Source: Solirubrobacter phytolaccae
Lineage (GTDB): Bacteria; Actinomycetota; Thermoleophilia; Solirubrobacterales; Solirubrobacteraceae
NCBI RefSeq assembly: GCF_027587195.1
Contig: NZ_JAPDDP010000036.1
Span: 1 to 64,000, forward strand
Reading direction: 5' to 3'
Length of the DNA stretch: 64,000 nucleotides
The position numbers and the translations under genes were made by a program. Shown here piece after piece: positions 1 to 64,000 of the stretch. The notes below the pieces were generated by a model, which made no database searches, was not told the origin of the DNA, and was given only the letters and a program-made list of their open reading frames with translations. Every line of letters starts with the position of its first letter. Within the stretch, counting starts at the first letter, position 1.

Positions 1-106
1 TGGCGCGGGGCGCGGCGTGGCGTGGGGCGCGGCGTGGCGTGGGGCGCGGCGTTGGCGCGGGGCGCGGCATTAGCGTGGGGCGCGGCGATGGCGCGTTGGC
101 GCGGCG
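1..106. repeat. GC-only 17-19 bp tandem repeat at the window edge
   Basis: Six head-to-tail units of consensus TGGCGTGGGGCGCGGCG (units at 1-17, 18-34, 35-51, 52-69, 70-87 and 88-106). The first three are nearly identical 17-mers and the later ones have drifted to 18-19 bp. The array probably continues to the left of the window. Reading frames through it encode only Gly/Arg/Ala/Trp strings and are not credible genes. Confidence 0.8.
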
Positions 107-399
107 ATGGCGCTCCCGCGAGGCGCGAAGCGCGAGGCCCGCTCCGCGCGGCGGTTAGCCGCACCCCGAGGCAGCAGGTTCAGGGTGTCGGTTCCGGGTG
201 TTCCCTGAGGTTTCGGGGCGTCGCGGACGGCAGAGTCCACGTCACTGACCGACCGAACAGCCCGACGATCACGTGGGAACGCAGGGTTCCCGGTGAAGCT
301 GGCCGCACCCTGGACCTGTGTGTTTCCGGGTGGTAGCCGCCAGGCGCGGGGGTTCGATCGGCGGCAGAGTGACGCTCCTCCCCAACCAAAGGAACTCCA
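107..399. other. No gene supported; probable upstream region of the lipoprotein gene
   Basis: Several frames are open here because of the high G+C content, but none has a ribosome-binding site, a recognisable domain or a plausible composition. The stretch ends with the Shine-Dalgarno sequence AAAGGA (388-393) of the next gene. No clear sigma-70 box or stable terminator was recognised in it. Confidence 0.5.
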
Positions 400-726
400 A
401 TGATTCGCAAGCTCCTCACCGCCACTGCCGTACTCGTGTCGCTTACCGTCGTCGCGTGCGGCGGCGGGTCCGGGATCGACGAGAAGGACGCGGACCAGAT
501 CCGCGATCACGCCGCCGAGATCCAGCAGGACGCGCAGCAGACGGCGAAGGAGGTTCAGTCCGGCACCAAGGACGCCGAGGAGGCGGCCAAGGAGATCGAG
601 TCCGACATGAACGACCTGGCCAACGAGACCATCGACGCCACGAAGGAAGCCAACATCCCGGACGAGGCGCGTGAGCAGCTCGAGGCCGCGCAGGATCAGC
701 TGAACGCCGCGCAGGACGGCAACTAG
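400..726 (+). CDS. Small secreted lipoprotein, predicted coiled coil
   Basis: A protein of 108 residues with a type II signal peptide: a positive MIRK start, a hydrophobic core and the lipobox VVAC, with the lipidated Cys at residue 20, followed by a GGGSG spacer. The mature part is almost entirely Asp/Glu/Gln/Ala/Lys helix with heptad-like spacing and no other Cys, so a surface-anchored helical protein is likely. The start is set by AAAGGA seven nucleotides upstream. It is monocistronic and convergent with recQ across a strong hairpin. I do not recognise a named family; a role at the cell envelope is inferred only from the lipobox. Confidence 0.8.
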   Translation: MIRKLLTATAVLVSLTVVACGGGSGIDEKDADQIRDHAAEIQQDAQQTAKEVQSGTKDAEEAAKEIESDMNDLANETIDATKEANIPDEAREQLEAAQDQLNAAQDGN

Positions 727-742
727 AGCTCGGGGGAGAGCC

Positions 743-780
743 GCCGGCCGCGCGCGACGGGATGTCGCGTCGCGGCCGGC
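743..780. terminator. Bidirectional hairpin between convergent lipoprotein and recQ genes
   Basis: A perfect 10-bp stem (GCCGGCCGCG at 743-752 with CGCGGCCGGC at 771-780) is continued by CGCGAC/GTCGCG (753-758 with 764-769), with one bulged T and a 5-nt loop. There is no T-tract on either side, so it may act as a bidirectional or Rho-assisted terminator. Confidence 0.7.
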
Positions 781-791
781 AAATCCCGTGC

Positions 792-2408
792 CTACACGGC
801 GACGAGCAGCGCGCGCTCGCGCACGACGTCCAGCGCGAGCGTCTTATAGCCGGCCTCGTTGAAGAGGACGACCATCATGTCCTCGTCGTAGCGCTGGACC
901 ACGCCTTCGCCCCAGGAGCCGTGGGCCACGCGGGCGCCGACCGGGAACGGCACGTCGGCCGGTGGGGCGCTCACCCGCCCGGCCTCGCAGTTGTCGCAGT
1001 AGCCGCACGGCGGCTCGAACGGCTCGCCGAAGTACGAGAGGATGAACGCGCGCCGGCAGTCGTCGGTCTCGGCGTAGGCGCGCATCATGTCTACGCGCGA
1101 GCGGTCGAAGGACCGGCGCATCTCCTCGGCCTCCGCGGCGGCGGTCACCAGCTCCGCGGACGGCGACTCCGACACCGAGGACACCTCGCCGTCCATCTCC
1201 ACGTGCACCGCGCCCGCGTCCTCCAGGCGTGACAGAGCGGACGCCAGCTTGGTGTCCGACAGATCCAGCTCGGTACGCATCGATGCCGCGGGGACACCGC
1301 GCCGGACCGCGTCGAGCACGTGCGCGAGCTCGTCGACCTCCAGGTGCCCGCCCGCGAAGAAGCGCCGCAACCCGACGTCCTCGCTGCGGTAGAAGAGCAC
1401 GATCTCGGCCGGCTCGCCGTCGCGCCCCGCGCGCCCGGCCTCCTGGTAGTAGGCGTCCAGGGACTCGGCGACCTCGGCGTGGAACACCCAGCGCACGTCG
1501 GCCTTGTCGATCCCCATGCCGAACGCGGTGGTGGCGACGACCACGTCCAGCTCGCCGTCCATGAAGCGCTCCTGCACGTCGTCGCGCTCGGCCGACTTCA
1601 TGCCCGCGTGGTAGGACGCCGCGAGCAACTCCCCTGAGCACAGCTCCTCCGCCAGCGTCTCCGCCTCCCGCCGGGTGCTGACGTAGACGATCCCAGGCGG
1701 CGCCGCCGCGCGAATCCGCTCGATCAACGCGCGCCGCTTGCGCTCCGCGCCCTGCTCGCCGTGGAAGCGCTCGACGGAGAAGCGCAGGTTCGGCCGGTCG
1801 AAGCCCCGGATCAGCAGCACCGGGTCACGCAGCCCGAGCCGCGCCACGATCTCGTCACGCACCGGCGGCGCCGCCGTCGCGGTCAGGGCGAGCACCGGCG
1901 GGCGGCCGAGCGCCTCGATCGCGGCGCCCAGGCGCAGGTACTCCGGCCGGAAGTCGTGCCCCCACTCGCTCACGCAGTGCGCCTCGTCGACCACGAACAG
2001 CGACACGTCGGCGACCGCGAGCTCGTCGAGCACGTCCTTGCGCGCGAGCTGCTCCGGCGCCAGGAACAGGAACTCCAGCGCGCCCTCGGCGAGCTCGTGC
2101 ATCGCCTCTTCGCGCTCACCGCGCGGGAGCGAGGAGTTCACCTGCGCCGCGCCGCCCGCCGCGACCTCATTCAGGCCATCGACCTGGTCGCGCTGCAACG
2201 CGATCAGCGGGGAGACGACGACGGTCGCGCCCGGAGTGAGCAGCCCGGCGATCTGGTAGATGGCCGACTTGCCCGCCCCCGTGGACATGACCACGAGCAC
2301 GTCACGGCCCTCGAGCGCAGCCTCGATCGCCTCGAGCTGCCCTGGCCGCAGCCCCGGATAGCCGAACGCCTCCTGCGCAACGCGCTCGATTCTCGACTCG
2401 TCGGCCAG
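792..2408 (-). CDS. recQ: ATP-dependent DNA helicase RecQ
   Basis: A 3'-5' DNA helicase of recombination and fork repair, acting in the cytoplasm. About 538 residues if it starts at CTG 2408. The motif-0 region FGYPGLRPGQLEAI (codons at 2366-2325) precedes Walker A STGAGKS, then DEAH (VVDEAHCVSEWGHDFRPEY), motif III ALTATAA, motif VI QEAGRAGRDGEP and a four-Cys zinc site (C-R-R-A-F to CGYCDNC). There is no HRDC domain; the tail is a Tudor/SH3-like segment (VGARVAHGSWGEGVVQRY). Odd point: the first ATG/GTG/TTG is GTG 2300, which would delete motif 0. The frame is open up to the stop at 2433-2435, so a CTG start, or another rare start, is inferred. It is divergent from murC with starts only about 20 bp apart. 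Confidence 0.85.
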   Translation of the reverse strand: MADESRIERVAQEAFGYPGLRPGQLEAIEAALEGRDVLVVMSTGAGKSAIYQIAGLLTPGATVVVSPLIALQRDQVDGLNEVAAGGAAQVNSSLPRGEREEAMHELAEGALEFLFLAPEQLARKDVLDELAVADVSLFVVDEAHCVSEWGHDFRPEYLRLGAAIEALGRPPVLALTATAAPPVRDEIVARLGLRDPVLLIRGFDRPNLRFSVERFHGEQGAERKRRALIERIRAAAPPGIVYVSTRREAETLAEELCSGELLAASYHAGMKSAERDDVQERFMDGELDVVVATTAFGMGIDKADVRWVFHAEVAESLDAYYQEAGRAGRDGEPAEIVLFYRSEDVGLRRFFAGGHLEVDELAHVLDAVRRGVPAASMRTELDLSDTKLASALSRLEDAGAVHVEMDGEVSSVSESPSAELVTAAAEAEEMRRSFDRSRVDMMRAYAETDDCRRAFILSYFGEPFEPPCGYCDNCEAGRVSAPPADVPFPVGARVAHGSWGEGVVQRYDEDMMVVLFNEAGYKTLALDVVRERALLVAV

Positions 2409-2414
2409 GGCGCC

Positions 2415-2430
2415 TAGATTGACAGGCGTG
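2415..2430 (+). promoter_or_regulatory. Leaderless-type promoter of murC
   Basis: The -10 box TAGATT (2415-2420) is followed by seven nucleotides and the GTG start codon at 2428, with no Shine-Dalgarno sequence. This spacing puts the expected transcription start at the start codon. On the other strand the same box reads AATCTA, and CAATCT lies seven nucleotides before the inferred CTG start of recQ, so the two divergent promoters probably overlap. Confidence 0.5.
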
Positions 2431-3639
2431 AATCAGCCGTGGTCAGGACGCAAACTGCACTTCGTCGGGATCGGCGGGGTCGGGATGAGCGGGCTCGCGA
2501 AGGTGGCCCGCATCCTCGGCGCCGACGTCACCGGCTCGGACCGGTCCCTGGACGGCCACGCCGCGGCCAACGTCCCTGAAGGCGCTGAAGTCGTCTACTC
2601 GAGCGCGATCCCACCGGACAACCCCGAGCGCACCACGGGCGCGCCCGAGCTGCACCGCGCCGACCTGCTCGCCGAGCTGACGCAGCTCAAGCCGACGATC
2701 GCCGTCTCCGGCACGCACGGCAAGACGACGACCTCGTCGATGCTCGTCCACGCGCTCCCCGGCCAGAGCTACCTCGTCGGCGGGGAGGTCCGCAGCACCG
2801 GGACCAACGCCGACTGGAACGCCGACAGCGACTGGCTCATCGTCGAGGCCGACGAGTCCGACCGCTCCCTGCTCAAGCTCCACCCGACGATCGCTGTCGT
2901 CACGAACGCCGAGCTGGACCACCACACGACCTACGCCTCCTCGCGCGACGTGGACGACACCTTCGCCATGTTCCTCGCGCGCGCGAGAGACGCCGTGGTC
3001 GCGCCCGACCTCACCCGCCTGCGCGCCGACGCCCACGTGTTCGGCGAGTTCGACGGCGAGCTGAGCGTCCCGGGCGCCCACAACCGTCGCAACGCCGGCG
3101 CGGCACTCACCGCCATCGAGCTGACCGGGGGAGACGTCCAAGCGGCCGCCGGTCGCCTCGCCACGTTCGCGGGCGCGGGCCGGCGCTTCGAAGTGGTCGG
3201 CACCGCCCACGGCGCGACCGTGGTCGACGACTACGCCCACCACCCGACCGAGGTCCGCGCGACGATCGAGGCGGCGCGCACCCAACCGGCCAGCCGTGTC
3301 ATCGCGCTCTTCCAGCCGCACCTCTTCAGCCGCACGCAGCGCGAGGCAACAGCGTTCGGCAAGGCGCTCGCGAACGCGGACCTGGCGATCCTCCTCGACG
3401 TGTACCCCGCCCGCGAGGAGGCCGCCGACTACCCGGGGGTGTCGGGCCTGACGCTCGTGCGCAGCACCCTGGACGCCCGCCCCGGCATGCCGGTCTTCTG
3501 GGCCAGGACGCACGAGAACGCCCGCCGGTTCCTGCAAGAAACGCTGCAGAACGGGGACCTGCTGCTCACGATGGGCGCGGGCGACGTGAACACGATCGGC
3601 AGGGACCTCGTCGCGCATAGCGAACCCCCCGGACGATGA
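2428..3639 (+). CDS. murC: UDP-N-acetylmuramate--L-alanine ligase MurC
   Basis: Adds L-Ala to UDP-MurNAc with ATP, the first step of the peptidoglycan stem peptide, in the cytoplasm. 403 residues from GTG 2428, short for MurC (about 450-490). Visible motifs are the N-terminal nucleotide loop VGIGGVGMSGLA, the ATP P-loop GTHGKTT (residues 95-101), EADESDRS, the H-D motif NAELDHHTTY, NRRNAGAA, and DDYAHHPTE plus FQPHLFSRT in the C-terminal domain. TTG 2419 is an alternative start; GTG 2428 fits the -10 box better. It overlaps ftsQ by 4 nt. The murB that usually follows murC in the dcw cluster is absent here. Confidence 0.93.
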   Translation: MNQPWSGRKLHFVGIGGVGMSGLAKVARILGADVTGSDRSLDGHAAANVPEGAEVVYSSAIPPDNPERTTGAPELHRADLLAELTQLKPTIAVSGTHGKTTTSSMLVHALPGQSYLVGGEVRSTGTNADWNADSDWLIVEADESDRSLLKLHPTIAVVTNAELDHHTTYASSRDVDDTFAMFLARARDAVVAPDLTRLRADAHVFGEFDGELSVPGAHNRRNAGAALTAIELTGGDVQAAAGRLATFAGAGRRFEVVGTAHGATVVDDYAHHPTEVRATIEAARTQPASRVIALFQPHLFSRTQREATAFGKALANADLAILLDVYPAREEAADYPGVSGLTLVRSTLDARPGMPVFWARTHENARRFLQETLQNGDLLLTMGAGDVNTIGRDLVAHSEPPGR

Positions 3640-4403
3640 CGCGCCTCAAAGTCGGACTCGCCGTCGTCGCCGTAATCGTGCTGACGGGCGGCGGCTATCT
3701 CTGGCTGCGCCAATCGAGCCTCGTCGCGGTCCGCGACGTCCAGATCAGCGGCATCACCGCCTCCGATGGGGACCAGGTCCGCGTCGCGCTCGAGGGCGCC
3801 GCGAAGGACATGACCACGCTCCACGTCCGCGAAGAGATCCTCCACGAAGCCACCGCGGCCTACACCTCGGTGGGCGACCTGAAGGTCAAGGCCGACTTCC
3901 CGCACACGCTGCACATCCAGGTCGTGGAGCGCACGCCCGTGGCGGCACTCACCCGCCCCGGCGAGCGTCGCGTCCCGGTGACGAGCAACGGCACGTTGCT
4001 GCGCGGAGTGGCCGCTGAGCGCGATCTTCCGAGCGTCAAGCTCAAGTCCGATCCGAGCGGATCGCGCGTCACCGACCGCAAGGTCCTCAACGCGCTGGCC
4101 GTCGCGAGCGCCGCTCCGACGCCCCTCCGCGGGCGGACAGAGGAGGTCAAGGTCGACAAGCGCGGCGTCATCGTCGACCTCGAAGAAGGCCCCGAGCTGA
4201 TCTTCGGCGACGGCAAGGACGCCGACAAGAAATGGGCCGCGGCAGCCCGTGTCCTGGCCGAGGTCTCGGCTCAGGGCGCCGTCTATCTCGACCTTCGAAT
4301 TCCGGGCCGGGTGGCCGCGGGCGGCCTTGCGCCGATCGCTACGCCGACCCCCGACCCAAACCTTCAACCTGAGCCTGAGAATAGCCCGACTCTCAACCCG
4401 TAG
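3636..4403 (+). CDS. ftsQ: Cell division protein FtsQ/DivIB
   Basis: Bitopic divisome protein, 255 residues. A short cytoplasmic start (MTRLK) is followed by one membrane helix (about residues 5-25), a POTRA domain beginning VAVRDVQISG (about 30-100, with the typical DFPHTLHIQVVERTPVA segment) and the FtsQ beta domain (about 105-225). It ends in a Pro-rich tail. It overlaps murC by the ATGA tetranucleotide, so the two are translationally coupled. Identification rests on architecture and position before ftsZ rather than on strongly conserved residues. Confidence 0.87.
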   Translation: MTRLKVGLAVVAVIVLTGGGYLWLRQSSLVAVRDVQISGITASDGDQVRVALEGAAKDMTTLHVREEILHEATAAYTSVGDLKVKADFPHTLHIQVVERTPVAALTRPGERRVPVTSNGTLLRGVAAERDLPSVKLKSDPSGSRVTDRKVLNALAVASAAPTPLRGRTEEVKVDKRGVIVDLEEGPELIFGDGKDADKKWAAAARVLAEVSAQGAVYLDLRIPGRVAAGGLAPIATPTPDPNLQPEPENSPTLNP

Positions 4404-4450
4404 TCGAGACTTCGGCAGCTTGCAACGATCCTTGCGGCGATTCGCTCTCG

Positions 4451-4480
4451 TTGACATCGGGAACGAAATCCCCGTACCTT
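4451..4480 (+). promoter_or_regulatory. Sigma-70-type promoter of ftsZ
   Basis: A consensus -35 TTGACA (4451-4456), an 18-nt spacer and -10 TACCTT (4475-4480) lie in the 148-bp gap between ftsQ and ftsZ. The predicted leader is about 65 nt and ends in a purine-rich segment (GGAAAA) before ATG 4552. It gives ftsZ its own transcription apart from murC-ftsQ. Confidence 0.7.
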
Positions 4481-4551
4481 GCGGTAATCCGCGCCGCCAG
4501 CGAGCCTGCTAAAACGCTCGACCCTAACTAGAGGTCCGGACGGAAAACCAA

Positions 4552-5625
4552 ATGGAAGCCAGCGGTTATCTCGCAGTCATAAAGGTCGTCGGTGTCGGCG
4601 GCGGTGGAACCAATGCCGTGAACCGGATGATCGACGCCGGTCTGTCCGGCGTTGAGTTCATCGCGGCGAACACGGACGCGCAGGCGCTCCAGATGACGGA
4701 CGCCGACCTCAAGCTCCACATCGGCGGTGCCCTCACGAAGGGCCTCGGCGCAGGGGCGAACCCGCAGATCGGCCAAGGGGCCGCCGCGGAGTCGCGCGAC
4801 GACATCAAGGAGGCGCTCAAGGGCGCGGACATGGTGTTCGTCACGGCCGGCGAGGGCGGCGGCACCGGTACGGGCGCCGCGCCCGTCATTGCGGAGATCG
4901 CCAAGAACGAGATCGGCGCGCTCACCGTGGGCGTCGTCACGCGTCCGTTCGCCTTCGAGGGCTCCCAGCGGGCCCGCCAGGCGCAGGAGGGCATCGACCG
5001 CCTGCGCGAGATGGTGGACACGCTGATCGTGATCCCGAACGAGAAGCTCCTCGCGATGGTCGAGCGGCGCACGAGCATCCTCGACGCGTTCCGCGAGGCC
5101 GACAACGTCCTGCGCCAGGGCGTCCAGGGCATCACGGACCTGATCACGATCCCCGGTCTGATCAACCTCGACTTCGCCGACGTGCGGGCGATCATGGAGA
5201 ACGCCGGCAGCGCCCTGATGGGCATCGGCACCGCGCAGGGCGAGAGCCGTGCCTCGGAGGCCGCCAAGGCCGCCATAAGCTCCCCGCTGCTGGAGGAGTC
5301 CGTCGAGGGCGCCACCGGCATCCTGCTCAACATCACCGGTGGTCGCGACCTCGGCCTGTTCGAGGTCAACGAGGCCGCGGAGCTCATCCACTCCGCCGCC
5401 GACGCGAACTCCAACATCATCTTCGGCGCCGTGATCGACGAGGGGATGACCGACGAGATCCGCGTCACGGTCATCGCCACCGGGTTCGACCACGGCGGCG
5501 TCCGCGCCGCCCGCGAGGAGCGCTCGCGCGCCCCACGCGATCGCAACCCGCGGATCGACGAGCGTCAGCGCGACTCGCTCGTGATCCGCGACGACGATCT
5601 CGACATCCCGCCGTTCCTTCGCTGA
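4552..5625 (+). CDS. ftsZ: Cell division GTPase FtsZ
   Basis: Tubulin-like GTPase that forms the Z ring at midcell. 357 residues. N-terminal [15 protein letters not shown], the tubulin signature [10 protein letters not shown] beginning at residue 102, the T7 loop around [11 protein letters not shown] and the C-terminal domain ending near residue 315 are all intact. A short charged linker is followed by the conserved C-terminal peptide [10 protein letters not shown] that docks partner proteins. It has its own TTGACA promoter and is followed by a hairpin terminator. No ftsA or murB is nearby, as expected for actinobacteria lacking FtsA. Confidence 0.98.
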
Positions 5626-5633
5626 CCTGATCT

Positions 5634-5664
5634 CCCGTTCTCGGCCTCACGGGCCGATAACGGG
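5634..5664 (+). terminator. Hairpin after ftsZ, overlapping the next gene's leader
   Basis: CCCGTTCTCGGCC (5634-5646) pairs with GGCCGATAACGGG (5652-5664) at 12 of 13 positions across a 5-nt loop. The 3' arm reaches into the G-run that serves as the ribosome-binding site of the diguanylate cyclase gene, so the hairpin could also dampen translation of that gene. Confidence 0.6.
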
Positions 5665-5669
5665 GGTTG

Positions 5670-7379
5670 ATGTCGACGCGTCACCCACTCGTGCTGCTCC
5701 CGCTGCTCGCCTGCGCGGCGTGGCTGGCGCTGCACGAGCTCAACGTGGTGGCGTTGGGTGGGGGCGACCTCGGGCCGCTGAGCTCGCGCTTCGCCCACGT
5801 CGCGGTGCTCGTCGTCGCGTCCGCCGTCTGCGTGCTGCGCGGGATCCTCGTCCGTCGTGAGCGCGTCGCCTGGCTGCTGATCGGCACGGGCGTGAGCGCC
5901 TGGAGCCTGGGCGAGCTGTACTACACGGTCGTCCTCTGGGACGAGAGCGCGCCGCCGATCCCGAGCCCCGCCGACCTCGGCTTCCTCTTCTTCCCGCCGC
6001 TGCTGTTCGCGGGCATGCTCACGCTGCTGCGCAGCCGCACGCGCATGAGCGCGCCGCTGATCGTGGACGGAATCGCCGCCGCGCTCGCCGTCTCCGCGCT
6101 GAGCGCCGCGATCGTCTTCCAGACCGTCCAGGAGCACGCGGAGGGCGACACCGCCGCGGTCGTCACCGCGCTCGGCTACCCGCTGGCCGACCTGGCGCTG
6201 CTCGCGGTCGGCGTCGGCGCGCTGGCGAGCACGGGCTGGCGCCTGGACCGCACCTGGGGCCTGCTGGCGTTCGGCATCCTCGCCTTCTGGCTGGCCGACT
6301 CGATGTACCTCGTCAAGGCCGCCGAGGGCACGTACGAGTCCGGCGGCTGGTTCGACCTCGGCTGGTGGCTCGGGCTGCTGACGATCGCGATCGCCGCCTG
6401 CCAGCGCCCGCCCGCCACGCGCCGGCGCGCGGTCGACGACAGCCTGCGGCTGCTGATCGCGCCGCTCGTCGCCGGTGCCGTCGGCCTCGAGCTGCTCGTC
6501 TACGCCTCGGTCGGCGACCTCAACGGGCTCGGCGTGGTGCTCGCCGCCGCCGCGATCGTCTTCGTCCTGGTCCGCCTGACGCTGACCTTCCGCCTGAACG
6601 TGCACATGCTACGCGCAAGCCGCGACGAGGCGATGACCGACGCGCTGACCGGCCTCGGCAACCGCCGCGCGCTCACCCGCATGCTCGACGAGGTGCTCCC
6701 GGACGCCCAGCCGGAGTGCCCGCACGTGCTTGCGCTGTTCGACCTGGACGGCTTCAAGCACTACAACGACACCTTCGGCCACCCGGCCGGCGACGAGCTG
6801 CTCGCGCGCCTCGGCACGCGGCTGGAGAGCTTCGTCGGCGCCCGCGGCCGCGCGTTCCGGATGGGCGGGGACGAGTTCTGCGTGCTGCTGCGTCCGCGTG
6901 GGGAGGACGCGTCGTTGATCGTCGAGGGCGCCGCCCATTCGCTCTCCGCCGAGGGCGAGGGCTTCTGGGTCGGCTGCTCGTACGGCTTCATCACGCTCCC
7001 GACGGAGGCGTCGGACTCCGACAGCGCCCTGCGGATCGCCGACCAGCGCATGTACGCCTCCAAGCACGCGGGCCGCATGTCCGCCGCCCGCCAGGCGCGG
7101 GACGTGCTGCTGGCCGTGCTCGCCCCGCACGACTCGACCGCCGCCGACAAGGCCGAGGAGGCGGCGCGCCGGGCCGGGCTCGAGCGCGAGGAGCGGGAGG
7201 CCGTGCGCTACGCCACCGAGCTGCACGCGCTCGGCGAGCAGGTCCTCTCCGCCGCGCCGTCGCTGTGCGCGGTGGCCCGCCTCGTGGCCGAGAGCCGTGA
7301 GCTGGGCCCGGACAGCTCGGTCGCGGCGCGCATCGTCGCCGAAGCGGTCGCCGTGACTCAGCGGCCCATCGTCGCGTGA
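5670..7379 (+). CDS. Membrane-bound diguanylate cyclase (GGDEF) with degenerate C-terminal helical domain
   Basis: Predicted to make cyclic di-GMP from two GTP at the membrane. 569 residues from ATG 5670 (TTG 5667 is possible). The first ~320 residues hold about eight or nine hydrophobic helices with no recognised ligand-binding fold. The GGDEF domain spans about 330-480: DALTGLGNRRAL, FDLDGFKHYNDTFGHPAGDELL and an intact catalytic MGGDEF (GGDEF at 399-403). The product-inhibition I-site RxxD expected just upstream is missing (GARG instead). The last ~85 residues are a Glu/Ala-rich helical region that looks like a remnant of an HD-type domain. It lies alone between ftsZ and the gcv operon. 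Confidence 0.88.
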   Translation: MSTRHPLVLLPLLACAAWLALHELNVVALGGGDLGPLSSRFAHVAVLVVASAVCVLRGILVRRERVAWLLIGTGVSAWSLGELYYTVVLWDESAPPIPSPADLGFLFFPPLLFAGMLTLLRSRTRMSAPLIVDGIAAALAVSALSAAIVFQTVQEHAEGDTAAVVTALGYPLADLALLAVGVGALASTGWRLDRTWGLLAFGILAFWLADSMYLVKAAEGTYESGGWFDLGWWLGLLTIAIAACQRPPATRRRAVDDSLRLLIAPLVAGAVGLELLVYASVGDLNGLGVVLAAAAIVFVLVRLTLTFRLNVHMLRASRDEAMTDALTGLGNRRALTRMLDEVLPDAQPECPHVLALFDLDGFKHYNDTFGHPAGDELLARLGTRLESFVGARGRAFRMGGDEFCVLLRPRGEDASLIVEGAAHSLSAEGEGFWVGCSYGFITLPTEASDSDSALRIADQRMYASKHAGRMSAARQARDVLLAVLAPHDSTAADKAEEAARRAGLEREEREAVRYATELHALGEQVLSAAPSLCAVARLVAESRELGPDSSVAARIVAEAVAVTQRPIVA

Positions 7380-7401
7380 GCGCGCTAGGGTCCGGGGCCG
7401 T

Positions 7402-8481
7402 ATGGCCATCGGGTCCGATACCACTCTGCTGAAAACCGCTCTTTACGACCGCCACGTCGCCGCGGGCGCCAAGCTCGTGCCGTTCGCCGGCTGGGAGATG
7501 CCCGTCCAGTACGCGGGCATCAAGGAGGAGCACCTCGCCGTTCGCACCAAGGCCGGCGTCTTCGACGTCAGCCACATGGGCGAGATCGAGACGGAAGGGC
7601 CGCAGGCGCTGGAGTTCCTGCAGCGCATCCTCTCCAACGACGTCGCCAAGATCGCCGACAACGGCGCGCAGTACAGCGTGCTGTGCAAGGAAGACGGCGG
7701 CGTCCTCGACGACCTCTTCACCTACAAGCTCGGTGAAGGTCACTACCTGACCGTCACGAACGCGGCCAACCACGCGAAGGACCTGGCCTGGTTCACCAAG
7801 CAGGCCGAGAGCTTCGACGTCACGCTCCACGACCGCCTGCACGACTACGCGATGCTCGCGGTGCAGGGTCCTGAGGCGCGCGGCATCGTCGCCGGCCTCA
7901 CCGACGGGGAGCTGCCCAAGCGCTTCCGCACCGCGCGGTTGACCGTCGCCGGCGTCGCGGACGTGCTGGTCTGCGGCACGGGCTACACCGGCGAGGACGG
8001 CGTCGAGCTGCTCGTCGGCCCCGAGGGCGCCAACGTCATCTGGGACGCGCTGCTCGCCGCGGGCGTCGCGCCGATCGGCCTGGCCGCGCGCGACACGCTG
8101 CGCCTGGAGGTCTGTTACCACCTCTACGGCAACGACCTGATGGAGTCGCGCGGCCCGATCGAGGCCGGCCTCGGGTGGTGCGTGAAGGAGGACACGGGCT
8201 TCATCGGCGCCGAGGCGATCAAGGTCGCCCGGGCCAACGGTCCGTCCGAGTTGCTCGTCCCGTTCGTCACCGAGCAGGGCATCGCCCGCCAGGGCAACGC
8301 CGTCATCGGTGGGGGCGAGGTGACCTCCGGGACCCTGAGCCCCAGCCTCAACGTCGGCATCGGCATGGCTTACGTGCCGATCGACAAGGCCGAGCCGGGA
8401 ACCAAGCTCGAGATCGATGTGCGCGGCCGCACCCGCGCCGCGGAAGTTCGCGAAAAGCCGCTTTACACCAAGGAGTCCTGA
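7402..8481 (+). CDS. gcvT: Aminomethyltransferase, glycine cleavage T protein
   Basis: Transfers the methylene group from aminomethyl-lipoyl GcvH to tetrahydrofolate and releases ammonia. 359 residues, the full family length. Family blocks include VPFAGWEMPVQYAGIKEEH, FDVSHMGEIE, QYSVLCKEDGGVLDDLF, the folate-site region GTGYTGEDGVEL, and RDTLRLEVCYHLYGNDL. It is first in the operon. The box TAGGGT (7386-7391) lies 10 nt before ATG 7402 and there is no Shine-Dalgarno sequence. Only 22 bp separate it from the preceding stop codon, so there is no room for a glycine riboswitch. Confidence 0.97.
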   Translation: MAIGSDTTLLKTALYDRHVAAGAKLVPFAGWEMPVQYAGIKEEHLAVRTKAGVFDVSHMGEIETEGPQALEFLQRILSNDVAKIADNGAQYSVLCKEDGGVLDDLFTYKLGEGHYLTVTNAANHAKDLAWFTKQAESFDVTLHDRLHDYAMLAVQGPEARGIVAGLTDGELPKRFRTARLTVAGVADVLVCGTGYTGEDGVELLVGPEGANVIWDALLAAGVAPIGLAARDTLRLEVCYHLYGNDLMESRGPIEAGLGWCVKEDTGFIGAEAIKVARANGPSELLVPFVTEQGIARQGNAVIGGGEVTSGTLSPSLNVGIGMAYVPIDKAEPGTKLEIDVRGRTRAAEVREKPLYTKES

Positions 8482-8484
8482 CGG

Positions 8485-8871
8485 ATGGCCGACGCCAGCT
8501 ACCCCGACGATCTGAAGTACCACACCGAGCACGACTGGGCTCGGATCGATGGTGACACCGCCGTGCTCGGCATCACCTGGTACGCCCAGGACCAGCTCGG
8601 CGAGGTCGTCTTCTTCGACCCGCCGGAGGTCGGCACGAGCATCACCGCCGGCTCCCCGTACGCCGAGGTCGAGTCCGTCAAGGCCGTGTCCGACGTGATC
8701 GCGCCGCTGAGCGGCGAGATCGTCGAGGTCAACGACGGTCTGAAGGACTCGCCGGAGCAGATCAACGAGGATTCCTACGGCGAGGGTTGGCTCGTCAAGA
8801 TCAAGCTCTCGGACGCGTCTGAGGCCGACGGCCTGATGGACGCCGAGAGCTACCGCCAGAGCCTGTCATAA
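8485..8871 (+). CDS. gcvH: Glycine cleavage system H protein (lipoyl carrier)
   Basis: Carries the aminomethyl intermediate on a lipoyl-lysine between GcvP, GcvT and the shared dihydrolipoyl dehydrogenase. 128 residues, with the lipoylation motif EVESVKAVSDV placing the modified Lys at residue 66. The start follows gcvT by 3 nt, so the pair is probably translationally coupled. The separate L protein (dihydrolipoyl dehydrogenase) is not in this window. Confidence 0.97.
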   Translation: MADASYPDDLKYHTEHDWARIDGDTAVLGITWYAQDQLGEVVFFDPPEVGTSITAGSPYAEVESVKAVSDVIAPLSGEIVEVNDGLKDSPEQINEDSYGEGWLVKIKLSDASEADGLMDAESYRQSLS

Positions 8872-8886
8872 GCTGAGCGGCTCACT

Positions 8887-10200
8887 ATGAGCCGCTACAC
8901 GTCTGCGACTGAAACCGACCGGCAGGAGATGCTCGCCGCCATCGGCGTCGAGTCGATCGACGACCTTTTCGCGGACGTCCCTGAGGGCGTCCGCCTCGGT
9001 CGTCCTCTCGACATCGCGCCCGGCAAGCCCGAGCAGGAGGTCTTTGCCCGCCTCCGCGACCTGGCCGCCAAGAACGTCTCCGCCGAGGACGAGATCTCGT
9101 TCCTCGGCGCCGGGATGTACGACCACTACGTGCCCGCGCTGATCGACTCGATCCTGTCGCGGTCCGAGTTCCTCACGCCCTACACGCCCTACCAGCCCGA
9201 GATCTCCCAGGGCGGGCTGCAGGTGATGTTCGAGTACCAGACCGCGATCAGCGAGCTGACCGGCCTGCCCGTCAGCAACGCGAGCGTCTACGAGGGCCCG
9301 AGCGCCGTCGCCGCCGCGGGCTGGCTGGCGCACACCCACACGAAGAAGACGAAGTTCCTCGTGTCGGAGAGCCTGCACCCGCACAGCCTGGAGACGCTCG
9401 CCACGACGTCCGCGGGCTGGGGCACGACGATCGAGATGCTCCCGGTCGTCAACGGCCTCACGCAGCTCGACGAGGTCGTCGGCGATGACGTCGCCGCGAT
9501 CTTCGTCGGCCAGCCGAACTTCCACGGCGCGATCGAGGACATCGCCGCGCTGTCGCAGTTCAAGGGCTCCGCGCTGCTGGTCGTCCAGGCCGACCCGCTC
9601 ACGCTCGGCGTGCTGCGCTCGCCCGGCGAGGACGGCGTGGACATCTGCGTCGGCGAGGGCCAGACGCTCGGCAACCGCCTGGACTTCGGCGGGCCGTCGT
9701 TCGGCTTCTTCGCCGCTTCGCAGGCCCTCCTGCGCCGGATGCCCGGCCGCATCGCCGGTGAGACCACCGACGTCGACGGCCGTAGAGGCTTCGTGCTCAC
9801 CCTGCAGACGCGCGAGCAGCACATCCGCCGCGAGAAGGCGACGAGCAACATCTGCACGGCGCAGGCGCTCAACGCGCTCGCCGGCGTGATCTACCTGAGC
9901 TGGCTCGGCCGTGAAGGGCTCGTGGAGCTCGGCGAGCTGCTCGTATCCCGCACGCACTACGCCCGCGAGACGCTCGCGGCGATCGACGGCGTCGAGCTCT
10001 GGCACGACCAGCCCGTCGTGCGCGAGTTCGCCCTCAAGCTCAGCAAGAACGCCCACGAGGTCGTCGAGTTCTGCTCGGCGCGGGGTGTGAACCCGGGCTT
10101 CGCGTTCGACGACAACGGCCTGTTGGTGGCCATCACCGAGCAGCGCAGCAAGGCGGACATCGACCGCCTCGCCGAGGTGCTCAAGGAGGCCCTGGCATGA
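8887..10200 (+). CDS. gcvPA: Glycine dehydrogenase (decarboxylating), alpha subunit GcvPA
   Basis: N-terminal half of the split P protein, which decarboxylates glycine with pyridoxal phosphate and passes the aminomethyl group to GcvH. 437 residues, beginning with the family pattern RYTSATETDRQEMLAAIGV. Other family blocks are FLGAGMYDHYVPALID, TPYQPEISQGGLQ and NFHGAIEDI. The PLP-binding Lys sits in the partner subunit. It overlaps gcvPB by ATGA, consistent with 1:1 synthesis of the heterodimer. Confidence 0.96.
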   Translation: MSRYTSATETDRQEMLAAIGVESIDDLFADVPEGVRLGRPLDIAPGKPEQEVFARLRDLAAKNVSAEDEISFLGAGMYDHYVPALIDSILSRSEFLTPYTPYQPEISQGGLQVMFEYQTAISELTGLPVSNASVYEGPSAVAAAGWLAHTHTKKTKFLVSESLHPHSLETLATTSAGWGTTIEMLPVVNGLTQLDEVVGDDVAAIFVGQPNFHGAIEDIAALSQFKGSALLVVQADPLTLGVLRSPGEDGVDICVGEGQTLGNRLDFGGPSFGFFAASQALLRRMPGRIAGETTDVDGRRGFVLTLQTREQHIRREKATSNICTAQALNALAGVIYLSWLGREGLVELGELLVSRTHYARETLAAIDGVELWHDQPVVREFALKLSKNAHEVVEFCSARGVNPGFAFDDNGLLVAITEQRSKADIDRLAEVLKEALA

Positions 10201-11750
10201 GCATCACCGAGAACCAGCTCCACGCCGACCCGTCGATCGAGGCCCACGAGCTGCACCCGCAGCGCTCCGCGGTGATCGAGACCGAGCAGCAGCGCGACCA
10301 CGCGAAGACGATCTACGAGAAGTCCAAGCCGGGCCGGCGCGCGTTCGTCGCCCCCGAGCTGGACGTGCCCAAGCACGAGCTGCCGGCGAAGTTCCGCCGC
10401 GCCGAGGCGCCGAAGCTGCCGGAGATCGCCGAGCCGGAGATCGTCCGCCACTACAACCGGCTGTCCAAGCGCAACTTCGACCTGGACTCCGGCTTCTACC
10501 CGCTCGGGTCGTGCACGATGAAGCACAACCCGAAGCTGCACGAGCGCGTCGCGGCGCTGCCGGGCCACGCCCGTCTGCATCCGCTGACGAACCCGAAGCG
10601 GGCCCAGGGCGCGCTGGAGCTCATGCACTCGCTGCAGGTCGCGCTGGGCGAGATCGCGGGCCTGCCGCACGTGTCGCTGCAGCCGTCCGCGGGTTCGCAC
10701 GGCGAGCTCGCCGGCGTGCTGGTCACCCGGGCCTACCACGAGGACCGCGGCGACTTCCGCACGAAGATCCTCACGCCGGACACCGCGCACGGCACGAACC
10801 CGGCGACGGTGACGATGGGCGGCTACGAGGTCGTCAAGGTCGGCACCAACGCCGACGGCGGCGTGGACATCGAGGACCTGCGCGCCAAGGCCGACGACCA
10901 GGTCGCCTGCCTGATGCTCACCAACCCGAACACGCTCGGCGTGTTCGACGCCAACATCGAGGAGATCGCGAAGATCGTCCACGGTGTCGGCGCGACCCTG
11001 TACTACGACGGCGCGAACCTGAACGCCGTCATGGGCAAGACGCGCCCCGGCGACATGGGCTTCGACATCGTCCATTACAACCTGCACAAGACGTTCACCC
11101 AGCCGCACGGCGGCGGTGGCCCGGGTGCCGGCCCGATCGCGGTGAGCGACCGCATCGAGCCGTACATCACCAAGCCGCAGGTGGTCAAGCTCGAGGACGG
11201 CACGTTCGACCTCGACTTCGACCGGCCGAAGTCGATCGGGCGCCTGCGCGGCTTCCAGGGCAACTTCGGCGTGTTCGTGCGCTCCTACGCGTACATCCTC
11301 TCGCTCGGCGGCGACGGCCTGCAGGAGGCGTCGGAGCTGGCCGTGCTCAACGCCAACTACCTGCTGGCGAAGCTGCGCGAGCTGGGCGTGACGGACCTGC
11401 TGCCCCCGGCCTACGACCGCCTCTGCATGCACGAGTTCGTGCTCAGCGGCGCGCCGATGAAGCGCGAGCTGGGCCTGAAGACGCTGGATCTCGCCAAGCG
11501 CCTGCTCGATCACAACTTCCATCCGCCGACGGTGTACTTCCCGCTGCTGGTCGAGGAAGCGCTGCTGATCGAGCCGACGGAGACCGAGACCAAGGAGACG
11601 CTCGACGCGTTCGCCGAGGCGATGGCCGAGATCCTGCGCGAGGGCGCCGAGGATCCGGAGATCGCTCGCAACGCGCCGTACGGCACGCCGGTCCGCCGGC
11701 TCGACGAGGCCGGCGCGGCCAAGCGCCCGGTCATCCGTCAACCGCTGTAG
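10197..11750 (+). CDS. gcvPB: Glycine dehydrogenase (decarboxylating), beta subunit GcvPB
   Basis: PLP-binding half of the split P protein. 517 residues. The Schiff-base Lys is residue 298 in NLHKTFTQPHGGGGPGAG. Other blocks are YPLGSCTMKHNPK, LQPSAGSHGELAG, TPDTAHGTNPATV and PPTVYFPL near the C-terminus. It is last in the four-gene operon and its stop codon lies inside a short tandem duplication (11737-11779). Split PA/PB forms occur in many bacteria, so the split is not unusual in itself. Confidence 0.97.
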   Translation: MSITENQLHADPSIEAHELHPQRSAVIETEQQRDHAKTIYEKSKPGRRAFVAPELDVPKHELPAKFRRAEAPKLPEIAEPEIVRHYNRLSKRNFDLDSGFYPLGSCTMKHNPKLHERVAALPGHARLHPLTNPKRAQGALELMHSLQVALGEIAGLPHVSLQPSAGSHGELAGVLVTRAYHEDRGDFRTKILTPDTAHGTNPATVTMGGYEVVKVGTNADGGVDIEDLRAKADDQVACLMLTNPNTLGVFDANIEEIAKIVHGVGATLYYDGANLNAVMGKTRPGDMGFDIVHYNLHKTFTQPHGGGGPGAGPIAVSDRIEPYITKPQVVKLEDGTFDLDFDRPKSIGRLRGFQGNFGVFVRSYAYILSLGGDGLQEASELAVLNANYLLAKLRELGVTDLLPPAYDRLCMHEFVLSGAPMKRELGLKTLDLAKRLLDHNFHPPTVYFPLLVEEALLIEPTETETKETLDAFAEAMAEILREGAEDPEIARNAPYGTPVRRLDEAGAAKRPVIRQPL

Positions 11751-11779
11751 ACGGCCAAACGTCAACGTCTGTAGACGGC
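11737..11779 (+). repeat. 24-bp tandem duplication spanning the gcvPB stop codon
   Basis: GTCAACCGCTGTAGACGGC (11737-11755) recurs as GTCAACGTCTGTAGACGGC (11761-11779) with 17 of 19 identities. The gcvPB stop TAG is inside the first copy and a second in-line CTGTAG lies in the other. It looks like a local slippage duplication. Confidence 0.65.
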
Positions 11780-11801
11780 ATCAACACCCCTTGACGACGG
11801 C

Positions 11802-11858
11802 GTCCTGAAACCACCCCACCGGTTTTCAGGACCCCGTCGCTCAGGGGACGTTCCCCTG
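11802..11858 (+). terminator. Two consecutive hairpins after the gcv operon
   Basis: GTCCTGAAA-CC (11802-11812) pairs with GGTTTTCAGGAC (11821-11832) with one bulge. A second perfect hairpin CAGGGGA-CGT-TCCCCTG follows at 11842-11858. The first is a plausible terminator for gcvTHPAPB. The second sits about 15 nt before the GGGGAGG ribosome-binding site of the next gene. Confidence 0.6.
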
Positions 11859-11889
11859 CGTCAACCGATCCTCGTAGGGGAGGACTTCT

Positions 11890-12429
11890 ATGTCCAGGAT
11901 TCATCTGGCCGCCATCGCGGCCACAGTCGTGTGCGCCTTCATGTTCACCGGCGTCGCGCAAGCCCAGGAAGCGGTGCCGCTGACGCAGAAGGTCGCGCTC
12001 ACCGGCACCAAGGGCTTCAAGGGGACGTACACGATCGAGAAGTTCGTGTCCCAGGGCGGCAAGCTGTTCGCCGTCGGCAAGGTCGTCGGCAAGGCGACCG
12101 GCGGCAAGCGGGTCACCAAGGAGAACGTCAAGCTGCCGGCCGCCGTGTCGAGCGGTGCCGCGCAGGCCTCGCAGCTGCCGCCGATCCCGGGTGCCTGCCA
12201 GGTGCTCAACCTCGTGCTCGGGCCGATCAACCTGAACCTGCTCGGCCTGTCCGTGCGCACGAACCAGATCAACCTGCGCATCGACGCGGTGCCGGGCGCA
12301 GGCAACCTGCTCGGGAACCTGCTGTGCGGGATCACGGGCATCCTCGACCCGAACGCGCTGGCCAACACGCCGCTCGGGCAGCTCGCGCAGATCCTGAACG
12401 CGCTGCTCGCGCTCAGTCCGCGAACCTGA
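11890..12429 (+). CDS. Secreted protein of unknown function
   Basis: 179 residues with a signal peptide (cleavage expected after VAQA near residue 24) and a GGGGAGG ribosome-binding site. The first half is a basic beta-rich segment (TQKVALTGTKGFKGTYTIEKF). The second half is a hydrophobic domain with two Cys: PGACQVLNLVLGPINLNLLG and GNLLGNLLCGITGILDPNAL. I recall this Cys/Leu pattern from secreted hypothetical proteins of this group, but no function is known to me. It sits 24 bp before the six-gene beta-roll array in the same direction and is probably the first gene of that transcript. Confidence 0.75.
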   Translation: MSRIHLAAIAATVVCAFMFTGVAQAQEAVPLTQKVALTGTKGFKGTYTIEKFVSQGGKLFAVGKVVGKATGGKRVTKENVKLPAAVSSGAAQASQLPPIPGACQVLNLVLGPINLNLLGLSVRTNQINLRIDAVPGAGNLLGNLLCGITGILDPNALANTPLGQLAQILNALLALSPRT

Positions 12430-12453
12430 GAAACGGGTATGGGGAGGCGCACC

Positions 12454-13395
12454 ATGCGTCTCCCCGTCGCCCTATTCGTCGCGCTGCTCGCGCTGCCCGC
12501 GTCCGCTCAGGCGGGCGTCGTCGGGCTTGAAGGGACCCAGCTCGTGCTCCGCGCCGACCCCGGCGAGCAGGTGCGAGTCGGCATCTTGCAGCCCTCGGGC
12601 GGCCAGATCCGCTTCACCGGGACGCCCCGCGTCGGCGCCGGATGCGTCGCCGCCGACGGCGAGGTCGCGTGTCCAGAGACGGGCGTGACCGGTGTGGTCG
12701 TGCAGACCGGGGACGGCGACGACCGGGTCTCGTCATTCATCAACGTGCCGCTCACGCTGACGCTGGGTGGTGGCGACGACGTCTTCTTCGCCCAGGCGAG
12801 CGCGGCCACGGTCGACGCCGGACCGGGGAACGACCGCGGCTACTCGCAGGCCCGGTCGGCGAACGTGGTCGGCGGCGCGGGTGACGACCGGCTCGAGCTG
12901 GAGACGAACGGTCTCGGGCCGCTGCGGCTCGACGGCGGCGCCGGCGACGACACCCTCCGCGTCATCTCGCCCGGGATCTCGTGGCCGTACCCGCGTGACG
13001 AGCGCAACGGGGCGCCCCGTCCGCGGATCGCCCGGGTGGCGATCACGTGCGGCCCCGGCGCCGACCACTGGATCGCGCGGCCGCACGACAAGCCCGGCGA
13101 CGGCTGCGCGCCGCGCGTCACCGGGATCACGCCGGACACCGTCTCGCGCGCGTTCCGCGAGGGACGGCTGACCGGCCCGGCAAGCGGCACGGTCACGCTG
13201 CGACGCCGCGTTTTCCAGGACGACCGGCCGCGCCAGCGGGTCGCGCATGGCTCCTTCAACGCTCGGCGCGGGCCGTTGCGCGTCCCGCTCGAGCGCACGA
13301 AGGCCGCGCGGCGGCGGCAACCCGTCGCCGTGAAGATCGGCCTCCGCGCCGGTGCCGAGCGCGGCGAGATCACCTTCCTGTCGAGGCTCGGCTGA
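12454..13395 (+). CDS. Beta-roll array paralogue 1: secreted RTX-like repeat protein
   Basis: First of six tandem paralogues. 313 residues from ATG 12454, chosen because GGGAGG (12441-12446) sits 7 nt upstream; ATG 12439 is the weaker option. A signal peptide ends at AQAG. Then comes the family opening GLEGTQLVLRADPGE. A first Cys pair (GAGCVAADGEVACPETG) is followed by Gly/Asp repeats resembling RTX nonapeptides (GDGDDRVSS, GGGDDVFF, GGAGDDRLEL, GGAGDDTLRV). A second Cys pair flanks GPGADHW to GDGCAPRVTGIT. The C-terminal beta domain starts VSRAFREGRLTGPASGTVTLRRR. Calcium binding by the repeats is inferred from the RTX resemblance. Confidence 0.8.
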   Translation: MRLPVALFVALLALPASAQAGVVGLEGTQLVLRADPGEQVRVGILQPSGGQIRFTGTPRVGAGCVAADGEVACPETGVTGVVVQTGDGDDRVSSFINVPLTLTLGGGDDVFFAQASAATVDAGPGNDRGYSQARSANVVGGAGDDRLELETNGLGPLRLDGGAGDDTLRVISPGISWPYPRDERNGAPRPRIARVAITCGPGADHWIARPHDKPGDGCAPRVTGITPDTVSRAFREGRLTGPASGTVTLRRRVFQDDRPRQRVAHGSFNARRGPLRVPLERTKAARRRQPVAVKIGLRAGAERGEITFLSRLG

Positions 13396-14330
13396 TGCGC
13401 GCGCTGCTCGTCGTCGCCGCCGTGCTGGCGTTCCCGGCCGCCGCGCACGCCGGCGTGGTCGGACTCGAGGGCACCCAGATCGTCTTTCGCGCGGAGCCGG
13501 GCGAGCGCCTGGAGCTCCGCGCCGACGGAAGCGTCAGCGACATCCAGTACTTCCACGCGGAGGGCGTGCGCCCCGGGCCCGGGTGCGAGCGCGTCGAGGA
13601 CGACGAGGTGTCCTGCCGACCCGACGGCGTGACGGGCGTGACGATCTTCGGCGGCGACCAGGCCGACCGCGTGTCCACCCGGGTGCCGCTGCCGTTGACG
13701 CTGGCGCTCGGCGCCGGCAACGACGACTTCTCGGTGGTCGGCGCCACGGTGACGGTCGACGCGGGCCCGGGGAACGATGTCGGCGGAGTCGCCGGCTCAC
13801 GGGTGAGCATCGTCGGCGGGGAGGGCGACGACACGCTCTCGCTCGAGCGCTCCGGTCGGACGGTCGGGCCGTTCGTGCTCGACGGCGGCGCGGGGGACGA
13901 CGATCTCTCGCTCCCGTCGACCGAGATGGTGCGGTCCGGCCCGCTCGCGCCGGTCAGCATCACGTGTGGTGACGGGGCCGACCGCTGGTCGGCCGGTCCC
14001 CGAGACGTCCTGGGCGAAGGCTGCGCCGCGCACGTGGCCGGGATCACCGCCAAGACGGTCTCGCGTGCGTTCCAGGAGGGCGCGCTCACGGCGCCGGCCA
14101 GCGGCTCGATCGCGTTCAAGCGTCGCTCCGGCGCCTCGCGCACGCCGGGGGCGACGATCGCGCGCGGCGTCTTCACCGCACAGCCCGGGCCGCTGCGCGT
14201 GAGCCTCGAACGGACCGCGGCCGGCACTCGCTGGCTGCGCCGCACCCCGCACCTGCCCGTGTTCGTGACCATCCGGACCCGCACCGGCGACGACCGCGGC
14301 GTGGTCACCTTCCGCTCCAAGGTCGGATGA
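13395..14330 (+). CDS. Beta-roll array paralogue 2: secreted RTX-like repeat protein
   Basis: 311 residues. Its ATG overlaps the stop of paralogue 1 by one base (TGATG), so it is probably translated by re-initiation. A signal peptide ends near AAHAG, followed by the opening VVGLEGTQIVFRAEPGE. It is closest to paralogue 1 in this opening. Repeats include GGDQADRVST, GAGNDDFSV, GPGNDVGGV, GGEGDDTLSL and GGAGDDDLSL. The second Cys pair lies around ITCGDGADRW and GEGCAAHVAGIT. The C-terminal domain runs VSRAFQEGALTAPASGSIAFKRR to the end, closing with FVTIRTRTGDDRGVVTFRSK. No enzyme motif is visible. Confidence 0.8.
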   Translation: MRALLVVAAVLAFPAAAHAGVVGLEGTQIVFRAEPGERLELRADGSVSDIQYFHAEGVRPGPGCERVEDDEVSCRPDGVTGVTIFGGDQADRVSTRVPLPLTLALGAGNDDFSVVGATVTVDAGPGNDVGGVAGSRVSIVGGEGDDTLSLERSGRTVGPFVLDGGAGDDDLSLPSTEMVRSGPLAPVSITCGDGADRWSAGPRDVLGEGCAAHVAGITAKTVSRAFQEGALTAPASGSIAFKRRSGASRTPGATIARGVFTAQPGPLRVSLERTAAGTRWLRRTPHLPVFVTIRTRTGDDRGVVTFRSKVG

Positions 14331-14331
14331 C

Positions 14332-15333
14332 ATGCACCGGTTCGTCCTGATCACGCTCATGCTGCTCGTCGCGCCCGCCACGGCGCAGGCCGCGACCGTC
14401 GGCCGCGAGGGCACGGAGCTCGTGTACCGCTCAGCGCCCGGCCAGGAGGACCTGTTCGCGTCCGAGGCACAGGACGGCGTGATGACGTTCGCAGGCCGCG
14501 AGGGCGGTGACGCGGACATCACGCCGCGCGACGGCTGCTCGATCACGCGCAAGGTCGTGCGCTGCCCGCTCGACGGGCTCACCGCTGTCCGCGTGCTGGC
14601 CGGCGACAGCGATGACCAGATCGTGATGCTGGACACCTCGCTCCCTGTCGTGGCCGAGCTCGGGCGTGGCAGCGACGACTTCGACGCGAGCGCGCTGGCT
14701 CTGACCGTCACCGCCGGCGAGGGCAGCGACCGGGTCGGTGCCGACACACTGGCCGGAGCGATCGACATGGGACCGGGCGAGGACTACGTCGAGGCGTCGA
14801 TCCCCGAGGGGTTCGCCGGGCCGCTCGCCATCGAGGGCGGCGACGGGCGGGACCTGCTGTTCGTCGACGGGCAGCGCAAACCCGGGATCTCGCTCTCCGG
14901 CGGAGACGGGCCGGACGAGTTCATCGTCCAGCTGGGCCTGGACGGTCCGGGGATCGACATCGCCTGTGGCGCCGGCAACGACTCCACGCAGCTCGCGCTC
15001 GTCGATCGCCCGGGTGACGGCTGCGCCGCGCACGTCGCCTACCCGGCGCCGCCGAAGTTCGTCTCGCGCGCGTTCAGCGGGGCGACGCTGACGGCGCCCG
15101 CCACCGGAGCGGTCGAGTTCCGCCGCAACCCGTGGCCGAACGGGCGTCGCGTCCCGCTGGTCGCCCGCGGCACGTTCGACGCGCCTGCCGGCCCGCTCCA
15201 AGCACGGCTGAAGACGACGAAGGCCGGCAAGCGGTACATCCGCCGCGATCCGGACCTGAAGCTGTTCGTGACGATCAAGACCCGCACGGGCGGCGACCGC
15301 AGCGAGATCGACTTCGGGGCACGGCTGCGCTGA
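14332..15333 (+). CDS. Beta-roll array paralogue 3: secreted RTX-like repeat protein
   Basis: 333 residues, starting one base after the previous stop codon. Signal peptide MHRFVLITLMLLVAPATAQA, then ATVGREGTELVYRSAPGQED. Repeats are more degenerate than in copies 1 and 2 (GDSDDQIVM, GRGSDDFDA, GEGSDRVGA, GPGEDYVEA, GGDGRDLLFV, GGDGPDEFIV). The Cys-flanked segment IACGAGNDST to GDGCAAHVAYP is kept, but the usual GITPxT step is replaced by PAPPKF. The C-terminal block PLQARLKTTKAGKRYIRRDPD is conserved. Paralogues 3 to 6 share the GREGTELVYR type of opening and form a subgroup. Confidence 0.8.
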   Translation: MHRFVLITLMLLVAPATAQAATVGREGTELVYRSAPGQEDLFASEAQDGVMTFAGREGGDADITPRDGCSITRKVVRCPLDGLTAVRVLAGDSDDQIVMLDTSLPVVAELGRGSDDFDASALALTVTAGEGSDRVGADTLAGAIDMGPGEDYVEASIPEGFAGPLAIEGGDGRDLLFVDGQRKPGISLSGGDGPDEFIVQLGLDGPGIDIACGAGNDSTQLALVDRPGDGCAAHVAYPAPPKFVSRAFSGATLTAPATGAVEFRRNPWPNGRRVPLVARGTFDAPAGPLQARLKTTKAGKRYIRRDPDLKLFVTIKTRTGGDRSEIDFGARLR

Positions 15334-16292
15334 TGCTCGCCCTATTGGCCGCCACCGCCGCGCTCGCGCCGACCGCCACGGTCGGGCGCGAAGGCACCGA
15401 GCTGGTCTACCGCGGCGCGTCCGGCGTGAAGGACCGCGTCACCCTCGTCGTGGTCCGCGACGCCATCCAGGTCTTCGACGCGGACGACCCGAACACGCGG
15501 ATCGCTCCCGGCGCGGGTTGCAAGCGCGGGCGGGACGCCGTCGAGTGCCCGGTCGCCGGCATCACCACGGTCCGCGTGCATGCCGGGGACGGCAACGACC
15601 TCGTCGCCGTGCAGCTCGAGCAGCCGCTGATCGTCGACCTCGGGCCCGGCGACGACGAGTTCGGCGGCGACGCGCCCTCGCTCGCGCTGACCGGCGGCGA
15701 CGGCGACGACGAGGCGAACTTCGGCGCCAAGACCGGCGCGATCGACATGGGGCCGGGCAACGACATCGCCGATGCGATGACCGCCGACCTCACCGGGCCG
15801 CTCACGCTTGCGGGCGGCGACGGGAACGACCGGCTGTTCATCTTCGGGGAGACCGGCCCCGGGACCGCGATGTCGGGCGGCTCCGGCGACGACTGGTTCA
15901 CCGTGCAGGCGGGGGAGGGACCGGGCGCCGACATCGGCTGCGGCGAGGGCGCCGACCGGATCGTCGCCGAGCTCGCCGACCGGCCGGGCGCCGGCTGCGG
16001 CCCGTACCTCGCCGGGATCACGCCCGGGACCGTCTCCCGCACGTTCCGCGAGGGTGCGCTGACCGCGCCGGCCACCGGCACCGTGACGCTGCATCGGGAC
16101 AAGGGCGAGGGCGACGCCGCGGCGACGCTCGCGCGCGGCACGTTCGACGCGCCCGCCGGCCCACTCCGGGTGCGGCTGAAGACGACCGCCGCCGGCCGCC
16201 GAGGGCCGAAGCGACCACGGGTGATCGTCACCGTCCGCACCCGGAGCGGCGGCGAGCGCCACGAGGTCACGTTCCGGTCGAGGCTGCGATGA
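15333..16292 (+). CDS. Beta-roll array paralogue 4: secreted RTX-like repeat protein
   Basis: 319 residues, ATG overlapping the preceding stop by one base (TGATG). The signal peptide is unusually short and lacks the basic start (MLALLAATAALAPTA), so export may be weaker or the signal uncleaved. Then TVGREGTELVYRGASG. It carries the most regular Gly/Asp repeats of the set: GDGNDLVAV, GPGDDEFGG, GGDGDDEANF, GPGNDIADA, GGDGNDRLFI and GGSGDDWFTV. It closes with the Cys-flanked IGCGEGADRI to GAGCGPYLAGIT and the shared C-terminal beta domain ending EVTFRSRL. Confidence 0.8.
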   Translation: MLALLAATAALAPTATVGREGTELVYRGASGVKDRVTLVVVRDAIQVFDADDPNTRIAPGAGCKRGRDAVECPVAGITTVRVHAGDGNDLVAVQLEQPLIVDLGPGDDEFGGDAPSLALTGGDGDDEANFGAKTGAIDMGPGNDIADAMTADLTGPLTLAGGDGNDRLFIFGETGPGTAMSGGSGDDWFTVQAGEGPGADIGCGEGADRIVAELADRPGAGCGPYLAGITPGTVSRTFREGALTAPATGTVTLHRDKGEGDAAATLARGTFDAPAGPLRVRLKTTAAGRRGPKRPRVIVTVRTRSGGERHEVTFRSRLR

Positions 16293-17284
16293 GGGTCCTG
16301 GCGCTCCTCGTGCTCCTGCTGCTCGTGCCCGCGTCCGCGCAGGCCGCGACGCTCGCGCGGGAAGGCGCCGAGCTCGTCTACCGCTCCGCGCCCGGCGAGG
16401 CCGACGACGTCGTCGTCCAGCCCGGTGACCCGTCGACGGCGCCGAACAAGCTGTTCATCTACGAGAACGGGCGCAAGCTCGTGCTCGGGCCCGGCTGCGT
16501 GCAGGGCGTGCTCTACCCGGAGTGCTCGAGCGAGGGGATCACCGGCGTCCGCGTGCTGGCGGGCGACGGCGACGACAGGATCATCGTGCTCGGCGACCTC
16601 CCCGTCCTCGTCGACCTCGGCCCCGGCGACGACAAGCTGACCTCGCGCGGCCCGACGGTGACCGCGACCGGCGGCGACGGCGCCGACGAGCTGAGCGGGG
16701 AGATGGGCGCCGGCACGCTGGACGGAGGCGCCGGTGGCGACGCGCTCGAGACGCACCTCGCGGACGGCTCTCCCGCCGGCCCGCTGCTCGTCGCGGGCGG
16801 GGAGGGCCAAGACCGCATCCACGTCGACGGGCATTCCCGGCCCGGCATCACGCTCACGGGCGGATCCGGCAACGATCGCTTCACGCACTTCATCTACGAG
16901 AGCGACCACGGGATGGACGTCAGCTGCGGCCCGGGCGACGACCGCACGGTCCTGCGCCTCGCCGACCGCATGGGCGACGGCTGCGCGCCCAACGTCACCG
17001 GGTTCACGCCCGACGAGGTCTCGCGGCGGTTCCGCGAAGGCACGCTGCCCGTTCCCGCCCGCGTCGAGATCGTCTTTCGGCGGCGTCCCGGCGGCGGGAG
17101 CCGGCCGGCCGAGGTGCTCGCGCGCGGCGTGGCGAACCGGCCCGCGGGACCCCTGCGCCTACAGCTGAAAACGACCGAGGCCGGCCGTCGCCGGGCCAAG
17201 CGCGACCTGAAGCTGTACGTGTTCATCACCACGACCGTGGGCGGGGACCGCCACACCGTCCGGTTCGACTCGAGGTTGCGATGA
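16289..17284 (+). CDS. Beta-roll array paralogue 5: secreted RTX-like repeat protein
   Basis: 331 residues, overlapping paralogue 4 by the ATGA tetranucleotide. Signal peptide MRVLALLVLLLLVPASAQA, opening ATLAREGAELVYRSAPGE. The first Cys pair is present (GPGCVQGVLYPECSSEG). Repeats include GDGDDRIIV, GPGDDKLTS, GGDGADELSG, GGAGGDALET, GGEGQDRIHV and GGSGNDRFTH. The second pair follows as VSCGPGDDRT and GDGCAPNVTGFT. The C-terminal domain ends HTVRFDSRL. There is an insertion of about ten residues before the first Cys relative to the other copies. Confidence 0.8.
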   Translation: MRVLALLVLLLLVPASAQAATLAREGAELVYRSAPGEADDVVVQPGDPSTAPNKLFIYENGRKLVLGPGCVQGVLYPECSSEGITGVRVLAGDGDDRIIVLGDLPVLVDLGPGDDKLTSRGPTVTATGGDGADELSGEMGAGTLDGGAGGDALETHLADGSPAGPLLVAGGEGQDRIHVDGHSRPGITLTGGSGNDRFTHFIYESDHGMDVSCGPGDDRTVLRLADRMGDGCAPNVTGFTPDEVSRRFREGTLPVPARVEIVFRRRPGGGSRPAEVLARGVANRPAGPLRLQLKTTEAGRRRAKRDLKLYVFITTTVGGDRHTVRFDSRLR

Positions 17285-18207
17285 AGTGGCTCGGCTGCGT
17301 GCTGGCGCTCCTGCTCGTCGCGCCCGCCACCGCCCAGGCGGGCACGCTCGCCCGCGAGGGCACGGAGCTCGTCTACCGCTCCGCTCCGGAGCAGGCGGAC
17401 GCGTTCCTGGCGACAGTGGACCGCGGCGCGCTCGTGGTCCAGGGCCGCGGGATCACCCCGGGCGAGGGCTGCGGCGGGACCGTGATCCGCTGCTCGCTCG
17501 ACGGCATCACCGGCTTGCGGGTGTTCGCCGGCGACGGGAACGACGAGCTGCAGATCAAGGGCTCGCTCGCGCTCGCCGTCGATCTCGGGCCGGGAGACGA
17601 CGTCCTGAACTTCACCGCGCCGGCGGCCGTCGTGAGCGCGGGTGACGGCCGCGACCGCGTCGACTCGTTCAACTCCGAGCACTACGTCGGCCCGTTCCAG
17701 CTCGACGGCGGGCCCGGCGACGACACGCTCATCCAGGCCGGACGCGGGCCCGGGATGACGCTGATCGGCGGCGACGGGAACGACACGCTCGGCGTACTGC
17801 TCGTGGGGATCGACGGCTATGCCGTCGACCTCGTGTGCGGCGCCGGCGAGGACCGCACGATCGGCGAGCCGCAGGACCGCCTCGGCGAGGGCTGCGCGAC
17901 CGCGCTCACCGACGTCACGAGCCCACGCCGGGTCTCCCGCACGTTCCGCGAGGGGCGGCTCGCCACGCCCGCACGCGTCACCGTCACGCTGCGCCGCCGC
18001 ATCCCGGGCTCGGGCAGCCTCGAGCAGGCCGTGATCGCCCGGCGCACCTTCAGCGCGCCCGCCGGCCCGCTGCGCGCACAGCTGAGGACCACCGCCGCCG
18101 GACGCCGCTGGCTGCGCCGGGACCCGAAGCTCCCGGTCTTCGTGCGCGTGCAGACTCGAACCCGCTCCGAGCGCGCGGAGGTGTGGTTCGAGTCGAGGCT
18201 AGGCTAG
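17281..18207 (+). CDS. Beta-roll array paralogue 6: secreted RTX-like repeat protein
   Basis: 308 residues, overlapping paralogue 5 by ATGA; last of the array. Signal peptide MKWLGCVLALLLVAPATAQA, with a Cys inside the signal, then GTLAREGTELVYRSAPEQ. Repeats: GDGNDELQI, GPGDDVLNF, GDGRDRVDS, GGPGDDTLIQ and GGDGNDTLGV. The second Cys pair is LVCGAGEDRT with GEGCATALTDVT. The C-terminal domain is complete (VSRTFREGRLATPARVTVTLRRR, PAGPLRAQLRTTAAGRRWLRR). Its final codons contain TAGGCT (18200-18205), which probably forms part of the trpS promoter. Confidence 0.8.
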   Translation: MKWLGCVLALLLVAPATAQAGTLAREGTELVYRSAPEQADAFLATVDRGALVVQGRGITPGEGCGGTVIRCSLDGITGLRVFAGDGNDELQIKGSLALAVDLGPGDDVLNFTAPAAVVSAGDGRDRVDSFNSEHYVGPFQLDGGPGDDTLIQAGRGPGMTLIGGDGNDTLGVLLVGIDGYAVDLVCGAGEDRTIGEPQDRLGEGCATALTDVTSPRRVSRTFREGRLATPARVTVTLRRRIPGSGSLEQAVIARRTFSAPAGPLRAQLRTTAAGRRWLRRDPKLPVFVRVQTRTRSERAEVWFESRLG

Positions 18208-18215
18208 GCGCCACA

Positions 18216-19214
18216 GTGGTCATCTTCTCCGGCATCCAGCCCACCGGGCGCAAGCACCTCGGCAACTACATCGGGGCGATCCTCAACTACGTCAAGGGTC
18301 AGGACAAGGCCGACCCCGCGATCTACTGCATCGTCGACCTGCACGGCACGACCGTCCAGTACGACCCGGCCGAGCTGCGCCAGCGCACGCGCGAGACCGC
18401 GGCGCTGCTGGTCGCCGCGGGGCTGGACCCCGAGCGCTGCGTGCTGTTCCGCCAGGGTGACGTGCAGGAGCACTCGGAGCTGTGCTGGCTGCTGTCGAGC
18501 GTGACCTCCGTCGGGCAGCTCAACCGGATGCACCAGTTCCGCGACAAGGCGGGCGCCGCGCGCGATCGCGTGTCCGCAGGCCTGCTCTTCTACCCGGTGC
18601 TGATGGCCGCCGACGTGCTCGCCTACCGTGCGAACGAGGTGCCGGTGGGGGAGGACCAGCGCGAGCACATCGAGCTCATGCGCGACGCCGCGGAGGCGTT
18701 CAACAAGCGCTTCGGCGAGACGCTCGTGGTGCCGGAGGCGAACATCCCCACCGTCGGCGCCCGCGTGCGCGACCTCAAGGAGCCCGAGCGCAAGATGTCC
18801 ACGACGGGCGGCACGCCGCAGGGCACCGTCTACGTCGACGAGGAGCCCGAGTCGATCGTCAAGAAGTTCAAGAAGGCCGTCGCCGACAGCGGCTCGGAGA
18901 TCGTCGTGCGCGACGACAAGCCCGGCATCTCGAACATGATCGAGATCCTGGCCGTCGTCCGCGACACCACGCCGGCCGAGATCGAGCGCGAGTTCGAGGG
19001 CTCGGGGTACGGCGCGTTCAAGACCGCCGTCGGCGAGGAAGTCGCCGCGTGGCTCGCTCCCGTGCGCGAGAAGTACCTGGAAATCAAAGACGACACCGCG
19101 TACATCGAGAGCTTCCTCGAGGTCGGCGCGAGCAAGGCCCGCGCGATCGCCGCCCCGATCGTGGCGGACGTGCGCGAGGCGATGGGCGTCGGACCCGTCC
19201 GCACGCACGCCTAG
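18216..19214 (+). CDS. trpS: Tryptophanyl-tRNA synthetase
   Basis: Class I aminoacyl-tRNA synthetase charging tRNA-Trp. 332 residues, the usual bacterial length. The HIGH-equivalent is GIQPTGRKHLGNYIGA near the N-terminus and the KMSKS-equivalent is ERKMSTTGG. The segment LLFYPVLMAADVLAYRANEVPVGEDQ is the Trp/ATP pocket region. The GTG start at 18216 lacks a Shine-Dalgarno sequence; TAGGCT at 18200-18205 ends 10 nt upstream, inside the previous gene. It is followed after 10 bp by scpA. Confidence 0.97.
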   Translation: MVIFSGIQPTGRKHLGNYIGAILNYVKGQDKADPAIYCIVDLHGTTVQYDPAELRQRTRETAALLVAAGLDPERCVLFRQGDVQEHSELCWLLSSVTSVGQLNRMHQFRDKAGAARDRVSAGLLFYPVLMAADVLAYRANEVPVGEDQREHIELMRDAAEAFNKRFGETLVVPEANIPTVGARVRDLKEPERKMSTTGGTPQGTVYVDEEPESIVKKFKKAVADSGSEIVVRDDKPGISNMIEILAVVRDTTPAEIEREFEGSGYGAFKTAVGEEVAAWLAPVREKYLEIKDDTAYIESFLEVGASKARAIAAPIVADVREAMGVGPVRTHA

Positions 19215-19224
19215 TCTGCGCCGT

Positions 19225-19974
19225 GTGAGACTCGCCGAGCTCGAGCTGGACCTCGACGTCTTCGCCGGTCCGTTCGACCTGCTCCTCTCGCTGATCCTGC
19301 GGGAGGAGCTGGATCTGCTCGAGGTCGACCTGGCGGAGATCGTCGTCACCTACCTGGACCACCTGGAGTCCACGGACCAGCTCGACCTGGAGTCCGCGAC
19401 CGAGTTCCTGGTGCTGATCGCGGCGCTGCTGGAGCTCAAGTCGAGGCTGATGCTCCCGGGGGAGGAGGTCGAGGAGCTGGACGAGCTCGCGCCCGCCGAG
19501 GCCGCGGAGGAGCTCATCGAGCGGATGCTCCAGTACGCGCGCTTCCGCGCCGCGGGCGCCCATCTCGCCAAGCTGCAGGAGCACGAGCGCGGCCACCTGT
19601 ACCGCAGCGCACCGCACAAGCTCGGCCCGGGCGAGGTCACCGCCGGCGCCTACGAGCCGTCCGTGCTGGGCGCCGCGATCGGCTCGCTGCTGCGCATGCC
19701 CAAGCCGATCGACCTCTCGCACATGGCGATGCCACGCGTGACGGTCGGCGAGCGCCTGCAGCACCTGCGCGGGCTGCTCAAGCGCGCGTCCTCCTTCTCG
19801 TTCGAGGAGGCGGTCAAGGATGCCGACCGCGTGACCATCTGCGTGACCGTCTTCGCGCTGCTGGAGCTCTACAAGAGCGGCGAGGCGTCGTGGGAGCAGG
19901 AAGAGCCGTTCGGTGAGATCACCGTCCACGTCGGCAGCCCGGTCCCGGCACTCCGGGAAGTCGAGGCCGCATGA
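19225..19974 (+). CDS. scpA: Segregation and condensation protein A
   Basis: Kleisin subunit bridging SMC heads in the chromosome-condensing SMC-ScpAB complex. 249 residues. Signature N-terminus VFAGPFDLLLSLILREELDLLEVDLAEIV, a middle acidic region (GEEVEELDELAPAEAAEELIERML) and the C-terminal winged helix containing FSFEEAVKDADRVTICVTVFALLELYKSG. Start GTG 19225 is exactly seven nucleotides after the -10 box TAGTCT (19212-19217), so it is predicted to be leaderless. It overlaps scpB by ATGA. Confidence 0.95.
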   Translation: MRLAELELDLDVFAGPFDLLLSLILREELDLLEVDLAEIVVTYLDHLESTDQLDLESATEFLVLIAALLELKSRLMLPGEEVEELDELAPAEAAEELIERMLQYARFRAAGAHLAKLQEHERGHLYRSAPHKLGPGEVTAGAYEPSVLGAAIGSLLRMPKPIDLSHMAMPRVTVGERLQHLRGLLKRASSFSFEEAVKDADRVTICVTVFALLELYKSGEASWEQEEPFGEITVHVGSPVPALREVEAA

Positions 19975-20549
19975 GCGCGCCGCTGACGCTCGCCGCGCGG
20001 ATCGAGGCCCTGCTGTTCCTCGCCCCGGACCCGATCGGCGTCGAGGAGCTCGCGGATGCGCTCCAGACCTCCGAGGAGGCGATCACCAACGCGCTCATCA
20101 CGCTCGAGGGCGCGTTGGAGGGCCGCGGGCTCGTGCTCAAGCGCATCGGCGGCGGGCTCGCGCTCGCCTCGCACCCGGACGCCGAGGAGGCCGCACGCCG
20201 CCTGCTCTCCCGCCCGCGCACGCCCGCGCTCACGCCCGCCCAGGCGGAGACGCTCGCGATCGTCGCCTACCTGCAGCCGGTCAGCCGGCCCGAGGTCGCC
20301 CGCATCCGCGGCGTGGCGAGCGAGTCGGCCACCACCGCACTGGCCGACCGTGGCCTCATCGAGGAGGCGGGCCGTTCGCAGTTCGGCGCCGTGCTGTACC
20401 GCACGACCGGGCTCTTCCTGAAGCTCTTCGGCCTGGAGTCGCCGGAGGCGCTGCCGGAAGTCGCGCAGTGGGATCCGAGCCCGGAAGAGGCGCAGACGCT
20501 GCGCGACCGGCTCCTGCGCGCCGGTGAAGCGCGCACCTCCGGGCAATAG
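19971..20549 (+). CDS. scpB: Segregation and condensation protein B
   Basis: Winged-helix partner of ScpA in the SMC condensin. 192 residues with tandem winged helices: AARIEALLFLAPDPIGVEELADAL, then PAQAETLAIVAYLQPVSRPEVARIRGV, a strongly conserved ScpB block, and the closing LYRTTGLFLKLFGLESPEALPEV. It is coupled to scpA by a 4-nt overlap. In many actinobacteria an rluB-type gene follows directly; here about 6 kb of secreted-protein genes and rlmN intervene before it. Confidence 0.95.
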   Translation: MSAPLTLAARIEALLFLAPDPIGVEELADALQTSEEAITNALITLEGALEGRGLVLKRIGGGLALASHPDAEEAARRLLSRPRTPALTPAQAETLAIVAYLQPVSRPEVARIRGVASESATTALADRGLIEEAGRSQFGAVLYRTTGLFLKLFGLESPEALPEVAQWDPSPEEAQTLRDRLLRAGEARTSGQ

Positions 20550-20585
20550 CGCGACTCGCCGTCATACCCGCGTCAAGTCACTTCA

Positions 20586-20608
20586 AACCCGCTGATCGAG
20601 CGCGGGTT
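20586..20608 (+). terminator. Hairpin after trpS-scpA-scpB
   Basis: AACCCGC (20586-20592) pairs perfectly with GCGGGTT (20602-20608). No T-tract follows. It is the only stable stem seen between scpB and the promoter of the secreted hydrolase gene. Confidence 0.45.
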
Positions 20609-20636
20609 CGCGCGCGGACAAGGACGCAGTAACTAG

Positions 20637-20665
20637 TTGACAGGGCTTGAGCGAGCGAGTTCAGT
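20637..20665 (+). promoter_or_regulatory. Possible promoter of the secreted GH-A type gene
   Basis: A consensus -35 TTGACA (20637-20642) is followed after 17 nt by the weak -10 TTCAGT (20660-20665). The -10 match is poor, so this is tentative. The leader to ATG 20726 would be about 54 nt. Confidence 0.4.
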
Positions 20666-20725
20666 TCCGCTCGGCTGGCGCAGGAGGAGTCCTGGCGCCG
20701 GAGGCCCCTAAGAGAGCAGGTACGA

Positions 20726-23077
20726 ATGCTGGCGGTCGCGACGCGTCGTGTCGTTGCTGGTTGGCGGTCCCTGTCGTGTCGGCGCACCCGCGCCCGCGCG
20801 ACAGGAGTGGTGATGTTGTCCGGCCTTGCCCTGGCCGGACCGGGCGCCGTGGCGGCGAACGCCGCGCCGTACGGCTGGTCCGACGACGGCTGGTTGTTCA
20901 CGGACATCTGGCAGGTCGACGGCGATCCGTACGGCAGCTCGCCGTTGTCGATCAGAGGCAGCGGCGAGATCTCGTACACGCCCCCGGGTACGGCGTACGT
21001 GACGGCGTTCCAGGGCGTGGCGCACCACTGGGCCACCGGCGGCGCCACGGCCACGTGGGGCATTCGCCTCCCCAACGGGCAGTGGGCGGACTCGATGCCG
21101 GTGCAGCCCAACGACACCGGCGAGGCGTACTACGCCGGCTCGACCGCCGGCGCGCAGGCCGTCGTCCAGCTCTCCGGAGCGGGTTCGCCGGACGACTACA
21201 TCTCCCTCACGTACTTCGGCGTCGACATCGACGACCCGGACGTGCCGACCGTCACCAGCGCGAGCAGCGGCGTGAGCGGCTGGGTCAAGGACGGCGTCCG
21301 CACCGCGACCGTCGCGGGCACCGACGCCGGCGTCGGCGTCAAGCAGCTCGATCTGCTCAAGGGCACGCAGGTGCTCGGCTCCAAGACCCGCATCTGCCAG
21401 CAGCAGGAGGGCCTCACGGCCTGCCCGCAGGCGCTGTCGGGCACGATCAACTACGACGCGGGCCAGCTCCCGGAGGGCGTGAACACCCTCGGCGTGCGCG
21501 CGAAGGACTGGACCGACAAGGTCTCGAGCGTGTCCACGTTCCCCGTCAAGGTGGACCGCAGCAACCCGACGATCGCGCTCAGCGGCCCGCTGTTCGACAA
21601 CGTCGGCCAGGATCTCGACGAGGCGACCTACAACCTGCACGTCGTCGGCGCCGACAGCCTCAGCGGCGTCCAGCGCATCCGCGTGCTCGTCGGCGGCAAC
21701 CTCGTGCACGAGGCGCTGAACCCGGCCGCCGGTGACGGGGAGGGCCTCACCACGGACTACGCGTTCCCGACCTCGGCCTTCCCGGACGGCAACCACACCG
21801 TCACCGTCGAGATCACCGACCGCGTGGGCAACACGGCGACGCAGTCGATCGTCGCCAAGAACACGCAGGCCGCGACGTGCGTCCTGGACACCGGCGAGGA
21901 CGACTGGTGCGAGATCGAGGACCGCTACTCCACCACTGCCGGCTCCGATCCGGACCCGTTGGACCTGACGTCCCCCGACGAGGAGCCGGCCGATCCTGAC
22001 GCCACGCTGGAGTGCATCGCGCTCTTCGACAACGACGCGGACTACTGCTCCGATCCGCCCTCGCTGCTGCGCGAGGACCAGACCATCACCTGGGGCATGG
22101 CCGACGAGCGCCATGAGATGTTCGACTTGCAGCTGTTCAAAGACCTCACCGGTGTGAAGATCGTCCGCAAGATCGTCTCGTGGAACCTGGTCGACCTCAA
22201 CGACCCGAACTCGACGACCGACGAGTTCGACCGCTTCAAGCTCTGGTACCAGAAGGCGGCGAAGCAGTACAAGGTCTTCGTCGTGCTCCAGCGCACGAAC
22301 CAACCGGGCCTCAGCAATGAGCAGAAGAGCAACCTGGCGCCCACGGTGCGCCAGCTCTCGACAAAGGCCGACCAGCTCACGAGGAAGTTCAGCAGCATCG
22401 ACTACCTGGCTGCCTGGAACGAGCCCAACCACTCGTCACAGCCCACCCGCGGCGTGCGACGGTGCGTGCAGAACAACTGCAAGCGGGGCTACGGCGCCAA
22501 CGTCGCCGGCCGCTACACCGCGGCGATCGGGCGCAACGCCTGCAACGCCGCCGAGCAGTGCAAGGTCGTGGCCGGCGAGCTGCACCAGGACATCAACGAC
22601 TCAAGCTGGCGTCCGTACCTCGAGGAGTACCTCGAGGGCATCGAGGACGAGCGCAAGACCGGGGAGCCGCGGCCGCAGATCTGGTCCACGCACCCGTACG
22701 TCGACATCCGCCGCCAGAACGAGCTCCGGACGTCGAGGTTCATCCACGACGTGAAGGTGGAGTACCCCAGCGCCGACATCTGGCTCTCGGAGGGCGGGAG
22801 CCGGGTCGACCCGCTCGTGCCCGGCATGGAGACCGCCCCGAACTACACGGTGCAGGACCAGCAGGTCACGCACTATGTGACGGACCTGGCGCACAGCTCG
22901 GCCTCGATCACGCACGTGATCTACTACCACTTCTGCGAGCCGTCGCAGTGGCGCGACAACCCGCCGCGCCCGCGGTGGGACTCGGGCCTGATGGCTCCCA
23001 GCGGTGACCAGGTCACGTGCGCTCCGACGCCCCGCAACGCGTACAACATCTGGAAGACGGCAGTGAACGGCTCGTGA
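20726..23077 (+). CDS. Secreted protein with Ig-like repeats and a clan GH-A type glycoside hydrolase domain
   Basis: 783 residues. A long signal region with a basic start ends near NAAPYG (about residue 47). Residues about 50-180 are an unassigned beta domain. About 180-410 hold two Ig-like modules with the typical VKVDRSNPTIALSG and DRVGNTATQS strands, then an Asp/Cys-rich linker. About 450-780 is a barrel-like domain. YLAAWNEPNHSS carries the Asn-Glu-Pro typical of the acid/base strand in clan GH-A (Glu566), and IWLSEGGSR puts the candidate nucleophile at Glu689, a normal separation. The exact GH family is not determined; GH39- or GH5-like would fit. Export suggests polysaccharide degradation or remodelling outside the cell. 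Confidence 0.75.
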   Translation: MLAVATRRVVAGWRSLSCRRTRARATGVVMLSGLALAGPGAVAANAAPYGWSDDGWLFTDIWQVDGDPYGSSPLSIRGSGEISYTPPGTAYVTAFQGVAHHWATGGATATWGIRLPNGQWADSMPVQPNDTGEAYYAGSTAGAQAVVQLSGAGSPDDYISLTYFGVDIDDPDVPTVTSASSGVSGWVKDGVRTATVAGTDAGVGVKQLDLLKGTQVLGSKTRICQQQEGLTACPQALSGTINYDAGQLPEGVNTLGVRAKDWTDKVSSVSTFPVKVDRSNPTIALSGPLFDNVGQDLDEATYNLHVVGADSLSGVQRIRVLVGGNLVHEALNPAAGDGEGLTTDYAFPTSAFPDGNHTVTVEITDRVGNTATQSIVAKNTQAATCVLDTGEDDWCEIEDRYSTTAGSDPDPLDLTSPDEEPADPDATLECIALFDNDADYCSDPPSLLREDQTITWGMADERHEMFDLQLFKDLTGVKIVRKIVSWNLVDLNDPNSTTDEFDRFKLWYQKAAKQYKVFVVLQRTNQPGLSNEQKSNLAPTVRQLSTKADQLTRKFSSIDYLAAWNEPNHSSQPTRGVRRCVQNNCKRGYGANVAGRYTAAIGRNACNAAEQCKVVAGELHQDINDSSWRPYLEEYLEGIEDERKTGEPRPQIWSTHPYVDIRRQNELRTSRFIHDVKVEYPSADIWLSEGGSRVDPLVPGMETAPNYTVQDQQVTHYVTDLAHSSASITHVIYYHFCEPSQWRDNPPRPRWDSGLMAPSGDQVTCAPTPRNAYNIWKTAVNGS

Positions 23078-23685
23078 TCCGCCGCGCGTGGCTGCTCGCG
23101 TTGTGCTTCGTGGCGGCGGTGCCCTCCGTCGCCACGTCGGCCGCGCCCAAGCGCAAGTCGTGCGCCAGGGTGGGCACGACCATCGACGCGAGCAGCTACG
23201 CGCGTGTTTATCGCAGTCGCGGCTACGTGTACGCCTGCCTGCGCGACGGGCGCCGGCGGCAGATCGGCGCCGTGCGTGAGGACGGCTTCACGGGCCTGTA
23301 CAGGTTCGCGCTCGCCGGGCGGTTCCTGGCCACGGACAAGCTGGTCTGCCTGCGTGACGTCGATTGCACCGCCTCCTTGGAGGTCCGCGACCTGGTGTCC
23401 GGCCGCGTGGTGCGGTCGGCGCGGGTCGACGACGACGCCAACGAGATCCGCGACCTGGTGGTCACCGGGAAGGGCGAGGTGGCCTGGATCCGCTCCAACA
23501 ACGTCGTGCAGCAGGTGCTCAAGTTGGACGCGCCCGGTCCGCCGGTCGTGCTCGATGAGGGGAACGACATCGCGTTCGGCTCGCTCGCGCTCGCCGGCAC
23601 CACGCTGTACTGGACGCGGGCCGGCGTCGCGAAGACCGGGCAGCTCGGCACCGCCCACGACTCGGCGCTGCTTGCGCGACCGTAG
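23074..23685 (+). CDS. Small secreted protein of unknown function
   Basis: 203 residues from GTG 23074, which overlaps the previous stop (GTGA), so it is coupled to the GH-A type gene. A signal peptide ends at TSAAP. The mature protein is beta-rich with the repeated pattern of a partial beta-propeller: RVYRSRGYVYACLRDGRR, LAGRFLATDKLVCL, GSLALAGTTLYWTRAG. It has four Cys in the mature region. I recognise no catalytic motif. Coupling suggests a partner or regulator of the secreted hydrolase. Confidence 0.7.
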   Translation: MIRRAWLLALCFVAAVPSVATSAAPKRKSCARVGTTIDASSYARVYRSRGYVYACLRDGRRRQIGAVREDGFTGLYRFALAGRFLATDKLVCLRDVDCTASLEVRDLVSGRVVRSARVDDDANEIRDLVVTGKGEVAWIRSNNVVQQVLKLDAPGPPVVLDEGNDIAFGSLALAGTTLYWTRAGVAKTGQLGTAHDSALLARP

Positions 23686-23768
23686 CGAGGCTCCGAGTGG
23701 CACACCCGCCGGGACGTGATCGACACCCAGCAGCGCAACTTCTTGAGCGGTCGCGAGTTGCGGCGTCC

Positions 23769-25529
23769 GTGCGGATCCTGTCCCTCGCGCTCGGCGCGAC
23801 CGCTGTCCTTGCGGGCGGCACCACTGTTGTCCTCGCGCAAGCGCAGGCGCAAACCCCTCCGTTTTCGGTGTATCCGGTCCCCGGCACGCTGACCGCGGGG
23901 GAGAAGACCACGTTCTCCTTCCGCGGCGGGAACGCCGCCGCGCTCGGCACGGTCACCGTCAAAGGCTCGGAGAGCGGCACCCATACGGGCAAGCTGCTCG
24001 CCCACTCGGACGGGAACGGTGTCTCCTTCGTGCCGTCGAAGCCGTTCGAGGCCAACGAGACGGTCAGCGTCACCACCGACCGCGAGGTCGTCGGCGCGAC
24101 GGGCGGCGACTTCAAGATCAGCATCGGTGATCTCACGACGCGCAAGGCGCGCCCGGTCGAGCTCCCGAACGTCGGTCGCGGCAGCGTGCAGAAGTACGCG
24201 ACCCGGCCGGATCTCTCGCCGCCGTCCGTGACCGTGACCACGGCCAAGCCCGGCCGTGCGCCCGGCCTGGTGTTCCTCGCCCCCAAGGCGGGGCGCGGCC
24301 AGGACGGCCCGATGATCATCAACGACCGGGGCCAGACGGTCTGGTTCAAGTCCACGCCGGGCAAGATCCCGGCCGACTTCCGCGTCCAGCAGCTCGGCGG
24401 CAAGCCCGTGCTGACGTGGTGGGAGGGCCAGCTGTTCGTCGGTGACGGCGACGGCGTCGGCCAGGTCTACGACACCAACTACAACCGGGTCGCGACGGTC
24501 ACGGCCGGCAACGGCTACTCGTTCGACCTGCACGAGTTCACGCTCACGCCGCAGAACACGGCGATCGTGCTCGCCTACGAGCGCTTCAAGCGCGATCTGC
24601 GGCCCTGGGGCGGCCCGAAGGACTCGCGCGTCGTGGACAACATCGTCCAGGAGATCGACCTGCCCACCGGCGCCGTGCTGTTCGAGTGGCACTCGTTCGG
24701 CAACGTCGGGCTCAAGGAGTCCAACATCCCGGCCCCGACCGCGCCCGGCTTCGAGTGGGAGTACTTCCACGTGAACTCGGCCGAGATCACCCCGGACGGC
24801 AACTTCCTGATCTCCGCGCGCAACACGTCGGCCGTCTACAAGATCGATCGCCGCACGGGCAAGGTCCTGTGGACGCTCGGCGGCAAGAACTCGACCTTCA
24901 AGCTCGGCAAGGGCGTGCGCTTCGACTGGCAGCACAGCGCCCGCCAGCAGGCCGACGGCACGATCAACATCTACGACAACTCGGCCGCGCCCCCGACCAA
25001 GAAGAACTCGCGCGTGATCAACGTGCGGCTCGACGAGCAGGCCAAGACCGCCACGCTCGTGAAGGCCTTCAAGCACCCGCTCAACCTGCTCTCGGCCAGC
25101 CAGGGTAACGTCGAGACGCTCCCGAACGGCAACGTCTTCGTCGGCTGGGGCTCGCAGCGCTACTTCACCGAGTTCGACGCCCAGGGCAACGTCGTCTTCG
25201 ACGGCCGCCTCGCCCGCGGCAACGACAACTACCGCGCGTTCCGCTACCCATGGGTCGCCACCCCGTCGCAGGCGCCGAAGGTGGTCGCCACCGCCGAGGG
25301 CGGCAAGGTCTCCGCCCGCGTGAGCTGGAACGGCGCGACCGAGGTCGCGAAGTGGGAGCTCCTGGGCGGTGCGAACCCGGGCGCCCTCGCTCCGCTCGCC
25401 AGCCAGCCGTACGGCGGCTTCGAGACCGCCGTGAGCGCCAACGGCACTCCGGCGGTCGTGGCCTTCCGCGCCTACGACGCGGCCGGCAACGTCCTGACTA
25501 CGACGACGCCGCTGAAGCCGGGGTCTTAG
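23769..25529 (+). CDS. Secreted arylsulfotransferase-like beta-propeller protein
   Basis: Member of the arylsulfotransferase (ASST) superfamily, whose characterised members move sulfate between phenolic compounds outside the cytoplasm. About 586 residues from GTG 23769, chosen to begin the signal peptide VRILSLALGATAVLAGG; the frame is open to 23697. Blades show LHEFTLTPQNTAIVLAYE, FHVNSAEITPDGNFLISAR, IDRRTGKVLWTLGG and FDWQHSARQQADGTINIYD. The conserved His residues of these blocks include the likely catalytic one. A C-terminal Ig-like domain (about the last 90 residues) follows. Its 3' end overlaps the convergent rlmN gene by 32 bp. The sulfate donor and acceptor cannot be read from the sequence. 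Confidence 0.8.
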   Translation: MRILSLALGATAVLAGGTTVVLAQAQAQTPPFSVYPVPGTLTAGEKTTFSFRGGNAAALGTVTVKGSESGTHTGKLLAHSDGNGVSFVPSKPFEANETVSVTTDREVVGATGGDFKISIGDLTTRKARPVELPNVGRGSVQKYATRPDLSPPSVTVTTAKPGRAPGLVFLAPKAGRGQDGPMIINDRGQTVWFKSTPGKIPADFRVQQLGGKPVLTWWEGQLFVGDGDGVGQVYDTNYNRVATVTAGNGYSFDLHEFTLTPQNTAIVLAYERFKRDLRPWGGPKDSRVVDNIVQEIDLPTGAVLFEWHSFGNVGLKESNIPAPTAPGFEWEYFHVNSAEITPDGNFLISARNTSAVYKIDRRTGKVLWTLGGKNSTFKLGKGVRFDWQHSARQQADGTINIYDNSAAPPTKKNSRVINVRLDEQAKTATLVKAFKHPLNLLSASQGNVETLPNGNVFVGWGSQRYFTEFDAQGNVVFDGRLARGNDNYRAFRYPWVATPSQAPKVVATAEGGKVSARVSWNGATEVAKWELLGGANPGALAPLASQPYGGFETAVSANGTPAVVAFRAYDAAGNVLTTTTPLKPGS

Positions 25530-26493
25530 CCGCCAGCTGCCCGCAGGCCGCGTCGATGTCGCGGCCTCGGGTCAGCCGGACCGTCGCACTCAGGCCGTGC
25601 TCCTCGAGCGCGGCCCTGAAGGTCTCGATCGCACCCCGGGAGGAGCCGTCGTAGACGGAGTCCGTCGGGTTGTACGGGATCAGGTTGAGCTTGTAGATCT
25701 TCGGGTCGAGGATCTCGGCGAGCTTGACGGCCTGGGCGTAGCCATCGTTGACGCCCGCGAGCATCACGTACTCGATGAAGACCATGCGGCGCTTGCGCTC
25801 GTAGAACGCCTCGCACGCCTCGAGCACCTCCTCCATGGAGTAGCGCTCGTTGACCGGCATGATCTGCGAGCGCAGATCCTCCTCGGGGGCGTGCAGGGAC
25901 AGCGCGAGCCGGATCGGCATGTCGCTCTCGGTGAGGCGCTTGATGCCCGGCACCCAGCCGACCGTGGAGATGCCGGTGCGGCGGTGCGTGATGCCCACGT
26001 CCGGCAGCTTGCGGCAGGTCTCCAGCACGTTGTCGAGGTTCATCATCGGCTCGCCCATGCCCATGAACACGAGGTGGTTGACGGGCTCGATGCGGCGGAA
26101 GTGCAGCACCTGGTCGAGGATCTCCGACGCGGTCAGGTTGCGGCCGAACTTCATCTTGCCGGTGGCGCAGAACGTGCACGTGAGCGGGCAGCCGGACTGC
26201 GAGCTCACGCAGATCGAGCGGCGCCCGTCCTTGTAGCGCATCAGCACGGCCTCGACGGCGCGGCCGTCATGCGTGTGGAAGAGCGCCTTGACGGTGCCGT
26301 CGCTGGAGTGCGCCTCACGCACCAGCTCGAGCGTGCTGAACGGCACCTCCTCGGCCAGCTTCGCGCGCAGCGCGGCCGGCAGATCGGTCATCTCGTCGTA
26401 CGACGAAGCGCCCTGGGACGCCCAGCGCCAGACCTGCCGCGCACGGAACGCGGGCTGGTCGGACAGAACAGTGTCAAGGAGCTGCAGATCCAC
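25498..26493 (-). CDS. rlmN: Dual-specificity rRNA/tRNA adenine C2 methyltransferase RlmN
   Basis: Radical-SAM enzyme that methylates C2 of A2503 in 23S rRNA and A37 in some tRNAs. 331 residues from GTG 26493. The radical-SAM motif is SGCPLTCTFCATGKMKF (CxxxCxxC). FMGMGEPMMNLDNV, STVGWVPGIKRL and LALSLHAPEEDLRSQIMPVN are family blocks. The C-terminal mechanistic Cys sits in the DIDAACGQL segment. It is divergent from the rluB-type gene across 25 bp and convergent with the arylsulfotransferase-like gene. Confidence 0.95.
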   Translation of the reverse strand: MDLQLLDTVLSDQPAFRARQVWRWASQGASSYDEMTDLPAALRAKLAEEVPFSTLELVREAHSSDGTVKALFHTHDGRAVEAVLMRYKDGRRSICVSSQSGCPLTCTFCATGKMKFGRNLTASEILDQVLHFRRIEPVNHLVFMGMGEPMMNLDNVLETCRKLPDVGITHRRTGISTVGWVPGIKRLTESDMPIRLALSLHAPEEDLRSQIMPVNERYSMEEVLEACEAFYERKRRMVFIEYVMLAGVNDGYAQAVKLAEILDPKIYKLNLIPYNPTDSVYDGSSRGAIETFRAALEEHGLSATVRLTRGRDIDAACGQLAAKTPASAASS

Positions 26494-26518
26494 GCCCTCT
26501 ATGGTGGCAGCCGACGAA

Positions 26519-27217
26519 ATGCGCCTTGCTAAGTACCTTGCCCACGCCGGAGTGGCCTCCCGCCGCGCCTCCGAGTTGATCATCGCCGACGGTCGGGTGA
26601 CCGTGAACGGCAAGGTGGTCACGGACCCTGCCCGGGACGTCCACGACGAGCTCACCGTCAAGGTCGACGGCAAGCGGGTCAAGGTCGCGAGCCAGACGCT
26701 CGTCGTCTACCTGGTCAACAAGCCGGCGGGCTACGTGTCCACCGCCAAGGACCCGCAGGACCGGCAGACCGTGATCTCCCTGGTGCCGTCCTCGCAGCGG
26801 CTGTACCCCGTCGGGCGCCTGGACTTCGACACCACGGGCCTGATCCTGCTGACCAACGACGGCGACCTCGCGCACAAGCTCACGCACCCCTCGTTCGAGG
26901 TGCCGCGCACCTACCGCGCCCGCGTCGCCAACGCGCCCGTCAACGAGCCCGCGCTGCGCTCGCTGCGGGAGGGCATCCTGCTCGAGGACGGGTTGACCGC
27001 GCCCGCGAAGGTCCGCAACCTCTCGTCCGGCCATCTGGAGCTGACGATCCACGAGGGTCGCAAGCGGCAGGTCAAGCGCATGCTCGAGGCGGTGGGGCAT
27101 CGCGTCTACACGCTCGAGCGCGTCGCGTTCGGGTCGCTGCGGCTCGGGTCGCTGCAACCGGGCGAGTTCCGCAAGCTGGGCCAGCCGGAGGTCGAGCGCC
27201 TCCGCGAGCTTGGTTGA
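26519..27217 (+). CDS. rluB: RsuA/RluB-family rRNA pseudouridine synthase
   Basis: 232 residues. N-terminal S4 RNA-binding domain (MRLAKYLAHAGVASRRASELI), then the RsuA/RluB catalytic domain with the nucleophile in GRLDFDTTGLILLTNDG and the C-terminal ELTIHEGRKRQVKRMLEAVGH. By family it isomerises one uridine of the ribosome; RluB (23S U2605) is more likely than RsuA given the usual neighbourhood with scpAB in actinobacteria. The box TATGGT (26500-26505) lies 13 nt before ATG 26519. Confidence 0.92.
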   Translation: MRLAKYLAHAGVASRRASELIIADGRVTVNGKVVTDPARDVHDELTVKVDGKRVKVASQTLVVYLVNKPAGYVSTAKDPQDRQTVISLVPSSQRLYPVGRLDFDTTGLILLTNDGDLAHKLTHPSFEVPRTYRARVANAPVNEPALRSLREGILLEDGLTAPAKVRNLSSGHLELTIHEGRKRQVKRMLEAVGHRVYTLERVAFGSLRLGSLQPGEFRKLGQPEVERLRELG

Positions 27218-27229
27218 ATGCAGGCCGCT

Positions 27230-27589
27230 ATGCGGGTCGTCGCGCTTCGAGGCGCCAACGAGGTCAAGTCGAACACCGCCGAGGACATCCTCTCGGCGAC
27301 GGACAAGCTGATGCGCGAGATCCTGACGCGCAACGCGCTCAAGACCGAGGACCTCGTCAGCTGCATCTTCACGCTCACGCCGGACCTGGACGCCCAGTTC
27401 CCCGCCGCCGCGGCGCGCGCGATGGGGCTGAGCTCGGTCCCGCTGCTGTGCGCGCGGGAGATCCCCGTGCCGGGCGCGCTGCCGAACATCATCCGGGTGC
27501 TGATCCACGCGTACATGGACCGCCCCGCCGAGCACGTCTACCTCGGCGAGGCGGCCAAGCTGCGGCTGGACCTCACCGGCGCTCAGTAG
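27230..27589 (+). CDS. aroH: Chorismate mutase, AroH type
   Basis: Converts chorismate to prephenate, the branch to Phe and Tyr. About 119 residues from ATG 27230 (CAGG upstream); ATG 27218 directly after the rluB-type stop is the alternative. It has the pattern of the trimeric AroH fold, unrelated to the helical AroQ type: VVALRGANEVKSNTAEDIL, SCIFTLTPDLDAQFPAAAAR and LLCAREIPVPGALPNIIRVL. The active-site Arg is in VALRGA and the Cys-Ala-Arg in LLCARE. It belongs functionally with the aroF-tyrA-aroA genes about 10 kb downstream. Confidence 0.95.
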   Translation: MRVVALRGANEVKSNTAEDILSATDKLMREILTRNALKTEDLVSCIFTLTPDLDAQFPAAAARAMGLSSVPLLCAREIPVPGALPNIIRVLIHAYMDRPAEHVYLGEAAKLRLDLTGAQ

Positions 27590-28371
27590 CCGAGCGACCG
27601 GTACCGCCGCACGGACAGCGGCACGAAGATCGCCAGGAGCGCCGCCGCCCACGCCAGGGACGCGAGGATCGGGTGCTGGAGTGGCCAGACGTCCGGGACG
27701 ATCCCGGTGGGGGAGCCGAACAGGTCGCGGCACGCCGTCGCGAGCGCGGTCACCGGGTTCCACTCGGCGATCTGGCGTAGGCCGTCCGGGAGCCCGCCGA
27801 CCGGGACGAAGATCCCGGACAGGAACATCATCGGGAAGATGATGCTCATGGCGATCCCGTCCGCGCCGTCGGGGTCACGGACCATCAGGCCGAGCCACAC
27901 GCCCGCCCACGTGACGGCGAACGCCATCACGATCAGCAGCCCGAACGCGCCGAGCGTCTCGAGGACCGAGCCGTGCGGCGCCCAGCCGACGATCAGCCCG
28001 CACGCGACCGTCACGAGTGTGCCGGCGATCAGCTCGACCAGCTCGGCGACCGTGCGACCGGCGACCACCGAGCCACGGGAGATCGGCAGCGCGCGCAGCC
28101 GGTCCATCAGCCCGCTCCGGATGTCCGAAGCGACGCCGACCGCGATCCCGGGGATCGTCCCGATCATCGCCTGGGCGAAGATCCCGGACACCAGGTACTC
28201 GTGGTAGTCGCCGCCGCCCGGCACGTCGATCGCGGAGCCGAACACGTACGCGAACAGCAGCACGAACACGAGCGGCATCAGCAGCGTGCCGAAGACCTTC
28301 TCGGGGATGCGCGGGATGTGGCGCAGGCTGCGGCCGGAGAGCAGCCGCACTTCGTTGAGCGTGGCGATCAT
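27583..28371 (-). CDS. ABC-2 type exporter permease (DrrB-like)
   Basis: 262 residues with six predicted membrane helices and the ABC-2 signature region (GIFVPVGGLPDGLRQIAEWNPVTAL) before the last helices. Six-helix permeases of this kind pair with DrrA-type ATPases for export of drugs or lipids. It overlaps the upstream ATPase gene by 4 nt (translational coupling) and overlaps the end of convergent aroH by 7 nt. The substrate is not evident from the sequence. Confidence 0.9.
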   Translation of the reverse strand: MIATLNEVRLLSGRSLRHIPRIPEKVFGTLLMPLVFVLLFAYVFGSAIDVPGGGDYHEYLVSGIFAQAMIGTIPGIAVGVASDIRSGLMDRLRALPISRGSVVAGRTVAELVELIAGTLVTVACGLIVGWAPHGSVLETLGAFGLLIVMAFAVTWAGVWLGLMVRDPDGADGIAMSIIFPMMFLSGIFVPVGGLPDGLRQIAEWNPVTALATACRDLFGSPTGIVPDVWPLQHPILASLAWAAALLAIFVPLSVRRYRSLGY

Positions 28372-29279
28372 GCGGTCGTAAGCGCGAAGAACGCGTCGTC
28401 GAGGGTGGGCTGGGCCAGTGACGCCTCTTCGACGTCGAGGTCGTCGAGCGCGTCGAGCATCGAGCGCAGGTCGTCCGGTCCGCCCGGCGCGGGGACGGAC
28501 AGGCTGCGGGTGCGGACGTCGACCTCAGGCTCGAGTCGAGACAGCCGCCGCGCGGCCTCCTCGAACGCGTCGAGCGTCAGGTGGACGCGGCGATCCCCGA
28601 CGCGGCGCTTGAGCTCCGCGGGCGTGCCCTCCGCGACGGTCCGCCCGCCGCTGAGCACGACGATCCGATCCGCGAGCCGGTCGGCCTCTTCCAGGTACTG
28701 GGTGGTGAGGATGAGCGCGGCGCCGTCGGTCACCAGGTCGGCGATCGCGCCCCACATGTCCGCGCGGGCGGCGGGGTCCAGGCCCGTCGTCGGCTCGTCC
28801 AGGAACACGACGGGGCGCCGGACCATCAGGCAGGCGGCGAGGTCCAGCCGGCGGCGCATGCCACCGCTGTAGGTGCCGAGCAGCCGGTCGGCCGCGTCGG
28901 TCAAGCCGAAGCGCTCCAGCAGCTCGTCGCAGCGCGACACCGCCGCCCGCTTCGGCAGCTTCTGCAGCCGGCCCAGCAGCATCAGGTTCTCGCGCCCGGT
29001 CAGGCGCTCGTCGAGCGAGGCCTCCTGGCCGGCGACCGCGATCCGCTCCCGCACGGCGCCCGGTTCGGTGGCGACGTCGCGACCGGCCACGAGCGCCCGG
29101 CCGGAGGTGGGCGCGAGCAGCGTCGTGAGGATGCGGACGGCGGTGGTCTTGCCCGCGCCGTTGTGGCCGAGCAGCCCGAGCACGGTGCCGGGCGCGACTT
29201 CGAGGTCGAGGTCACGGAGCGCGTCGGTGTCGCCGAACCGGCGACCCAGCGCTTCCGTTCGTACAGCGTACGAATTCAT
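28368..29279 (-). CDS. ABC exporter ATP-binding protein (DrrA-like)
   Basis: 303 residues. Walker A GHNGAGKTT, Q-loop within AVAGQEASLDERLTG, signature YSGGMRRRLDLA, Walker B VVFLDEPTTGLDP and H-loop LTTQYLEEADRLADR are all intact. The C-terminal ~75 residues form the accessory domain typical of DrrA-like drug-resistance ATPases. Codons 2-7 (NSYAVR) contain a palindromic operator copy, so the divergent TetR protein probably represses this operon by blocking both promoter and early transcript. Confidence 0.93.
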   Translation of the reverse strand: MNSYAVRTEALGRRFGDTDALRDLDLEVAPGTVLGLLGHNGAGKTTAVRILTTLLAPTSGRALVAGRDVATEPGAVRERIAVAGQEASLDERLTGRENLMLLGRLQKLPKRAAVSRCDELLERFGLTDAADRLLGTYSGGMRRRLDLAACLMVRRPVVFLDEPTTGLDPAARADMWGAIADLVTDGAALILTTQYLEEADRLADRIVVLSGGRTVAEGTPAELKRRVGDRRVHLTLDAFEEAARRLSRLEPEVDVRTRSLSVPAPGGPDDLRSMLDALDDLDVEEASLAQPTLDDAFFALTTA

Positions 29280-29308
29280 ACGGCGTACGATAGAAGTACG
29301 CTGTACGA
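29259..29308. promoter_or_regulatory. Three tandem TetR-type operators between exporter and regulator
   Basis: Three related 15-bp palindromes: TCGTACAGCGTACGA (29259-29273, perfect arms), TCATACGGCGTACGA (29276-29290) and AAGTACGCTGTACGA (29294-29308). Their centres are 17 and 18 bp apart. The set covers the whole 30-bp intergenic space plus the first codons of the ATPase gene and reaches to 1 bp before the regulator start. Binding by the adjacent TetR protein is inferred from position. Confidence 0.75.
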
Positions 29309-29309
29309 G

Positions 29310-29984
29310 ATGTCAAGCCAGCCGCCGATCTGGGCCAGGCCCGAGCCGAAGGGCCGCGGCCGGCAGTCGCCGCTCTCGCGCGCCGGGATCGTGCGCGTGG
29401 CGATCGAGGTCGCCGACGCGGAAGGGCTCGAGGCGGTCTCGATGCGGCGACTCGCCCGCGAGCTGCAGGCGGGCGCGATGTCGCTCTACCACTACTTCGA
29501 GAACCGCGACGAGCTGCTCGAGCTGATGATCGACACCGTCGCGGCCGAGATGGTCGTGCCGGACCTGCCGGGGGAGTGGCGCCCGGCGATCGAGGCCGTC
29601 GCCCACCACAGCCGCGACATGTTCCGCCGCCACACGTGGGTGCTGCCGATCTTCCAGGACGTCCCCGCGGTCACGCCCAACCTGCTTCGCCACATCGAGC
29701 AGTCCGCGCAGACGGTCCTGCCGCTCGGCGGCACCGATCCAGGGCTGCTCGCCAGCCTGGTCAGCGCCGTCGACGACTTCACGATCGGCTTCACCCTGCG
29801 CGAGCTGAGCGGGGAGGAGCGACGCGGCCGCGACTGGGACTCACCTGAGCTGCGCTCGTTGCTCGAGAGCGGCGAGTTCCCGCTCGTGGCGAGCTTCATC
29901 GCCGCGGACTCGCCGATGCCGCCGCCGGACTTCGCGCTCGGGCTCAAATGGCTGCTGGACGGCTTCGAGCGTGAGCTGAGCTAA
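29310..29984 (+). CDS. TetR-family repressor of the adjacent ABC exporter
   Basis: 224 residues from ATG 29310. The N-terminal helix-turn-helix runs through LSRAGIVRVAIEVADAEGLEAVSMRRLARELQAGAMSLYHYFENRDEL. The remainder is an all-helical ligand domain resembling the tetracycline-repressor C-terminal family. It is divergent from the DrrAB-like operon with the three shared operators between them, so autoregulation and ligand-induced export are inferred. A Pro/Arg-rich extension of about 25 residues precedes the DNA-binding domain. Confidence 0.9.
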   Translation: MSSQPPIWARPEPKGRGRQSPLSRAGIVRVAIEVADAEGLEAVSMRRLARELQAGAMSLYHYFENRDELLELMIDTVAAEMVVPDLPGEWRPAIEAVAHHSRDMFRRHTWVLPIFQDVPAVTPNLLRHIEQSAQTVLPLGGTDPGLLASLVSAVDDFTIGFTLRELSGEERRGRDWDSPELRSLLESGEFPLVASFIAADSPMPPPDFALGLKWLLDGFERELS

Positions 29985-29985
29985 C

Positions 29986-30015
29986 GCGGACGCCGCCCCG
30001 AAGGGCGACGCCCGC
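29986..30015. terminator. Bidirectional terminator between TetR and RHS genes
   Basis: GCGGACGCCGCCC (29986-29998) pairs with GGGCGACGCCCGC (30003-30015) over 13 bp including two wobble pairs in RNA, across a 4-nt loop. It lies between the convergent stop codons at 29984 and 30024. Confidence 0.65.
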
Positions 30016-30023
30016 GGATCAGC

Positions 30024-33000
30024 TCACCCGCGCACGGTCGCGGGCGCGTACTTGCCCTGGGTGCGGAACGCGCCCTTGCCGTCGCCCCACAGCTTGCGCT
30101 TCTTCTTGGCCGGCGCGGCCGCGATCTGCACTCGCCGCGCGGGCGGCGCCCGGCGCACCGCCTTGTGCCCGTCGAGGTCGAACACGTTGAGCGGGTCCTG
30201 GTTGGCGTAGTCGTAGTCCGTCGCGGACCCACCCTCCACGGGATCGACCTGCAGGAAGCGGCCGGTCGCGGGGAGGTAGACGCGCGCGCCCATCTGCATC
30301 GGTCCGCCGCTGCCGGCGGTCTGCGCGAACTCGGTCGTGCGCAGATGCGCGCCGAGCCAACCGTATCCGGGACGCCCGTTGGCGGCCATGACGTTCGGCG
30401 CTGGTGTGGTGACCACGCCGAACTCGTCGTACTCCGTGCGGCTCAGCGGCGCGGTCGCCGACGGGGACGTCGACGCCGTGGCCACGACGTCCCCCTGCAG
30501 GTTGCGCAGCTGGTAGGTGTTGACGCCGTTCTCCACCAGCGCGACCGTCTCGCCGCTCGGACCCTCCAATGGCTGGGAGCCGAACGCGTCGGTCGAGACC
30601 GAGGAGCTGATCGGCTCGTCCGTGTCGTCGGCGTACTGGTACGTCGTGGTCGCCGTCGGCTGCGAGCCGCCACTGGACGTGGTGGTCACGATCCGGCCGA
30701 GGCCGTCGCGGTCGTAGGTGTGCGTGCGCCCGTCGAGCGTGACGCTCCGGGACGTGTCGTCGGTGAAGTAGCCCGCGGTCAGCGCGCCCGTGCCGCCCGA
30801 GTCCGGCGCGGGGACCGTGGTCGCCCGGCCGAACGCGTCGTGCACCCAGCCCGTCGTGGTCACCCGGTCGGCGCTGTCCACCGTCCACGTGCGGGTGGCG
30901 AGCGCGCCGGTCCCGCACGCCCCGCCGGCAGCGCCGGTCCGGACGTCACGTGCGGTGCGGTTGGACTCGTCGTCGTAGCCGTACGCCCGCTGCACGCAGC
31001 GGCTGTCGCTCAGGCGCACGTCGTCGGTGGTCTTGAGCCGCCCCACCATGTCGTAGGTGTACGCGCGGCTGGTCTGGCTCGTCGCCGTACCGACGATGCG
31101 CCCGCGCGCGTCGCGCGCGGTCACGTCGTCCTTGACCCACTCGCACCCGACGCTGCAGCCGGTGGTCTTCGTCCACGTCAGCTTCTTCGGGTCGCTGACC
31201 TCGTCATAGGTGAACGCGGCCTGCAGCCCGTTCGGCAGCGTCTCGGTGGTGATCCGGTCGTCCACGTCGTAGGTGGCGGTGACCGCCGCCCCGAGCTGCG
31301 GGTGGTTCACGCTCGTGACGTTGTCGCGGTCGTCGTACCCGTACGTGGTCGTCGTCGTGGAGCGGGTACGACCGGTCATGCGGTTGCGCGCGTCGTAGGT
31401 GTAGCCCCAGCCGACGGTGTCACCGGCCGGCTTGTAGCTCGCCAGCCGGCCCAGCGCGTCGTAGGTGCGGGCGATCGTCCCCTGGCTGTTGATCGTCTGC
31501 CACGGCTTGCCCGTCGCGGCGTCGTAGGTGTACGTGATGGTCGGCGTCGGCTGGCCCAGCCCGCCGGTGACCGCCGTCGTGCTCAGCCGGGCGCCCGAGT
31601 CGTACGTGTTGGTGATGACGCGGTACGTCCCGCTGGCGGGGGTGAGCCCACGGTTCTCGGTCAGGGTCGCGACGGCCCCGACGGGGTGGTACGTGTACCA
31701 CTCGCGCGGCTTGTCCGCGGTCGGCGTGGCGGCATCCGAGACGTAGCAGAGCTGCCCCGCCGGTCGCGCGACGCCGACCGCTCCGTCACACCCACCGATG
31801 GCCGCGGGGATCCGGCCCGTGGTCGGGGTGACGCCGTAGTAGCGGTGGTAGCGGACGTCGGCGCCCGTTCCGCCCGCGGTGCGGGTCTCCTCGACGAGCG
31901 GATAGGTGTTGTGGATGATGTTCCACGTCGTCGGGTCGGGGCCGACGGGGTCGACCACCACCGTCTTGACCGCCTGGCGCGCCTCCCAGCCGCGGTTCGT
32001 GCCGTCCGGGTTGACGTAGCCGTAGGTCGTCGTCTCCTCGTCGGTGAGCACCTGCGTGGCGGAGATCCGCACGCCGGTGAGCTTCGTGGTCGGCAGGTAG
32101 TACTTCGTGCCGGCCACCGGCTTGTTGATGTCGTAGTCGGTGATCGTGTAGCGGCGGCCCTGCACGGTCGTGCCGTTCTTCAGACGCACCGTCGTCTCCG
32201 GCTCGTACACGGCCGAGTCGACGATCAGCAGGTCCGGGTGGGGGATCGACCGGCGCGAGCGCCGCTCGGCCTCCGCGGCCGTGTTCCCGCCGGCGGCGAG
32301 CGCCGCCGCGCGGTTGGCCGCGCTGAGCTCGCGGATCACCTCACCCTGCGCGCTGTACTCCGTCGTCGAGATCCCGCCGCCCGGCGTCGCGCGGTTGACC
32401 TCGCGGCCGGCGACGTCGAGGTAGTGGATCGTCGCCTGGGCGTAGGTGCTGGTGCTCGAGCCCGGCGGGAAGATCGCCACGGCGTCGCGAGCCAGGTTCT
32501 GCAGGTCGACCTGGTTCCAGGTCGCGGCGGCGGTCGCCGACAGGTCGTACGGCGCGCCGCTTCCGCTCACGGGCACGCCGTACTGCACGGTCGTCGTGGC
32601 GGTGCCGCCGCCCGGCAGCGGCCGGGACAGCGTGGCGATGCGGGGGCTGTTGTCGCCGCTGTGCGACGAGTACCCGAGCGTCCACGCGGACTCGCCGGGC
32701 GGCGTGATCGTCGCCAGCGTCCCCGCGGAGTTGTACGTGTACGCCGTCGGCAGGCCGCCCGTGACGCGCGGGTCCTCGACCTTGATCAGCCGGGCGTAGG
32801 CGTCGTAGGTGTACTTGGCGACGATCGGCGCCGGGGTCGTGTAGCCGTCGTCGAAGCGCACGTGCTTGACGCGGGGCGCGATGTACGAGCCCGTGCCCTC
32901 GCTGGTCCACTCGAACGTCAGCCTGCGCGGCGCGCCGCCGGAGCCGGCGGGCAGCGGCGCGACGATCGCCGCGAGCCGCTGGCGCGTCGCCCCCGCGGGC

Positions 33001-35432
33001 AGGGTGTACTCGTACGTCAGCTGCCGGTCGCTGCCGGGCTGCTGGAACTTCGCCAGGCGGTAGCTGGAAGAGCCGGCGGTCTGCCCGTTGACGGTCGCGG
33101 TCGCCTCTTGGTCGAACGTCGCCACGTTGCCCTCCGGGTCGCGGAGCACCAGCTTGCTGACGCCGCTCTCCGTCACGCTCTGCAGCGTGTAGCCGGCGTG
33201 CGATTCGTCGGCCTCCCACGCCGTCACGTTGCCCTGCGGGTCCTTCGTCGCCTTGAAGGTGAACTTCGTGCCGTCGCCGTTCTCGACGATCGCGTAGTTG
33301 TACTCCCAGCGCTCGATCTCCTCGAGCGTGTCGATGTTCGGTTGCAGCGCCCCGTAGTCGAACGTGTCCTGCTCGAAGTCGTACGAGTCCCAGAACGCGT
33401 CCCAGTTCCAGCTCTGCGGGTCGAGGCTGTGACGCTGGACCGCGACCTCGTCGACCTCGGTGTAGTTGAAGATCCCGCGGTAGGGGACCTCGCCGCCGTC
33501 GGCCTCGAGGTTGGCCTCCCATTGCGGGCCGAACATGTCCGAGGTGCGCTTGGACACCCCGCGCGACTTGTACGTGCGGCCGAGCGTCAGGTTCTCGAGG
33601 AACGCGCTGATGTCCACGTCCTGCTGCTCGAGCGTGAACTGGCCGTTCATCGGCTCCAGCTCGCCCGGGCCGAGCGGGATCCGCGCCGCCCCGTCGATGC
33701 CGCGCCGGTCGAGCCGGAAGTCGACCTCCTTGGTGACGCCGCCGTCGCCGAGCGTCGCCGAGTCCAGCAGCGCGCGCACGCGCACCGGTCCGTCCACGTC
33801 CCCACCGGGCATCGCCGTCAGGTCCCACACCATCGACGTCGACACCCGGTTCCCGGACGGGCCGGTGACCGGGATGTCCTTGCTGGCCGCGGGCGCGCCC
33901 GACAGCGTGCTCAGCGCGGTCTGCGGGATGTCCGTCCACGTCTTCTGCGCGCCGGCCGTGTACTGGAACCGGGCGGAGGTGACCGACACGCGTTCGCTCT
34001 CGGCCTTGAGGATCACGCGCTTGGCGGTGAGGTGGCCCTCGCGCGGCGAGACGACCGAGCTGCCGCCCGGGGCCGGCAGCACCGACGTGACCTCGAGCAC
34101 CATCGGGCCGCCGGAGGTGACCGGCGAGCCGACCGACGACCACTCGCAGAAGCCCCAGCCCATCAGGCAGTCGAAGAACTCGTTGCTCGCGTACTGGTAC
34201 GTGGACCGAAGCGCGAGGCCGAAGTTCGCGATGCCCTGGGCTCCGTTGGTCCGCCGATGCGTCTCCCATTGCTGGGCGAGATCCGTGAGGTCGTAGTCGA
34301 TCGGTCCCGTGCCGACGTAGCCGAGCAGCACGTTGCTGGTGGGCCCGTACGAGGGATACGACAGCGCCGTGGTCGTGCGTCGGTACAGCCCGATCTGCGG
34401 ACACTGGGGATCGGTGTCGCACCAGATGTTCATGCGCAGCTTGGCCGACTCGATCTCTTCCGTGTTGTTGGGCAGCACGGCCTCGAACCGCCCGGCCCAT
34501 GCGCCCTCGCCGACCTGCGAGCCGTCGGTCCAGAGCGGTCCGACGACGGCGTACGCGACCCCGCAGCCGATCGACGCCAGCGTGGGCTGCTGACCCCAGT
34601 AGGCCATCAGCTGGCAGCTCTCGGCCATGCTGCGGTTGCGCACGTTGACCGACGGGTCGACCACGACCGGCCATGCGCGGCCGGGCCGGTCGAACCAGGC
34701 GTCGTCGAGCACCGGCGTGATCTCCCACGCCTGCGAGCTCACGCGCTCGAGCCGGTACGAGTTCTTGACCGACATCTGCTGGTTCGCGTCGAACATGACC
34801 GGCGCGGGGATGGTGAACACCTCGGTGGCGCCGCGACGCACGGTCAGCGCGCCCGACGGCTCCTGGCGGAGCGACAGCGCCGACGAGCTCGTCTGCAGCA
34901 GGTAGCTGAACTGGCGTGTCGCGCTCGGGTTCGCGAGGATCAAATCCTCCTTCGCACCCTGCGGCGTGACCTTCAACTTCAGGTCGACGTCCGTCAGGAC
35001 GTCCTCGTACACGACCGTGTCGTCGGTGACCTTGCCGCGAGACGGGCGCCCGCGCAGCGTCAGGTGCACGGCGTCACCCGACGGTGCGGTGACGGTCACC
35101 ATGCCCTGGGGGCCGCCCTGCAACGTGCTGGGCACGCGCACGCTGGCCTGTCCGACCTTGCCGACCCAGCCCGCGCCCGCTTTGGCGAGCGTCGTGTCGA
35201 ACGCCCGCCAGCGTCCCTCGTCGTCGCGCCAATGGACCGGCTCCGTGCCGACCCGCGTCACCCGCCGGCCGTCGCTGCGTTGCCAGGAGCGGGAGAACTG
35301 CGTGCGCTCGGATGTCAGCTCACGTACCTCACCTGGTGGTCTCTGCACACCCGGCTCGGCGGCCGCGGCCTCGCCCGCGAACCCGAACGTCAGTGACAAC
35401 AAGGCGCCGACCATCCACCCTCTGCTGGACAT
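30024..35432 (-). CDS. Giant secreted RHS/YD-repeat protein with DNRLRE module
   Basis: 1802 residues from ATG 35432, placed by GGGAG 7 nt upstream and the signal peptide that follows (MVGALLSLTFGFAGEAAAAEP). The N-terminal third has beta domains and a DNRLRE-type module (IESAKLRMNIWC to LVLEVT region). Then come many YD repeats (for example YTYDAATGKPW, YDALGRLASYKPAG, YGYDDRDNVTSV). The RHS core ends in ARVYLPATGRFLQVDPVEGG and YDYANQDPLNVFDLDGHK. RHS proteins form a shell around a variable C-terminal tip. Here the tip is only about 45 basic residues (AAPAKKKRKLWGDGKGAF, then TQGKYAPATVRG), with no recognisable toxin and no immunity gene downstream. Confidence 0.9.
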   Translation of the reverse strand: MSSRGWMVGALLSLTFGFAGEAAAAEPGVQRPPGEVRELTSERTQFSRSWQRSDGRRVTRVGTEPVHWRDDEGRWRAFDTTLAKAGAGWVGKVGQASVRVPSTLQGGPQGMVTVTAPSGDAVHLTLRGRPSRGKVTDDTVVYEDVLTDVDLKLKVTPQGAKEDLILANPSATRQFSYLLQTSSSALSLRQEPSGALTVRRGATEVFTIPAPVMFDANQQMSVKNSYRLERVSSQAWEITPVLDDAWFDRPGRAWPVVVDPSVNVRNRSMAESCQLMAYWGQQPTLASIGCGVAYAVVGPLWTDGSQVGEGAWAGRFEAVLPNNTEEIESAKLRMNIWCDTDPQCPQIGLYRRTTTALSYPSYGPTSNVLLGYVGTGPIDYDLTDLAQQWETHRRTNGAQGIANFGLALRSTYQYASNEFFDCLMGWGFCEWSSVGSPVTSGGPMVLEVTSVLPAPGGSSVVSPREGHLTAKRVILKAESERVSVTSARFQYTAGAQKTWTDIPQTALSTLSGAPAASKDIPVTGPSGNRVSTSMVWDLTAMPGGDVDGPVRVRALLDSATLGDGGVTKEVDFRLDRRGIDGAARIPLGPGELEPMNGQFTLEQQDVDISAFLENLTLGRTYKSRGVSKRTSDMFGPQWEANLEADGGEVPYRGIFNYTEVDEVAVQRHSLDPQSWNWDAFWDSYDFEQDTFDYGALQPNIDTLEEIERWEYNYAIVENGDGTKFTFKATKDPQGNVTAWEADESHAGYTLQSVTESGVSKLVLRDPEGNVATFDQEATATVNGQTAGSSSYRLAKFQQPGSDRQLTYEYTLPAGATRQRLAAIVAPLPAGSGGAPRRLTFEWTSEGTGSYIAPRVKHVRFDDGYTTPAPIVAKYTYDAYARLIKVEDPRVTGGLPTAYTYNSAGTLATITPPGESAWTLGYSSHSGDNSPRIATLSRPLPGGGTATTTVQYGVPVSGSGAPYDLSATAAATWNQVDLQNLARDAVAIFPPGSSTSTYAQATIHYLDVAGREVNRATPGGGISTTEYSAQGEVIRELSAANRAAALAAGGNTAAEAERRSRRSIPHPDLLIVDSAVYEPETTVRLKNGTTVQGRRYTITDYDINKPVAGTKYYLPTTKLTGVRISATQVLTDEETTTYGYVNPDGTNRGWEARQAVKTVVVDPVGPDPTTWNIIHNTYPLVEETRTAGGTGADVRYHRYYGVTPTTGRIPAAIGGCDGAVGVARPAGQLCYVSDAATPTADKPREWYTYHPVGAVATLTENRGLTPASGTYRVITNTYDSGARLSTTAVTGGLGQPTPTITYTYDAATGKPWQTINSQGTIARTYDALGRLASYKPAGDTVGWGYTYDARNRMTGRTRSTTTTTYGYDDRDNVTSVNHPQLGAAVTATYDVDDRITTETLPNGLQAAFTYDEVSDPKKLTWTKTTGCSVGCEWVKDDVTARDARGRIVGTATSQTSRAYTYDMVGRLKTTDDVRLSDSRCVQRAYGYDDESNRTARDVRTGAAGGACGTGALATRTWTVDSADRVTTTGWVHDAFGRATTVPAPDSGGTGALTAGYFTDDTSRSVTLDGRTHTYDRDGLGRIVTTTSSGGSQPTATTTYQYADDTDEPISSSVSTDAFGSQPLEGPSGETVALVENGVNTYQLRNLQGDVVATASTSPSATAPLSRTEYDEFGVVTTPAPNVMAANGRPGYGWLGAHLRTTEFAQTAGSGGPMQMGARVYLPATGRFLQVDPVEGGSATDYDYANQDPLNVFDLDGHKAVRRAPPARRVQIAAAPAKKKRKLWGDGKGAFRTQGKYAPATVRG

Positions 35433-35497
35433 GGACTCCCGCTCTTTGTTGGAGGACCCTGGACTCGTGAGCACGCTGCGCTCGCGGAGTCTTCTTC

Positions 35498-35527
35498 AAC
35501 CTATGCAGAGGTCCAGGTCGCTGTCAA
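35498..35527 (-). promoter_or_regulatory. Sigma-70-type promoter of the RHS gene
   Basis: On the minus strand, TTGACA (complement of 35522-35527), an 18-nt spacer and TAGGTT (complement of 35498-35503). The predicted leader before ATG 35432 is about 60 nt and contains the GGGAG ribosome-binding site. Confidence 0.65.
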
Positions 35528-35542
35528 ACCGATCACGACCCT

Positions 35543-35570
35543 TTGACCCAAAACCGCCCTTCTCTAGGCT
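35543..35570 (+). promoter_or_regulatory. Promoter of hisC, leaderless spacing
   Basis: TTGACC (35543-35548), a 16-nt spacer and TAGGCT (35565-35570), then seven nucleotides to ATG 35578. The start of transcription is therefore expected at or within a base or two of the start codon. It is back to back with the RHS promoter. Confidence 0.65.
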
Positions 35571-35577
35571 GCAGGAC

Positions 35578-36657
35578 ATGCCCATCGAGTTCGGCGAGAA
35601 GGTTCGGCGCATCCCCGTCTACCCGGCCGCTGAGGGCTACGGGTTCGAGGGACCGGTCGCGAAGATGGCGTCCAACGAGTCGCCGTATCCGCCGCTGCCG
35701 CAGGTGATCGAGGCCGCGGCGAAGGCGCTCGCCGGGATCAACCGCTACCCGGATCCGACGAACGCGGGCCTGCGCAAGAAGCTGAGCGACGTGCACGGCG
35801 TGCCCGCCCAGCGGATCGCGATCGGCAACGGCTCGTGCGACATCCTGCTCGCCGCCGGTGACGCGCTGCTCGAGCCGGGCGCGGAGCTCGTCTACGCGTG
35901 GCCGTCGTTCAGCGTCTACCCGCACCTCGCGGCCGCGTCGGGCGCGCGGGCGATCGAGGTCCCGCTCGACGACAAGCACTACCACCAGCTCGACAAGATG
36001 CTCGAGGAGATCACCGCCGCCACGCGCCTGGTGATCGTCTGCAACCCGAACAACCCGACCTCGACGGCGCTGCCGCTGGCCGAGATCGAGGCCTTCATCG
36101 AGCAGGTCCCGCCGCACGTCGCGGTGATCCTCGACGAGGCCTACATCGAGTTCAACGTCCTGCAGGACCCGGACGACTCGGTGCAGCTGCTCGAGCGCTA
36201 CCCGAACCTCGTCCTGCTGCGTACGTTCAGCAAAGTCTACGGCCTCTGCGGGCTGCGCGTGGGCTACGCGCTGTGCGGCTCTGAGTCCTTCCGCACCGCG
36301 GTCGACCAGGTGCGTCAGCCGTTCTTCTGCAACGCCGCCGCCCAGGCCGCGGCGCTCGAGGCGCTCAACCACCAGGACGAGGTCACGCGCCGCGTGGAGC
36401 GCAACCTCGCCGAGCGCACGTCGCTCGAGGACGGGCTGCGGGCCCTGGGGCTGGACCCGTCGGAGTCGCAGGCCAACTTCGTCTGGTTCGACCTGGGGGA
36501 GGAGCGCTCCGAGGCCGACATCCTGCGCGGGCTGTCGATGACCGGCGTGCTCGTGCGCTCCGGCCAGGCGCTCGGCCGCGACGGCGCGCTGCGCGTCACG
36601 GTCGGCACCCAGGCCGAGAACGAGCGTCTTCTGGAAGCGCTCGCGCCCCTTCTGTAA
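35578..36657 (+). CDS. hisC: Histidinol-phosphate/aromatic aminotransferase
   Basis: PLP fold-type I aminotransferase, 359 residues. Blocks: MASNESPYPPLPQVIEAA, IAIGNGSCDILLAAGDALL, VIVCNPNNPTSTALP, ILDEAYIEF, the Schiff-base Lys in LLRTFSKVYGLCGLRVGYAL, and the phosphate-binding Arg region near the C-terminus (VLVRSGQALG). The family includes true HisC and enzymes that transaminate phenylpyruvate or hydroxyphenylpyruvate. Placement directly upstream of aroF-tyrA-aroA favours an aromatic aminotransferase role; histidine synthesis cannot be excluded. The 3' end carries the -10 box of the following leader transcript. Confidence 0.9.
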   Translation: MPIEFGEKVRRIPVYPAAEGYGFEGPVAKMASNESPYPPLPQVIEAAAKALAGINRYPDPTNAGLRKKLSDVHGVPAQRIAIGNGSCDILLAAGDALLEPGAELVYAWPSFSVYPHLAAASGARAIEVPLDDKHYHQLDKMLEEITAATRLVIVCNPNNPTSTALPLAEIEAFIEQVPPHVAVILDEAYIEFNVLQDPDDSVQLLERYPNLVLLRTFSKVYGLCGLRVGYALCGSESFRTAVDQVRQPFFCNAAAQAAALEALNHQDEVTRRVERNLAERTSLEDGLRALGLDPSESQANFVWFDLGEERSEADILRGLSMTGVLVRSGQALGRDGALRVTVGTQAENERLLEALAPLL

Positions 36658-36667
36658 GCTCACTCCC
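36655..36667 (+). promoter_or_regulatory. Possible promoter of the aroF leader transcript
   Basis: TAAGCT (36655-36660), beginning in the hisC stop codon, is followed by seven nucleotides and the GTG start of the leader ORF. The spacing is the same as in murC, scpA and hisC. No convincing -35 is visible in the hisC 3' end, so read-through from hisC is an alternative. Confidence 0.45.
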
Positions 36668-36748
36668 GTGACGACGCTCGCCACCACTTCCGTGCTCCCG
36701 GTGGCGTCCTCGTATTCCTACGCGTATTACGGCTGGCGATTTAGCTAG
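36668..36748 (+). CDS. Aromatic leader peptide of the aroF operon
   Basis: A 26-codon ORF in the 202-bp hisC-aroF gap: GTG at 36668, stop TAG at 36746-36748. The first half is Thr/Ser/Val/Leu. Residues 16-25 read YSYAYYGWRF, so four Tyr, one Trp and one Phe codon fall within ten codons just before the stop. That is the hallmark of ribosome-mediated attenuation, with Tyr as the main signal. The Tyr codons lie in an RNA segment complementary to the aroF ribosome-binding site (see the overlapping regulatory feature). It is too short for ordinary gene calling. Confidence 0.75.
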   Translation: MTTLATTSVLPVASSYSYAYYGWRFS

Positions 36749-36854
36749 GCGCTCGGCCGGCGACACACGTCTCCGTCCGCACATCGGGCCCAAGGGCCGA
36801 GCGCCGGAGAACCCACTCGCCGTACCGTCCACGCCAGCACTTTCCGTAGGAGTA
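36713..36854 (+). promoter_or_regulatory. Translational attenuator sequestering the aroF ribosome-binding site
   Basis: Three properly nested stems can form. The outer one pairs TATTCCTACG (36713-36722, Tyr codons 16 and 18) with CGTAGGAGTA (36845-36854, the aroF Shine-Dalgarno): nine Watson-Crick pairs plus one G-U. The middle one pairs GCTGGCG (36732-36738, the Trp codon) with CGCCAGC (36832-36838). The inner one pairs GGCGCTCGGCC (36748-36758) with GGCCGAGCGCC (36795-36805). A ribosome stalled on the Tyr codons would block the outer stem and expose the Shine-Dalgarno. No U-run follows the inner stem, so transcription termination is unlikely. Competing pairings exist (TCTCCG 36770-36775 with CGGAGA 36805-36810). 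Confidence 0.7.
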
Positions 36855-36859
36855 TCGAG

Positions 36860-37888
36860 ATGATGATCGTCATGAAGCCGGGCGCCACCAACGAGGACAT
36901 CGAGTCCGTCGTCGAGCGCATCGAGAGCTGCGGCGCCCGCGCCCACCTCTCCAGTGGCGAAGAGGTGACCGTGATCGGCGCGATCGGCGACCGCGAGCAC
37001 GTGCAGCGGCTCGGCCTCGAGGGCCACGCCGGCGTGCAGCAGGTCGTGCCGATCCTGCGCCCCTACAAGCTCTCCTCGAACCAGTTCCGCTCCGGCGAGC
37101 GCACCGTGATCGAGATCGACGGCCGGCGCATCGGCGGCGAGCACTTCTCGATGATCGCCGGCCCGTGCACGGTCGAGTCGCGCGAGCAGGTGCTCTCGAC
37201 CGCCGACACCGTGGCCGCCGCCGGCGCCTCGATGTTCCGCGGCGGCGCCTACAAGCCGCGTTCATCGCCGTACTCGTTCCAGGGCCTGGGCCAGGAGGGG
37301 TTGCACCTGCTGGCGGAGGCGAAGGAGCGAACGGGGTTGCCGATCGTCACCGAGCTGATGGACGCGCGTGACGTGGAGCCGATCCTCGAGGTCGCGGACG
37401 TGATCCAGGTCGGCGCGCGCAACATGCAGAACTACCCGCTGCTGGCCGAGATCGGCCGCACGGGGCGCCCGGTGCTGATCAAGCGCGGGCTGTCCTCCAC
37501 GCTGGAGGAGCTGCTGATGGCCGCCGAGTACGTGCTCAAGGAGGGCAACCCGAACGTGATGCTGTGCGAGCGCGGCATCCGCACGTTCGAGACGGCCTAC
37601 CGCTTCACGCTCGACATCATGGCCATCCCGATGCTCAAGGAGCTCTCGCATCTGCCCGTGATCGTCGACCCGTCGCACGCGCCCGGGCGCCGCGACATGG
37701 TCCTCCCGCTCTCGCTCGCCGCCGCGGCGGCCGGCGCGGACGGCATCATCGTCGAGGTGCACCCGGACCCCGAGCAGGCCATCTGCGACGGCCCGCAGCA
37801 GATCTACGCCGATGACTTCGCGAGCTACCTCGAGCAGGTGGAGCGCGCGGCGGCCGTGGCCGGCAAGGTGCTGAGCGCGGCCGCGTGA
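36860..37888 (+). CDS. aroF: 3-deoxy-7-phosphoheptulonate synthase, type I-beta with ferredoxin-like regulatory domain
   Basis: Condenses phosphoenolpyruvate and erythrose 4-phosphate to DAHP, the first committed step of the shikimate pathway. 342 residues. Residues 1-~70 ([30 protein letters not shown]) form the ferredoxin-like allosteric domain known from I-beta enzymes that are inhibited by Tyr/Phe. The barrel follows with [57 protein letters not shown] and [14 protein letters not shown] 36860 follows GGAG by 7 nt; ATG 36863 is an alternative. Control is apparently double: feedback on the enzyme and the leader attenuator on its synthesis. It overlaps tyrA by 4 nt. Confidence 0.97.
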
Positions 37889-38952
37889 AGGTCGCCGTCG
37901 TCGGAGTCGGGCTGATCGGCGGATCGATCGGCCTGGCCGCCCGCCAGCGTCTCGGCGCGCACGTGAGCGGCTATGACCCGTCGGCGGGTGCGCTGGAGGC
38001 TGCGCTGACGCGCGGCGCGATCGCCGAGCCCTGCTCGTCCCTGGAGGCGGCGGTGGCGGACGCGGACTTCGCGGTCGTCGCCGCGCCCGTCCAGGTGCTC
38101 GGCAACGTCGTGCGCGAGGTGCTCGCGGTGAGCAACGACGAGTGCGTCGTCACCGACGTCGGCTCGGTCAAGCGCGCGATCGTCCAGCAGGTCGACGATC
38201 CGCGCTTCATCGGCGGGCACCCGTTGGCGGGCGCGGAGACCGCGGGCGTCGAGCACGCCCGCGCGGACCTGTTCGCGGACGCGACCTGGTACCTGACGCC
38301 GACGACCGCGACGCGCGGCAGCCACTTCGAGCGGCTGCACCGGTTCATCACGCGGATCGGCGCGTGGCCGTCCGCGGTCGAGCCCGAGACGCACGACGTC
38401 GTGATGGCGTCGGTCTCCCATCTCCCGCACGTGCTCGCCAACGTGCTCGTCGCGCAGGCCGCGCGCGTGCTCAGCGCGGAGGGCGAGCGGCTCCCGGCGA
38501 CGGGCCCGTCGTTCCGTGACGTCACGCGCGTGGCGGGCGCGAACTCGGCCGTCTGGGGCGGGATCTACGCCGCGAACGCCGATGCCCTGGTCGCCGCGAT
38601 CGACGACCTCGTGGCGCGCTTGACCGTCGTGCGCGGCCAGCTCGCGAGCGGGGACGCGGCGGGCATCGCCGAGTGGAACGACGGCGCGCGCGACGATCGC
38701 CGCCGGCTGCTCGAGGCCGACCTCGCCGGCGGCGAGGTGCACGAGCTGCGCGTGCTCGTCCCGAACCGCCCCGGCATCGTGGCCGAGATCGCCCTGGCCC
38801 TGGGCCGTGCGACGATCGACATCGTCGACATGGGCCTGTATCCCTCTTCCGGCTCCCACGGCACGGTCGCGCTGTGGATCCGCGGCGGTGTCGTCGCGGA
38901 GCAGGCCGAACATCTTGTCCGTGACCTTGGTCTGGAGGTAGTCCGCGCGTGA
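37885..38952 (+). CDS. tyrA: Prephenate dehydrogenase with C-terminal ACT domain
   Basis: Oxidative decarboxylation of prephenate (or arogenate) toward tyrosine with NAD(P)+. 355 residues from GTG 37885. The dinucleotide loop VGVGLIGGSIGLAAR is at the extreme N-terminus. VTDVGSVKRAI, FIGGHPLAGAETAG and the catalytic SVSHLPHVLAN (His) are intact. An ACT domain (ELRVLVPNRPGIVAEIALAL onward, last ~75 residues) implies allosteric control by an amino acid, probably Tyr. It is coupled to aroF (GTGA) and to aroA (GTGA). Confidence 0.95.
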   Translation: MKVAVVGVGLIGGSIGLAARQRLGAHVSGYDPSAGALEAALTRGAIAEPCSSLEAAVADADFAVVAAPVQVLGNVVREVLAVSNDECVVTDVGSVKRAIVQQVDDPRFIGGHPLAGAETAGVEHARADLFADATWYLTPTTATRGSHFERLHRFITRIGAWPSAVEPETHDVVMASVSHLPHVLANVLVAQAARVLSAEGERLPATGPSFRDVTRVAGANSAVWGGIYAANADALVAAIDDLVARLTVVRGQLASGDAAGIAEWNDGARDDRRRLLEADLAGGEVHELRVLVPNRPGIVAEIALALGRATIDIVDMGLYPSSGSHGTVALWIRGGVVAEQAEHLVRDLGLEVVRA

Positions 38953-40238
38953 AGTTCGATCCGTCTGGTCCGTTGAAGGGCACTCTGCGCGCGCCGGGGG
39001 ACAAGTCGATGTCCCATCGCGCCGCGCTGTTCGGCGCGATGTCCGCCGACCCCGTGCACGTCACGGGCTATCTCGACGCGGCCGATACGCGCTCGACGCT
39101 CTCGGCCGTGCACGCGCTCGGCGCGCTGGTCGAGGAGGGGGCGCCCGGGACGCTGACGATCCGCGGCCCGGGCCTGCGCGCCGCGGGTGACGCGCACATC
39201 GACGTCGGCAACGCCGGCACGCTGATGCGGCTGCTGCCCGGCTGGCTCGCCGGTCAGCGCGGGGGCGAGTGGACGTTCGACGGCGACGAGTCGATCCGCC
39301 GCCGACCCGTCGACCGGATCGCGAAGCCGCTGCGCGAGATGGGCGCGCAGATCGACGCGACCGACGACCGGCTCCCGCCGTTCACCGTGCGCGGGACGCA
39401 GCTGCAGGGCATCGAGTACGCGCTGCCCGTCGCTTCGGCGCAGATCAAGTCGTGCGTGCTGATGGCGGGCCTGCTCGCGTCGGGCACGACGACCGTGATC
39501 GAGCCCGAGCCGAGCCGCGACCACACCGAGCGGCTGCTCGCCCGCTCGGGCGTGAAGATCACGCGCGACGGCGACCGCATCTCGCTCACGCAGCACGACG
39601 AGCTCGAGCTCGGCGCCATCCATGTCCCGGGCGACCCGTCGTCCGCCGCGTTCCACATCGCCGCCGCGGTGCTCGTCAAGGGCTCGCGGATCGTGGTCAC
39701 GGACATGAGCGCGAACTGGACCCGGGTCGGCTTCGTCCGCATCCTGCAGCGCATGGGCGGCGTCGTCATCGGCGACCTTGAGGCTCCAGTTGAGGGTTAC
39801 ATAAACCCTCAAGAACCCGTTACCGAGGTCGACGTCACGTCCGGCCCGCTCGTCGGGACGACCGTCGAGCCGCACGAGGTGCCGCTCGCCATCGACGAGC
39901 TGCCGCTGGTCGCTCTGCTCGGCTGCTTCGCCGAGGGGGAGACCGTCGTGACCGGCGCCGCCGAGCTCCGGGTCAAGGAGTCCGACCGCATCGCCACCGT
40001 GGTCGACGGGCTCACCGGTCTCGGTGCTGACATCGAGGCGACCGAGGACGGCTTCGTCGTCCGCGGCACCGGCGGACTGCGCGGCGGGACGATCGCGTCG
40101 CACGGCGACCACCGTTTGGCCATGCTTGGCGCTGTGGCTGGCCTCGCGTCCCGGGAAGGCGTCACCGTGGACGGGATGGAGGCGGCTGCGGTCTCGTACC
40201 CGGGGTTCGAAAATGATCTTCGCACGCTTTTAACGTGA
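38949..40238 (+). CDS. aroA: 3-phosphoshikimate 1-carboxyvinyltransferase (EPSP synthase)
   Basis: Transfers enolpyruvyl from PEP to shikimate 3-phosphate. 429 residues. Family blocks: PGDKSMSHRAALFGAM at the start, DVGNAGTLMRLLPGWLAG, SAQIKSCVLMAGLLA, GDPSSAAFHIAAAVLV, ELRVKESDRIATVVDGL and HGDHRLAMLGAVAGL. The LMRL context (GNAGTLMRL) is that of bacterial class II-like enzymes; glyphosate response cannot be judged. Codons at about 39781-39825 are strikingly AT-rich (GTT, GGT, ATA, CAA) and form a perfect hairpin. It is last in the aroF-tyrA-aroA operon. Confidence 0.96.
   Translation: MKFDPSGPLKGTLRAPGDKSMSHRAALFGAMSADPVHVTGYLDAADTRSTLSAVHALGALVEEGAPGTLTIRGPGLRAAGDAHIDVGNAGTLMRLLPGWLAGQRGGEWTFDGDESIRRRPVDRIAKPLREMGAQIDATDDRLPPFTVRGTQLQGIEYALPVASAQIKSCVLMAGLLASGTTTVIEPEPSRDHTERLLARSGVKITRDGDRISLTQHDELELGAIHVPGDPSSAAFHIAAAVLVKGSRIVVTDMSANWTRVGFVRILQRMGGVVIGDLEAPVEGYINPQEPVTEVDVTSGPLVGTTVEPHEVPLAIDELPLVALLGCFAEGETVVTGAAELRVKESDRIATVVDGLTGLGADIEATEDGFVVRGTGGLRGGTIASHGDHRLAMLGAVAGLASREGVTVDGMEAAAVSYPGFENDLRTLLT
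39790..39812. repeat. Perfect AT-rich hairpin inside aroA
   Basis: TTGAGGGTT (39790-39798), loop ACATA, AACCCTCAA (39804-39812): a perfect 9-bp stem in coding sequence. The encoded residues VEGYINPQ lie in a variable surface segment. The surrounding codons are unlike the rest of the gene. Confidence 0.7.
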
Positions 40239-40267
40239 CTTTCGACCGCCTCTCACGCTAATCTCCG

Positions 40268-40293
40268 CCCTACTGGTTAGGAAGTAGGGGGAG
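40268..40293 (+). promoter_or_regulatory. Hairpin overlapping the ribosome-binding site of the cupredoxin gene
   Basis: CCCTACT (40268-40274) pairs perfectly with AGTAGGG (40283-40289) across an 8-nt loop. The 3' arm enters the purine-rich Shine-Dalgarno AGGGGGAG (40286-40293) before GTG 40296, so the stem could restrain translation initiation. Confidence 0.45.
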
Positions 40294-40295
40294 AA

Positions 40296-41114
40296 GTGGC
40301 ACGGAGGAGTGGGGTCTTTGCGGGCGGCGTAGCCGCCCTGAGCATGGTTGTGATGGTCGGCGTCGGCACGGCCGGGGGCGCGCAACGTGCTCCCGCGACG
40401 GTGACGATCGCCGCACCTGGGGACCTCGCGTGGTCGCCGAAGGTTGTGCAGATCGGGGTGGGCGAGTCCGTGACTTGGACCTGGACCGACACGTACTCGA
40501 TTCACGACATCACGTCGGCGAGCAGCAACTGGGTCCAGCCGCCGGTCGGGTACGACACGACGTTCAGCCTCACGAGGACGTTCGACGCCGTCGGCGCGTA
40601 CGACTTCAAGTGCGATCTGCACCCAGGGATGGACGGGACCGTGTTGGTCGGCGGCGCCACGCCGACGGCGACCACGTCGGCGACCGCGACCGCCTCGGCC
40701 ACGCCGACGCGCACGCCGACGGCCACACCGACGGCGACGCCCACGGCCACGCCGACCGCGACGCCGATCACGCCGGCCGCCACGCCGATCTCGACGCCCG
40801 TGGTCGGTCCGCCCCCGACGCCCGAGCCGGAGGACATCGCCAAGCCGAAGCTGTCGTCGGTCACGACGAAGGCGATCAGCAAGGGCGTCACGGTGCGCTT
40901 CAAGCTCTCCGAGTCGGCGAAGGTCAAGGTCGTCCTCAAGCGCGGCTCGAAGACGCTCACGACCGTCACCAAGAGCTTCGCCGCAGGCACGCGCAGCGTG
41001 TCCGCGAAGGGTTCGAAAGTCACCCGCGGCAAGGTCACGGTGGAGATCCGTGCCACCGACGCGGCCGGCAATGCGTCCTCGCTGACGCGGCGCTCAGTCT
41101 CAATCAGACGATGA
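40296..41114 (+). CDS. Secreted cupredoxin with Thr/Pro linker and Ig-like tail
   Basis: 272 residues, GTG start after AGGGGGAG. A signal peptide ends near AGGAQR. Residues about 30-115 are a plastocyanin-like domain (VTIAAPGDLAWSPKVVQIGV). It keeps the type 1 copper ligands: His in YSIHDIT, then Cys, His and Met in YDFKCDLHPGMDGTV. A low-complexity linker of repeated Ala-Thr-Pro-Thr (about 118-165) follows. The Lys-rich Ig-like C-terminal domain (KLSSVTTKAISKGVTVRFKL onward) ends in Arg-Arg. An extracellular electron carrier tethered to another surface component is the likely role; the partner is unknown. Confidence 0.85.
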   Translation: MARRSGVFAGGVAALSMVVMVGVGTAGGAQRAPATVTIAAPGDLAWSPKVVQIGVGESVTWTWTDTYSIHDITSASSNWVQPPVGYDTTFSLTRTFDAVGAYDFKCDLHPGMDGTVLVGGATPTATTSATATASATPTRTPTATPTATPTATPTATPITPAATPISTPVVGPPPTPEPEDIAKPKLSSVTTKAISKGVTVRFKLSESAKVKVVLKRGSKTLTTVTKSFAAGTRSVSAKGSKVTRGKVTVEIRATDAAGNASSLTRRSVSIRR

Positions 41115-41125
41115 GACTTGCATTA

Positions 41126-41174
41126 GTTGGTTCTCGCAACTACAGAAGTCCCGTACTTCTGTAGTTGAACCGAC
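41126..41174. terminator. Long AT-rich palindrome downstream of the cupredoxin gene
   Basis: CAACTACAGAAGT (41137-41149) and ACTTCTGTAGTTG (41155-41167) form a perfect 13-bp stem with a 5-nt loop. It is extended past a 4-nt bulge by GTTGGTT (41126-41132) with AACCGAC (41168-41174). It is markedly AT-rich for this genome. Terminator is the simplest reading; an operator is possible because it also lies about 100 bp upstream of the next gene. Confidence 0.6.
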
Positions 41175-41276
41175 TTGCTTTCGTGGTTTCGTAGCCATAT
41201 AGTCCGGTCGGGTCCGTCTCAGTGGGGTTGCTGTGCGGACTCGTGCATGTCGTTTCAGTGGAGGAGGTTCCATCCC

Positions 41277-44200
41277 ATGCTTCGAGCTCGCCAGTTGGCT
41301 TGCTTGGCGCCACTTGGTCTCGCGCTTCTGGCGCCGACGGTCGCTGACGCCGCCCCGCGGCTGAAGGTGAAGTCCGTCGCGTCGCCGCCCACGACTGCCG
41401 CTCCCGGCCAGTCGTTCGCGATCAAGACGAGCGTCACGAACAATTCGAAGAAGTCGGCGAAGGTCAGCGTGAAGGTCACGCTGCGCACGTCGAAGAGCGG
41501 CGTGGTGAAGTTCACCGCGAAGGCCGCCAACAAGACCATCAAGGGTCGTAAGTCCGGCAACTACACCGTCCAGGTCAAGCTGCCGTCTTCCCTGAAGGAA
41601 GGCCGCTACTACGTTCGCGCTTGTGCCCAGGTCGGCAAGGGCTCGGCCGCTTGCAAGTTCACCAAGCGCCGCCTGACCGTCAAGAAGGCCGCGCCGCAGC
41701 CCGCGCCGCAGCCCGCGCCCAACCCGGGCACCGGCACGCCGCTCCCGCAGCCTGCTCCAGGCGACGTCGACTTCGACGTCCTCGCGTTCACCAAGGGCGC
41801 CGCCGGTTCGACGACTCCCGCGATCGACGCGCTCAAGGCGCTCGGACGGGAGAACGGCTTCGGCGTCACCGCCACGGAGGACTCCGCTTCCTTCAGCGCC
41901 GCCAACTTGGCCAAGTACAAGGCCGTCGTCTTCGTCAACAACAAGGGCGACGTCCTCACGCTCGAGCAGCAGGGCGCGTTCGAGCAGTACTACAAGGCCG
42001 GCGGTGGCTTCGTCGCGATCGGCGCGGCCATCGAGGCTGAGCCCGACTGGGACTTCTTCGACGAGCTGCTCGGCACGCGCGCCGCGACGACGAACACGAT
42101 CGCTCCGCAGGCGCAGGCCACGATCAAGGTCGCCGACCGCGTCCACGACGCGAGCAAGAACCTTCCGGAGTACTGGAAGCACACCGACACCTACTACAAC
42201 TACGCCCAGAACATTCGTGGCCTCTCGCACGTGCTCGCCACGGTCGACGAGACGACGTACACCGGCGGCACGATGACGACGCTCGCCGACCACCCGATCT
42301 CGTGGTGCAAGGACTACGAGGGTGGCCGCTCGTTCTACACGGGCGCCGGCGCCAACGGCGACTTCTCCGATGCGAACCTCGGCAAGCACCTGACCGGCGC
42401 GATCGATTGGGCCGCCGGCCTGTCGAACCCGGTCTACAGCGACTGCGGCGCGACCGTGCTCGCGAACTTCAAGCAGACGAAGATCTCGGCTCCGCCGAAC
42501 CTGAACGAGCCGATCGGCTTCGACCAGCTTCCGGACGGCCGTGTCATCCAGACCGCCCGCACCGGCGAGGTGCGCCTGCACGAGGCCAACGGCAGCGAGA
42601 TCACGCTCGGCAAGATCCCGGTCTACACGAACTCCGAGGACGGCCTGTACGGCCCGGCGGTCGACCCGAACTTCGCCGAGAACAAGTGGGTGTACCTGTA
42701 CTACGCGCCGCCGGTGGTGGACGTCCGCAAGTGCGACGGCACGACCGTCAAGGTCACGACCCCGACGGGCAGCGCGCCGAACTTCCTGGCCGATGACGCC
42801 GCGGCGTGTGCCTACCAGGAGACCTGGAGCGGCAACTTCCAGCTGTCGCGGTTCAAGTTCATCGACCGCGTCGGCGACCAGCAGCCGAAGATCGACATCA
42901 ACTCCGAAGAGAAGATCATGACCGTCGCGAACAACCGTGGCGCGTGCTGCCACGTTGCTGGCGACATCGACTTCGACGCCCAGGGCAACCTCTGGCTCGT
43001 CACGGGTGACGACACGCCGGCCGGTGCCGGCAACGCCAACGGCTTCTCGCCGCACAACGACTCGGTCACCGACGAGATCCAGACCCTCCGCGTGACGGCG
43101 AGCCCCAACACGTCGGGCGGCACGTTCACGCTGACGTTCAACGGCCGGACGACGGGCGACATCCCGTTCAACGCGAGCCCGGGCGCGGTCGAGAAGGCGC
43201 TGACCGAGCTGCCCGGCATCGGCCGCGGCAACATCACGGTCTGGGGCCAGTACGGCAACACCGTCAACGCCACGAACCACCTGATCGCGTTCGTCGGCAA
43301 GTACAAGGGCCAGGACGTGCCCGCCGTGACGATCAACACGAGCAAGCTCACCGGCACCAACCCCGGTGGCACCGTCACCCAGCCGACGGCGACGTCCGGC
43401 CAGATGCCCGGTCTGCAGAACGCGCCGCACGCCGACGCGCGTCGTGGCGCTCTCAACACCAACGACCTGCGCGGCAAGGTGCTGCGCATCAAGGTCAAGG
43501 CCGGCGAGATCGCCGACAACGAGGAGAACCAGTACGGCGGCGCCTACACGACGCCGGCCGGCAACCTGTTCGCCCCCGGTGACGCGCTCGCGCGTCCCGA
43601 GATCTACGCGATGGGCTTCCGCAACCCGTACCGCATCCAGGTGGACAGCAAGGGCGTCGCCTACGTCACGGACTACTCGCCGGACTCGCAGCTGCCGGAG
43701 GACTTCCGTGGCCCGGCCGGCACCGGCCGTGTCGAGGTCGTGCGTAAGCCGTCGAACTACGGCTGGCCGCTGTGCTACTCGCCGGACCTGCCGTACTACC
43801 AGTGGGACTTCAACGCGTCGCGCCCGCTGGACCAGCTGGACCCCAAGCCGTTCGACTGTGACAACCCGAACCGCGGTCCCGCGAACCTGTCGCGCTGGAA
43901 CACCGGCCGCACCTACTCGCCGCCGATCACCAAGCCCGACATGTGGTACTCGTACCGCGACAACAACGTCGCGCAGGGCGCCATCGGCACGCCGTGCCTG
44001 GCGTACTACGACGGCTCCGGCGGCAAGTGCCCGCAGCTGTTCCCCGACCTGTTCACGGGCGGCGTCGCCCCGCACGGTGCGGCACCGTACGAGTACGACG
44101 CGGACAGCGCCAGCATCACGAAGTTCCCGCCCTACTACGACGGGTCCTTCATCCTCGGTGAGTTCGGCCAGGATCAGCTGCGCGAGGTCCGGATCGACTC

Positions 44201-45434
44201 CAACAACCAGATCCTCAAGAGCAACCAGGCACTCAACTGCGGTCAGGCGCTCGTGCCCACGACGCAGCCGTTCGAGTGCGACAACCCCGAGGACATCCAG
44301 TTCGGGGCCGACGGCAACCTCTACCTGCTGACGTACGGCGACGGCTTCTTCGCCGCCAACGCGGACGCCGGCATGTACAAGTGGGCCTACACCAAGGGCC
44401 CGGAGGCGCCGGCCGCGGTCATCGCCGCGACGCCGACCAGCGGCATCGGGCCGCTCACCGTCCAGTTCTCGAGCGCAGGCTCGAACGACCCGGACGAGGG
44501 CGACTCGATCCGCTACGCGTGGGACTTCGACGGCAACGGCTCGGTCGACTCGATCGACGCCAACCCGTCGCACATCTACACGGCCAACGGCGTCTACCAG
44601 GCGAAGCTGACCGTCACCGACTCGACGGGCCGGACGGACACCAAGAGCCTGCCGATCACGGTGGGCAACACGGCGCCGACCATCACGATCACCACCCCGA
44701 TCGACGGTGACTTCTTCGAGTGGGGCGACAAGATCCCGTACAAGGTCACGGTCACCGACCCGCAGGAGCAGACGATCGACTGCTCGAAGGTCGTCGTCTC
44801 CTTCGTGTTGATCCATGACACGCACGGTCACGGCGAGGACGAGAAGACCGGCTGCGAGGGCACCCTGGACACGCTCGCGGAGGACGCGGGCCACGGCGGC
44901 TACATCGCCGGCGGCATCGTCGCCAACTACACCGACAACGGCGCCAACGGCCAGCCCGCGCTGAGCGGCCGCGCGGAAAGCGTCGTCCAGACCCGTCGTC
45001 AGGACCTGGAGCTCTCGCTCGACGTCTCCGGCACGACCACGGTGGCGACCCCGGCCAACGAGGACAACGGCCAGGGCGCGTCGATCAGCGCCATCGACGC
45101 GGGCGACTGGGTGGCGTTGAACAACCGCTTCAACCTCACCAACATGGACAAGCAGATCACGTTCCGCTACGGAGCGGGCGGCACGGCCGGAAGCCCCCGC
45201 TTCAAGGCCGAGGTCCGCGCGGGCAGCCCGACGGGCACCCTCCTCACAACGGTCTCGTTCAACGCGACGGGCAACAACAACACGTTCAGCAGCCTCACGG
45301 CTCCGCTGAACTTCACCGGCAGCCAGCGGCTGTACCTGGTGTTCCGGGCCGCCGACGGCTCGAACGTGACGTCCGGCTTGGGCGTCATCAACTGGGTCGG
45401 CTTCTCAGGCACCGGCGTGGGCATTCGCCCGTAG
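41277..45434 (+). CDS. Secreted multidomain ThuA-like / glucose-sorbosone dehydrogenase-like / PKD / CBM6 protein
   Basis: 1385 residues, ATG 41277 after GAGGAGG. Signal peptide ends near VADAAP. Residues ~30-145: an Ig/CARDB-like stalk, then a Pro-Ala-Gln linker. ~165-385: ThuA-like domain (FDVLAFTKGAAGSTTPAI). ~396-890: six-bladed sorbosone-dehydrogenase-like propeller (IGFDQLPDGRVIQTARTGEV, MGFRNPYRIQVD, NYGWPLCYSPDLPYYQWDF), of a type whose known members use PQQ to oxidise sugars. The propeller is interrupted at ~600-705 by an inserted beta domain (TFTLTFNGRTTGDIPFNASP). ~1044-1130: PKD domain. ~1235-1385: CBM6-like sugar-binding module. Together this suggests a carbohydrate-bound extracellular oxidoreductase. 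Confidence 0.85.
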   Translation: MLRARQLACLAPLGLALLAPTVADAAPRLKVKSVASPPTTAAPGQSFAIKTSVTNNSKKSAKVSVKVTLRTSKSGVVKFTAKAANKTIKGRKSGNYTVQVKLPSSLKEGRYYVRACAQVGKGSAACKFTKRRLTVKKAAPQPAPQPAPNPGTGTPLPQPAPGDVDFDVLAFTKGAAGSTTPAIDALKALGRENGFGVTATEDSASFSAANLAKYKAVVFVNNKGDVLTLEQQGAFEQYYKAGGGFVAIGAAIEAEPDWDFFDELLGTRAATTNTIAPQAQATIKVADRVHDASKNLPEYWKHTDTYYNYAQNIRGLSHVLATVDETTYTGGTMTTLADHPISWCKDYEGGRSFYTGAGANGDFSDANLGKHLTGAIDWAAGLSNPVYSDCGATVLANFKQTKISAPPNLNEPIGFDQLPDGRVIQTARTGEVRLHEANGSEITLGKIPVYTNSEDGLYGPAVDPNFAENKWVYLYYAPPVVDVRKCDGTTVKVTTPTGSAPNFLADDAAACAYQETWSGNFQLSRFKFIDRVGDQQPKIDINSEEKIMTVANNRGACCHVAGDIDFDAQGNLWLVTGDDTPAGAGNANGFSPHNDSVTDEIQTLRVTASPNTSGGTFTLTFNGRTTGDIPFNASPGAVEKALTELPGIGRGNITVWGQYGNTVNATNHLIAFVGKYKGQDVPAVTINTSKLTGTNPGGTVTQPTATSGQMPGLQNAPHADARRGALNTNDLRGKVLRIKVKAGEIADNEENQYGGAYTTPAGNLFAPGDALARPEIYAMGFRNPYRIQVDSKGVAYVTDYSPDSQLPEDFRGPAGTGRVEVVRKPSNYGWPLCYSPDLPYYQWDFNASRPLDQLDPKPFDCDNPNRGPANLSRWNTGRTYSPPITKPDMWYSYRDNNVAQGAIGTPCLAYYDGSGGKCPQLFPDLFTGGVAPHGAAPYEYDADSASITKFPPYYDGSFILGEFGQDQLREVRIDSNNQILKSNQALNCGQALVPTTQPFECDNPEDIQFGADGNLYLLTYGDGFFAANADAGMYKWAYTKGPEAPAAVIAATPTSGIGPLTVQFSSAGSNDPDEGDSIRYAWDFDGNGSVDSIDANPSHIYTANGVYQAKLTVTDSTGRTDTKSLPITVGNTAPTITITTPIDGDFFEWGDKIPYKVTVTDPQEQTIDCSKVVVSFVLIHDTHGHGEDEKTGCEGTLDTLAEDAGHGGYIAGGIVANYTDNGANGQPALSGRAESVVQTRRQDLELSLDVSGTTTVATPANEDNGQGASISAIDAGDWVALNNRFNLTNMDKQITFRYGAGGTAGSPRFKAEVRAGSPTGTLLTTVSFNATGNNNTFSSLTAPLNFTGSQRLYLVFRAADGSNVTSGLGVINWVGFSGTGVGIRP

Positions 45435-45464
45435 ACGGCGAGCGCTAAGGGGTAGTCACTCCTG

Positions 45465-45500
45465 AAAGGGCGCCGCGCGAGGTTCGCGCGGCGCCCTTTT
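45465..45500 (+). terminator. Strong Rho-independent terminator
   Basis: AAAGGGCGCCGCGCG (45465-45479) pairs perfectly with CGCGCGGCGCCCTTT (45485-45499), followed by TTTTGCGTTTTC. It is the best intrinsic terminator in the window and ends the ThuA/dehydrogenase gene. Confidence 0.92.
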
Positions 45501-45555
45501 GCGTTTTCACGGCGCGTTGACTTGCTCGCCCTCGCGGCGTGATCGGGTGCCGGGC

Positions 45556-46758
45556 ATGAAGCGACTCATCACCGCCACGGCGGCTTTGACGTTCCTGCTC
45601 GCGCCCGCGGCGCACGCCACGGGCCACAAGGGAGGCGAGCCCGCGCTGGAGGCGCGCGCGATCCTGCCCGCTGACGCTTCCTTCCCGGCGCCGTTCGCGG
45701 GGGTCATCAACACCGACCCGGCCCCCGCGCCGGGCGCCACGCAGCCGGTCGGCGGGTTCTCCGCGCTGCTGGACGCCGGCAACGGCGAGTTCTGGGCGAT
45801 GCCGGACAACGGCTTCGGCAACAAGGCCAACTCGCGCTCGTTCATCCTGCGCCTGTACCGCGTGAAGCCGAACTGGCGCACGGAGTGGGGCGGCAAGGGC
45901 ACCGTGCAGATCCGCGAGGCGATCACGCTCAGCGACCCGGACGAGAAGATCCCGTTCCGGATCGTCAACGAGACGACGCCGGACCGCATCCTCACCGGCG
46001 GCGACCTCGACATCGAGTCGGTGCGCCAGGCGCCGGACGGCACGTTCTGGTTCGGCGAGGAGTTCGGCCCGTTCATCGTCCACACCGACAGCAAGGGCCG
46101 CGTGCTCGACGCGCCGGTCTCGATCCCGCGCATCGCCGGCCAGCCGCGCGTGCAGTCGCCGGACAACCCGTACCTGTTCGGGCGCACGAACAACCTCGGC
46201 GGCTCCAGCGGGTTCGAGGCCATGGCGCTGTCGGCCGACGGTCGCACGCTCTACCCGTTCCTCGAGGGCGCCGTCATCGGTGACGATCCGCTCGTCCGCC
46301 GCGTCTACGAGTTCGACATCAAGGAGCGTCGCTACACCGGGCGCACCTGGACCTACCGCATGACCCAGCCGACCACGTTCGTGTCCGACGCCGTCGCCTA
46401 TGGCCGCGACCAGCTGATCGTCACCGAGCGCGACAACGGCCAGGGCGCCACCGCGCTGTGGAAGAAGGCGTTCGTGATCGACGTGCCGGATCGCCGCTCG
46501 GTGCTTGCCAAGCGCGAGATCGTCGACCTGATCGACATCAAGGACCGTGACGGCATCTCGCTGTTCGGCGCCCGCCCCGGCGACTTCGGCCTCGGCGACC
46601 CGTTCAAGTTCCCGTACTCGACCGTCGAGGCGGTCCTTCCGCTCTCGGGCAACGAGCTCGCGTTCGTCAATGACACGAACTTCGGCTCGACCGGTCGGAA
46701 CGCGAACCTTCCGGACTACTCGGACTTCATCATCGTGAAGGTCCCCGGGATCAAGTAG
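45556..46758 (+). CDS. Secreted phytase-like (esterase-like) protein
   Basis: 400 residues from ATG 45556. Signal peptide MKRLITATAALTFLLAPAAHA. The mature protein matches the phytase-like beta-propeller family, also called esterase-like activity of phytase. Characteristic blocks are VGGFSALLDAGNGEFWAMPDNGFG, GGDLDIESVRQAPDGTFWFGEEFGPF, FEAMALSADGRTLYPFLEGAV and a closing FVNDTNFG. Characterised relatives act on phosphate esters, but the substrate here is unknown. It may help in phosphate scavenging. It is flanked by two terminators, so it is monocistronic. Confidence 0.82.
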   Translation: MKRLITATAALTFLLAPAAHATGHKGGEPALEARAILPADASFPAPFAGVINTDPAPAPGATQPVGGFSALLDAGNGEFWAMPDNGFGNKANSRSFILRLYRVKPNWRTEWGGKGTVQIREAITLSDPDEKIPFRIVNETTPDRILTGGDLDIESVRQAPDGTFWFGEEFGPFIVHTDSKGRVLDAPVSIPRIAGQPRVQSPDNPYLFGRTNNLGGSSGFEAMALSADGRTLYPFLEGAVIGDDPLVRRVYEFDIKERRYTGRTWTYRMTQPTTFVSDAVAYGRDQLIVTERDNGQGATALWKKAFVIDVPDRRSVLAKREIVDLIDIKDRDGISLFGARPGDFGLGDPFKFPYSTVEAVLPLSGNELAFVNDTNFGSTGRNANLPDYSDFIIVKVPGIK

Positions 46759-46766
46759 TACCTTCC

Positions 46767-46797
46767 GTCCCGGGAGGCTCGGGAGGCCTCCCGGGAC
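46767..46797 (+). terminator. Hairpin after the phytase-like gene
   Basis: GTCCCGGGAGGC (46767-46778) pairs perfectly with GCCTCCCGGGAC (46786-46797) across a 7-nt loop. It is followed by AAAGGGG, the ribosome-binding site of the next gene, rather than a T-tract. Confidence 0.65.
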
Positions 46798-46811
46798 AAA
46801 GGGGTACAGCT

Positions 46812-49448
46812 GTGCGCGTACGTATGGCGGGGGTCGCCGCTGCGGCGATCACGATGGTCTGCGCGCTGCCGTCGGGAGCGGTGGCCGCGGGAGATCCGGC
46901 GAAGCAGATCGAGGCGCTGCAGAAGATCAAGCGCTCACTGTCGCCGGGCGAGCGCAAGCTCGACGGCCGATTGGCGGTCGAGCTGCGGCAGGGCAAGGCC
47001 GGGACGACGGAGGTCGACATCACGGTCTCCAAGCCCGACGAGGCGTTGGTCGCGCGGCTGCAGCAGGCCGGCGCGACCGTGCGGCACGTGGCGAGCACGG
47101 GGGAGATCCGGGCCGCGGTACCGGCGTCCGCGCTGCGGACGGTGGCGACGTGGGGCGCGGTCGAGCGGATCGAGCCGGCGGCGCAGGCGATGACCGCCCG
47201 GATCGGCGGGCGGACGCTCTCGAAGGAGGAGCGGGCGGAGATCACGGCGGCTGCGCGGGCGGCGGTCGTGACGTCGGAGGGCGTGCGCGCCCACGCGGCG
47301 GACACGGCGCGCGAGACCACGAAGGTCACCGGGATCGGGACGAAGCTGTGCGCGCTGTCGGACGGCGTCGACTCGCTGGCGGCCTCGCAGGCCGCGGGTG
47401 AGCTGCCGGCGGTCGACGTGCTGCCCGATCAGGCGGGCTCCGGGGACGAGGGCACGGCGATGCTCGAGATCCTGCACGACATGGCCCCGGGCGCCGAGCT
47501 CGGATTCGCGTCGGCGTTCATCAGCGACGCCTCGTTCGCGGACAACATCCGCGCGCTGCGATCCGAGGCCGGCTGTGACGTGATCGTCGACGACGTCCTG
47601 TACTTCAACGAGTCGCCGTTCGAGGACGGGCCGATCGCCCAGGCGGTCAACGACGTCACGGCCGACGGCGCGTTGTACTTCTCCTCGGCCGGCAACGAGG
47701 GCAACGTGCTCGACGGCACGTCCGGCAACTACGAGGGTGACTTCCGTGGTTCGGGCCAGACGGTCGGCAAGTTCGCGGGGGAGGCGCACGACTTCGACCC
47801 GGGCGAGCCGGTGCAGGTGTTCGAGCCGATCTCGCCCGACTCGGACGACGGGGTGCCGGTCACGCTGTGGTGGGCGAACCAGCTCGGCGCGGCCGCCGAC
47901 GACTATGACCTGTACCTGTTCGACGGGACCGGCACCGTGGTTAACTTCGCGCAGGACGTCCAGGACGGTGACGACGACCCGTACGAGCTGCTGTTCACCC
48001 CGGACTTCGGCGGGAGTGGGCTCCGGCTGGCGGTGGTGCGGTTCGCCGGCGCGCCGAAGTACCTCCAGCTCAGCGCGTTGCGCGGGCGCTTCGAGGCGGC
48101 GGGCGCACTGCCGGCGTGGGTGTCACCGGGTGTGACCCGTGGTCACTCCGCCGCTGCCGATGCGTTCAGCATCGCGGCGGCGCCGGCGGCGACCGCACTG
48201 CCGTACGCCCTCGAGCCGGGCGATCCGCCGAACCCGACGGGGCCGTTCCCGGGATCGTTCACCTCGGCGCAGCTGCCAGAGCGCTTCACCTCAGACGGAC
48301 CGCGCCGGGTGTTCTTCCCGACTGAGCAGGTGAGGGCGAAGCCGGACTTCACCGCCGCCGACGGTGTGAGCACGTCGGTAGAAGGGTTCCAACCGTTCTT
48401 CGGCACTTCGGCGGCCGCGCCGTCCGCGGCGGGGATCGCGGCGCTGGTGCTGTCAGGAAATCCGAGCGCGTCGATCGCTGACGTGCGTGAGGCGTTCGGG
48501 GCGACGGCGCTCGACCTCGCCCCGGCGGGTGTCGACGGGCGGACCGGCGCGGGCGTGCTGCGGGCGGACAGCGTGCTGAGTTACACCGGCGCGACGCCGC
48601 AGCCGTTGGTGCGTGCTTCGGCGCCGGATGTGACGGTGACCACCGGCGACGGGGATGCGTTCCTGGAGCCGGGGGAGACCGCGCGTCTGCGGTTGCCGGT
48701 GACGAACGTCGGCGACGGCACGGCGACGGGCGTGAGCGTGACGGTCTCAACCGGCGACGCCAAGGCGGTGGTGACGCCGCGGTCGCAGTCCTACGGCGAG
48801 ATCGCGCCGGGCATCACGCGCTCCCAGGACTACACGCTGCGGCTCGCGGCCGACTATCCGCTCGGTAAACGCGTGCCTTTGAACGTACGGGTAACGTTTG
48901 CCGGTGTGCTGTCGCCGACGTCCGATGCGTTCTCGCTCCCCACCGGCCAGCCCGGAACGGCGGCGACGAAGTTCAGCTACACCGGGCCGGTCGTCCCGAT
49001 CCCGGACGTGAGCACGCTGGGCGTGACGGTGACGATTCCGGTGGCCGGGTTCGGCTACGCGTCGAAGCTGCGCTTCTCGATCGACGGGGCCACGTGCAAC
49101 ACGACGGTGGGGTCCACCACGGTCGGCATCGACCATTCCTTCACCGGCGACTTGACCGGGACGCTGATCGCACCTTCGGGTGCGGAGGCCCGGCTGTTCC
49201 AGCGTGTGGGTGGCACGGGCAACAACCTGTGTCAGGTGGTGTTCGACGACACGTCGACGCGCCCGTTCCAGAGTGTGACCGCGTCGCTGGCGCCGTTCAC
49301 CGGGACGTGGAAGCCGTTCGAGCCGCTCGGCGGGTTGCTCGACGCGGCGGCTGACGGTGACTGGAAGTTCAAGGTCACCGACGGAGCACGGCTGGACACC
49401 GGATCGGTCCGGGCCGTGTCGCTCGAGTTGACGGGGTTCGTCAGGTGA
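46812..49448 (+). CDS. Secreted S8-like peptidase with P-domain and Glu in place of the catalytic His
   Basis: 878 residues from GTG 46812 with a signal peptide (ends near AVAAG). Residues ~30-150 are an inhibitor-like propeptide region. The subtilase-like domain (~170-590) has Asp184 (LCALSDGVDSL), the oxyanion Asn295 (FSSAGNEGN) and Ser533 (FGTSAAAPSAAG). At the position of the catalytic His the motif is GSGDEGTAMLEILHD, giving Glu213 instead, 29 residues after Asp184. A Ser-Glu-Asp arrangement is known in sedolisins (S53), so activity is possible but not assured. ~600-720 is a CARDB-like beta domain. The last ~130 residues resemble the proprotein-convertase P-domain (FTGDLTGTLIAPSGAEARLF). 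The end overlaps the convergent aminotransferase gene by 8 bp. Confidence 0.82.
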   Translation: MRVRMAGVAAAAITMVCALPSGAVAAGDPAKQIEALQKIKRSLSPGERKLDGRLAVELRQGKAGTTEVDITVSKPDEALVARLQQAGATVRHVASTGEIRAAVPASALRTVATWGAVERIEPAAQAMTARIGGRTLSKEERAEITAAARAAVVTSEGVRAHAADTARETTKVTGIGTKLCALSDGVDSLAASQAAGELPAVDVLPDQAGSGDEGTAMLEILHDMAPGAELGFASAFISDASFADNIRALRSEAGCDVIVDDVLYFNESPFEDGPIAQAVNDVTADGALYFSSAGNEGNVLDGTSGNYEGDFRGSGQTVGKFAGEAHDFDPGEPVQVFEPISPDSDDGVPVTLWWANQLGAAADDYDLYLFDGTGTVVNFAQDVQDGDDDPYELLFTPDFGGSGLRLAVVRFAGAPKYLQLSALRGRFEAAGALPAWVSPGVTRGHSAAADAFSIAAAPAATALPYALEPGDPPNPTGPFPGSFTSAQLPERFTSDGPRRVFFPTEQVRAKPDFTAADGVSTSVEGFQPFFGTSAAAPSAAGIAALVLSGNPSASIADVREAFGATALDLAPAGVDGRTGAGVLRADSVLSYTGATPQPLVRASAPDVTVTTGDGDAFLEPGETARLRLPVTNVGDGTATGVSVTVSTGDAKAVVTPRSQSYGEIAPGITRSQDYTLRLAADYPLGKRVPLNVRVTFAGVLSPTSDAFSLPTGQPGTAATKFSYTGPVVPIPDVSTLGVTVTIPVAGFGYASKLRFSIDGATCNTTVGSTTVGIDHSFTGDLTGTLIAPSGAEARLFQRVGGTGNNLCQVVFDDTSTRPFQSVTASLAPFTGTWKPFEPLGGLLDAAADGDWKFKVTDGARLDTGSVRAVSLELTGFVR

Positions 49449-50499
49449 GCGCGTTGAGCGCCGCGTCCACGTCCGCCTCGGTGTTGTACAGGTGAAATGA
49501 CGCCCGGAGACGGCCCGCGCGCGCGGCGGCCATGATGCCCGCGCGCGCGAGCTTCTCCGGCGCATCCGCGATCGCCGAGGTGACGATTGCGGAGTTGGAC
49601 GGTTCCTCGCCGAGCCCGGCGAGGAACCGGTTCGCGAGTTTGAGGTCATGTTCGTGGATCGTCTCCACGCCGATCTCGTTGATCAGCCGCAGTGAAGGTT
49701 CGGTCCCGACCCAGCTGAACCACGCCGGCGAGGTGTCAAACCGCCGCGCGCTCTCCGCGAGGCGCAGCGGCAGCCCGAACTGGTCCGTGAGCGGGTTGGC
49801 CGCCGCGTACCAGCCGGCCTGATGTGGCGTGAGCCGGTCCGCGAGCTCCTCTCTGAGCACCATGAACGCCGTCCCGCGGGGGCTCATCAGCCACTTGTAG
49901 GCCGCGCACGCGACCGCGTCGAAGCGCGTGGCGTCGAGCGGCAGCCAGCCGATCGCGTGCGTGGCGTCGATCACGGTCAGCGCGCCGTGGTGCTTGGCGG
50001 CGGCCGCGATGTCGTCCAGTGCGGCCACTTCTCCCGTGGAGGATTGGACGGCGGAGACCGCCACGACGTCGGTGTCCGCGTCGATCGCCTGTGCGAGGCG
50101 GTCGAGCGGAACCACGTCGACCGTGACGCCGCGCCCGGCCTGGGCGGCGAAGGGGAAGAGCAGCGAGGTGAACTCGGGCTCGGGGGCGAGGACCCGTGCT
50201 CCGTCAGGGATCGCGGTCGCGATGTGCGAGATGAGGCCCGAGACGGTCGCGCCGACCACGACGTTGTCCGGGTGGGCGCGGGTGAGGGTGGCGAACTCGG
50301 CACGGGCCCGGTCGGTGACGGCGGTCCAGTGCTCCCAACTCACGCGGCCGTGGCGCCAGTCCTCTTGGGCGCTCGTGAGGGCTTCGTACGTGGGGTCTGG
50401 AGGGAGGCCGAAGCTGGCCGTGTTCAGGTAGGTGGTCTCGGGATGCCAGAGGTGGGTGGGGATCACACTTGCGAAAGCTACGGGACGAACAACGGCCAT
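49441..50499 (-). CDS. Class V aminotransferase (cysteine desulfurase-like fold)
   Basis: 352 residues from ATG 50499. PLP fold-type I, class V: TTYLNTASFGLPPDPTYEAL at the start, NVVVGATVSGLISHIATAIP, LTVIDATHAIGWLPLD (Asp for the pyridine nitrogen) and the Schiff-base Lys in AVACAAYKWLMSPRGTAF. The C-terminal small domain ends with LRASFHLYNTEADVDAALNAL. Isopenicillin-epimerase-like and kynureninase-like proteins share this pattern; the substrate is not identifiable. The nearest regulator is the MocR protein upstream on the same strand, but a 339-bp gap with a strong hairpin separates them. Confidence 0.85.
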   Translation of the reverse strand: MAVVRPVAFASVIPTHLWHPETTYLNTASFGLPPDPTYEALTSAQEDWRHGRVSWEHWTAVTDRARAEFATLTRAHPDNVVVGATVSGLISHIATAIPDGARVLAPEPEFTSLLFPFAAQAGRGVTVDVVPLDRLAQAIDADTDVVAVSAVQSSTGEVAALDDIAAAAKHHGALTVIDATHAIGWLPLDATRFDAVACAAYKWLMSPRGTAFMVLREELADRLTPHQAGWYAAANPLTDQFGLPLRLAESARRFDTSPAWFSWVGTEPSLRLINEIGVETIHEHDLKLANRFLAGLGEEPSNSAIVTSAIADAPEKLARAGIMAAARAGRLRASFHLYNTEADVDAALNALT

Positions 50500-50838
50500 C
50501 GAGAGGGAAGATCGTCCCTCGGCCGTCCCGCTTGGGCTCGGCGTGGTCGGTTTCCGGTCGACGCACCGGCGCGGGAAGGGGGGTGCCGTCGGAACCTTTC
50601 GCCAAGCGATACTTAGCGACGGCACCCCCCTTTGTTCGGAGCGCGGTCGTGCGCGAGCGTGGTCGACCGGACGTGTTGCGGACCAGAGTGATCACGAACG
50701 CTCCTCGGCCTCTCCGGTGCCCGTAACTTGACGGTATGCCGGCGCGGCGATTCGCCCTTGCCGCGCGGAGCCCGGGAGGCGCTGAGCCCAGGCGCGCGGG
50801 CGGCGCTCCAGCTCCCTTCCCCCCTCGATGGCCGTTGT
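50500..50838. other. 339-bp gene-free spacer with a large GC-rich hairpin
   Basis: No supported gene. GGGGGGTGCCGTCG (50578-50591) and CGACGGCACCCCCC (50617-50630) form a perfect 14-bp stem around a 25-nt loop, followed on the plus strand by TTTG. It could terminate plus-strand transcription, or act on the minus strand as a leader element about 80 nt before the aminotransferase start. No -35/-10 pair was convincing. The MocR gene ends at the right edge. Confidence 0.55.
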
Positions 50839-52176
50839 TCACGCGGCCCGCGTACGCCGCGGCGGGTTCACCGCCCCGGCGATCGCGTCGGCAACCCCAA
50901 CCGCCTCCGCAACATCCAAAGCAGCCGTCGTCACCCGCACGGCCGGACCAGCCCCGAGCCGAAACGCGCCCCCACCCGCCACGGAGTACCGCGCGGCCAA
51001 CAACGCCCGCACCACCGCATCCTCGTCCACCACCGGCACCCACACGTTCAACCCACTCCGCCCGTGCGCAGCCAACCCCCGCGCGCCCAAAGCACCAACC
51101 AGCGCGCCCCGCCGCGCCGCATACACGTCCGCCGCCCCCCGCGCATCCGCCCGCTCCCACAGCGCGACGACGAGCCGCTGCAAGATCCCACTGACCCACG
51201 CAGGGCCGAGCGCCAGCCGTCCCTCCACCCGCGCAAGCGTCAGTTGGTCACCCGCCATGACCGCGCAGCGCAGGTCTGGCCCGAGCCACTTGGACACCGA
51301 CCGCACCACGGCCCAGCGCCCGCTTCGGCCGGCCACCGTGCGGTACTGCACGCCCGCCACGGGCCCGAGGTGGTCGTCCTCCACGACGAAGACGTCCCGC
51401 AGCAGTTCTCTCAGCTCGGCGGCGCGCGCCTTGTCGTGCGCCGCGCCGAACGGGTTCTGGCCGCGTGGTGTGACGATCGCGGCCTTCGCGCCGGTGCGGA
51501 GTGCGGCCGCGAGCGCTTCGGGCTTCATCCCGAAGTCGTCGACGGCGACCGGCGCGAGCCGCAGGCCGAGCGCTCGGGCCAGGTCCAGCACACCGGGCCA
51601 GCCCGGGTCCTCGACCGCCACCACATCACCGGGGGACAGCTGCGCGGCCAGGACGCGCTCGATGCCGTCCAGCGCGCCGCTGACGACGACGATCCGCTCG
51701 GCGGGCACGCCGTCCGCCACAAAAGCCTCGCGCGCCAACGCGGCCAACGACGGCTCGACCGGTTCCTCGCCGTAGAGCCGCTGCGAGAACGTCGCGCCCG
51801 CGGCCGGGTTGACCAGGCCGGTTGCGGCCAGCGCCAGCACCGCGCCGGTCATCTCGGGCAGCAGCTTCGGGTCCGGGTTCCCGAGCGCAAGGTCGCGCGC
51901 GTCGACCGGCACGGCGGCGACGGCCCGGGTGGCGCGCAGCGGCGGACGGTCCGCCACGCGCGTGCCTGAGCGCGGGCGCGAGACGACGACACCGCGGCGG
52001 CGGAGCTCGGCAAGGGCGCCGAAGACCGTCGTCGGCGAGACCTCGAGCTGCGAGGCGAGCGCGCGCACCGACGGCAGCCGATCGCCCGGGGCCAACGCGC
52101 CCGCGGCCACGGCCGCCTCGACGCTCTCGGCGATCGCTTCCATCGTCCCGCCGGTGATGACATACTGTTCCGACAC
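50839..52176 (-). CDS. MocR/PdxR-type GntR regulator with aminotransferase domain
   Basis: 445 residues from GTG 52176; the -10-like box TACAGT (complement of 52186-52191) ends 9 nt upstream. The N-terminal GntR winged helix includes AIAESVEAAVAAGALAPGDRLPSVRALASQLEVSPTTVFGAL. After a linker comes the fold-type I aminotransferase domain with PLP Lys in VRSVSKWLGPDLR. MocR proteins sense PLP or amino-acid adducts, and many control vitamin B6 genes. The divergent neighbour is a pyridoxamine-oxidase-like flavoprotein, which fits a PdxR-like role. Operator repeats lie in the 24-bp gap. Confidence 0.9.
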   Translation of the reverse strand: MSEQYVITGGTMEAIAESVEAAVAAGALAPGDRLPSVRALASQLEVSPTTVFGALAELRRRGVVVSRPRSGTRVADRPPLRATRAVAAVPVDARDLALGNPDPKLLPEMTGAVLALAATGLVNPAAGATFSQRLYGEEPVEPSLAALAREAFVADGVPAERIVVVSGALDGIERVLAAQLSPGDVVAVEDPGWPGVLDLARALGLRLAPVAVDDFGMKPEALAAALRTGAKAAIVTPRGQNPFGAAHDKARAAELRELLRDVFVVEDDHLGPVAGVQYRTVAGRSGRWAVVRSVSKWLGPDLRCAVMAGDQLTLARVEGRLALGPAWVSGILQRLVVALWERADARGAADVYAARRGALVGALGARGLAAHGRSGLNVWVPVVDEDAVVRALLAARYSVAGGGAFRLGAGPAVRVTTAALDVAEAVGVADAIAGAVNPPRRTRAA

Positions 52177-52200
52177 AGCAACACGACTGTACCAGAACAG
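52164..52200. promoter_or_regulatory. Candidate MocR operator: direct repeats 22 bp apart plus an inverted arm
   Basis: ACTGTTCC (52164-52171) and ACTGTACC (52186-52193) are direct repeats exactly 22 bp apart, about two helical turns. CTGTTC (52165-52170) is also the inverse of GAACAG (52195-52200). MocR dimers are known to bind spaced direct repeats, so this is a good candidate site covering both divergent starts. Confidence 0.6.
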
Positions 52201-52839
52201 ATGCTCAAGACGCCACGCACCAAGCTTCGACGCGCCCCGCAGCGCGGCCTTCACGATCGAGCGACGCTCGACGCGATCCTCGACGAGGCGCTGATCGGCC
52301 ACGTCGCGTTCGTCACGCCCGACGGGCATCCCGCCGTCATCCCCACGCTGATCGCGCGCGACGAAGACCACCTACTCATCCACGGCAGCAACGCGAGCCG
52401 GACGGTCCGGGCGCTCCGCGCGGGCGCCGAGGCGTGCATCGAGGTCACGCACGTGGACGGGATCGTGCTCGCCCGCAGCGCGTTCCATCACTCGATGAAC
52501 TACCGGTCGGCGATCCTCTACGGCACGCTCGAGCCGGCACCCGACAAGGCCCGCGCGCTCGAAGTGTTCACGGAGAAGCTCGTTCCGGGCCGCTGGGAGC
52601 ACGTCCGCTGGCCCTCCGCGAAGGAGCTCAAGGCCACCGACGTGCTCCAGCTCGCGATCACCGAGGGCTCGGCCAAAGTGCGCACCGGTCCGCCCGGTGA
52701 GGAGGACGAGGACTACGCCCTCGACGCGTGGGCGGGCGTGATCCCGATCACGACCCAGCGCGGCGCGCCGATTCCCGATCCGCTGCTGCGCGAGGGGATC
52801 GATCTGCCCGACCACGTAAGGTCGCTGACGACCCGGTAG
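52201..52839 (+). CDS. Pyridoxamine 5'-phosphate oxidase-family flavoprotein
   Basis: 212 residues from ATG 52201. Split-barrel FMN-binding fold of the Pyridox_ox_2 group: LDEALIGHVAFVTPDGHPAVIPTLIARDEDHLLIHGSNASRTVRAL, then CIEVTHVDGIVLARSAFHHSMNYRSAILYG. Members range from PLP salvage enzymes to deazaflavin/FMN reductases and heme-binding proteins, so true PNP oxidase activity is unproven. Divergence from a MocR regulator supports a B6-related role. No Shine-Dalgarno is visible, so leaderless or weak initiation is likely. Confidence 0.83.
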   Translation: MLKTPRTKLRRAPQRGLHDRATLDAILDEALIGHVAFVTPDGHPAVIPTLIARDEDHLLIHGSNASRTVRALRAGAEACIEVTHVDGIVLARSAFHHSMNYRSAILYGTLEPAPDKARALEVFTEKLVPGRWEHVRWPSAKELKATDVLQLAITEGSAKVRTGPPGEEDEDYALDAWAGVIPITTQRGAPIPDPLLREGIDLPDHVRSLTTR

Positions 52840-52855
52840 CTAGCCTCTGTAAGTC

Positions 52856-53482
52856 ATGGTCATCGCCATCGACGGGCCCGCGGGAGCGGGGAAGTCCACG
52901 GTCGCGCGCGCGGTTGCGCAGCGGCTGGGCTTCACGTACCTGGATACGGGGGCGATGTACCGCAGCGTCGGCCTCCGACACGCGCAGGCCGGCGGCAACG
53001 CCGGCCACGTCGCGGCCACCATCAGCATCGAGTTCGAAGGGGACCGTGTGATCCTCGACGGTGAGGACGTCACGGACGCGATCCGCACGCCGGAGGCCTC
53101 CGAGGCCGCGTCGCACGTCGCCGCCGACCCGCAGGTCCGCGAGGCGCTCGTCGCCGAGCAGCGGCGGATCGTCGCCACGGGCGACTGGGTGGCGGAGGGC
53201 CGGGACATCGGCTCGGTCGTCGCGCCCGACGCCGCCGTGAAGGTCTTCCTCACCGCCGACCCGGCCGAGCGGGCCCGCCGCCGCGCCGCCCAGCACGGCC
53301 TGGACCCGCAGGACGTCCTCAAGGACCAGCAGGCCCGCGACGCGCGCGACAACACCGCGAACCGCGCCACGCTGGAAGCCCCGAAGGACGCAACGCCGGT
53401 CGACACCACCGGCCTCACCCTCGACGAGGTCGTCGAGCAAGTCGTGACACTGGCGATCGAAGCCAAGGAGATCCAGGCATGA
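52856..53482 (+). CDS. cmk: Cytidylate kinase
   Basis: Phosphorylates CMP/dCMP. 208 residues, with the P-loop [18 protein letters not shown] at the start, [28 protein letters not shown] and the LID-region Arg cluster [14 protein letters not shown]. The insert is shortened compared with E. coli Cmk. TAGCCT (52841-52846) lies 9 nt before ATG 52856 with no Shine-Dalgarno. It is coupled to der by ATGA, the standard cmk-der pair of actinobacteria. Confidence 0.96.
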
Positions 53483-54840
53483 AGGTCGCCGTCGTCGGCT
53501 ACCCCAACGTGGGCAAGTCGTCCCTCGTCAACCGCCTCACGCAGTCGCGTGACGCCGTCGTCCACGAGCGCCCGGGCATCACGCGCGATCGCAAAGAGCT
53601 CCAGACCGACTGGAACGGCCGGACGTTCACGCTGATCGACACCGGCGGCGTGGACCTGCACGACGAGGATCCGCTCGCCGTCAGCATCCAGGACCAGGCG
53701 CGCGAGGCGCTCGCGGACGCGCAGGTCGCGCTGCTCGTCGTCGACGCCCGCGCGGGCATGCGCCCGGGGGATGCGGAGATCGCCGACATCCTGCGCAAGG
53801 GCAACCTGCCGATCGTCGTCGCCGCGAACAAGATCGACAACCCGAACGACCTCGTGCTCGCGCACGACTTCTACAGCCTCGGCCTCGGCGAGCCGCTCGC
53901 CGTCTCCGCCGCCCAGGGTCTCGGCACGGGCGACCTGCTCGACAAGCTGGTCGAGCTGCTGCCCGAGGACGACGACATCGGCGACGCCGACGAGGACGTC
54001 GTCCGGCTCGCGCTGATCGGCCGTCCGAACGTCGGCAAGTCCAGCCTCGTCAACGCCTTCCTCGGCCGCGAGCGCGTGATCGTCTCCGACGTCGCCGGCA
54101 CCACCCGCGACGCGATCGACATGAAGCTCGAGGTCGACGGCCGCAAGGTCGTCATCGTCGACACCGCCGGCATGCGCCGCCAGGCCAAGGTCACCGAGTC
54201 GGTCGAGTACTACACGACGCTCCGCTCCCAGCGGGCCGCCGAGCGCGCGGACGTCGCGCTCGTGGTCTGCGACGCGCAGGACGGGATCACCTCCCAGGAC
54301 CTGCGGATCGCCGAGCTGGCGATGAAGTCCGGCTGCGCGACGGCGCTCGTCCTGAACAAGTGGGACATCACGGGCGGCGACCAGGATCCGCTCGGCCCGG
54401 GCGGCGGCGTCGGCGCCGCCGAGCTGGAGGCCGAGCGCGCGCGCGTTAACCAGAAGCTGCGGCTGCGGCCGCGCGTGCTGACCGCCTCCGCGCTGACCGG
54501 CCGCAACATCCAGCGCGTGCTGACCGAGGTGATGGCGATCGCCGACCGCGCGCACCATCGCATCCCCACGCCGGAGCTCAACCGCTTCCTTGCCGACGTG
54601 ATCGCCGCACGCCAGCCGCCGGCCAAGCAGGGCCACCGGCTGAAGATGCTCTACATCACGCAGATCGGGACCGCGCCGCCGCGTTTTGCGATCCAGATCA
54701 ACTCGCGCCAGCGCGTGACGCGCGACTACGCCTACTTCGTGGAGAATCGCCTGAGAGAGCGGTACGGACTCGACGGCGTCCCCGTGATCATCGACTTCGT
54801 GGAGCGTGCGAACCGCTCCAAGGCCGAGCGTTCGGCCTAA
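53479..54840 (+). CDS. der: Ribosome assembly GTPase Der (EngA)
   Basis: Double-GTPase needed for 50S subunit maturation. 453 residues. First G domain: [14 protein letters not shown], then DTGG and NKID ([10 protein letters not shown]). Second G domain: [30 protein letters not shown] and LNKWD. The C-terminal KH-like domain includes [22 protein letters not shown]. Complete and typical apart from a short Gly-rich insert ([14 protein letters not shown]) after the second NKWD. Confidence 0.97.
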
Positions 54841-54878
54841 CCGGAGATAACCGTAAACCCGCTAGCCTTTCAGGTTCA

Positions 54879-56108
54879 ATGAGCCAACAGAGCGACAACG
54901 AGTACCTGTTCACGTCCGAGAGCGTGACCGAAGGCCACCCCGACAAGGTCGCGGATCAGATCTCCGACGGCGTCCTCGATGCGGTCCTCCGCGACGATCC
55001 GACGGGCCGCGTGGCCTGCGAGACGCTCGTGAACACGGGCCTCGTGGTCGTCTCCGGCGAGATCTCGACCTCGACGTACGTCGACATCCAGGAGATCGCC
55101 CGCGAGACGATCCGCAAGATCGGCTACACGGACGCCGAGCTCGGCTTCTCCGCCGACTCCTGCGCGGTTCTGAACGCCATCGACAAGCAGTCGCCGGACA
55201 TCGCTCAGGGCGTTGACCAGGCGCTCGAGCGTCGCGAGGGCGACGGCGGCGAGCTTGATATCGCCGGCGCCGGCGACCAGGGCATGATGTTCGGCTACGC
55301 GTCCAACGAGACGCCCGAGCTGATGCCGCTCCCGATCTCGCTCGCGCACAAGCTGGCCGAGCGCCTGTCGGCGGTCCGCAAGGACGGCACGCTGAACTAC
55401 CTGCGTCCCGACGGCAAGACCCAGGTCTCGGTCAAGTACGTCGACGGCAAGCCCGTCTCGATCGAGAAGGTCCTCATCTCGACGCAGCACGCGGAGTCCG
55501 CGTCGCGCGAGCAGATCGAGGCCGACCTCTGGGAGCACGTCGTGCTCCCGATCCTGCCGGCGGACAAGTACGACGCCGACAAGCTGCGCAAGAACTTCCT
55601 CGTGAACCCGACCGGCCGCTTCGTCATCGGTGGTCCTGTCGGCGACGCCGGCCTCACGGGCCGCAAGATCATCGTCGACACGTACGGCGGCATGGCCCGC
55701 CACGGCGGTGGCGCGTTCTCGGGCAAGGACCCGTCGAAGGTGGACCGCTCGGCCGCGTACGCCACGCGCTACGTCGCCAAGAACCTGGTCGCCGCCGGCC
55801 TCGCCGACCGCGTCGAGGTCCAGGTCGCGTACGCCATCGGCGTCGCGCACCCCGTCTCGGTGATGGTGGAGACGTTCGGCACGGAGAAGATCGGCCGCGG
55901 CCGCATCGCCGCCCTGGTCGACGAGTTCTTCGACCTGCGTCCCGGCGCCTTCCGCGAGTACCTGCAGCTGCACCGTCCGATCTACCAGAAGACCGCTGCC
56001 TACGGCCACTTCGGCCGCGAGGACGACGACTTCACGTGGGAGAAGACGGACAAGGCCGACGCGCTGCGTGAGGCCGCCGGCCTCGCCGTGGCCGACTCTG
56101 TCGCCTGA
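54879..56108 (+). CDS. metK: S-adenosylmethionine synthetase
   Basis: Makes SAM from methionine and ATP. 409 residues. Signatures: [67 protein letters not shown] and [26 protein letters not shown] (54863-54868) is 10 nt before ATG 54879. The 38-bp gap to der leaves no room for a SAM riboswitch. It ends with a hairpin terminator at 56150. Confidence 0.98.
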
Positions 56109-56149
56109 AGCACAGGTTCGTTCAGCTAAGCAGCGCTTAAACGGGTAAG

Positions 56150-56174
56150 GGGACCCCCATGAGGGGGTCCCTTT
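56150..56174 (+). terminator. Terminator of metK overlapping the symporter ribosome-binding site
   Basis: GGGACCCCC (56150-56158) pairs perfectly with GGGGGTCCC (56163-56171) around ATGA, followed by TTTCTC. The symporter GTG start is at 56178, so the only G-rich ribosome-binding sequence (GAGGGGG, 56161-56167) is in the loop and 3' arm. Confidence 0.8.
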
Positions 56175-56177
56175 CTC

Positions 56178-57827
56178 GTGAATGACGTCCGGCTCGACAC
56201 CAACTTCGTCGACTACCTGATCGTCGCGAGCTACTTCGTCGTCGTCCTCGGCGTCGGGTTCGCAGCCAAGCGCTACATCAAGAGCAGCCTCGACTACTTC
56301 CTGTCGGGGCGCTCTCTGCCGGCCTGGATCACAGGCCTGGCGTTCATCTCTGCCAACCTCGGCGCGACCGAGGTCCTCGGCATGGCGGCCAACGGTGCCC
56401 AGTACGGCATCGCCACGGTCAACTACTACTGGATCGGCGCGATCCCGGCAATGGTGTTCCTCGGCCTGGTGATGATGCCGTTCTATTACGGCTCCAAGGT
56501 CCGCTCGGTCCCCGAGTACCTGCTGCTGCGCTTCAACAAGCAGTCGCACGTGTTCAACAGCATCACCTTCGCGATCGCCACGATCCTGATCGCCGGCGTG
56601 AACCTGTTCGCGCTCGCGCTCGTGCTGAAGCTCCTGCTCGGCTGGCCGATCATCGTCGGCATCATCGTCGCGGCGGTCATCGTCGCGGCCTACATCACGC
56701 TCGGCGGCCTGTCCTCGGCCATCTACAACGAGGTGCTGCAGTTCTTCGTGATCCTGGCGGCACTGATCCCGATCACGGTGATCGGCATGCACGCCGTCGG
56801 TGGCTGGGACGGCCTGAAGGAGAAGGTCCGCGCGGGCGATCTCGGCGAGGCCGGTCTGCACGCGCTCGAGGGCACCAACCCGGGTGACGTGACCAACCCG
56901 ATCGGGGCGACCTGGATCGGCATCGTGTTCGGCCTCGGCTTCGTGCTCGCGTTCGGCTACTGGACGACGAACTTCGCCGAGGTGCAGCGCGCGCTGTCGG
57001 CGAAGGACCTGAGCGCCGCGCAGCGTACGCCGCTGATCGGTGCGATCCCGAAGCTGTTCCTGCCGTTCGTGATGATCCTCCCGGGCATCATCGCCGTGGT
57101 GGTGATCGAAGGCCTCGGCTCCGGCGACCCGAACATGGAGTACAACAACGCGATTCCACTGTTGATGAACCAGTACTTGCCCAACGGCATGCTGGGCATC
57201 GCCCTCACAGGGTTGATGGCGTCGTTCATGGCGGGCGTGGCCGCGAACGTGAGTGCGTTCAACACCGTGGTCACCACCGACCTCGTGGAGCCGTACCTCA
57301 AACCGAACATGCCGGACGAGTGGTACATCAACTTCGGCCGGGTCGCCACCATCGGCGGCATCGTGATCTCGATCGGCACCGCGCTGATCGCGTCGAGCTA
57401 CGACAACCTGATGAACTACCTACAGGCGCTGTTCTCGATCTTCAACGCGCCGTTGTTCGCGACGTTCATCATCGGCATGTTCTGGAAGCGGATGACGCCG
57501 GCGGCCGGCCTCTGGGGCCTCATCGCGGGTACCGCGACCGCCGCGGGCCTGTTCATCGGCTACAAGGCGGGCTGGATCGGCTTCGGCTCCGACCTCGACG
57601 AGTCGATGTGGGGCGCCGGGTCGGCGTTCGTCGTCGACGCCATCGTCACCGTGATCGTGACCTACATGACCAAGCCCAAGCCGATCGAGGAGCTGCAGGG
57701 CCTGGTGTACGGCATGGCCAACGAGGACGAGGCACCCAAGCGCAAGCTGGCTTGGTGGGAGTCACCGAAATTGCTCGGGTTCGGCGTGCTCGCCGGTGCC
57801 ACCGCTCTGACGATCGTGTTCTGGTAG
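56178..57827 (+). CDS. Sodium:solute symporter (SGLT-type SSS family)
   Basis: 549 residues with about 14 membrane helices. Family features: DYFLSGRSLPAWITGLAFISANLGATEVLGMAANG near the N-terminus, LGGLSSAIYNEVLQFFVILAALIPI, and GIALTGLMASFMAGVAANVSAFNTVVTTDL with the Ser/Thr cluster of the sodium site. The sequence resembles vSGLT-like sugar carriers, and galactokinase lies just downstream in convergent orientation, so galactose or a related sugar is a plausible substrate (inference). Translation start is GTG 56178, immediately downstream of the metK terminator. Confidence 0.9.
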   Translation: MNDVRLDTNFVDYLIVASYFVVVLGVGFAAKRYIKSSLDYFLSGRSLPAWITGLAFISANLGATEVLGMAANGAQYGIATVNYYWIGAIPAMVFLGLVMMPFYYGSKVRSVPEYLLLRFNKQSHVFNSITFAIATILIAGVNLFALALVLKLLLGWPIIVGIIVAAVIVAAYITLGGLSSAIYNEVLQFFVILAALIPITVIGMHAVGGWDGLKEKVRAGDLGEAGLHALEGTNPGDVTNPIGATWIGIVFGLGFVLAFGYWTTNFAEVQRALSAKDLSAAQRTPLIGAIPKLFLPFVMILPGIIAVVVIEGLGSGDPNMEYNNAIPLLMNQYLPNGMLGIALTGLMASFMAGVAANVSAFNTVVTTDLVEPYLKPNMPDEWYINFGRVATIGGIVISIGTALIASSYDNLMNYLQALFSIFNAPLFATFIIGMFWKRMTPAAGLWGLIAGTATAAGLFIGYKAGWIGFGSDLDESMWGAGSAFVVDAIVTVIVTYMTKPKPIEELQGLVYGMANEDEAPKRKLAWWESPKLLGFGVLAGATALTIVFW

Positions 57828-57837
57828 GAGGTGCGAC

Positions 57838-58158
57838 ATGTCTGACACGGACGACAACCGGGCCGAACGCGCCGCCAACCTGTTCGACCTGCGGCGCATC
57901 ATCGGTGGTGTGTTCACCGCCTGGGGTGTGCTGTTGATCGGCCTCGGGCTGTTTGACTCAGACGCGGAGATCGAGAAGGCCGCGGGGGTGCACATCAACC
58001 TGTACGCCGGCATCGGCATGCTGATCTTCGGGCTGCTGTTCCTGCTGTGGGCGTTCACCCGCCCGCTCGGGCAGGAGCTCTCCGACTCAGAGGAGGCGAG
58101 CGGCAGCGTGGGGAGCGACGACGAAGGCACCCGCCGGCCGGGCGACTCCGCCGGGTAG
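57838..58158 (+). CDS. Small two-helix membrane protein, symporter partner
   Basis: 106 residues, preceded by GGAGG and 10 bp after the symporter stop, so in the same operon. Two hydrophobic helices (IIGGVFTAWGVLLIGLGLF and LYAGIGMLIFGLLFLLWAFT) are separated by a short loop, with a charged N-terminus and an acidic C-terminal tail. The tail is encoded over the antisense end of galK (72-bp overlap). Function unknown; a subunit or stabiliser of the symporter is inferred from linkage only. Confidence 0.75.
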   Translation: MSDTDDNRAERAANLFDLRRIIGGVFTAWGVLLIGLGLFDSDAEIEKAAGVHINLYAGIGMLIFGLLFLLWAFTRPLGQELSDSEEASGSVGSDDEGTRRPGDSAG

Positions 58159-59094
58159 CAGCGCCAGCACCGAACCGCCGAAGCCGCCGCCGACCATCCG
58201 GGCGCCGGCGGCTCCGGCGGCCTTCAACCGCTCGACGGTGGCTTCGACCTCGGGCACGGAGGCCTCGTAGTCGTCGCGCAGCGAGGCGTGCGACTCGTCG
58301 AGGAGGCGGGCGACCTGCTCCAGGTCGCCCGCGTCCAGGGCGTTCGCGGTGGCCTCCACGCGGGCGTTCTCGCTCACGACGTGACGGACGCGGCGCTCCA
58401 GGACGCCGTCGAGGTGGCCGACCTGCGCGTCGCGCAGCGTGCTGATGCCCAGCGCCTCACACGCGGCGCGGCACTCCGCGCGGCGCTGGTTGTAGCCGGA
58501 GGCGGCGATCGAGTGCGTCGCGCCCGAGTCCACGGTGACGAGCTGCCAGTCGCCCAGGTCCAGGGGGTACGGGTCGACGTCGAGGCTGCGGAAGTCGATC
58601 CGGAGGACGTGGTGCTCCTGCGAGCACAGAGAAGCGAGCTGGTCCAGCAGCCCCGTCTCCGCGCCCACCCAATCGTTCTCCACGCGCGAGCAGAGCTGCG
58701 CGAGCGCCTTCAGGTCCTCGGGCACGCGGCCCAGCAGCGCGAGGGCGAGGGCGGCCTCGAGCGCGGCCGAGCTGGAGAGCCCCGAGCCCTGCGGCACGTC
58801 CCCGGTGATCGTCAGGTGCGCGGGCGCGACGTCGAAACCCGCGGCGCGCAGCTCGGCGACCATCCCGCGTGGGAAGGCGCGCCAGCCCTCGCCGCGCTCA
58901 GGCTCGTCGAACTCGTCGCGCTCCTCCAGATCCAGGGCGTCCACGGTGAACCGGCGCGCGGGCTCCGCCGTGACCGTCACGCCGCGCTCGATGGCGAAGG
59001 GCATCGCCAGCCCGTCGTTGTAGTCGGTGTGCTCGCCGATCAGGTTCACGCGGCCCGGGCCGAAGGCGACGATCCGCTCAGCCAAGGCGCTCAC
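58087..59094 (-). CDS. galK: Galactokinase
   Basis: Phosphorylates galactose at C1 (Leloir pathway). 335 residues from GTG 59094, about 45 shorter than E. coli GalK, with a clipped N-terminus and trimmed loops. GHMP motifs are intact: GPGRVNLIGEHTDYNDGLAM, VPQGSGLSSSAALEAALALAL and ARMVGGGFGGSVLALL. ETGLLDQLASL holds the catalytic Asp, and VTVDSGATHSIAASGYNQRR is a family block. No galT or galE is nearby. It overlaps the end of the upstream methyltransferase by 17 nt, so it is co-transcribed, and it overlaps the convergent small membrane protein gene. Confidence 0.93.
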   Translation of the reverse strand: MSALAERIVAFGPGRVNLIGEHTDYNDGLAMPFAIERGVTVTAEPARRFTVDALDLEERDEFDEPERGEGWRAFPRGMVAELRAAGFDVAPAHLTITGDVPQGSGLSSSAALEAALALALLGRVPEDLKALAQLCSRVENDWVGAETGLLDQLASLCSQEHHVLRIDFRSLDVDPYPLDLGDWQLVTVDSGATHSIAASGYNQRRAECRAACEALGISTLRDAQVGHLDGVLERRVRHVVSENARVEATANALDAGDLEQVARLLDESHASLRDDYEASVPEVEATVERLKAAGAAGARMVGGGFGGSVLALLPGGVARPAGAFVVAPHAAARLL

Positions 59095-59881
59095 GCATGA
59101 CCCGGACGGCCTCGGCGTTCTCGTCGATCAGCAGGTAGCGGCGACCCAGCTTGTTGGCGACCACGCCGAGCGTGCCCGAGCCGGCGAACGGGTCCAGGCA
59201 CAGGTCGCCCGGCCGCGAGCTCGCCTGCACGAACCGGCGCAGCAGCCCCTCCGGTTTCTGTGTCGGATAACCCGTCTTCTCACGCCCGGTGGGGGAGACG
59301 ATGGTGTGCCAGATCACCGACACCGGCAGCTTGCCTCTAGCCACCTTCTCGGGGGTGACGAGGCCCGGCGCCATGTAGGGCTCACGGTCGACGCCCTCAC
59401 TGTCGAAGAAGTACTCACGCGGGTCTTTCACATACACCAGGATCGTGTCGTGCTTCTGCGGCCAGCGGTTCTTGGCCTTGGCGCCGTAGTCGTACGCCCA
59501 GATCAGCTCGTTGAGGAACGAGGCACGCCCGAACAGCTCGTCAAGATAAACCTTGACGTAATGAGCCTCGCGGTAATCGAGGTGCAGGTACAAGGTGCCG
59601 GTCGGGTGCAGCACTCGCCACATCTCTTCCAGACGCGGACCGAGAAACCCGAGGTAGTCGTCAAAAGAATCCTTGAAAGAGGATTCGGCCAGCAGCTTCG
59701 ACGAATAGCGGCGCCCGCCGAAGCCGGTCCGGTCTCCCGTTTCCTCACCCGCGGGCGTGGTCGCGAACGAGCGACGCAGCTGCGTCTTACCCGTGTTGAA
59801 CGGTGGATCCGCGTACACCATCTGCGCGACGCCGTCGGGCAACTCACGCAGATGTGAGAGGTTGTCGCCCTCGAGAATCAA
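59078..59881 (-). CDS. Solitary site-specific DNA methyltransferase (beta-class amino-methyltransferase)
   Basis: 267 residues from TTG 59881. Motif IV comes first (YADPPFNTGKTQ, DPPF at residues 25-28). A target-recognition region follows (FLNELIWAYDYGAKAKNRWPQKHD). The SAM motif FAGSGTLGVVANKLGRRYLLID is near the C-terminus, the order of beta-class N4-cytosine/N6-adenine methyltransferases. TGYPTQKPEGLLRRFV (motif X region) is present. No restriction endonuclease lies nearby. It begins 6 nt after the LysE stop and overlaps galK, so it appears embedded in a LysE-methyltransferase-galK transcript. The modified base and site are not deducible. Confidence 0.88.
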   Translation of the reverse strand: MILEGDNLSHLRELPDGVAQMVYADPPFNTGKTQLRRSFATTPAGEETGDRTGFGGRRYSSKLLAESSFKDSFDDYLGFLGPRLEEMWRVLHPTGTLYLHLDYREAHYVKVYLDELFGRASFLNELIWAYDYGAKAKNRWPQKHDTILVYVKDPREYFFDSEGVDREPYMAPGLVTPEKVARGKLPVSVIWHTIVSPTGREKTGYPTQKPEGLLRRFVQASSRPGDLCLDPFAGSGTLGVVANKLGRRYLLIDENAEAVRVMRERLG

Positions 59882-59886
59882 GTGGA

Positions 59887-60495
59887 CTAGCGCCGGCCGC
59901 CCGTGAGCGCGGCGGCGGCACCCAGCGCGATGTAGACGACACCGGTCACGCGGTCTCCGTGGCGGAAGCTCCGCAGCCGGCGCGCGGCGGTGGACGCCGC
60001 GAGCGCGTACCCGCAGTCCATCACGAACCCGAGCGCGCCGAGCACGGCGCCGAAGACCAGGATCTGCGTCCACACCGGGCCGGCCTGCGGGTCCACGAAC
60101 TGCGGCAGGAAGGCCAGGAAGAACAGCGTGACCTTCGGGTTGAGCAGCTGGACGACGATCGCCTGCCGGTACGCGCTGCCGCGTGGCGCCGCGGCCTCGG
60201 CGTCGCCCCCGTGGCTGCGCAGCGCCTTCACGCCCAGGTACAGGAGGTAGGCGGCGCCGGCGTACCGGATCACGTCGTAGGCGACGTCCGACGACGCGAT
60301 CAGCGCGGACAGCCCGGCGGCGGCCGCAAGCACGTTGATCCCCGTGCCCGTGAGCAGCCCGAGCGCCGACGCGAACCCGGCCGAGCGGCCTTCGCTCATC
60401 GAGCGCGTCGCGACGTAGATCATGTTCGGGCCAGGGATCGCGATCAACGCGATCGCCGCCAGGGCGAACAGGGCGAGCGTGGACGTGGACGGCAC
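59887..60495 (-). CDS. LysE/RhtB-family amino-acid exporter
   Basis: 202 residues with six predicted helices. Family motif AIPGPNMIYVATRSMSEGRSAGFASALGLLTG near the N-terminus, RYAGAAYLLYLGVKAL, and LLNPKVTLFFLAFLPQFVDP. Members export Lys, Thr, homoserine or related metabolites; the substrate is not predictable. Start GTG 60495 is 6 nt after TACGCT (complement of 60502-60507), another leaderless-type promoter. Confidence 0.92.
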   Translation of the reverse strand: MPSTSTLALFALAAIALIAIPGPNMIYVATRSMSEGRSAGFASALGLLTGTGINVLAAAAGLSALIASSDVAYDVIRYAGAAYLLYLGVKALRSHGGDAEAAAPRGSAYRQAIVVQLLNPKVTLFFLAFLPQFVDPQAGPVWTQILVFGAVLGALGFVMDCGYALAASTAARRLRSFRHGDRVTGVVYIALGAAAALTGGRR

Positions 60496-60520
60496 GTCCC
60501 GAGCGTACAGGCCCCTCCAG

Positions 60521-62608
60521 TCAGAGAAGCTCCGCGATCAGCCCCGCGGCCCGGGCCGCGCCGCCGCTCTCCACCTCCAGATAGGCGACGTCGCGCCCGA
60601 TCTCCTGCGCGATCGCGTCGGCGATCTGCTCCGGCCCGTCGCGGTCGAAGTCCATGAACCGCCCCGCGCCGTACCGCTCGAGCCGGTGGCGGACGTGGAA
60701 GGTCTGCTCGAAGTGGTGGCGGAGCGGGAAGGCGAGGAACGGCCGCTGGTTCGCGGTCAGCTCCATCGCCGTGGTCAGGCCGCCCTGCACGACGGCGAGG
60801 TCGCAGGCCGCCAGGTGCTGGTAGAGGTCGTGGACGTAGGCGCGGACCTCCAGCCCCGGATGCTGCGGGAGCGAGCGCGGGTCGATCCGCGGGCCCGCGA
60901 CGACGACCATCCGCAGGTTCGGCACCCGCTCACGGGCCAGCGGATAGGCCGCGATCACGCGCCGCAGCAGCGCGGCACCGACGCCCGAGCCGCCGACGGT
61001 CACGAGGCACACCTGCTCGTCCGGGCGGTAGCCCAGCGCGGCGCGGAGCTTCTCACGGTCCTCGACGGGCGCGAACCCGGTCACGTAGCCCGGGAAGTCG
61101 TAGTGGCGCTCGGTCCAGTCGCGGATCTGCGGCAGGTCGCCGCCGAAGCCGTGCGGGACGACGTCGTCCGGGTCGCCGACGAACAGCGACCGGTCGCGCA
61201 GGCGCGGGAAGCGGTCGATGTGCTCGAGCATCTCGGCGTTGTAGTCGGTCGTCAGGCCCGCCTCGCCGTCGAAGGGGATCCAGCCGACGAAGTCCGTCAG
61301 CCACACGTACGCGGCGCGCTTGAGCTCGGGGTTCTCGTGCAGGAAGTGGTCGACCTCCCACGCCTCGTCCCCGATCCACAGGTCGTAGTCGGTGGCCTCG
61401 ACGACGTCGTGGAAGACCATGAAGTTCGCGACGAGGATCTCGTCCATCCGCCGGAACGCCTGGAAGCAGTGCAGGTCGTGCTCGGCCGACTCGGACTCCA
61501 TGTGCGCGGACTCGTTGGCCAGGTGCGCGCTGGCGGGGTGGATGCGCTCGCCCTCGGCCTCCAGCACGCGCGTGACCGGGTCCTGCGCGAGCCAGTCGAT
61601 CTCCAGGTCGGGATGCAGGCGCCGGAGCTCCTGCGCGATCGCGACGTCCCGGCGGGCGTGCCCGAGCCCGATCGGCGAGGAGACGAACAGCGCGCGGCGG
61701 CGGCGCGAGCGCCCGCGCGTCCAGGCCCGCCGGCGTGGCGGCGTCCCGTCCATGAAGTCGCGCATCAGCAGGTTGACCTTCACCGGGTCGCGCGCCTGCG
61801 GGCCGTGGCCGGCGCCGTGCAGCGTCACCAGCTCGCCCCCGGTGACGGCGGCGAGCGCGACGCCCTGCGCGTGCGGGCGGATCAGGTCCTGGTCGCCGTG
61901 GATGGTCAGCGTCGGGCAGCGCACGCGGGCGATCGTCTGCTCGAAGGACTCCAGCCGGCACAGGTTGAGCGCCGACATGGTGTCCGCGAGCGTCTCCGGG
62001 TCGGTCTCGAGCGCCCACCCGACGCAGTCCTCGATCTGCTTGGTCGAGTGCGGCTCGTTGAACATCTGCGCGAAGAAGAACCGCAGGAAGCCCTCGTAGT
62101 CCTCGCGCCAGTAGTGGCGGTTGTACATCGCCCACGGGTCCGTCGCGCCGGACAGGTCGTCCTCGAAGCGCGAGCAGATCGCGCGCTCCGGGTGCCCCGG
62201 CGCGAGCGGCACCGCGGGCCCGATGTAGACGACGCCGCGAACGCGCTCCGGATGGTCCGCGGCCAGCAGCGTCGCCCACAGCGCGCCGCACGACAGACCG
62301 GCGAGGAAGGCCTCGCCGGTCTCGGTCGCGTCGAGGACGGCGAGCGCGTCGGCGGCGAACTCCGCCTCGGTGTACGCGGCGACGCCTGGAGGACGGTCCG
62401 ACTTGCCGTTCCCGCGCCCGTCGAACGTGATCACCCGGAAGTGCCGCGCGAGGTAGGCGATCTGCGCCTTCCACATGCGCGAGTGGATGATCGACCACGT
62501 CGGCAGCAGCAGGATCGAGTCGGGCCCGCTCCCGTGGACCTCGTAGAAGAGCCGGACACCACCACGGGTCGCGTAGCCCTCGTGGTCCGGGTAGCGGGCA
62601 CGGGTCAC
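60521..62608 (-). CDS. Fusion of alpha/beta hydrolase and glycosyltransferase
   Basis: 695 residues from GTG 62608, overlapping the upstream methyltransferase stop (GTGA). Residues ~1-290: alpha/beta hydrolase with VHGSGPDSILLLPTW, nucleophile elbow AGLSCGALWA, acid loop HGDQDLIRPH and His in HGAGHGPQARDP, so the catalytic triad is intact. An Arg-rich linker (~293-308, RAWTRGRSRRRRALF) follows. Residues ~305-695: GT-B glycosyltransferase resembling MurG/macrolide-type enzymes (VSSPIGLGHARRDVAIAQEL, VTVGGSGVGAALLRRV, CDLAVVQGGLTTAMELTANQRPFLAFPLRHHFEQ). The fused halves plus a coupled methyltransferase suggest tailoring of a glycolipid or secondary metabolite. The substrate is unknown. Confidence 0.85.
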   Translation of the reverse strand: MTRARYPDHEGYATRGGVRLFYEVHGSGPDSILLLPTWSIIHSRMWKAQIAYLARHFRVITFDGRGNGKSDRPPGVAAYTEAEFAADALAVLDATETGEAFLAGLSCGALWATLLAADHPERVRGVVYIGPAVPLAPGHPERAICSRFEDDLSGATDPWAMYNRHYWREDYEGFLRFFFAQMFNEPHSTKQIEDCVGWALETDPETLADTMSALNLCRLESFEQTIARVRCPTLTIHGDQDLIRPHAQGVALAAVTGGELVTLHGAGHGPQARDPVKVNLLMRDFMDGTPPRRRAWTRGRSRRRRALFVSSPIGLGHARRDVAIAQELRRLHPDLEIDWLAQDPVTRVLEAEGERIHPASAHLANESAHMESESAEHDLHCFQAFRRMDEILVANFMVFHDVVEATDYDLWIGDEAWEVDHFLHENPELKRAAYVWLTDFVGWIPFDGEAGLTTDYNAEMLEHIDRFPRLRDRSLFVGDPDDVVPHGFGGDLPQIRDWTERHYDFPGYVTGFAPVEDREKLRAALGYRPDEQVCLVTVGGSGVGAALLRRVIAAYPLARERVPNLRMVVVAGPRIDPRSLPQHPGLEVRAYVHDLYQHLAACDLAVVQGGLTTAMELTANQRPFLAFPLRHHFEQTFHVRHRLERYGAGRFMDFDRDGPEQIADAIAQEIGRDVAYLEVESGGAARAAGLIAELL

Positions 62609-63651
62609 CGGCGGACCTCGAACACCAGGTTGAACGGCGTCTCGGCCACGCGGCGGAAGTGGTTGAAGCCGGCGGCGGTCACGACGTCCCGCAGGCGCGC
62701 CTCTCCCGCCTGGGCGCCGAGCGCGAGCCCGACCTCCTGCGAGAGCGACGCGGGCGTGCAGACGAGGGTGGAGACGGCGTAGTAGACGCGGCCGACCGGG
62801 TTCAGGTTCTCCTCGACCGTGTCGCCCGCGAACGGCTCCACGAGCAGCCAAGTGCCGTCCTTGGCGAGCGCGTTGCGGATGTGGCTCGCGGCGCTGACCG
62901 GGTCGCCCATGTCGTGCAGGCAGTCGAACGTGGTCACGAGGTCGTAGCCCACGCCGGGGAAGTCCTGCGCGGTGGCCACGGCGAAGCTCGCGCGTCCGTC
63001 GGCCTTGTCGTTCGCGGCCTGGATCGACGCGCCGTGGTAGTCGAAGCCGATGAAGCCCGACTCGGGGTAGGCGTCGGCCATGATCATGGTCGAGGCGCCG
63101 TGGCCGCAGCCGACGTCGGCGACCCGGGCGCCCTTGCGCAGCTTCTCCTCGACGCCGGTCAGCGCCGGGAGCCAGCTCTGCGTGAGGTTGTGCTGGTAGC
63201 CGGGGCGGAAGAACCGCTCGCAGCCCTCGAACAGGTCGTGGTCGTGCTGGTGCCAGCCGACGCCCGCGCCGCTCTTGAACGCCTCGGTGATCTTCGGCTC
63301 GTCGCGCACCGCCGCGCACATGAGCTGGAACGCGCCCTGCAGGAACACCGGGCTGTTCTCGTCCGCGAGCGCGACCGCGTGCTCGGCCGGCAGCGTGTAG
63401 CGGCCGTCCGCGTAGGTCACGTAGCCACCGGCGGCCTGGGCGTTCAGCCACTCGCGCACGTACCGCTCGTTGGTCTCCGTGCGGTCGGCCAGCTCGCGCG
63501 GCGTGAGGGCGCCCGCGCCCGCCATCGCCTTGTAGAGGCCGAGCCGGTCGCCGATCACCACCAGCGCGGCGTTGAGCGTCGCGCCGAGCTCGCCGACGGC
63601 CTGGAAGACGAAGTCCTGGACCTTGGCTTCGTCGATCGTCTGTGTCGTCAT
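62605..63651 (-). CDS. Class I SAM-dependent methyltransferase with N-terminal winged helix
   Basis: 348 residues from ATG 63651. The N-terminal ~100 residues form a winged-helix dimerisation domain (ALTPRELADRTETNERYVREWLNAQAAGGYVTY). The Rossmann domain has motif I VADVGCGHGASTMIMADAYP, then FIGFDYHGASI, DLVTTFDCLHDMGDP and WLLVEPFAGD. This architecture matches small-molecule methyltransferases of the Rv2258c-like type. It is coupled to the hydrolase-glycosyltransferase gene by 4 nt and follows the LuxR gene by 10 bp, so the three probably form one transcript. Confidence 0.88.
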   Translation of the reverse strand: MTTQTIDEAKVQDFVFQAVGELGATLNAALVVIGDRLGLYKAMAGAGALTPRELADRTETNERYVREWLNAQAAGGYVTYADGRYTLPAEHAVALADENSPVFLQGAFQLMCAAVRDEPKITEAFKSGAGVGWHQHDHDLFEGCERFFRPGYQHNLTQSWLPALTGVEEKLRKGARVADVGCGHGASTMIMADAYPESGFIGFDYHGASIQAANDKADGRASFAVATAQDFPGVGYDLVTTFDCLHDMGDPVSAASHIRNALAKDGTWLLVEPFAGDTVEENLNPVGRVYYAVSTLVCTPASLSQEVGLALGAQAGEARLRDVVTAAGFNHFRRVAETPFNLVFEVRR

Positions 63652-63661
63652 GACCGCGACG

Positions 63662-64000
63662 CTAAGTCGGGGTGGTCGGAGCTCGCATCGGGAGGGTCTC
63701 CTGGTCTTGCTGGAGGGCGGTGGCGAGCGCGGCTCGCGAGTCGATCGCGAGCTTGCGGTAGACCGACTGCAGGTGGTGGTCGACGGTTTTGGGGGAGAGG
63801 AACAGCTTCCCGGCGGCCTCGCGGATCGTGTGGCCCTCGGCGACCACGAGCGCGACCTGCAGCTCACGCGGCGTGAGGGCGTCGAGCGTGAGCGGGTCGC
63901 GGCGGCGGGCGGTCTCGCCGCTGGCCTGCAGCTCGCGGCGGGCGCGTTCGGCCCAGGGGGCGGCGCCGAGCGCGTCGAAGGTGGCGATCGCGGCGCGGAG
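63662..64000 (-). CDS. C-terminal part of a LuxR-family transcriptional regulator (incomplete at window edge)
   Basis: The last 112 codons are visible and the gene continues past the window edge. The sequence ends in a LuxR/NarL helix-turn-helix: LTPRELQVALVVAEGHTIREAAGKLFLSPKTVDHHLQSVYRKLAI. The preceding FDALGAAPWAERARRELQASG segment is typical of large MalT/LAL-type regulators with an N-terminal ATPase. Its position upstream of the methyltransferase suggests local control of the tailoring genes. Confidence 0.88.
   Translation of the reverse strand, partial: LRAAIATFDALGAAPWAERARRELQASGETARRRDPLTLDALTPRELQVALVVAEGHTIREAAGKLFLSPKTVDHHLQSVYRKLAIDSRAALATALQQDQETLPMRAPTTPT

What the first reader, a model, noticed from the sequence alone, without database searches (positions are those of the whole stretch)
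46812..49448. S8-like secreted peptidase with Glu replacing the catalytic His
Seen: Asp184, Asn295 and Ser533 are in standard subtilase contexts. The residue at the His position, 29 after the Asp, is Glu213 in GSGDEGTAM. Known: subtilisins need His; sedolisins use a Ser-Glu-Asp triad and work at acid pH. Inference: this is either an intermediate active-site type, an acid-active enzyme, or an inactive scaffold. The C-terminal P-domain implies a folded, processed product.
Basis: partly seen in the sequence, partly recalled or inferred. Interest (0 to 1): 0.52.

Follow-up and report, generated by a model that had tools for sequence, protein, structure and literature searches.

The report
Subtilisin-like protease with glutamate-rewired active site
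This soil-bacterium gene belongs to a widespread group of secreted subtilisin-like proteins in which the usual catalytic histidine has become a glutamate and nearby active-site residues changed with it, so it is probably a protease that works by a different acid-based chemistry that nobody appears to have measured.

Summary
Window 46812-49448 encodes an 878-aa secreted subtilase, and Glu213 sits exactly at the His64 position of subtilisin. But Asp184 is not at the Asp32 position: the residue there is Ser183, and Asp184 is one place later. In 60 distinct homologues from Actinomycetota, Pseudomonadota and Bacteroidota, Glu213, Asp261 and Asn295 are invariant (60 of 60), as are Ser183 and Ser533 (59 of 59). 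Asp261 replaces Ser125 of subtilisin. The nearest relatives, 23 His-type S8 proteins, have Asp/His/Ser at those places; no mixed forms among the 83. So this is a coordinated rewiring (D32S, H64E, S125D) in one clade, closest to S8 and independent of the sedolisins (S53). I read it as an active Ser-Glu-Asp peptidase with Asp261 (or Asp184) as Glu213's partner. An inactive scaffold is less likely, but activity, pH optimum and geometry are untested: both structure predictions failed. No other histidine is invariant. A 2007 survey (Siezen et al.; abstract recalled, paper not held) seems to have predicted such a class, so I call it a new member of a known but apparently uncharacterised kind.

The parts
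46812..49448 (+). Glu-type (DEG) subtilase gene, 878 aa, secreted
   Evidence: RBS-like AAAGGGG at 46798-46804
46812..46889 (+). probable signal peptide (residues 1-26)
   Evidence: read from the sequence; no signal-peptide program was run
47004..47177 (+). prodomain core (residues 65-122), predicted order beta-alpha-beta-beta-alpha-beta as in S8 propeptides (resemblance recalled)
   Evidence: local pLDDT about 70-86 in this part of an otherwise poor model; no Pfam I9 match
47358..47363 (+). Ser183-Asp184: Ser at the Asp32 position, Asp at position 33
47445..47450 (+). Asp212-Glu213: Glu at the His64 position (DEG motif)
   Evidence: E213 in 60 of 60
47589..47594 (+). Asp260-Asp261: Asp261 at the Ser125 position
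   Evidence: D261 in 60 of 60
47694..47696 (+). Asn295, oxyanion-hole Asn (Asn155 position)
   Evidence: 60 of 60
47709..48131 (+). insertion (about residues 300-440) with a DYDLYL motif, shared with the His-type relatives
   Evidence: no Pfam match for this stretch alone
48144..48146 (+). His445, common in Glu-type members, missing in four full-length ones
48408..48410 (+). Ser533, nucleophile (Ser221 position)
   Evidence: 59 of 59 with a residue there
48624..48839 (+). CARDB/NEW3-like domain, below Pfam cut-off (residues 605-676)
49119..49427 (+). P-domain (residues 770-872)
   Evidence: PF01483, 28.6 bits, cut-off 21, 36.1 bits

Best explanation
The gene encodes a secreted, prodomain-bearing serine peptidase of the subtilisin fold, belonging to one distinct lineage of S8-type proteins whose active site was rewired as a unit. 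Ser533 is the nucleophile, with Asn295 and the Ser533 amide forming the oxyanion hole (shown: invariant, as in S8). Glu213 replaces His64 as general base (shown: position and invariance; inferred: role). The partner that shares a proton with Glu213 is a strand-borne aspartate, most likely Asp261 at the Ser125 position, with Asp184 (residue 33) as the alternative; Ser183 stands where Asp32 was. This is the Ser-Glu-Asp chemistry of sedolisins reached independently and with the acid in a different place. A pH optimum below that of subtilisins is expected but not shown. The P-domain and the CARDB-like domain are accessories.
For: Invariance in 60 distinct Glu-type homologues: E213, D261, N295 60/60; S183 and S533 59/59; D260 59/60 (one E); D212 58/60; D184 55/59. 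The same holds in 26 clusters at 60% identity, where only 32 of 406 columns are at least 95% conserved. The 23 nearest His-type S8 proteins have D32 23/23, H64 23/23, S125 21/23, N155 and S221 23/23; no mixed types among the 83. Three alignment routes give the same equivalences. Glu-type and His-type are split by one branch (SH-aLRT 99.8) with active-site columns removed; together they separate from canonical S8 (100) and, with S53 added, still group (95). hhalign: Glu-type to His-type S8 4e-58, to canonical S8 2e-17, to S53 7e-8. Purifying selection in the catalytic domain. In savinase, residues 32, 64, 125, 155 and 221 are the five key active-site residues (PMC11593635, passages): exactly 32, 64 and 125 changed here.
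Against: No structure: both AlphaFold2 jobs failed (mean pLDDT 52.5 and 32.8), so no distance between Glu213, Asp184, Asp261 and Ser533 is known. No assay exists in anything I found. The choice of Asp261 over Asp184 rests on four exceptions (N in L037, L115, L134; T in L160), three of which are the longest branches of the clade and may be functionally divergent. Five conserved carboxylates at or beside active-site positions could also bind a cation. Calculated pI gives no sign of acid adaptation.
Confidence: 0.62

Rival explanations
1. Same active enzyme, but the acid partner is Asp184: the catalytic Asp moved one residue along the first strand (residue 33) and still reaches Glu213, while Asp261 has another role.
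For: Asp184 is next to the Asp32 position and is Asp in 55 of 59. The 2007 survey, as I recall it, modelled the Asp on a beta strand in a topologically similar position.
Against: Asn in three sequences and Thr in one, all keeping E213, D261, N295 and S533; D261 has no exception in 60.
Confidence: 0.3
2. A His from elsewhere, best candidate His445 in the GH(S/N/A) segment after the insertion, replaces the lost base; Glu213 and the aspartates have another role.
For: His445 is present in 55 of the 55 Glu-type sequences with a residue in that column and in none of the 23 His-type ones.
Against: Four full-length Glu-type members (L013, L014, L133, L134; two separate places in the tree) have no residue in that column yet keep E213, D261, N295 and S533. 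Other His columns are less conserved: H222 56/60, H538 43/59, H326 41/60.
Confidence: 0.08
3. Inactive subtilase scaffold (pseudoprotease), or a site turned into a Ca2+/cation site by the five carboxylates, with a binding or structural function.
For: Loss of both His64 and Asp32; five acidic residues (184, 212, 213, 260, 261) conserved together.
Against: Ser533, Thr532 and Asn295 without exception over 26 clusters at 60% identity; a prodomain-like region retained; a decaying site would not fix Glu and Asp in 60 of 60.
Confidence: 0.2
4. A sedolisin (S53) or a step on the way from S8 to S53.
For: Glu at the same position as the S53 base (E in 6 of 6 S53 rows).
Against: Met217, not Asp, at Glu+4; Asn not Asp in the oxyanion hole; nearest relatives are His-type S8; no Pro-kuma_activ match at E<=1. 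The same genome has a separate S53-type gene (L175).
Confidence: 0.02

Closest known systems
MEROPS S8A subtilisins
   Same: Fold family (PF00082), Asn155 and Ser221 equivalents, GTSAAAP nucleophile motif, secretion, prodomain-like region
   Different: Asp32 to Ser, His64 to Glu, Ser125 to Asp, extra Asp at 33, 63 and 124; long insertion (shared with the His-type relatives)
His-type S8 sister group (L090-L096, L108, L135-L143 and others)
   Same: Same insertion, same block around the base (HGTACAEIVHDVAPG against DEGTAMLEILHDMAPG), aligned over 393 columns, hhalign E 4e-58
   Different: Keeps Asp32, His64, Ser125
S53 sedolisins / kumamolisin
   Same: Glu as base, Ser nucleophile, Ser-Glu-Asp type chemistry (inferred here)
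   Different: S53 has Asp at Glu+4 on one helix, Asp in the oxyanion hole and Ser at position 125 (PMC11593635 passages); here none of these. Separate origin
Subset of prokaryotic subtilases in Siezen, Renckens and Boekhorst 2007 (Proteins 67:681; title seen in reference lists; abstract recalled, paper not held)
   Same: As recalled: resembles sedolisins, but the catalytic Asp is on a beta strand, not on the helix of the Glu. That fits this family
   Different: Cannot check their motifs or members; the Asp32-to-Ser shift and the invariant Asp261 are from my own alignments
E-H-S subtilases such as SprP of Pseudomonas aeruginosa (PMC3937732 passages)
   Same: A catalytic-residue variant of S8 that is proteolytically active, Ser-dependent
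   Different: There the Asp is replaced by Glu and His is kept
CDD cd05562 Peptidases_S53_like (recalled, no call; the search found nothing)
   Same: Possibly the database name under which such sequences are filed
   Different: Not tested

Membership tests
S8 subtilase (family/fold level) | Peptidase_S8 profile match over the curated cut-off | tested here: met
   43.9 bits against 21.8; all 14 members of A2 match at E<=1
S8 subtilase (classical D-H-S) | Asp32-His64-Ser221 triad | tested here: not met
   Ser, Glu, Ser at these places in all Glu-type rows that have a residue there
S8 subtilase (family/fold level) | Asn155 oxyanion residue | tested here: met
   Asn in 60 of 60
S8 subtilase (family/fold level) | closer to S8 than to S53 in sequence | tested here: met
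S53 sedolisin | Glu-x-x-x-Asp on one helix | tested here: not met
   E213 followed by Met217; Met in all 26 cluster representatives
S53 sedolisin | Asp in the oxyanion hole | tested here: not met
   Asn 22 of 22 here, Asp 6 of 6 in S53 rows
S53 sedolisin | Pro-kuma_activ propeptide | tested here: not met
   no PF09286 match at E<=1
S53 sedolisin | acid pH optimum | not testable with these tools
   needs an assay
Siezen 2007 strand-Asp subset | Glu base with conserved Asp on a strand | tested here: inconclusive
   Glu and strand-region aspartates conserved, but no usable structure and the paper is not held
Pseudoprotease | loss of the nucleophile or oxyanion residue | tested here: not met
   Ser533 and Asn295 invariant
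P-domain subtilases (proprotein convertase, kexin-like) | P-domain after the catalytic domain together with a D-H-S triad | tested here: not met
   P-domain present, but no D-H-S triad; other Glu-type members have other C-terminal domains

The most novel reading that the evidence does not exclude
A third working catalytic layout of the subtilisin fold: Ser221 + Glu64 + Asp125 (here Ser533-Glu213-Asp261) with the S8 oxyanion Asn kept, evolved from the His type in one coordinated step and independently of the sedolisins, with His-type sisters still available to retrace the switch.
Probability: 0.45. Interest if true: 0.68.

Novelty: new member of a known kind. Interest (0 to 1): 0.5.

Why it matters
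The catalytic His of subtilisin is a textbook fixed point. A single clade, present in at least three phyla, in which three of the five key active-site residues changed together while the nucleophile and oxyanion Asn stayed, is a natural experiment on how a serine protease can switch its base. Because the nearest relatives keep the ordinary triad and align over nearly the whole domain, the switch can be studied residue by residue. It is also a practical annotation point: the profile libraries searched here file these proteins as ordinary S8 peptidases, and they may be acid-active enzymes.

Tried and rejected
Structure prediction: full length with 8 sequences (mean pLDDT 52.5) and residues 154-593 with 9 sequences (32.8). 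Only the window and loci of the search for related loci or the DNA search were admissible, so the alignments were shallow; neither model is usable for the active site, and no fold search was run.

His rescue: His222, His326, His445 and His538 examined; none is without exception.

Acid adaptation by pI: Glu-type median 4.37, His-type 4.31, no difference.

Phage or mobile origin: no match in 50,697 phage records; one Glu-type relative in the viral contigs (L037); no PADLOC match. A chromosomal-type gene with conserved neighbours inside the genus only.

Operon or partner: neighbours are a ThuA/GSDH/PKD protein, a phytase-like esterase and PLP enzymes; no conserved partner outside the genus among the loci compared.

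Literature: ten searches listed no paper that I recognised as an experimental study of a Glu-for-His S8 protease; the library lacks most subscription papers, and I read only passages of five papers (PMC11593635, PMC9549277, PMC3937732, PMC2605481, PMC3339403).

Full report
What is there. Window 46812-49448 (+) is one 878-aa ORF with a GTG start, a ribosome-binding-like AAAGGGG seven bases upstream and an N terminus that reads as a signal peptide (no program was run). Pfam finds Peptidase_S8 (residues 272-581) and a P-domain (770-872), both above cut-off; a CARDB-like match at 605-676 is below cut-off. The window lies in a Solirubrobacter-like genome; the closest named homologue is S. taibaiensis, 83% identical. 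The catalytic domain is under purifying selection (dN/dS 0.13, 0.17 and 0.28 against three congeners).

The correction. Profile alignment, profile-profile alignment against His-type and canonical S8 sets and a joint alignment of 61 sequences (22 Glu-type, 23 His-type, 10 canonical S8 of the same genome, 6 S53) agree that Ser183 is at Asp32 and Asp184 at residue 33. They also agree that Glu213 is at His64, Asp261 at Ser125, Asn295 at Asn155 and Ser533 at Ser221. In one search the columns read, for Glu-type / His-type / canonical S8 / S53: position 183 S 22 / D 23 / D 10 / mixed; 213 E 22 / H 23 / H 10 / E 6; 261 D 22 / S 23 / S 10 / S 6; 295 N 22 / N 23 / N 10 / D 6; 533 S in all.

How general it is. 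From 123 matched rows I dropped 20 duplicates and 20 rows under 300 aa, leaving 83: 60 Glu-type and 23 His-type, none mixed. Glu-type: E213, G214, D261, N295 60/60; S183 and S533 59/59 (one gap each); D260 59/60; D212 58/60; D184 55/59, with Asn in L037, L115 and L134 and Thr in L160. Clustering at 60% identity (26 clusters) gives the same picture. The sample was chosen by similarity to the Glu-type profile, so mixed forms among more distant S8 proteins are not excluded. Glu-type members occur in Actinomycetota, Pseudomonadota (L007; Mitsuaria plasmid) and Bacteroidota (Persicobacter plasmid), and a truncated ORF with TDEGRAM lies on a cyanobacterial plasmid (not among the 60). Frequencies read off the match tables together: 4 of 7 genomes of the genus (G000-G006), 19 of 299 of the class (E<=1e-40), 17 of 150 of the order of Actinoplanes, 3 of 66 of the class of G218, 3 of 398 sampled in the Hydrocarboniphaga phylum (E<=1e-25). 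Within the window's own genome, 30 places match PF00082; in a motif scan (rough: it missed some frames) only this one had the (D/S)EG(T/R)(A/G)M form.

Origin. With the active-site columns removed, Glu-type and His-type are two sides of one branch (SH-aLRT 99.8). With canonical S8 and S53 added, the four groups stay apart and Glu-type groups with His-type (100 without S53, 95 with S53; short searches, no bootstrap). hhalign E-values are 4e-58 to His-type, 2e-17 to canonical S8 and 7e-8 to S53. So the Glu was most likely acquired within S8-like proteins, independently of the sedolisins. The S53 group here holds 6 of the 7 loci (one gave no ORF by my motif filter).

Mechanism. PMC11593635 (passages only) lists five key residues of savinase: Asp32, His64, Ser125 (whose carbonyl touches the His), Asn155, Ser221; sedolisins keep the Ser125 equivalent, move the acid to Glu+4 and use Asp in the oxyanion hole. 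Here three of the five changed together, and the carboxylate that never varies besides Glu213 is Asp261. I therefore propose Ser533-Glu213-Asp261, with Asp184 as the alternative acid. Shown: positions, invariance, co-occurrence. Inferred: roles, geometry, activity, pH. Against: no structure; the Asp184 exceptions are few and three are long branches; a cation site is possible; pI shows no acid adaptation. No His is without exception: His445 is present in 55 sequences, but four full-length members have no residue in that column.

Novelty. None of the PDB sequences listed by the family-profile search (best 60 of 176) is named as a Glu-type enzyme; the matches are to ordinary S8 proteases and cover mainly the part around the nucleophile. 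Pfam and NCBIfam offered no separate family. However, Siezen, Renckens and Boekhorst 2007 (title seen in reference lists; abstract recalled; paper not held) reported, as I remember, a sedolisin-like subset with the catalytic Asp on a strand. That very probably is this class, so I file the window gene as a new member of it. What my evidence adds is the Asp32-to-Ser shift, the exceptionless Asp261, the His-type sister group and the independence from S53; whether that paper already had any of these I could not check.

Noticed in passing
window 46767-46797: A GC-rich hairpin (13 pairs, 5-base loop) lies between the phytase-like gene and the start of the protease gene, just upstream of the RBS-like AAAGGGG; folding energy z-score -4.2. 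Could be a terminator, attenuator or translation control.
   Followed up: partly
L175 (G000 contig 81, 176980-177348, -): The same genome encodes an S53-type gene (Pro-kuma_activ, 54 bits), so both Glu-based types coexist.
   Followed up: partly
L097, L098, L101, L102: In one family of the class, two His-type subtilase ORFs lie together in one locus, one with NHGELVAQ and one with HGTRMAE motifs, possibly a paired system.
   Followed up: no
L116 5578-6312: A Glu-type ORF on a Chroococcidiopsis plasmid stops shortly after the DEG motif: a truncated copy or a frameshift.
   Followed up: no
L037 3572-8206: Most divergent Glu-type member by motif, on an IMG/VR contig, 1544 aa with a Por secretion tail; has SN and SEG but keeps the E213, D260 and D261 equivalents. 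The contig may be a misassigned Bacteroidota fragment.
   Followed up: partly
window 41175-45434 and 45499-46758: Upstream neighbours are a secreted ThuA/GSDH/PKD/CBM6 protein and a phytase-like esterase; the esterase gene lies next to the protease in all three congener loci compared, the ThuA protein in one.
   Followed up: partly
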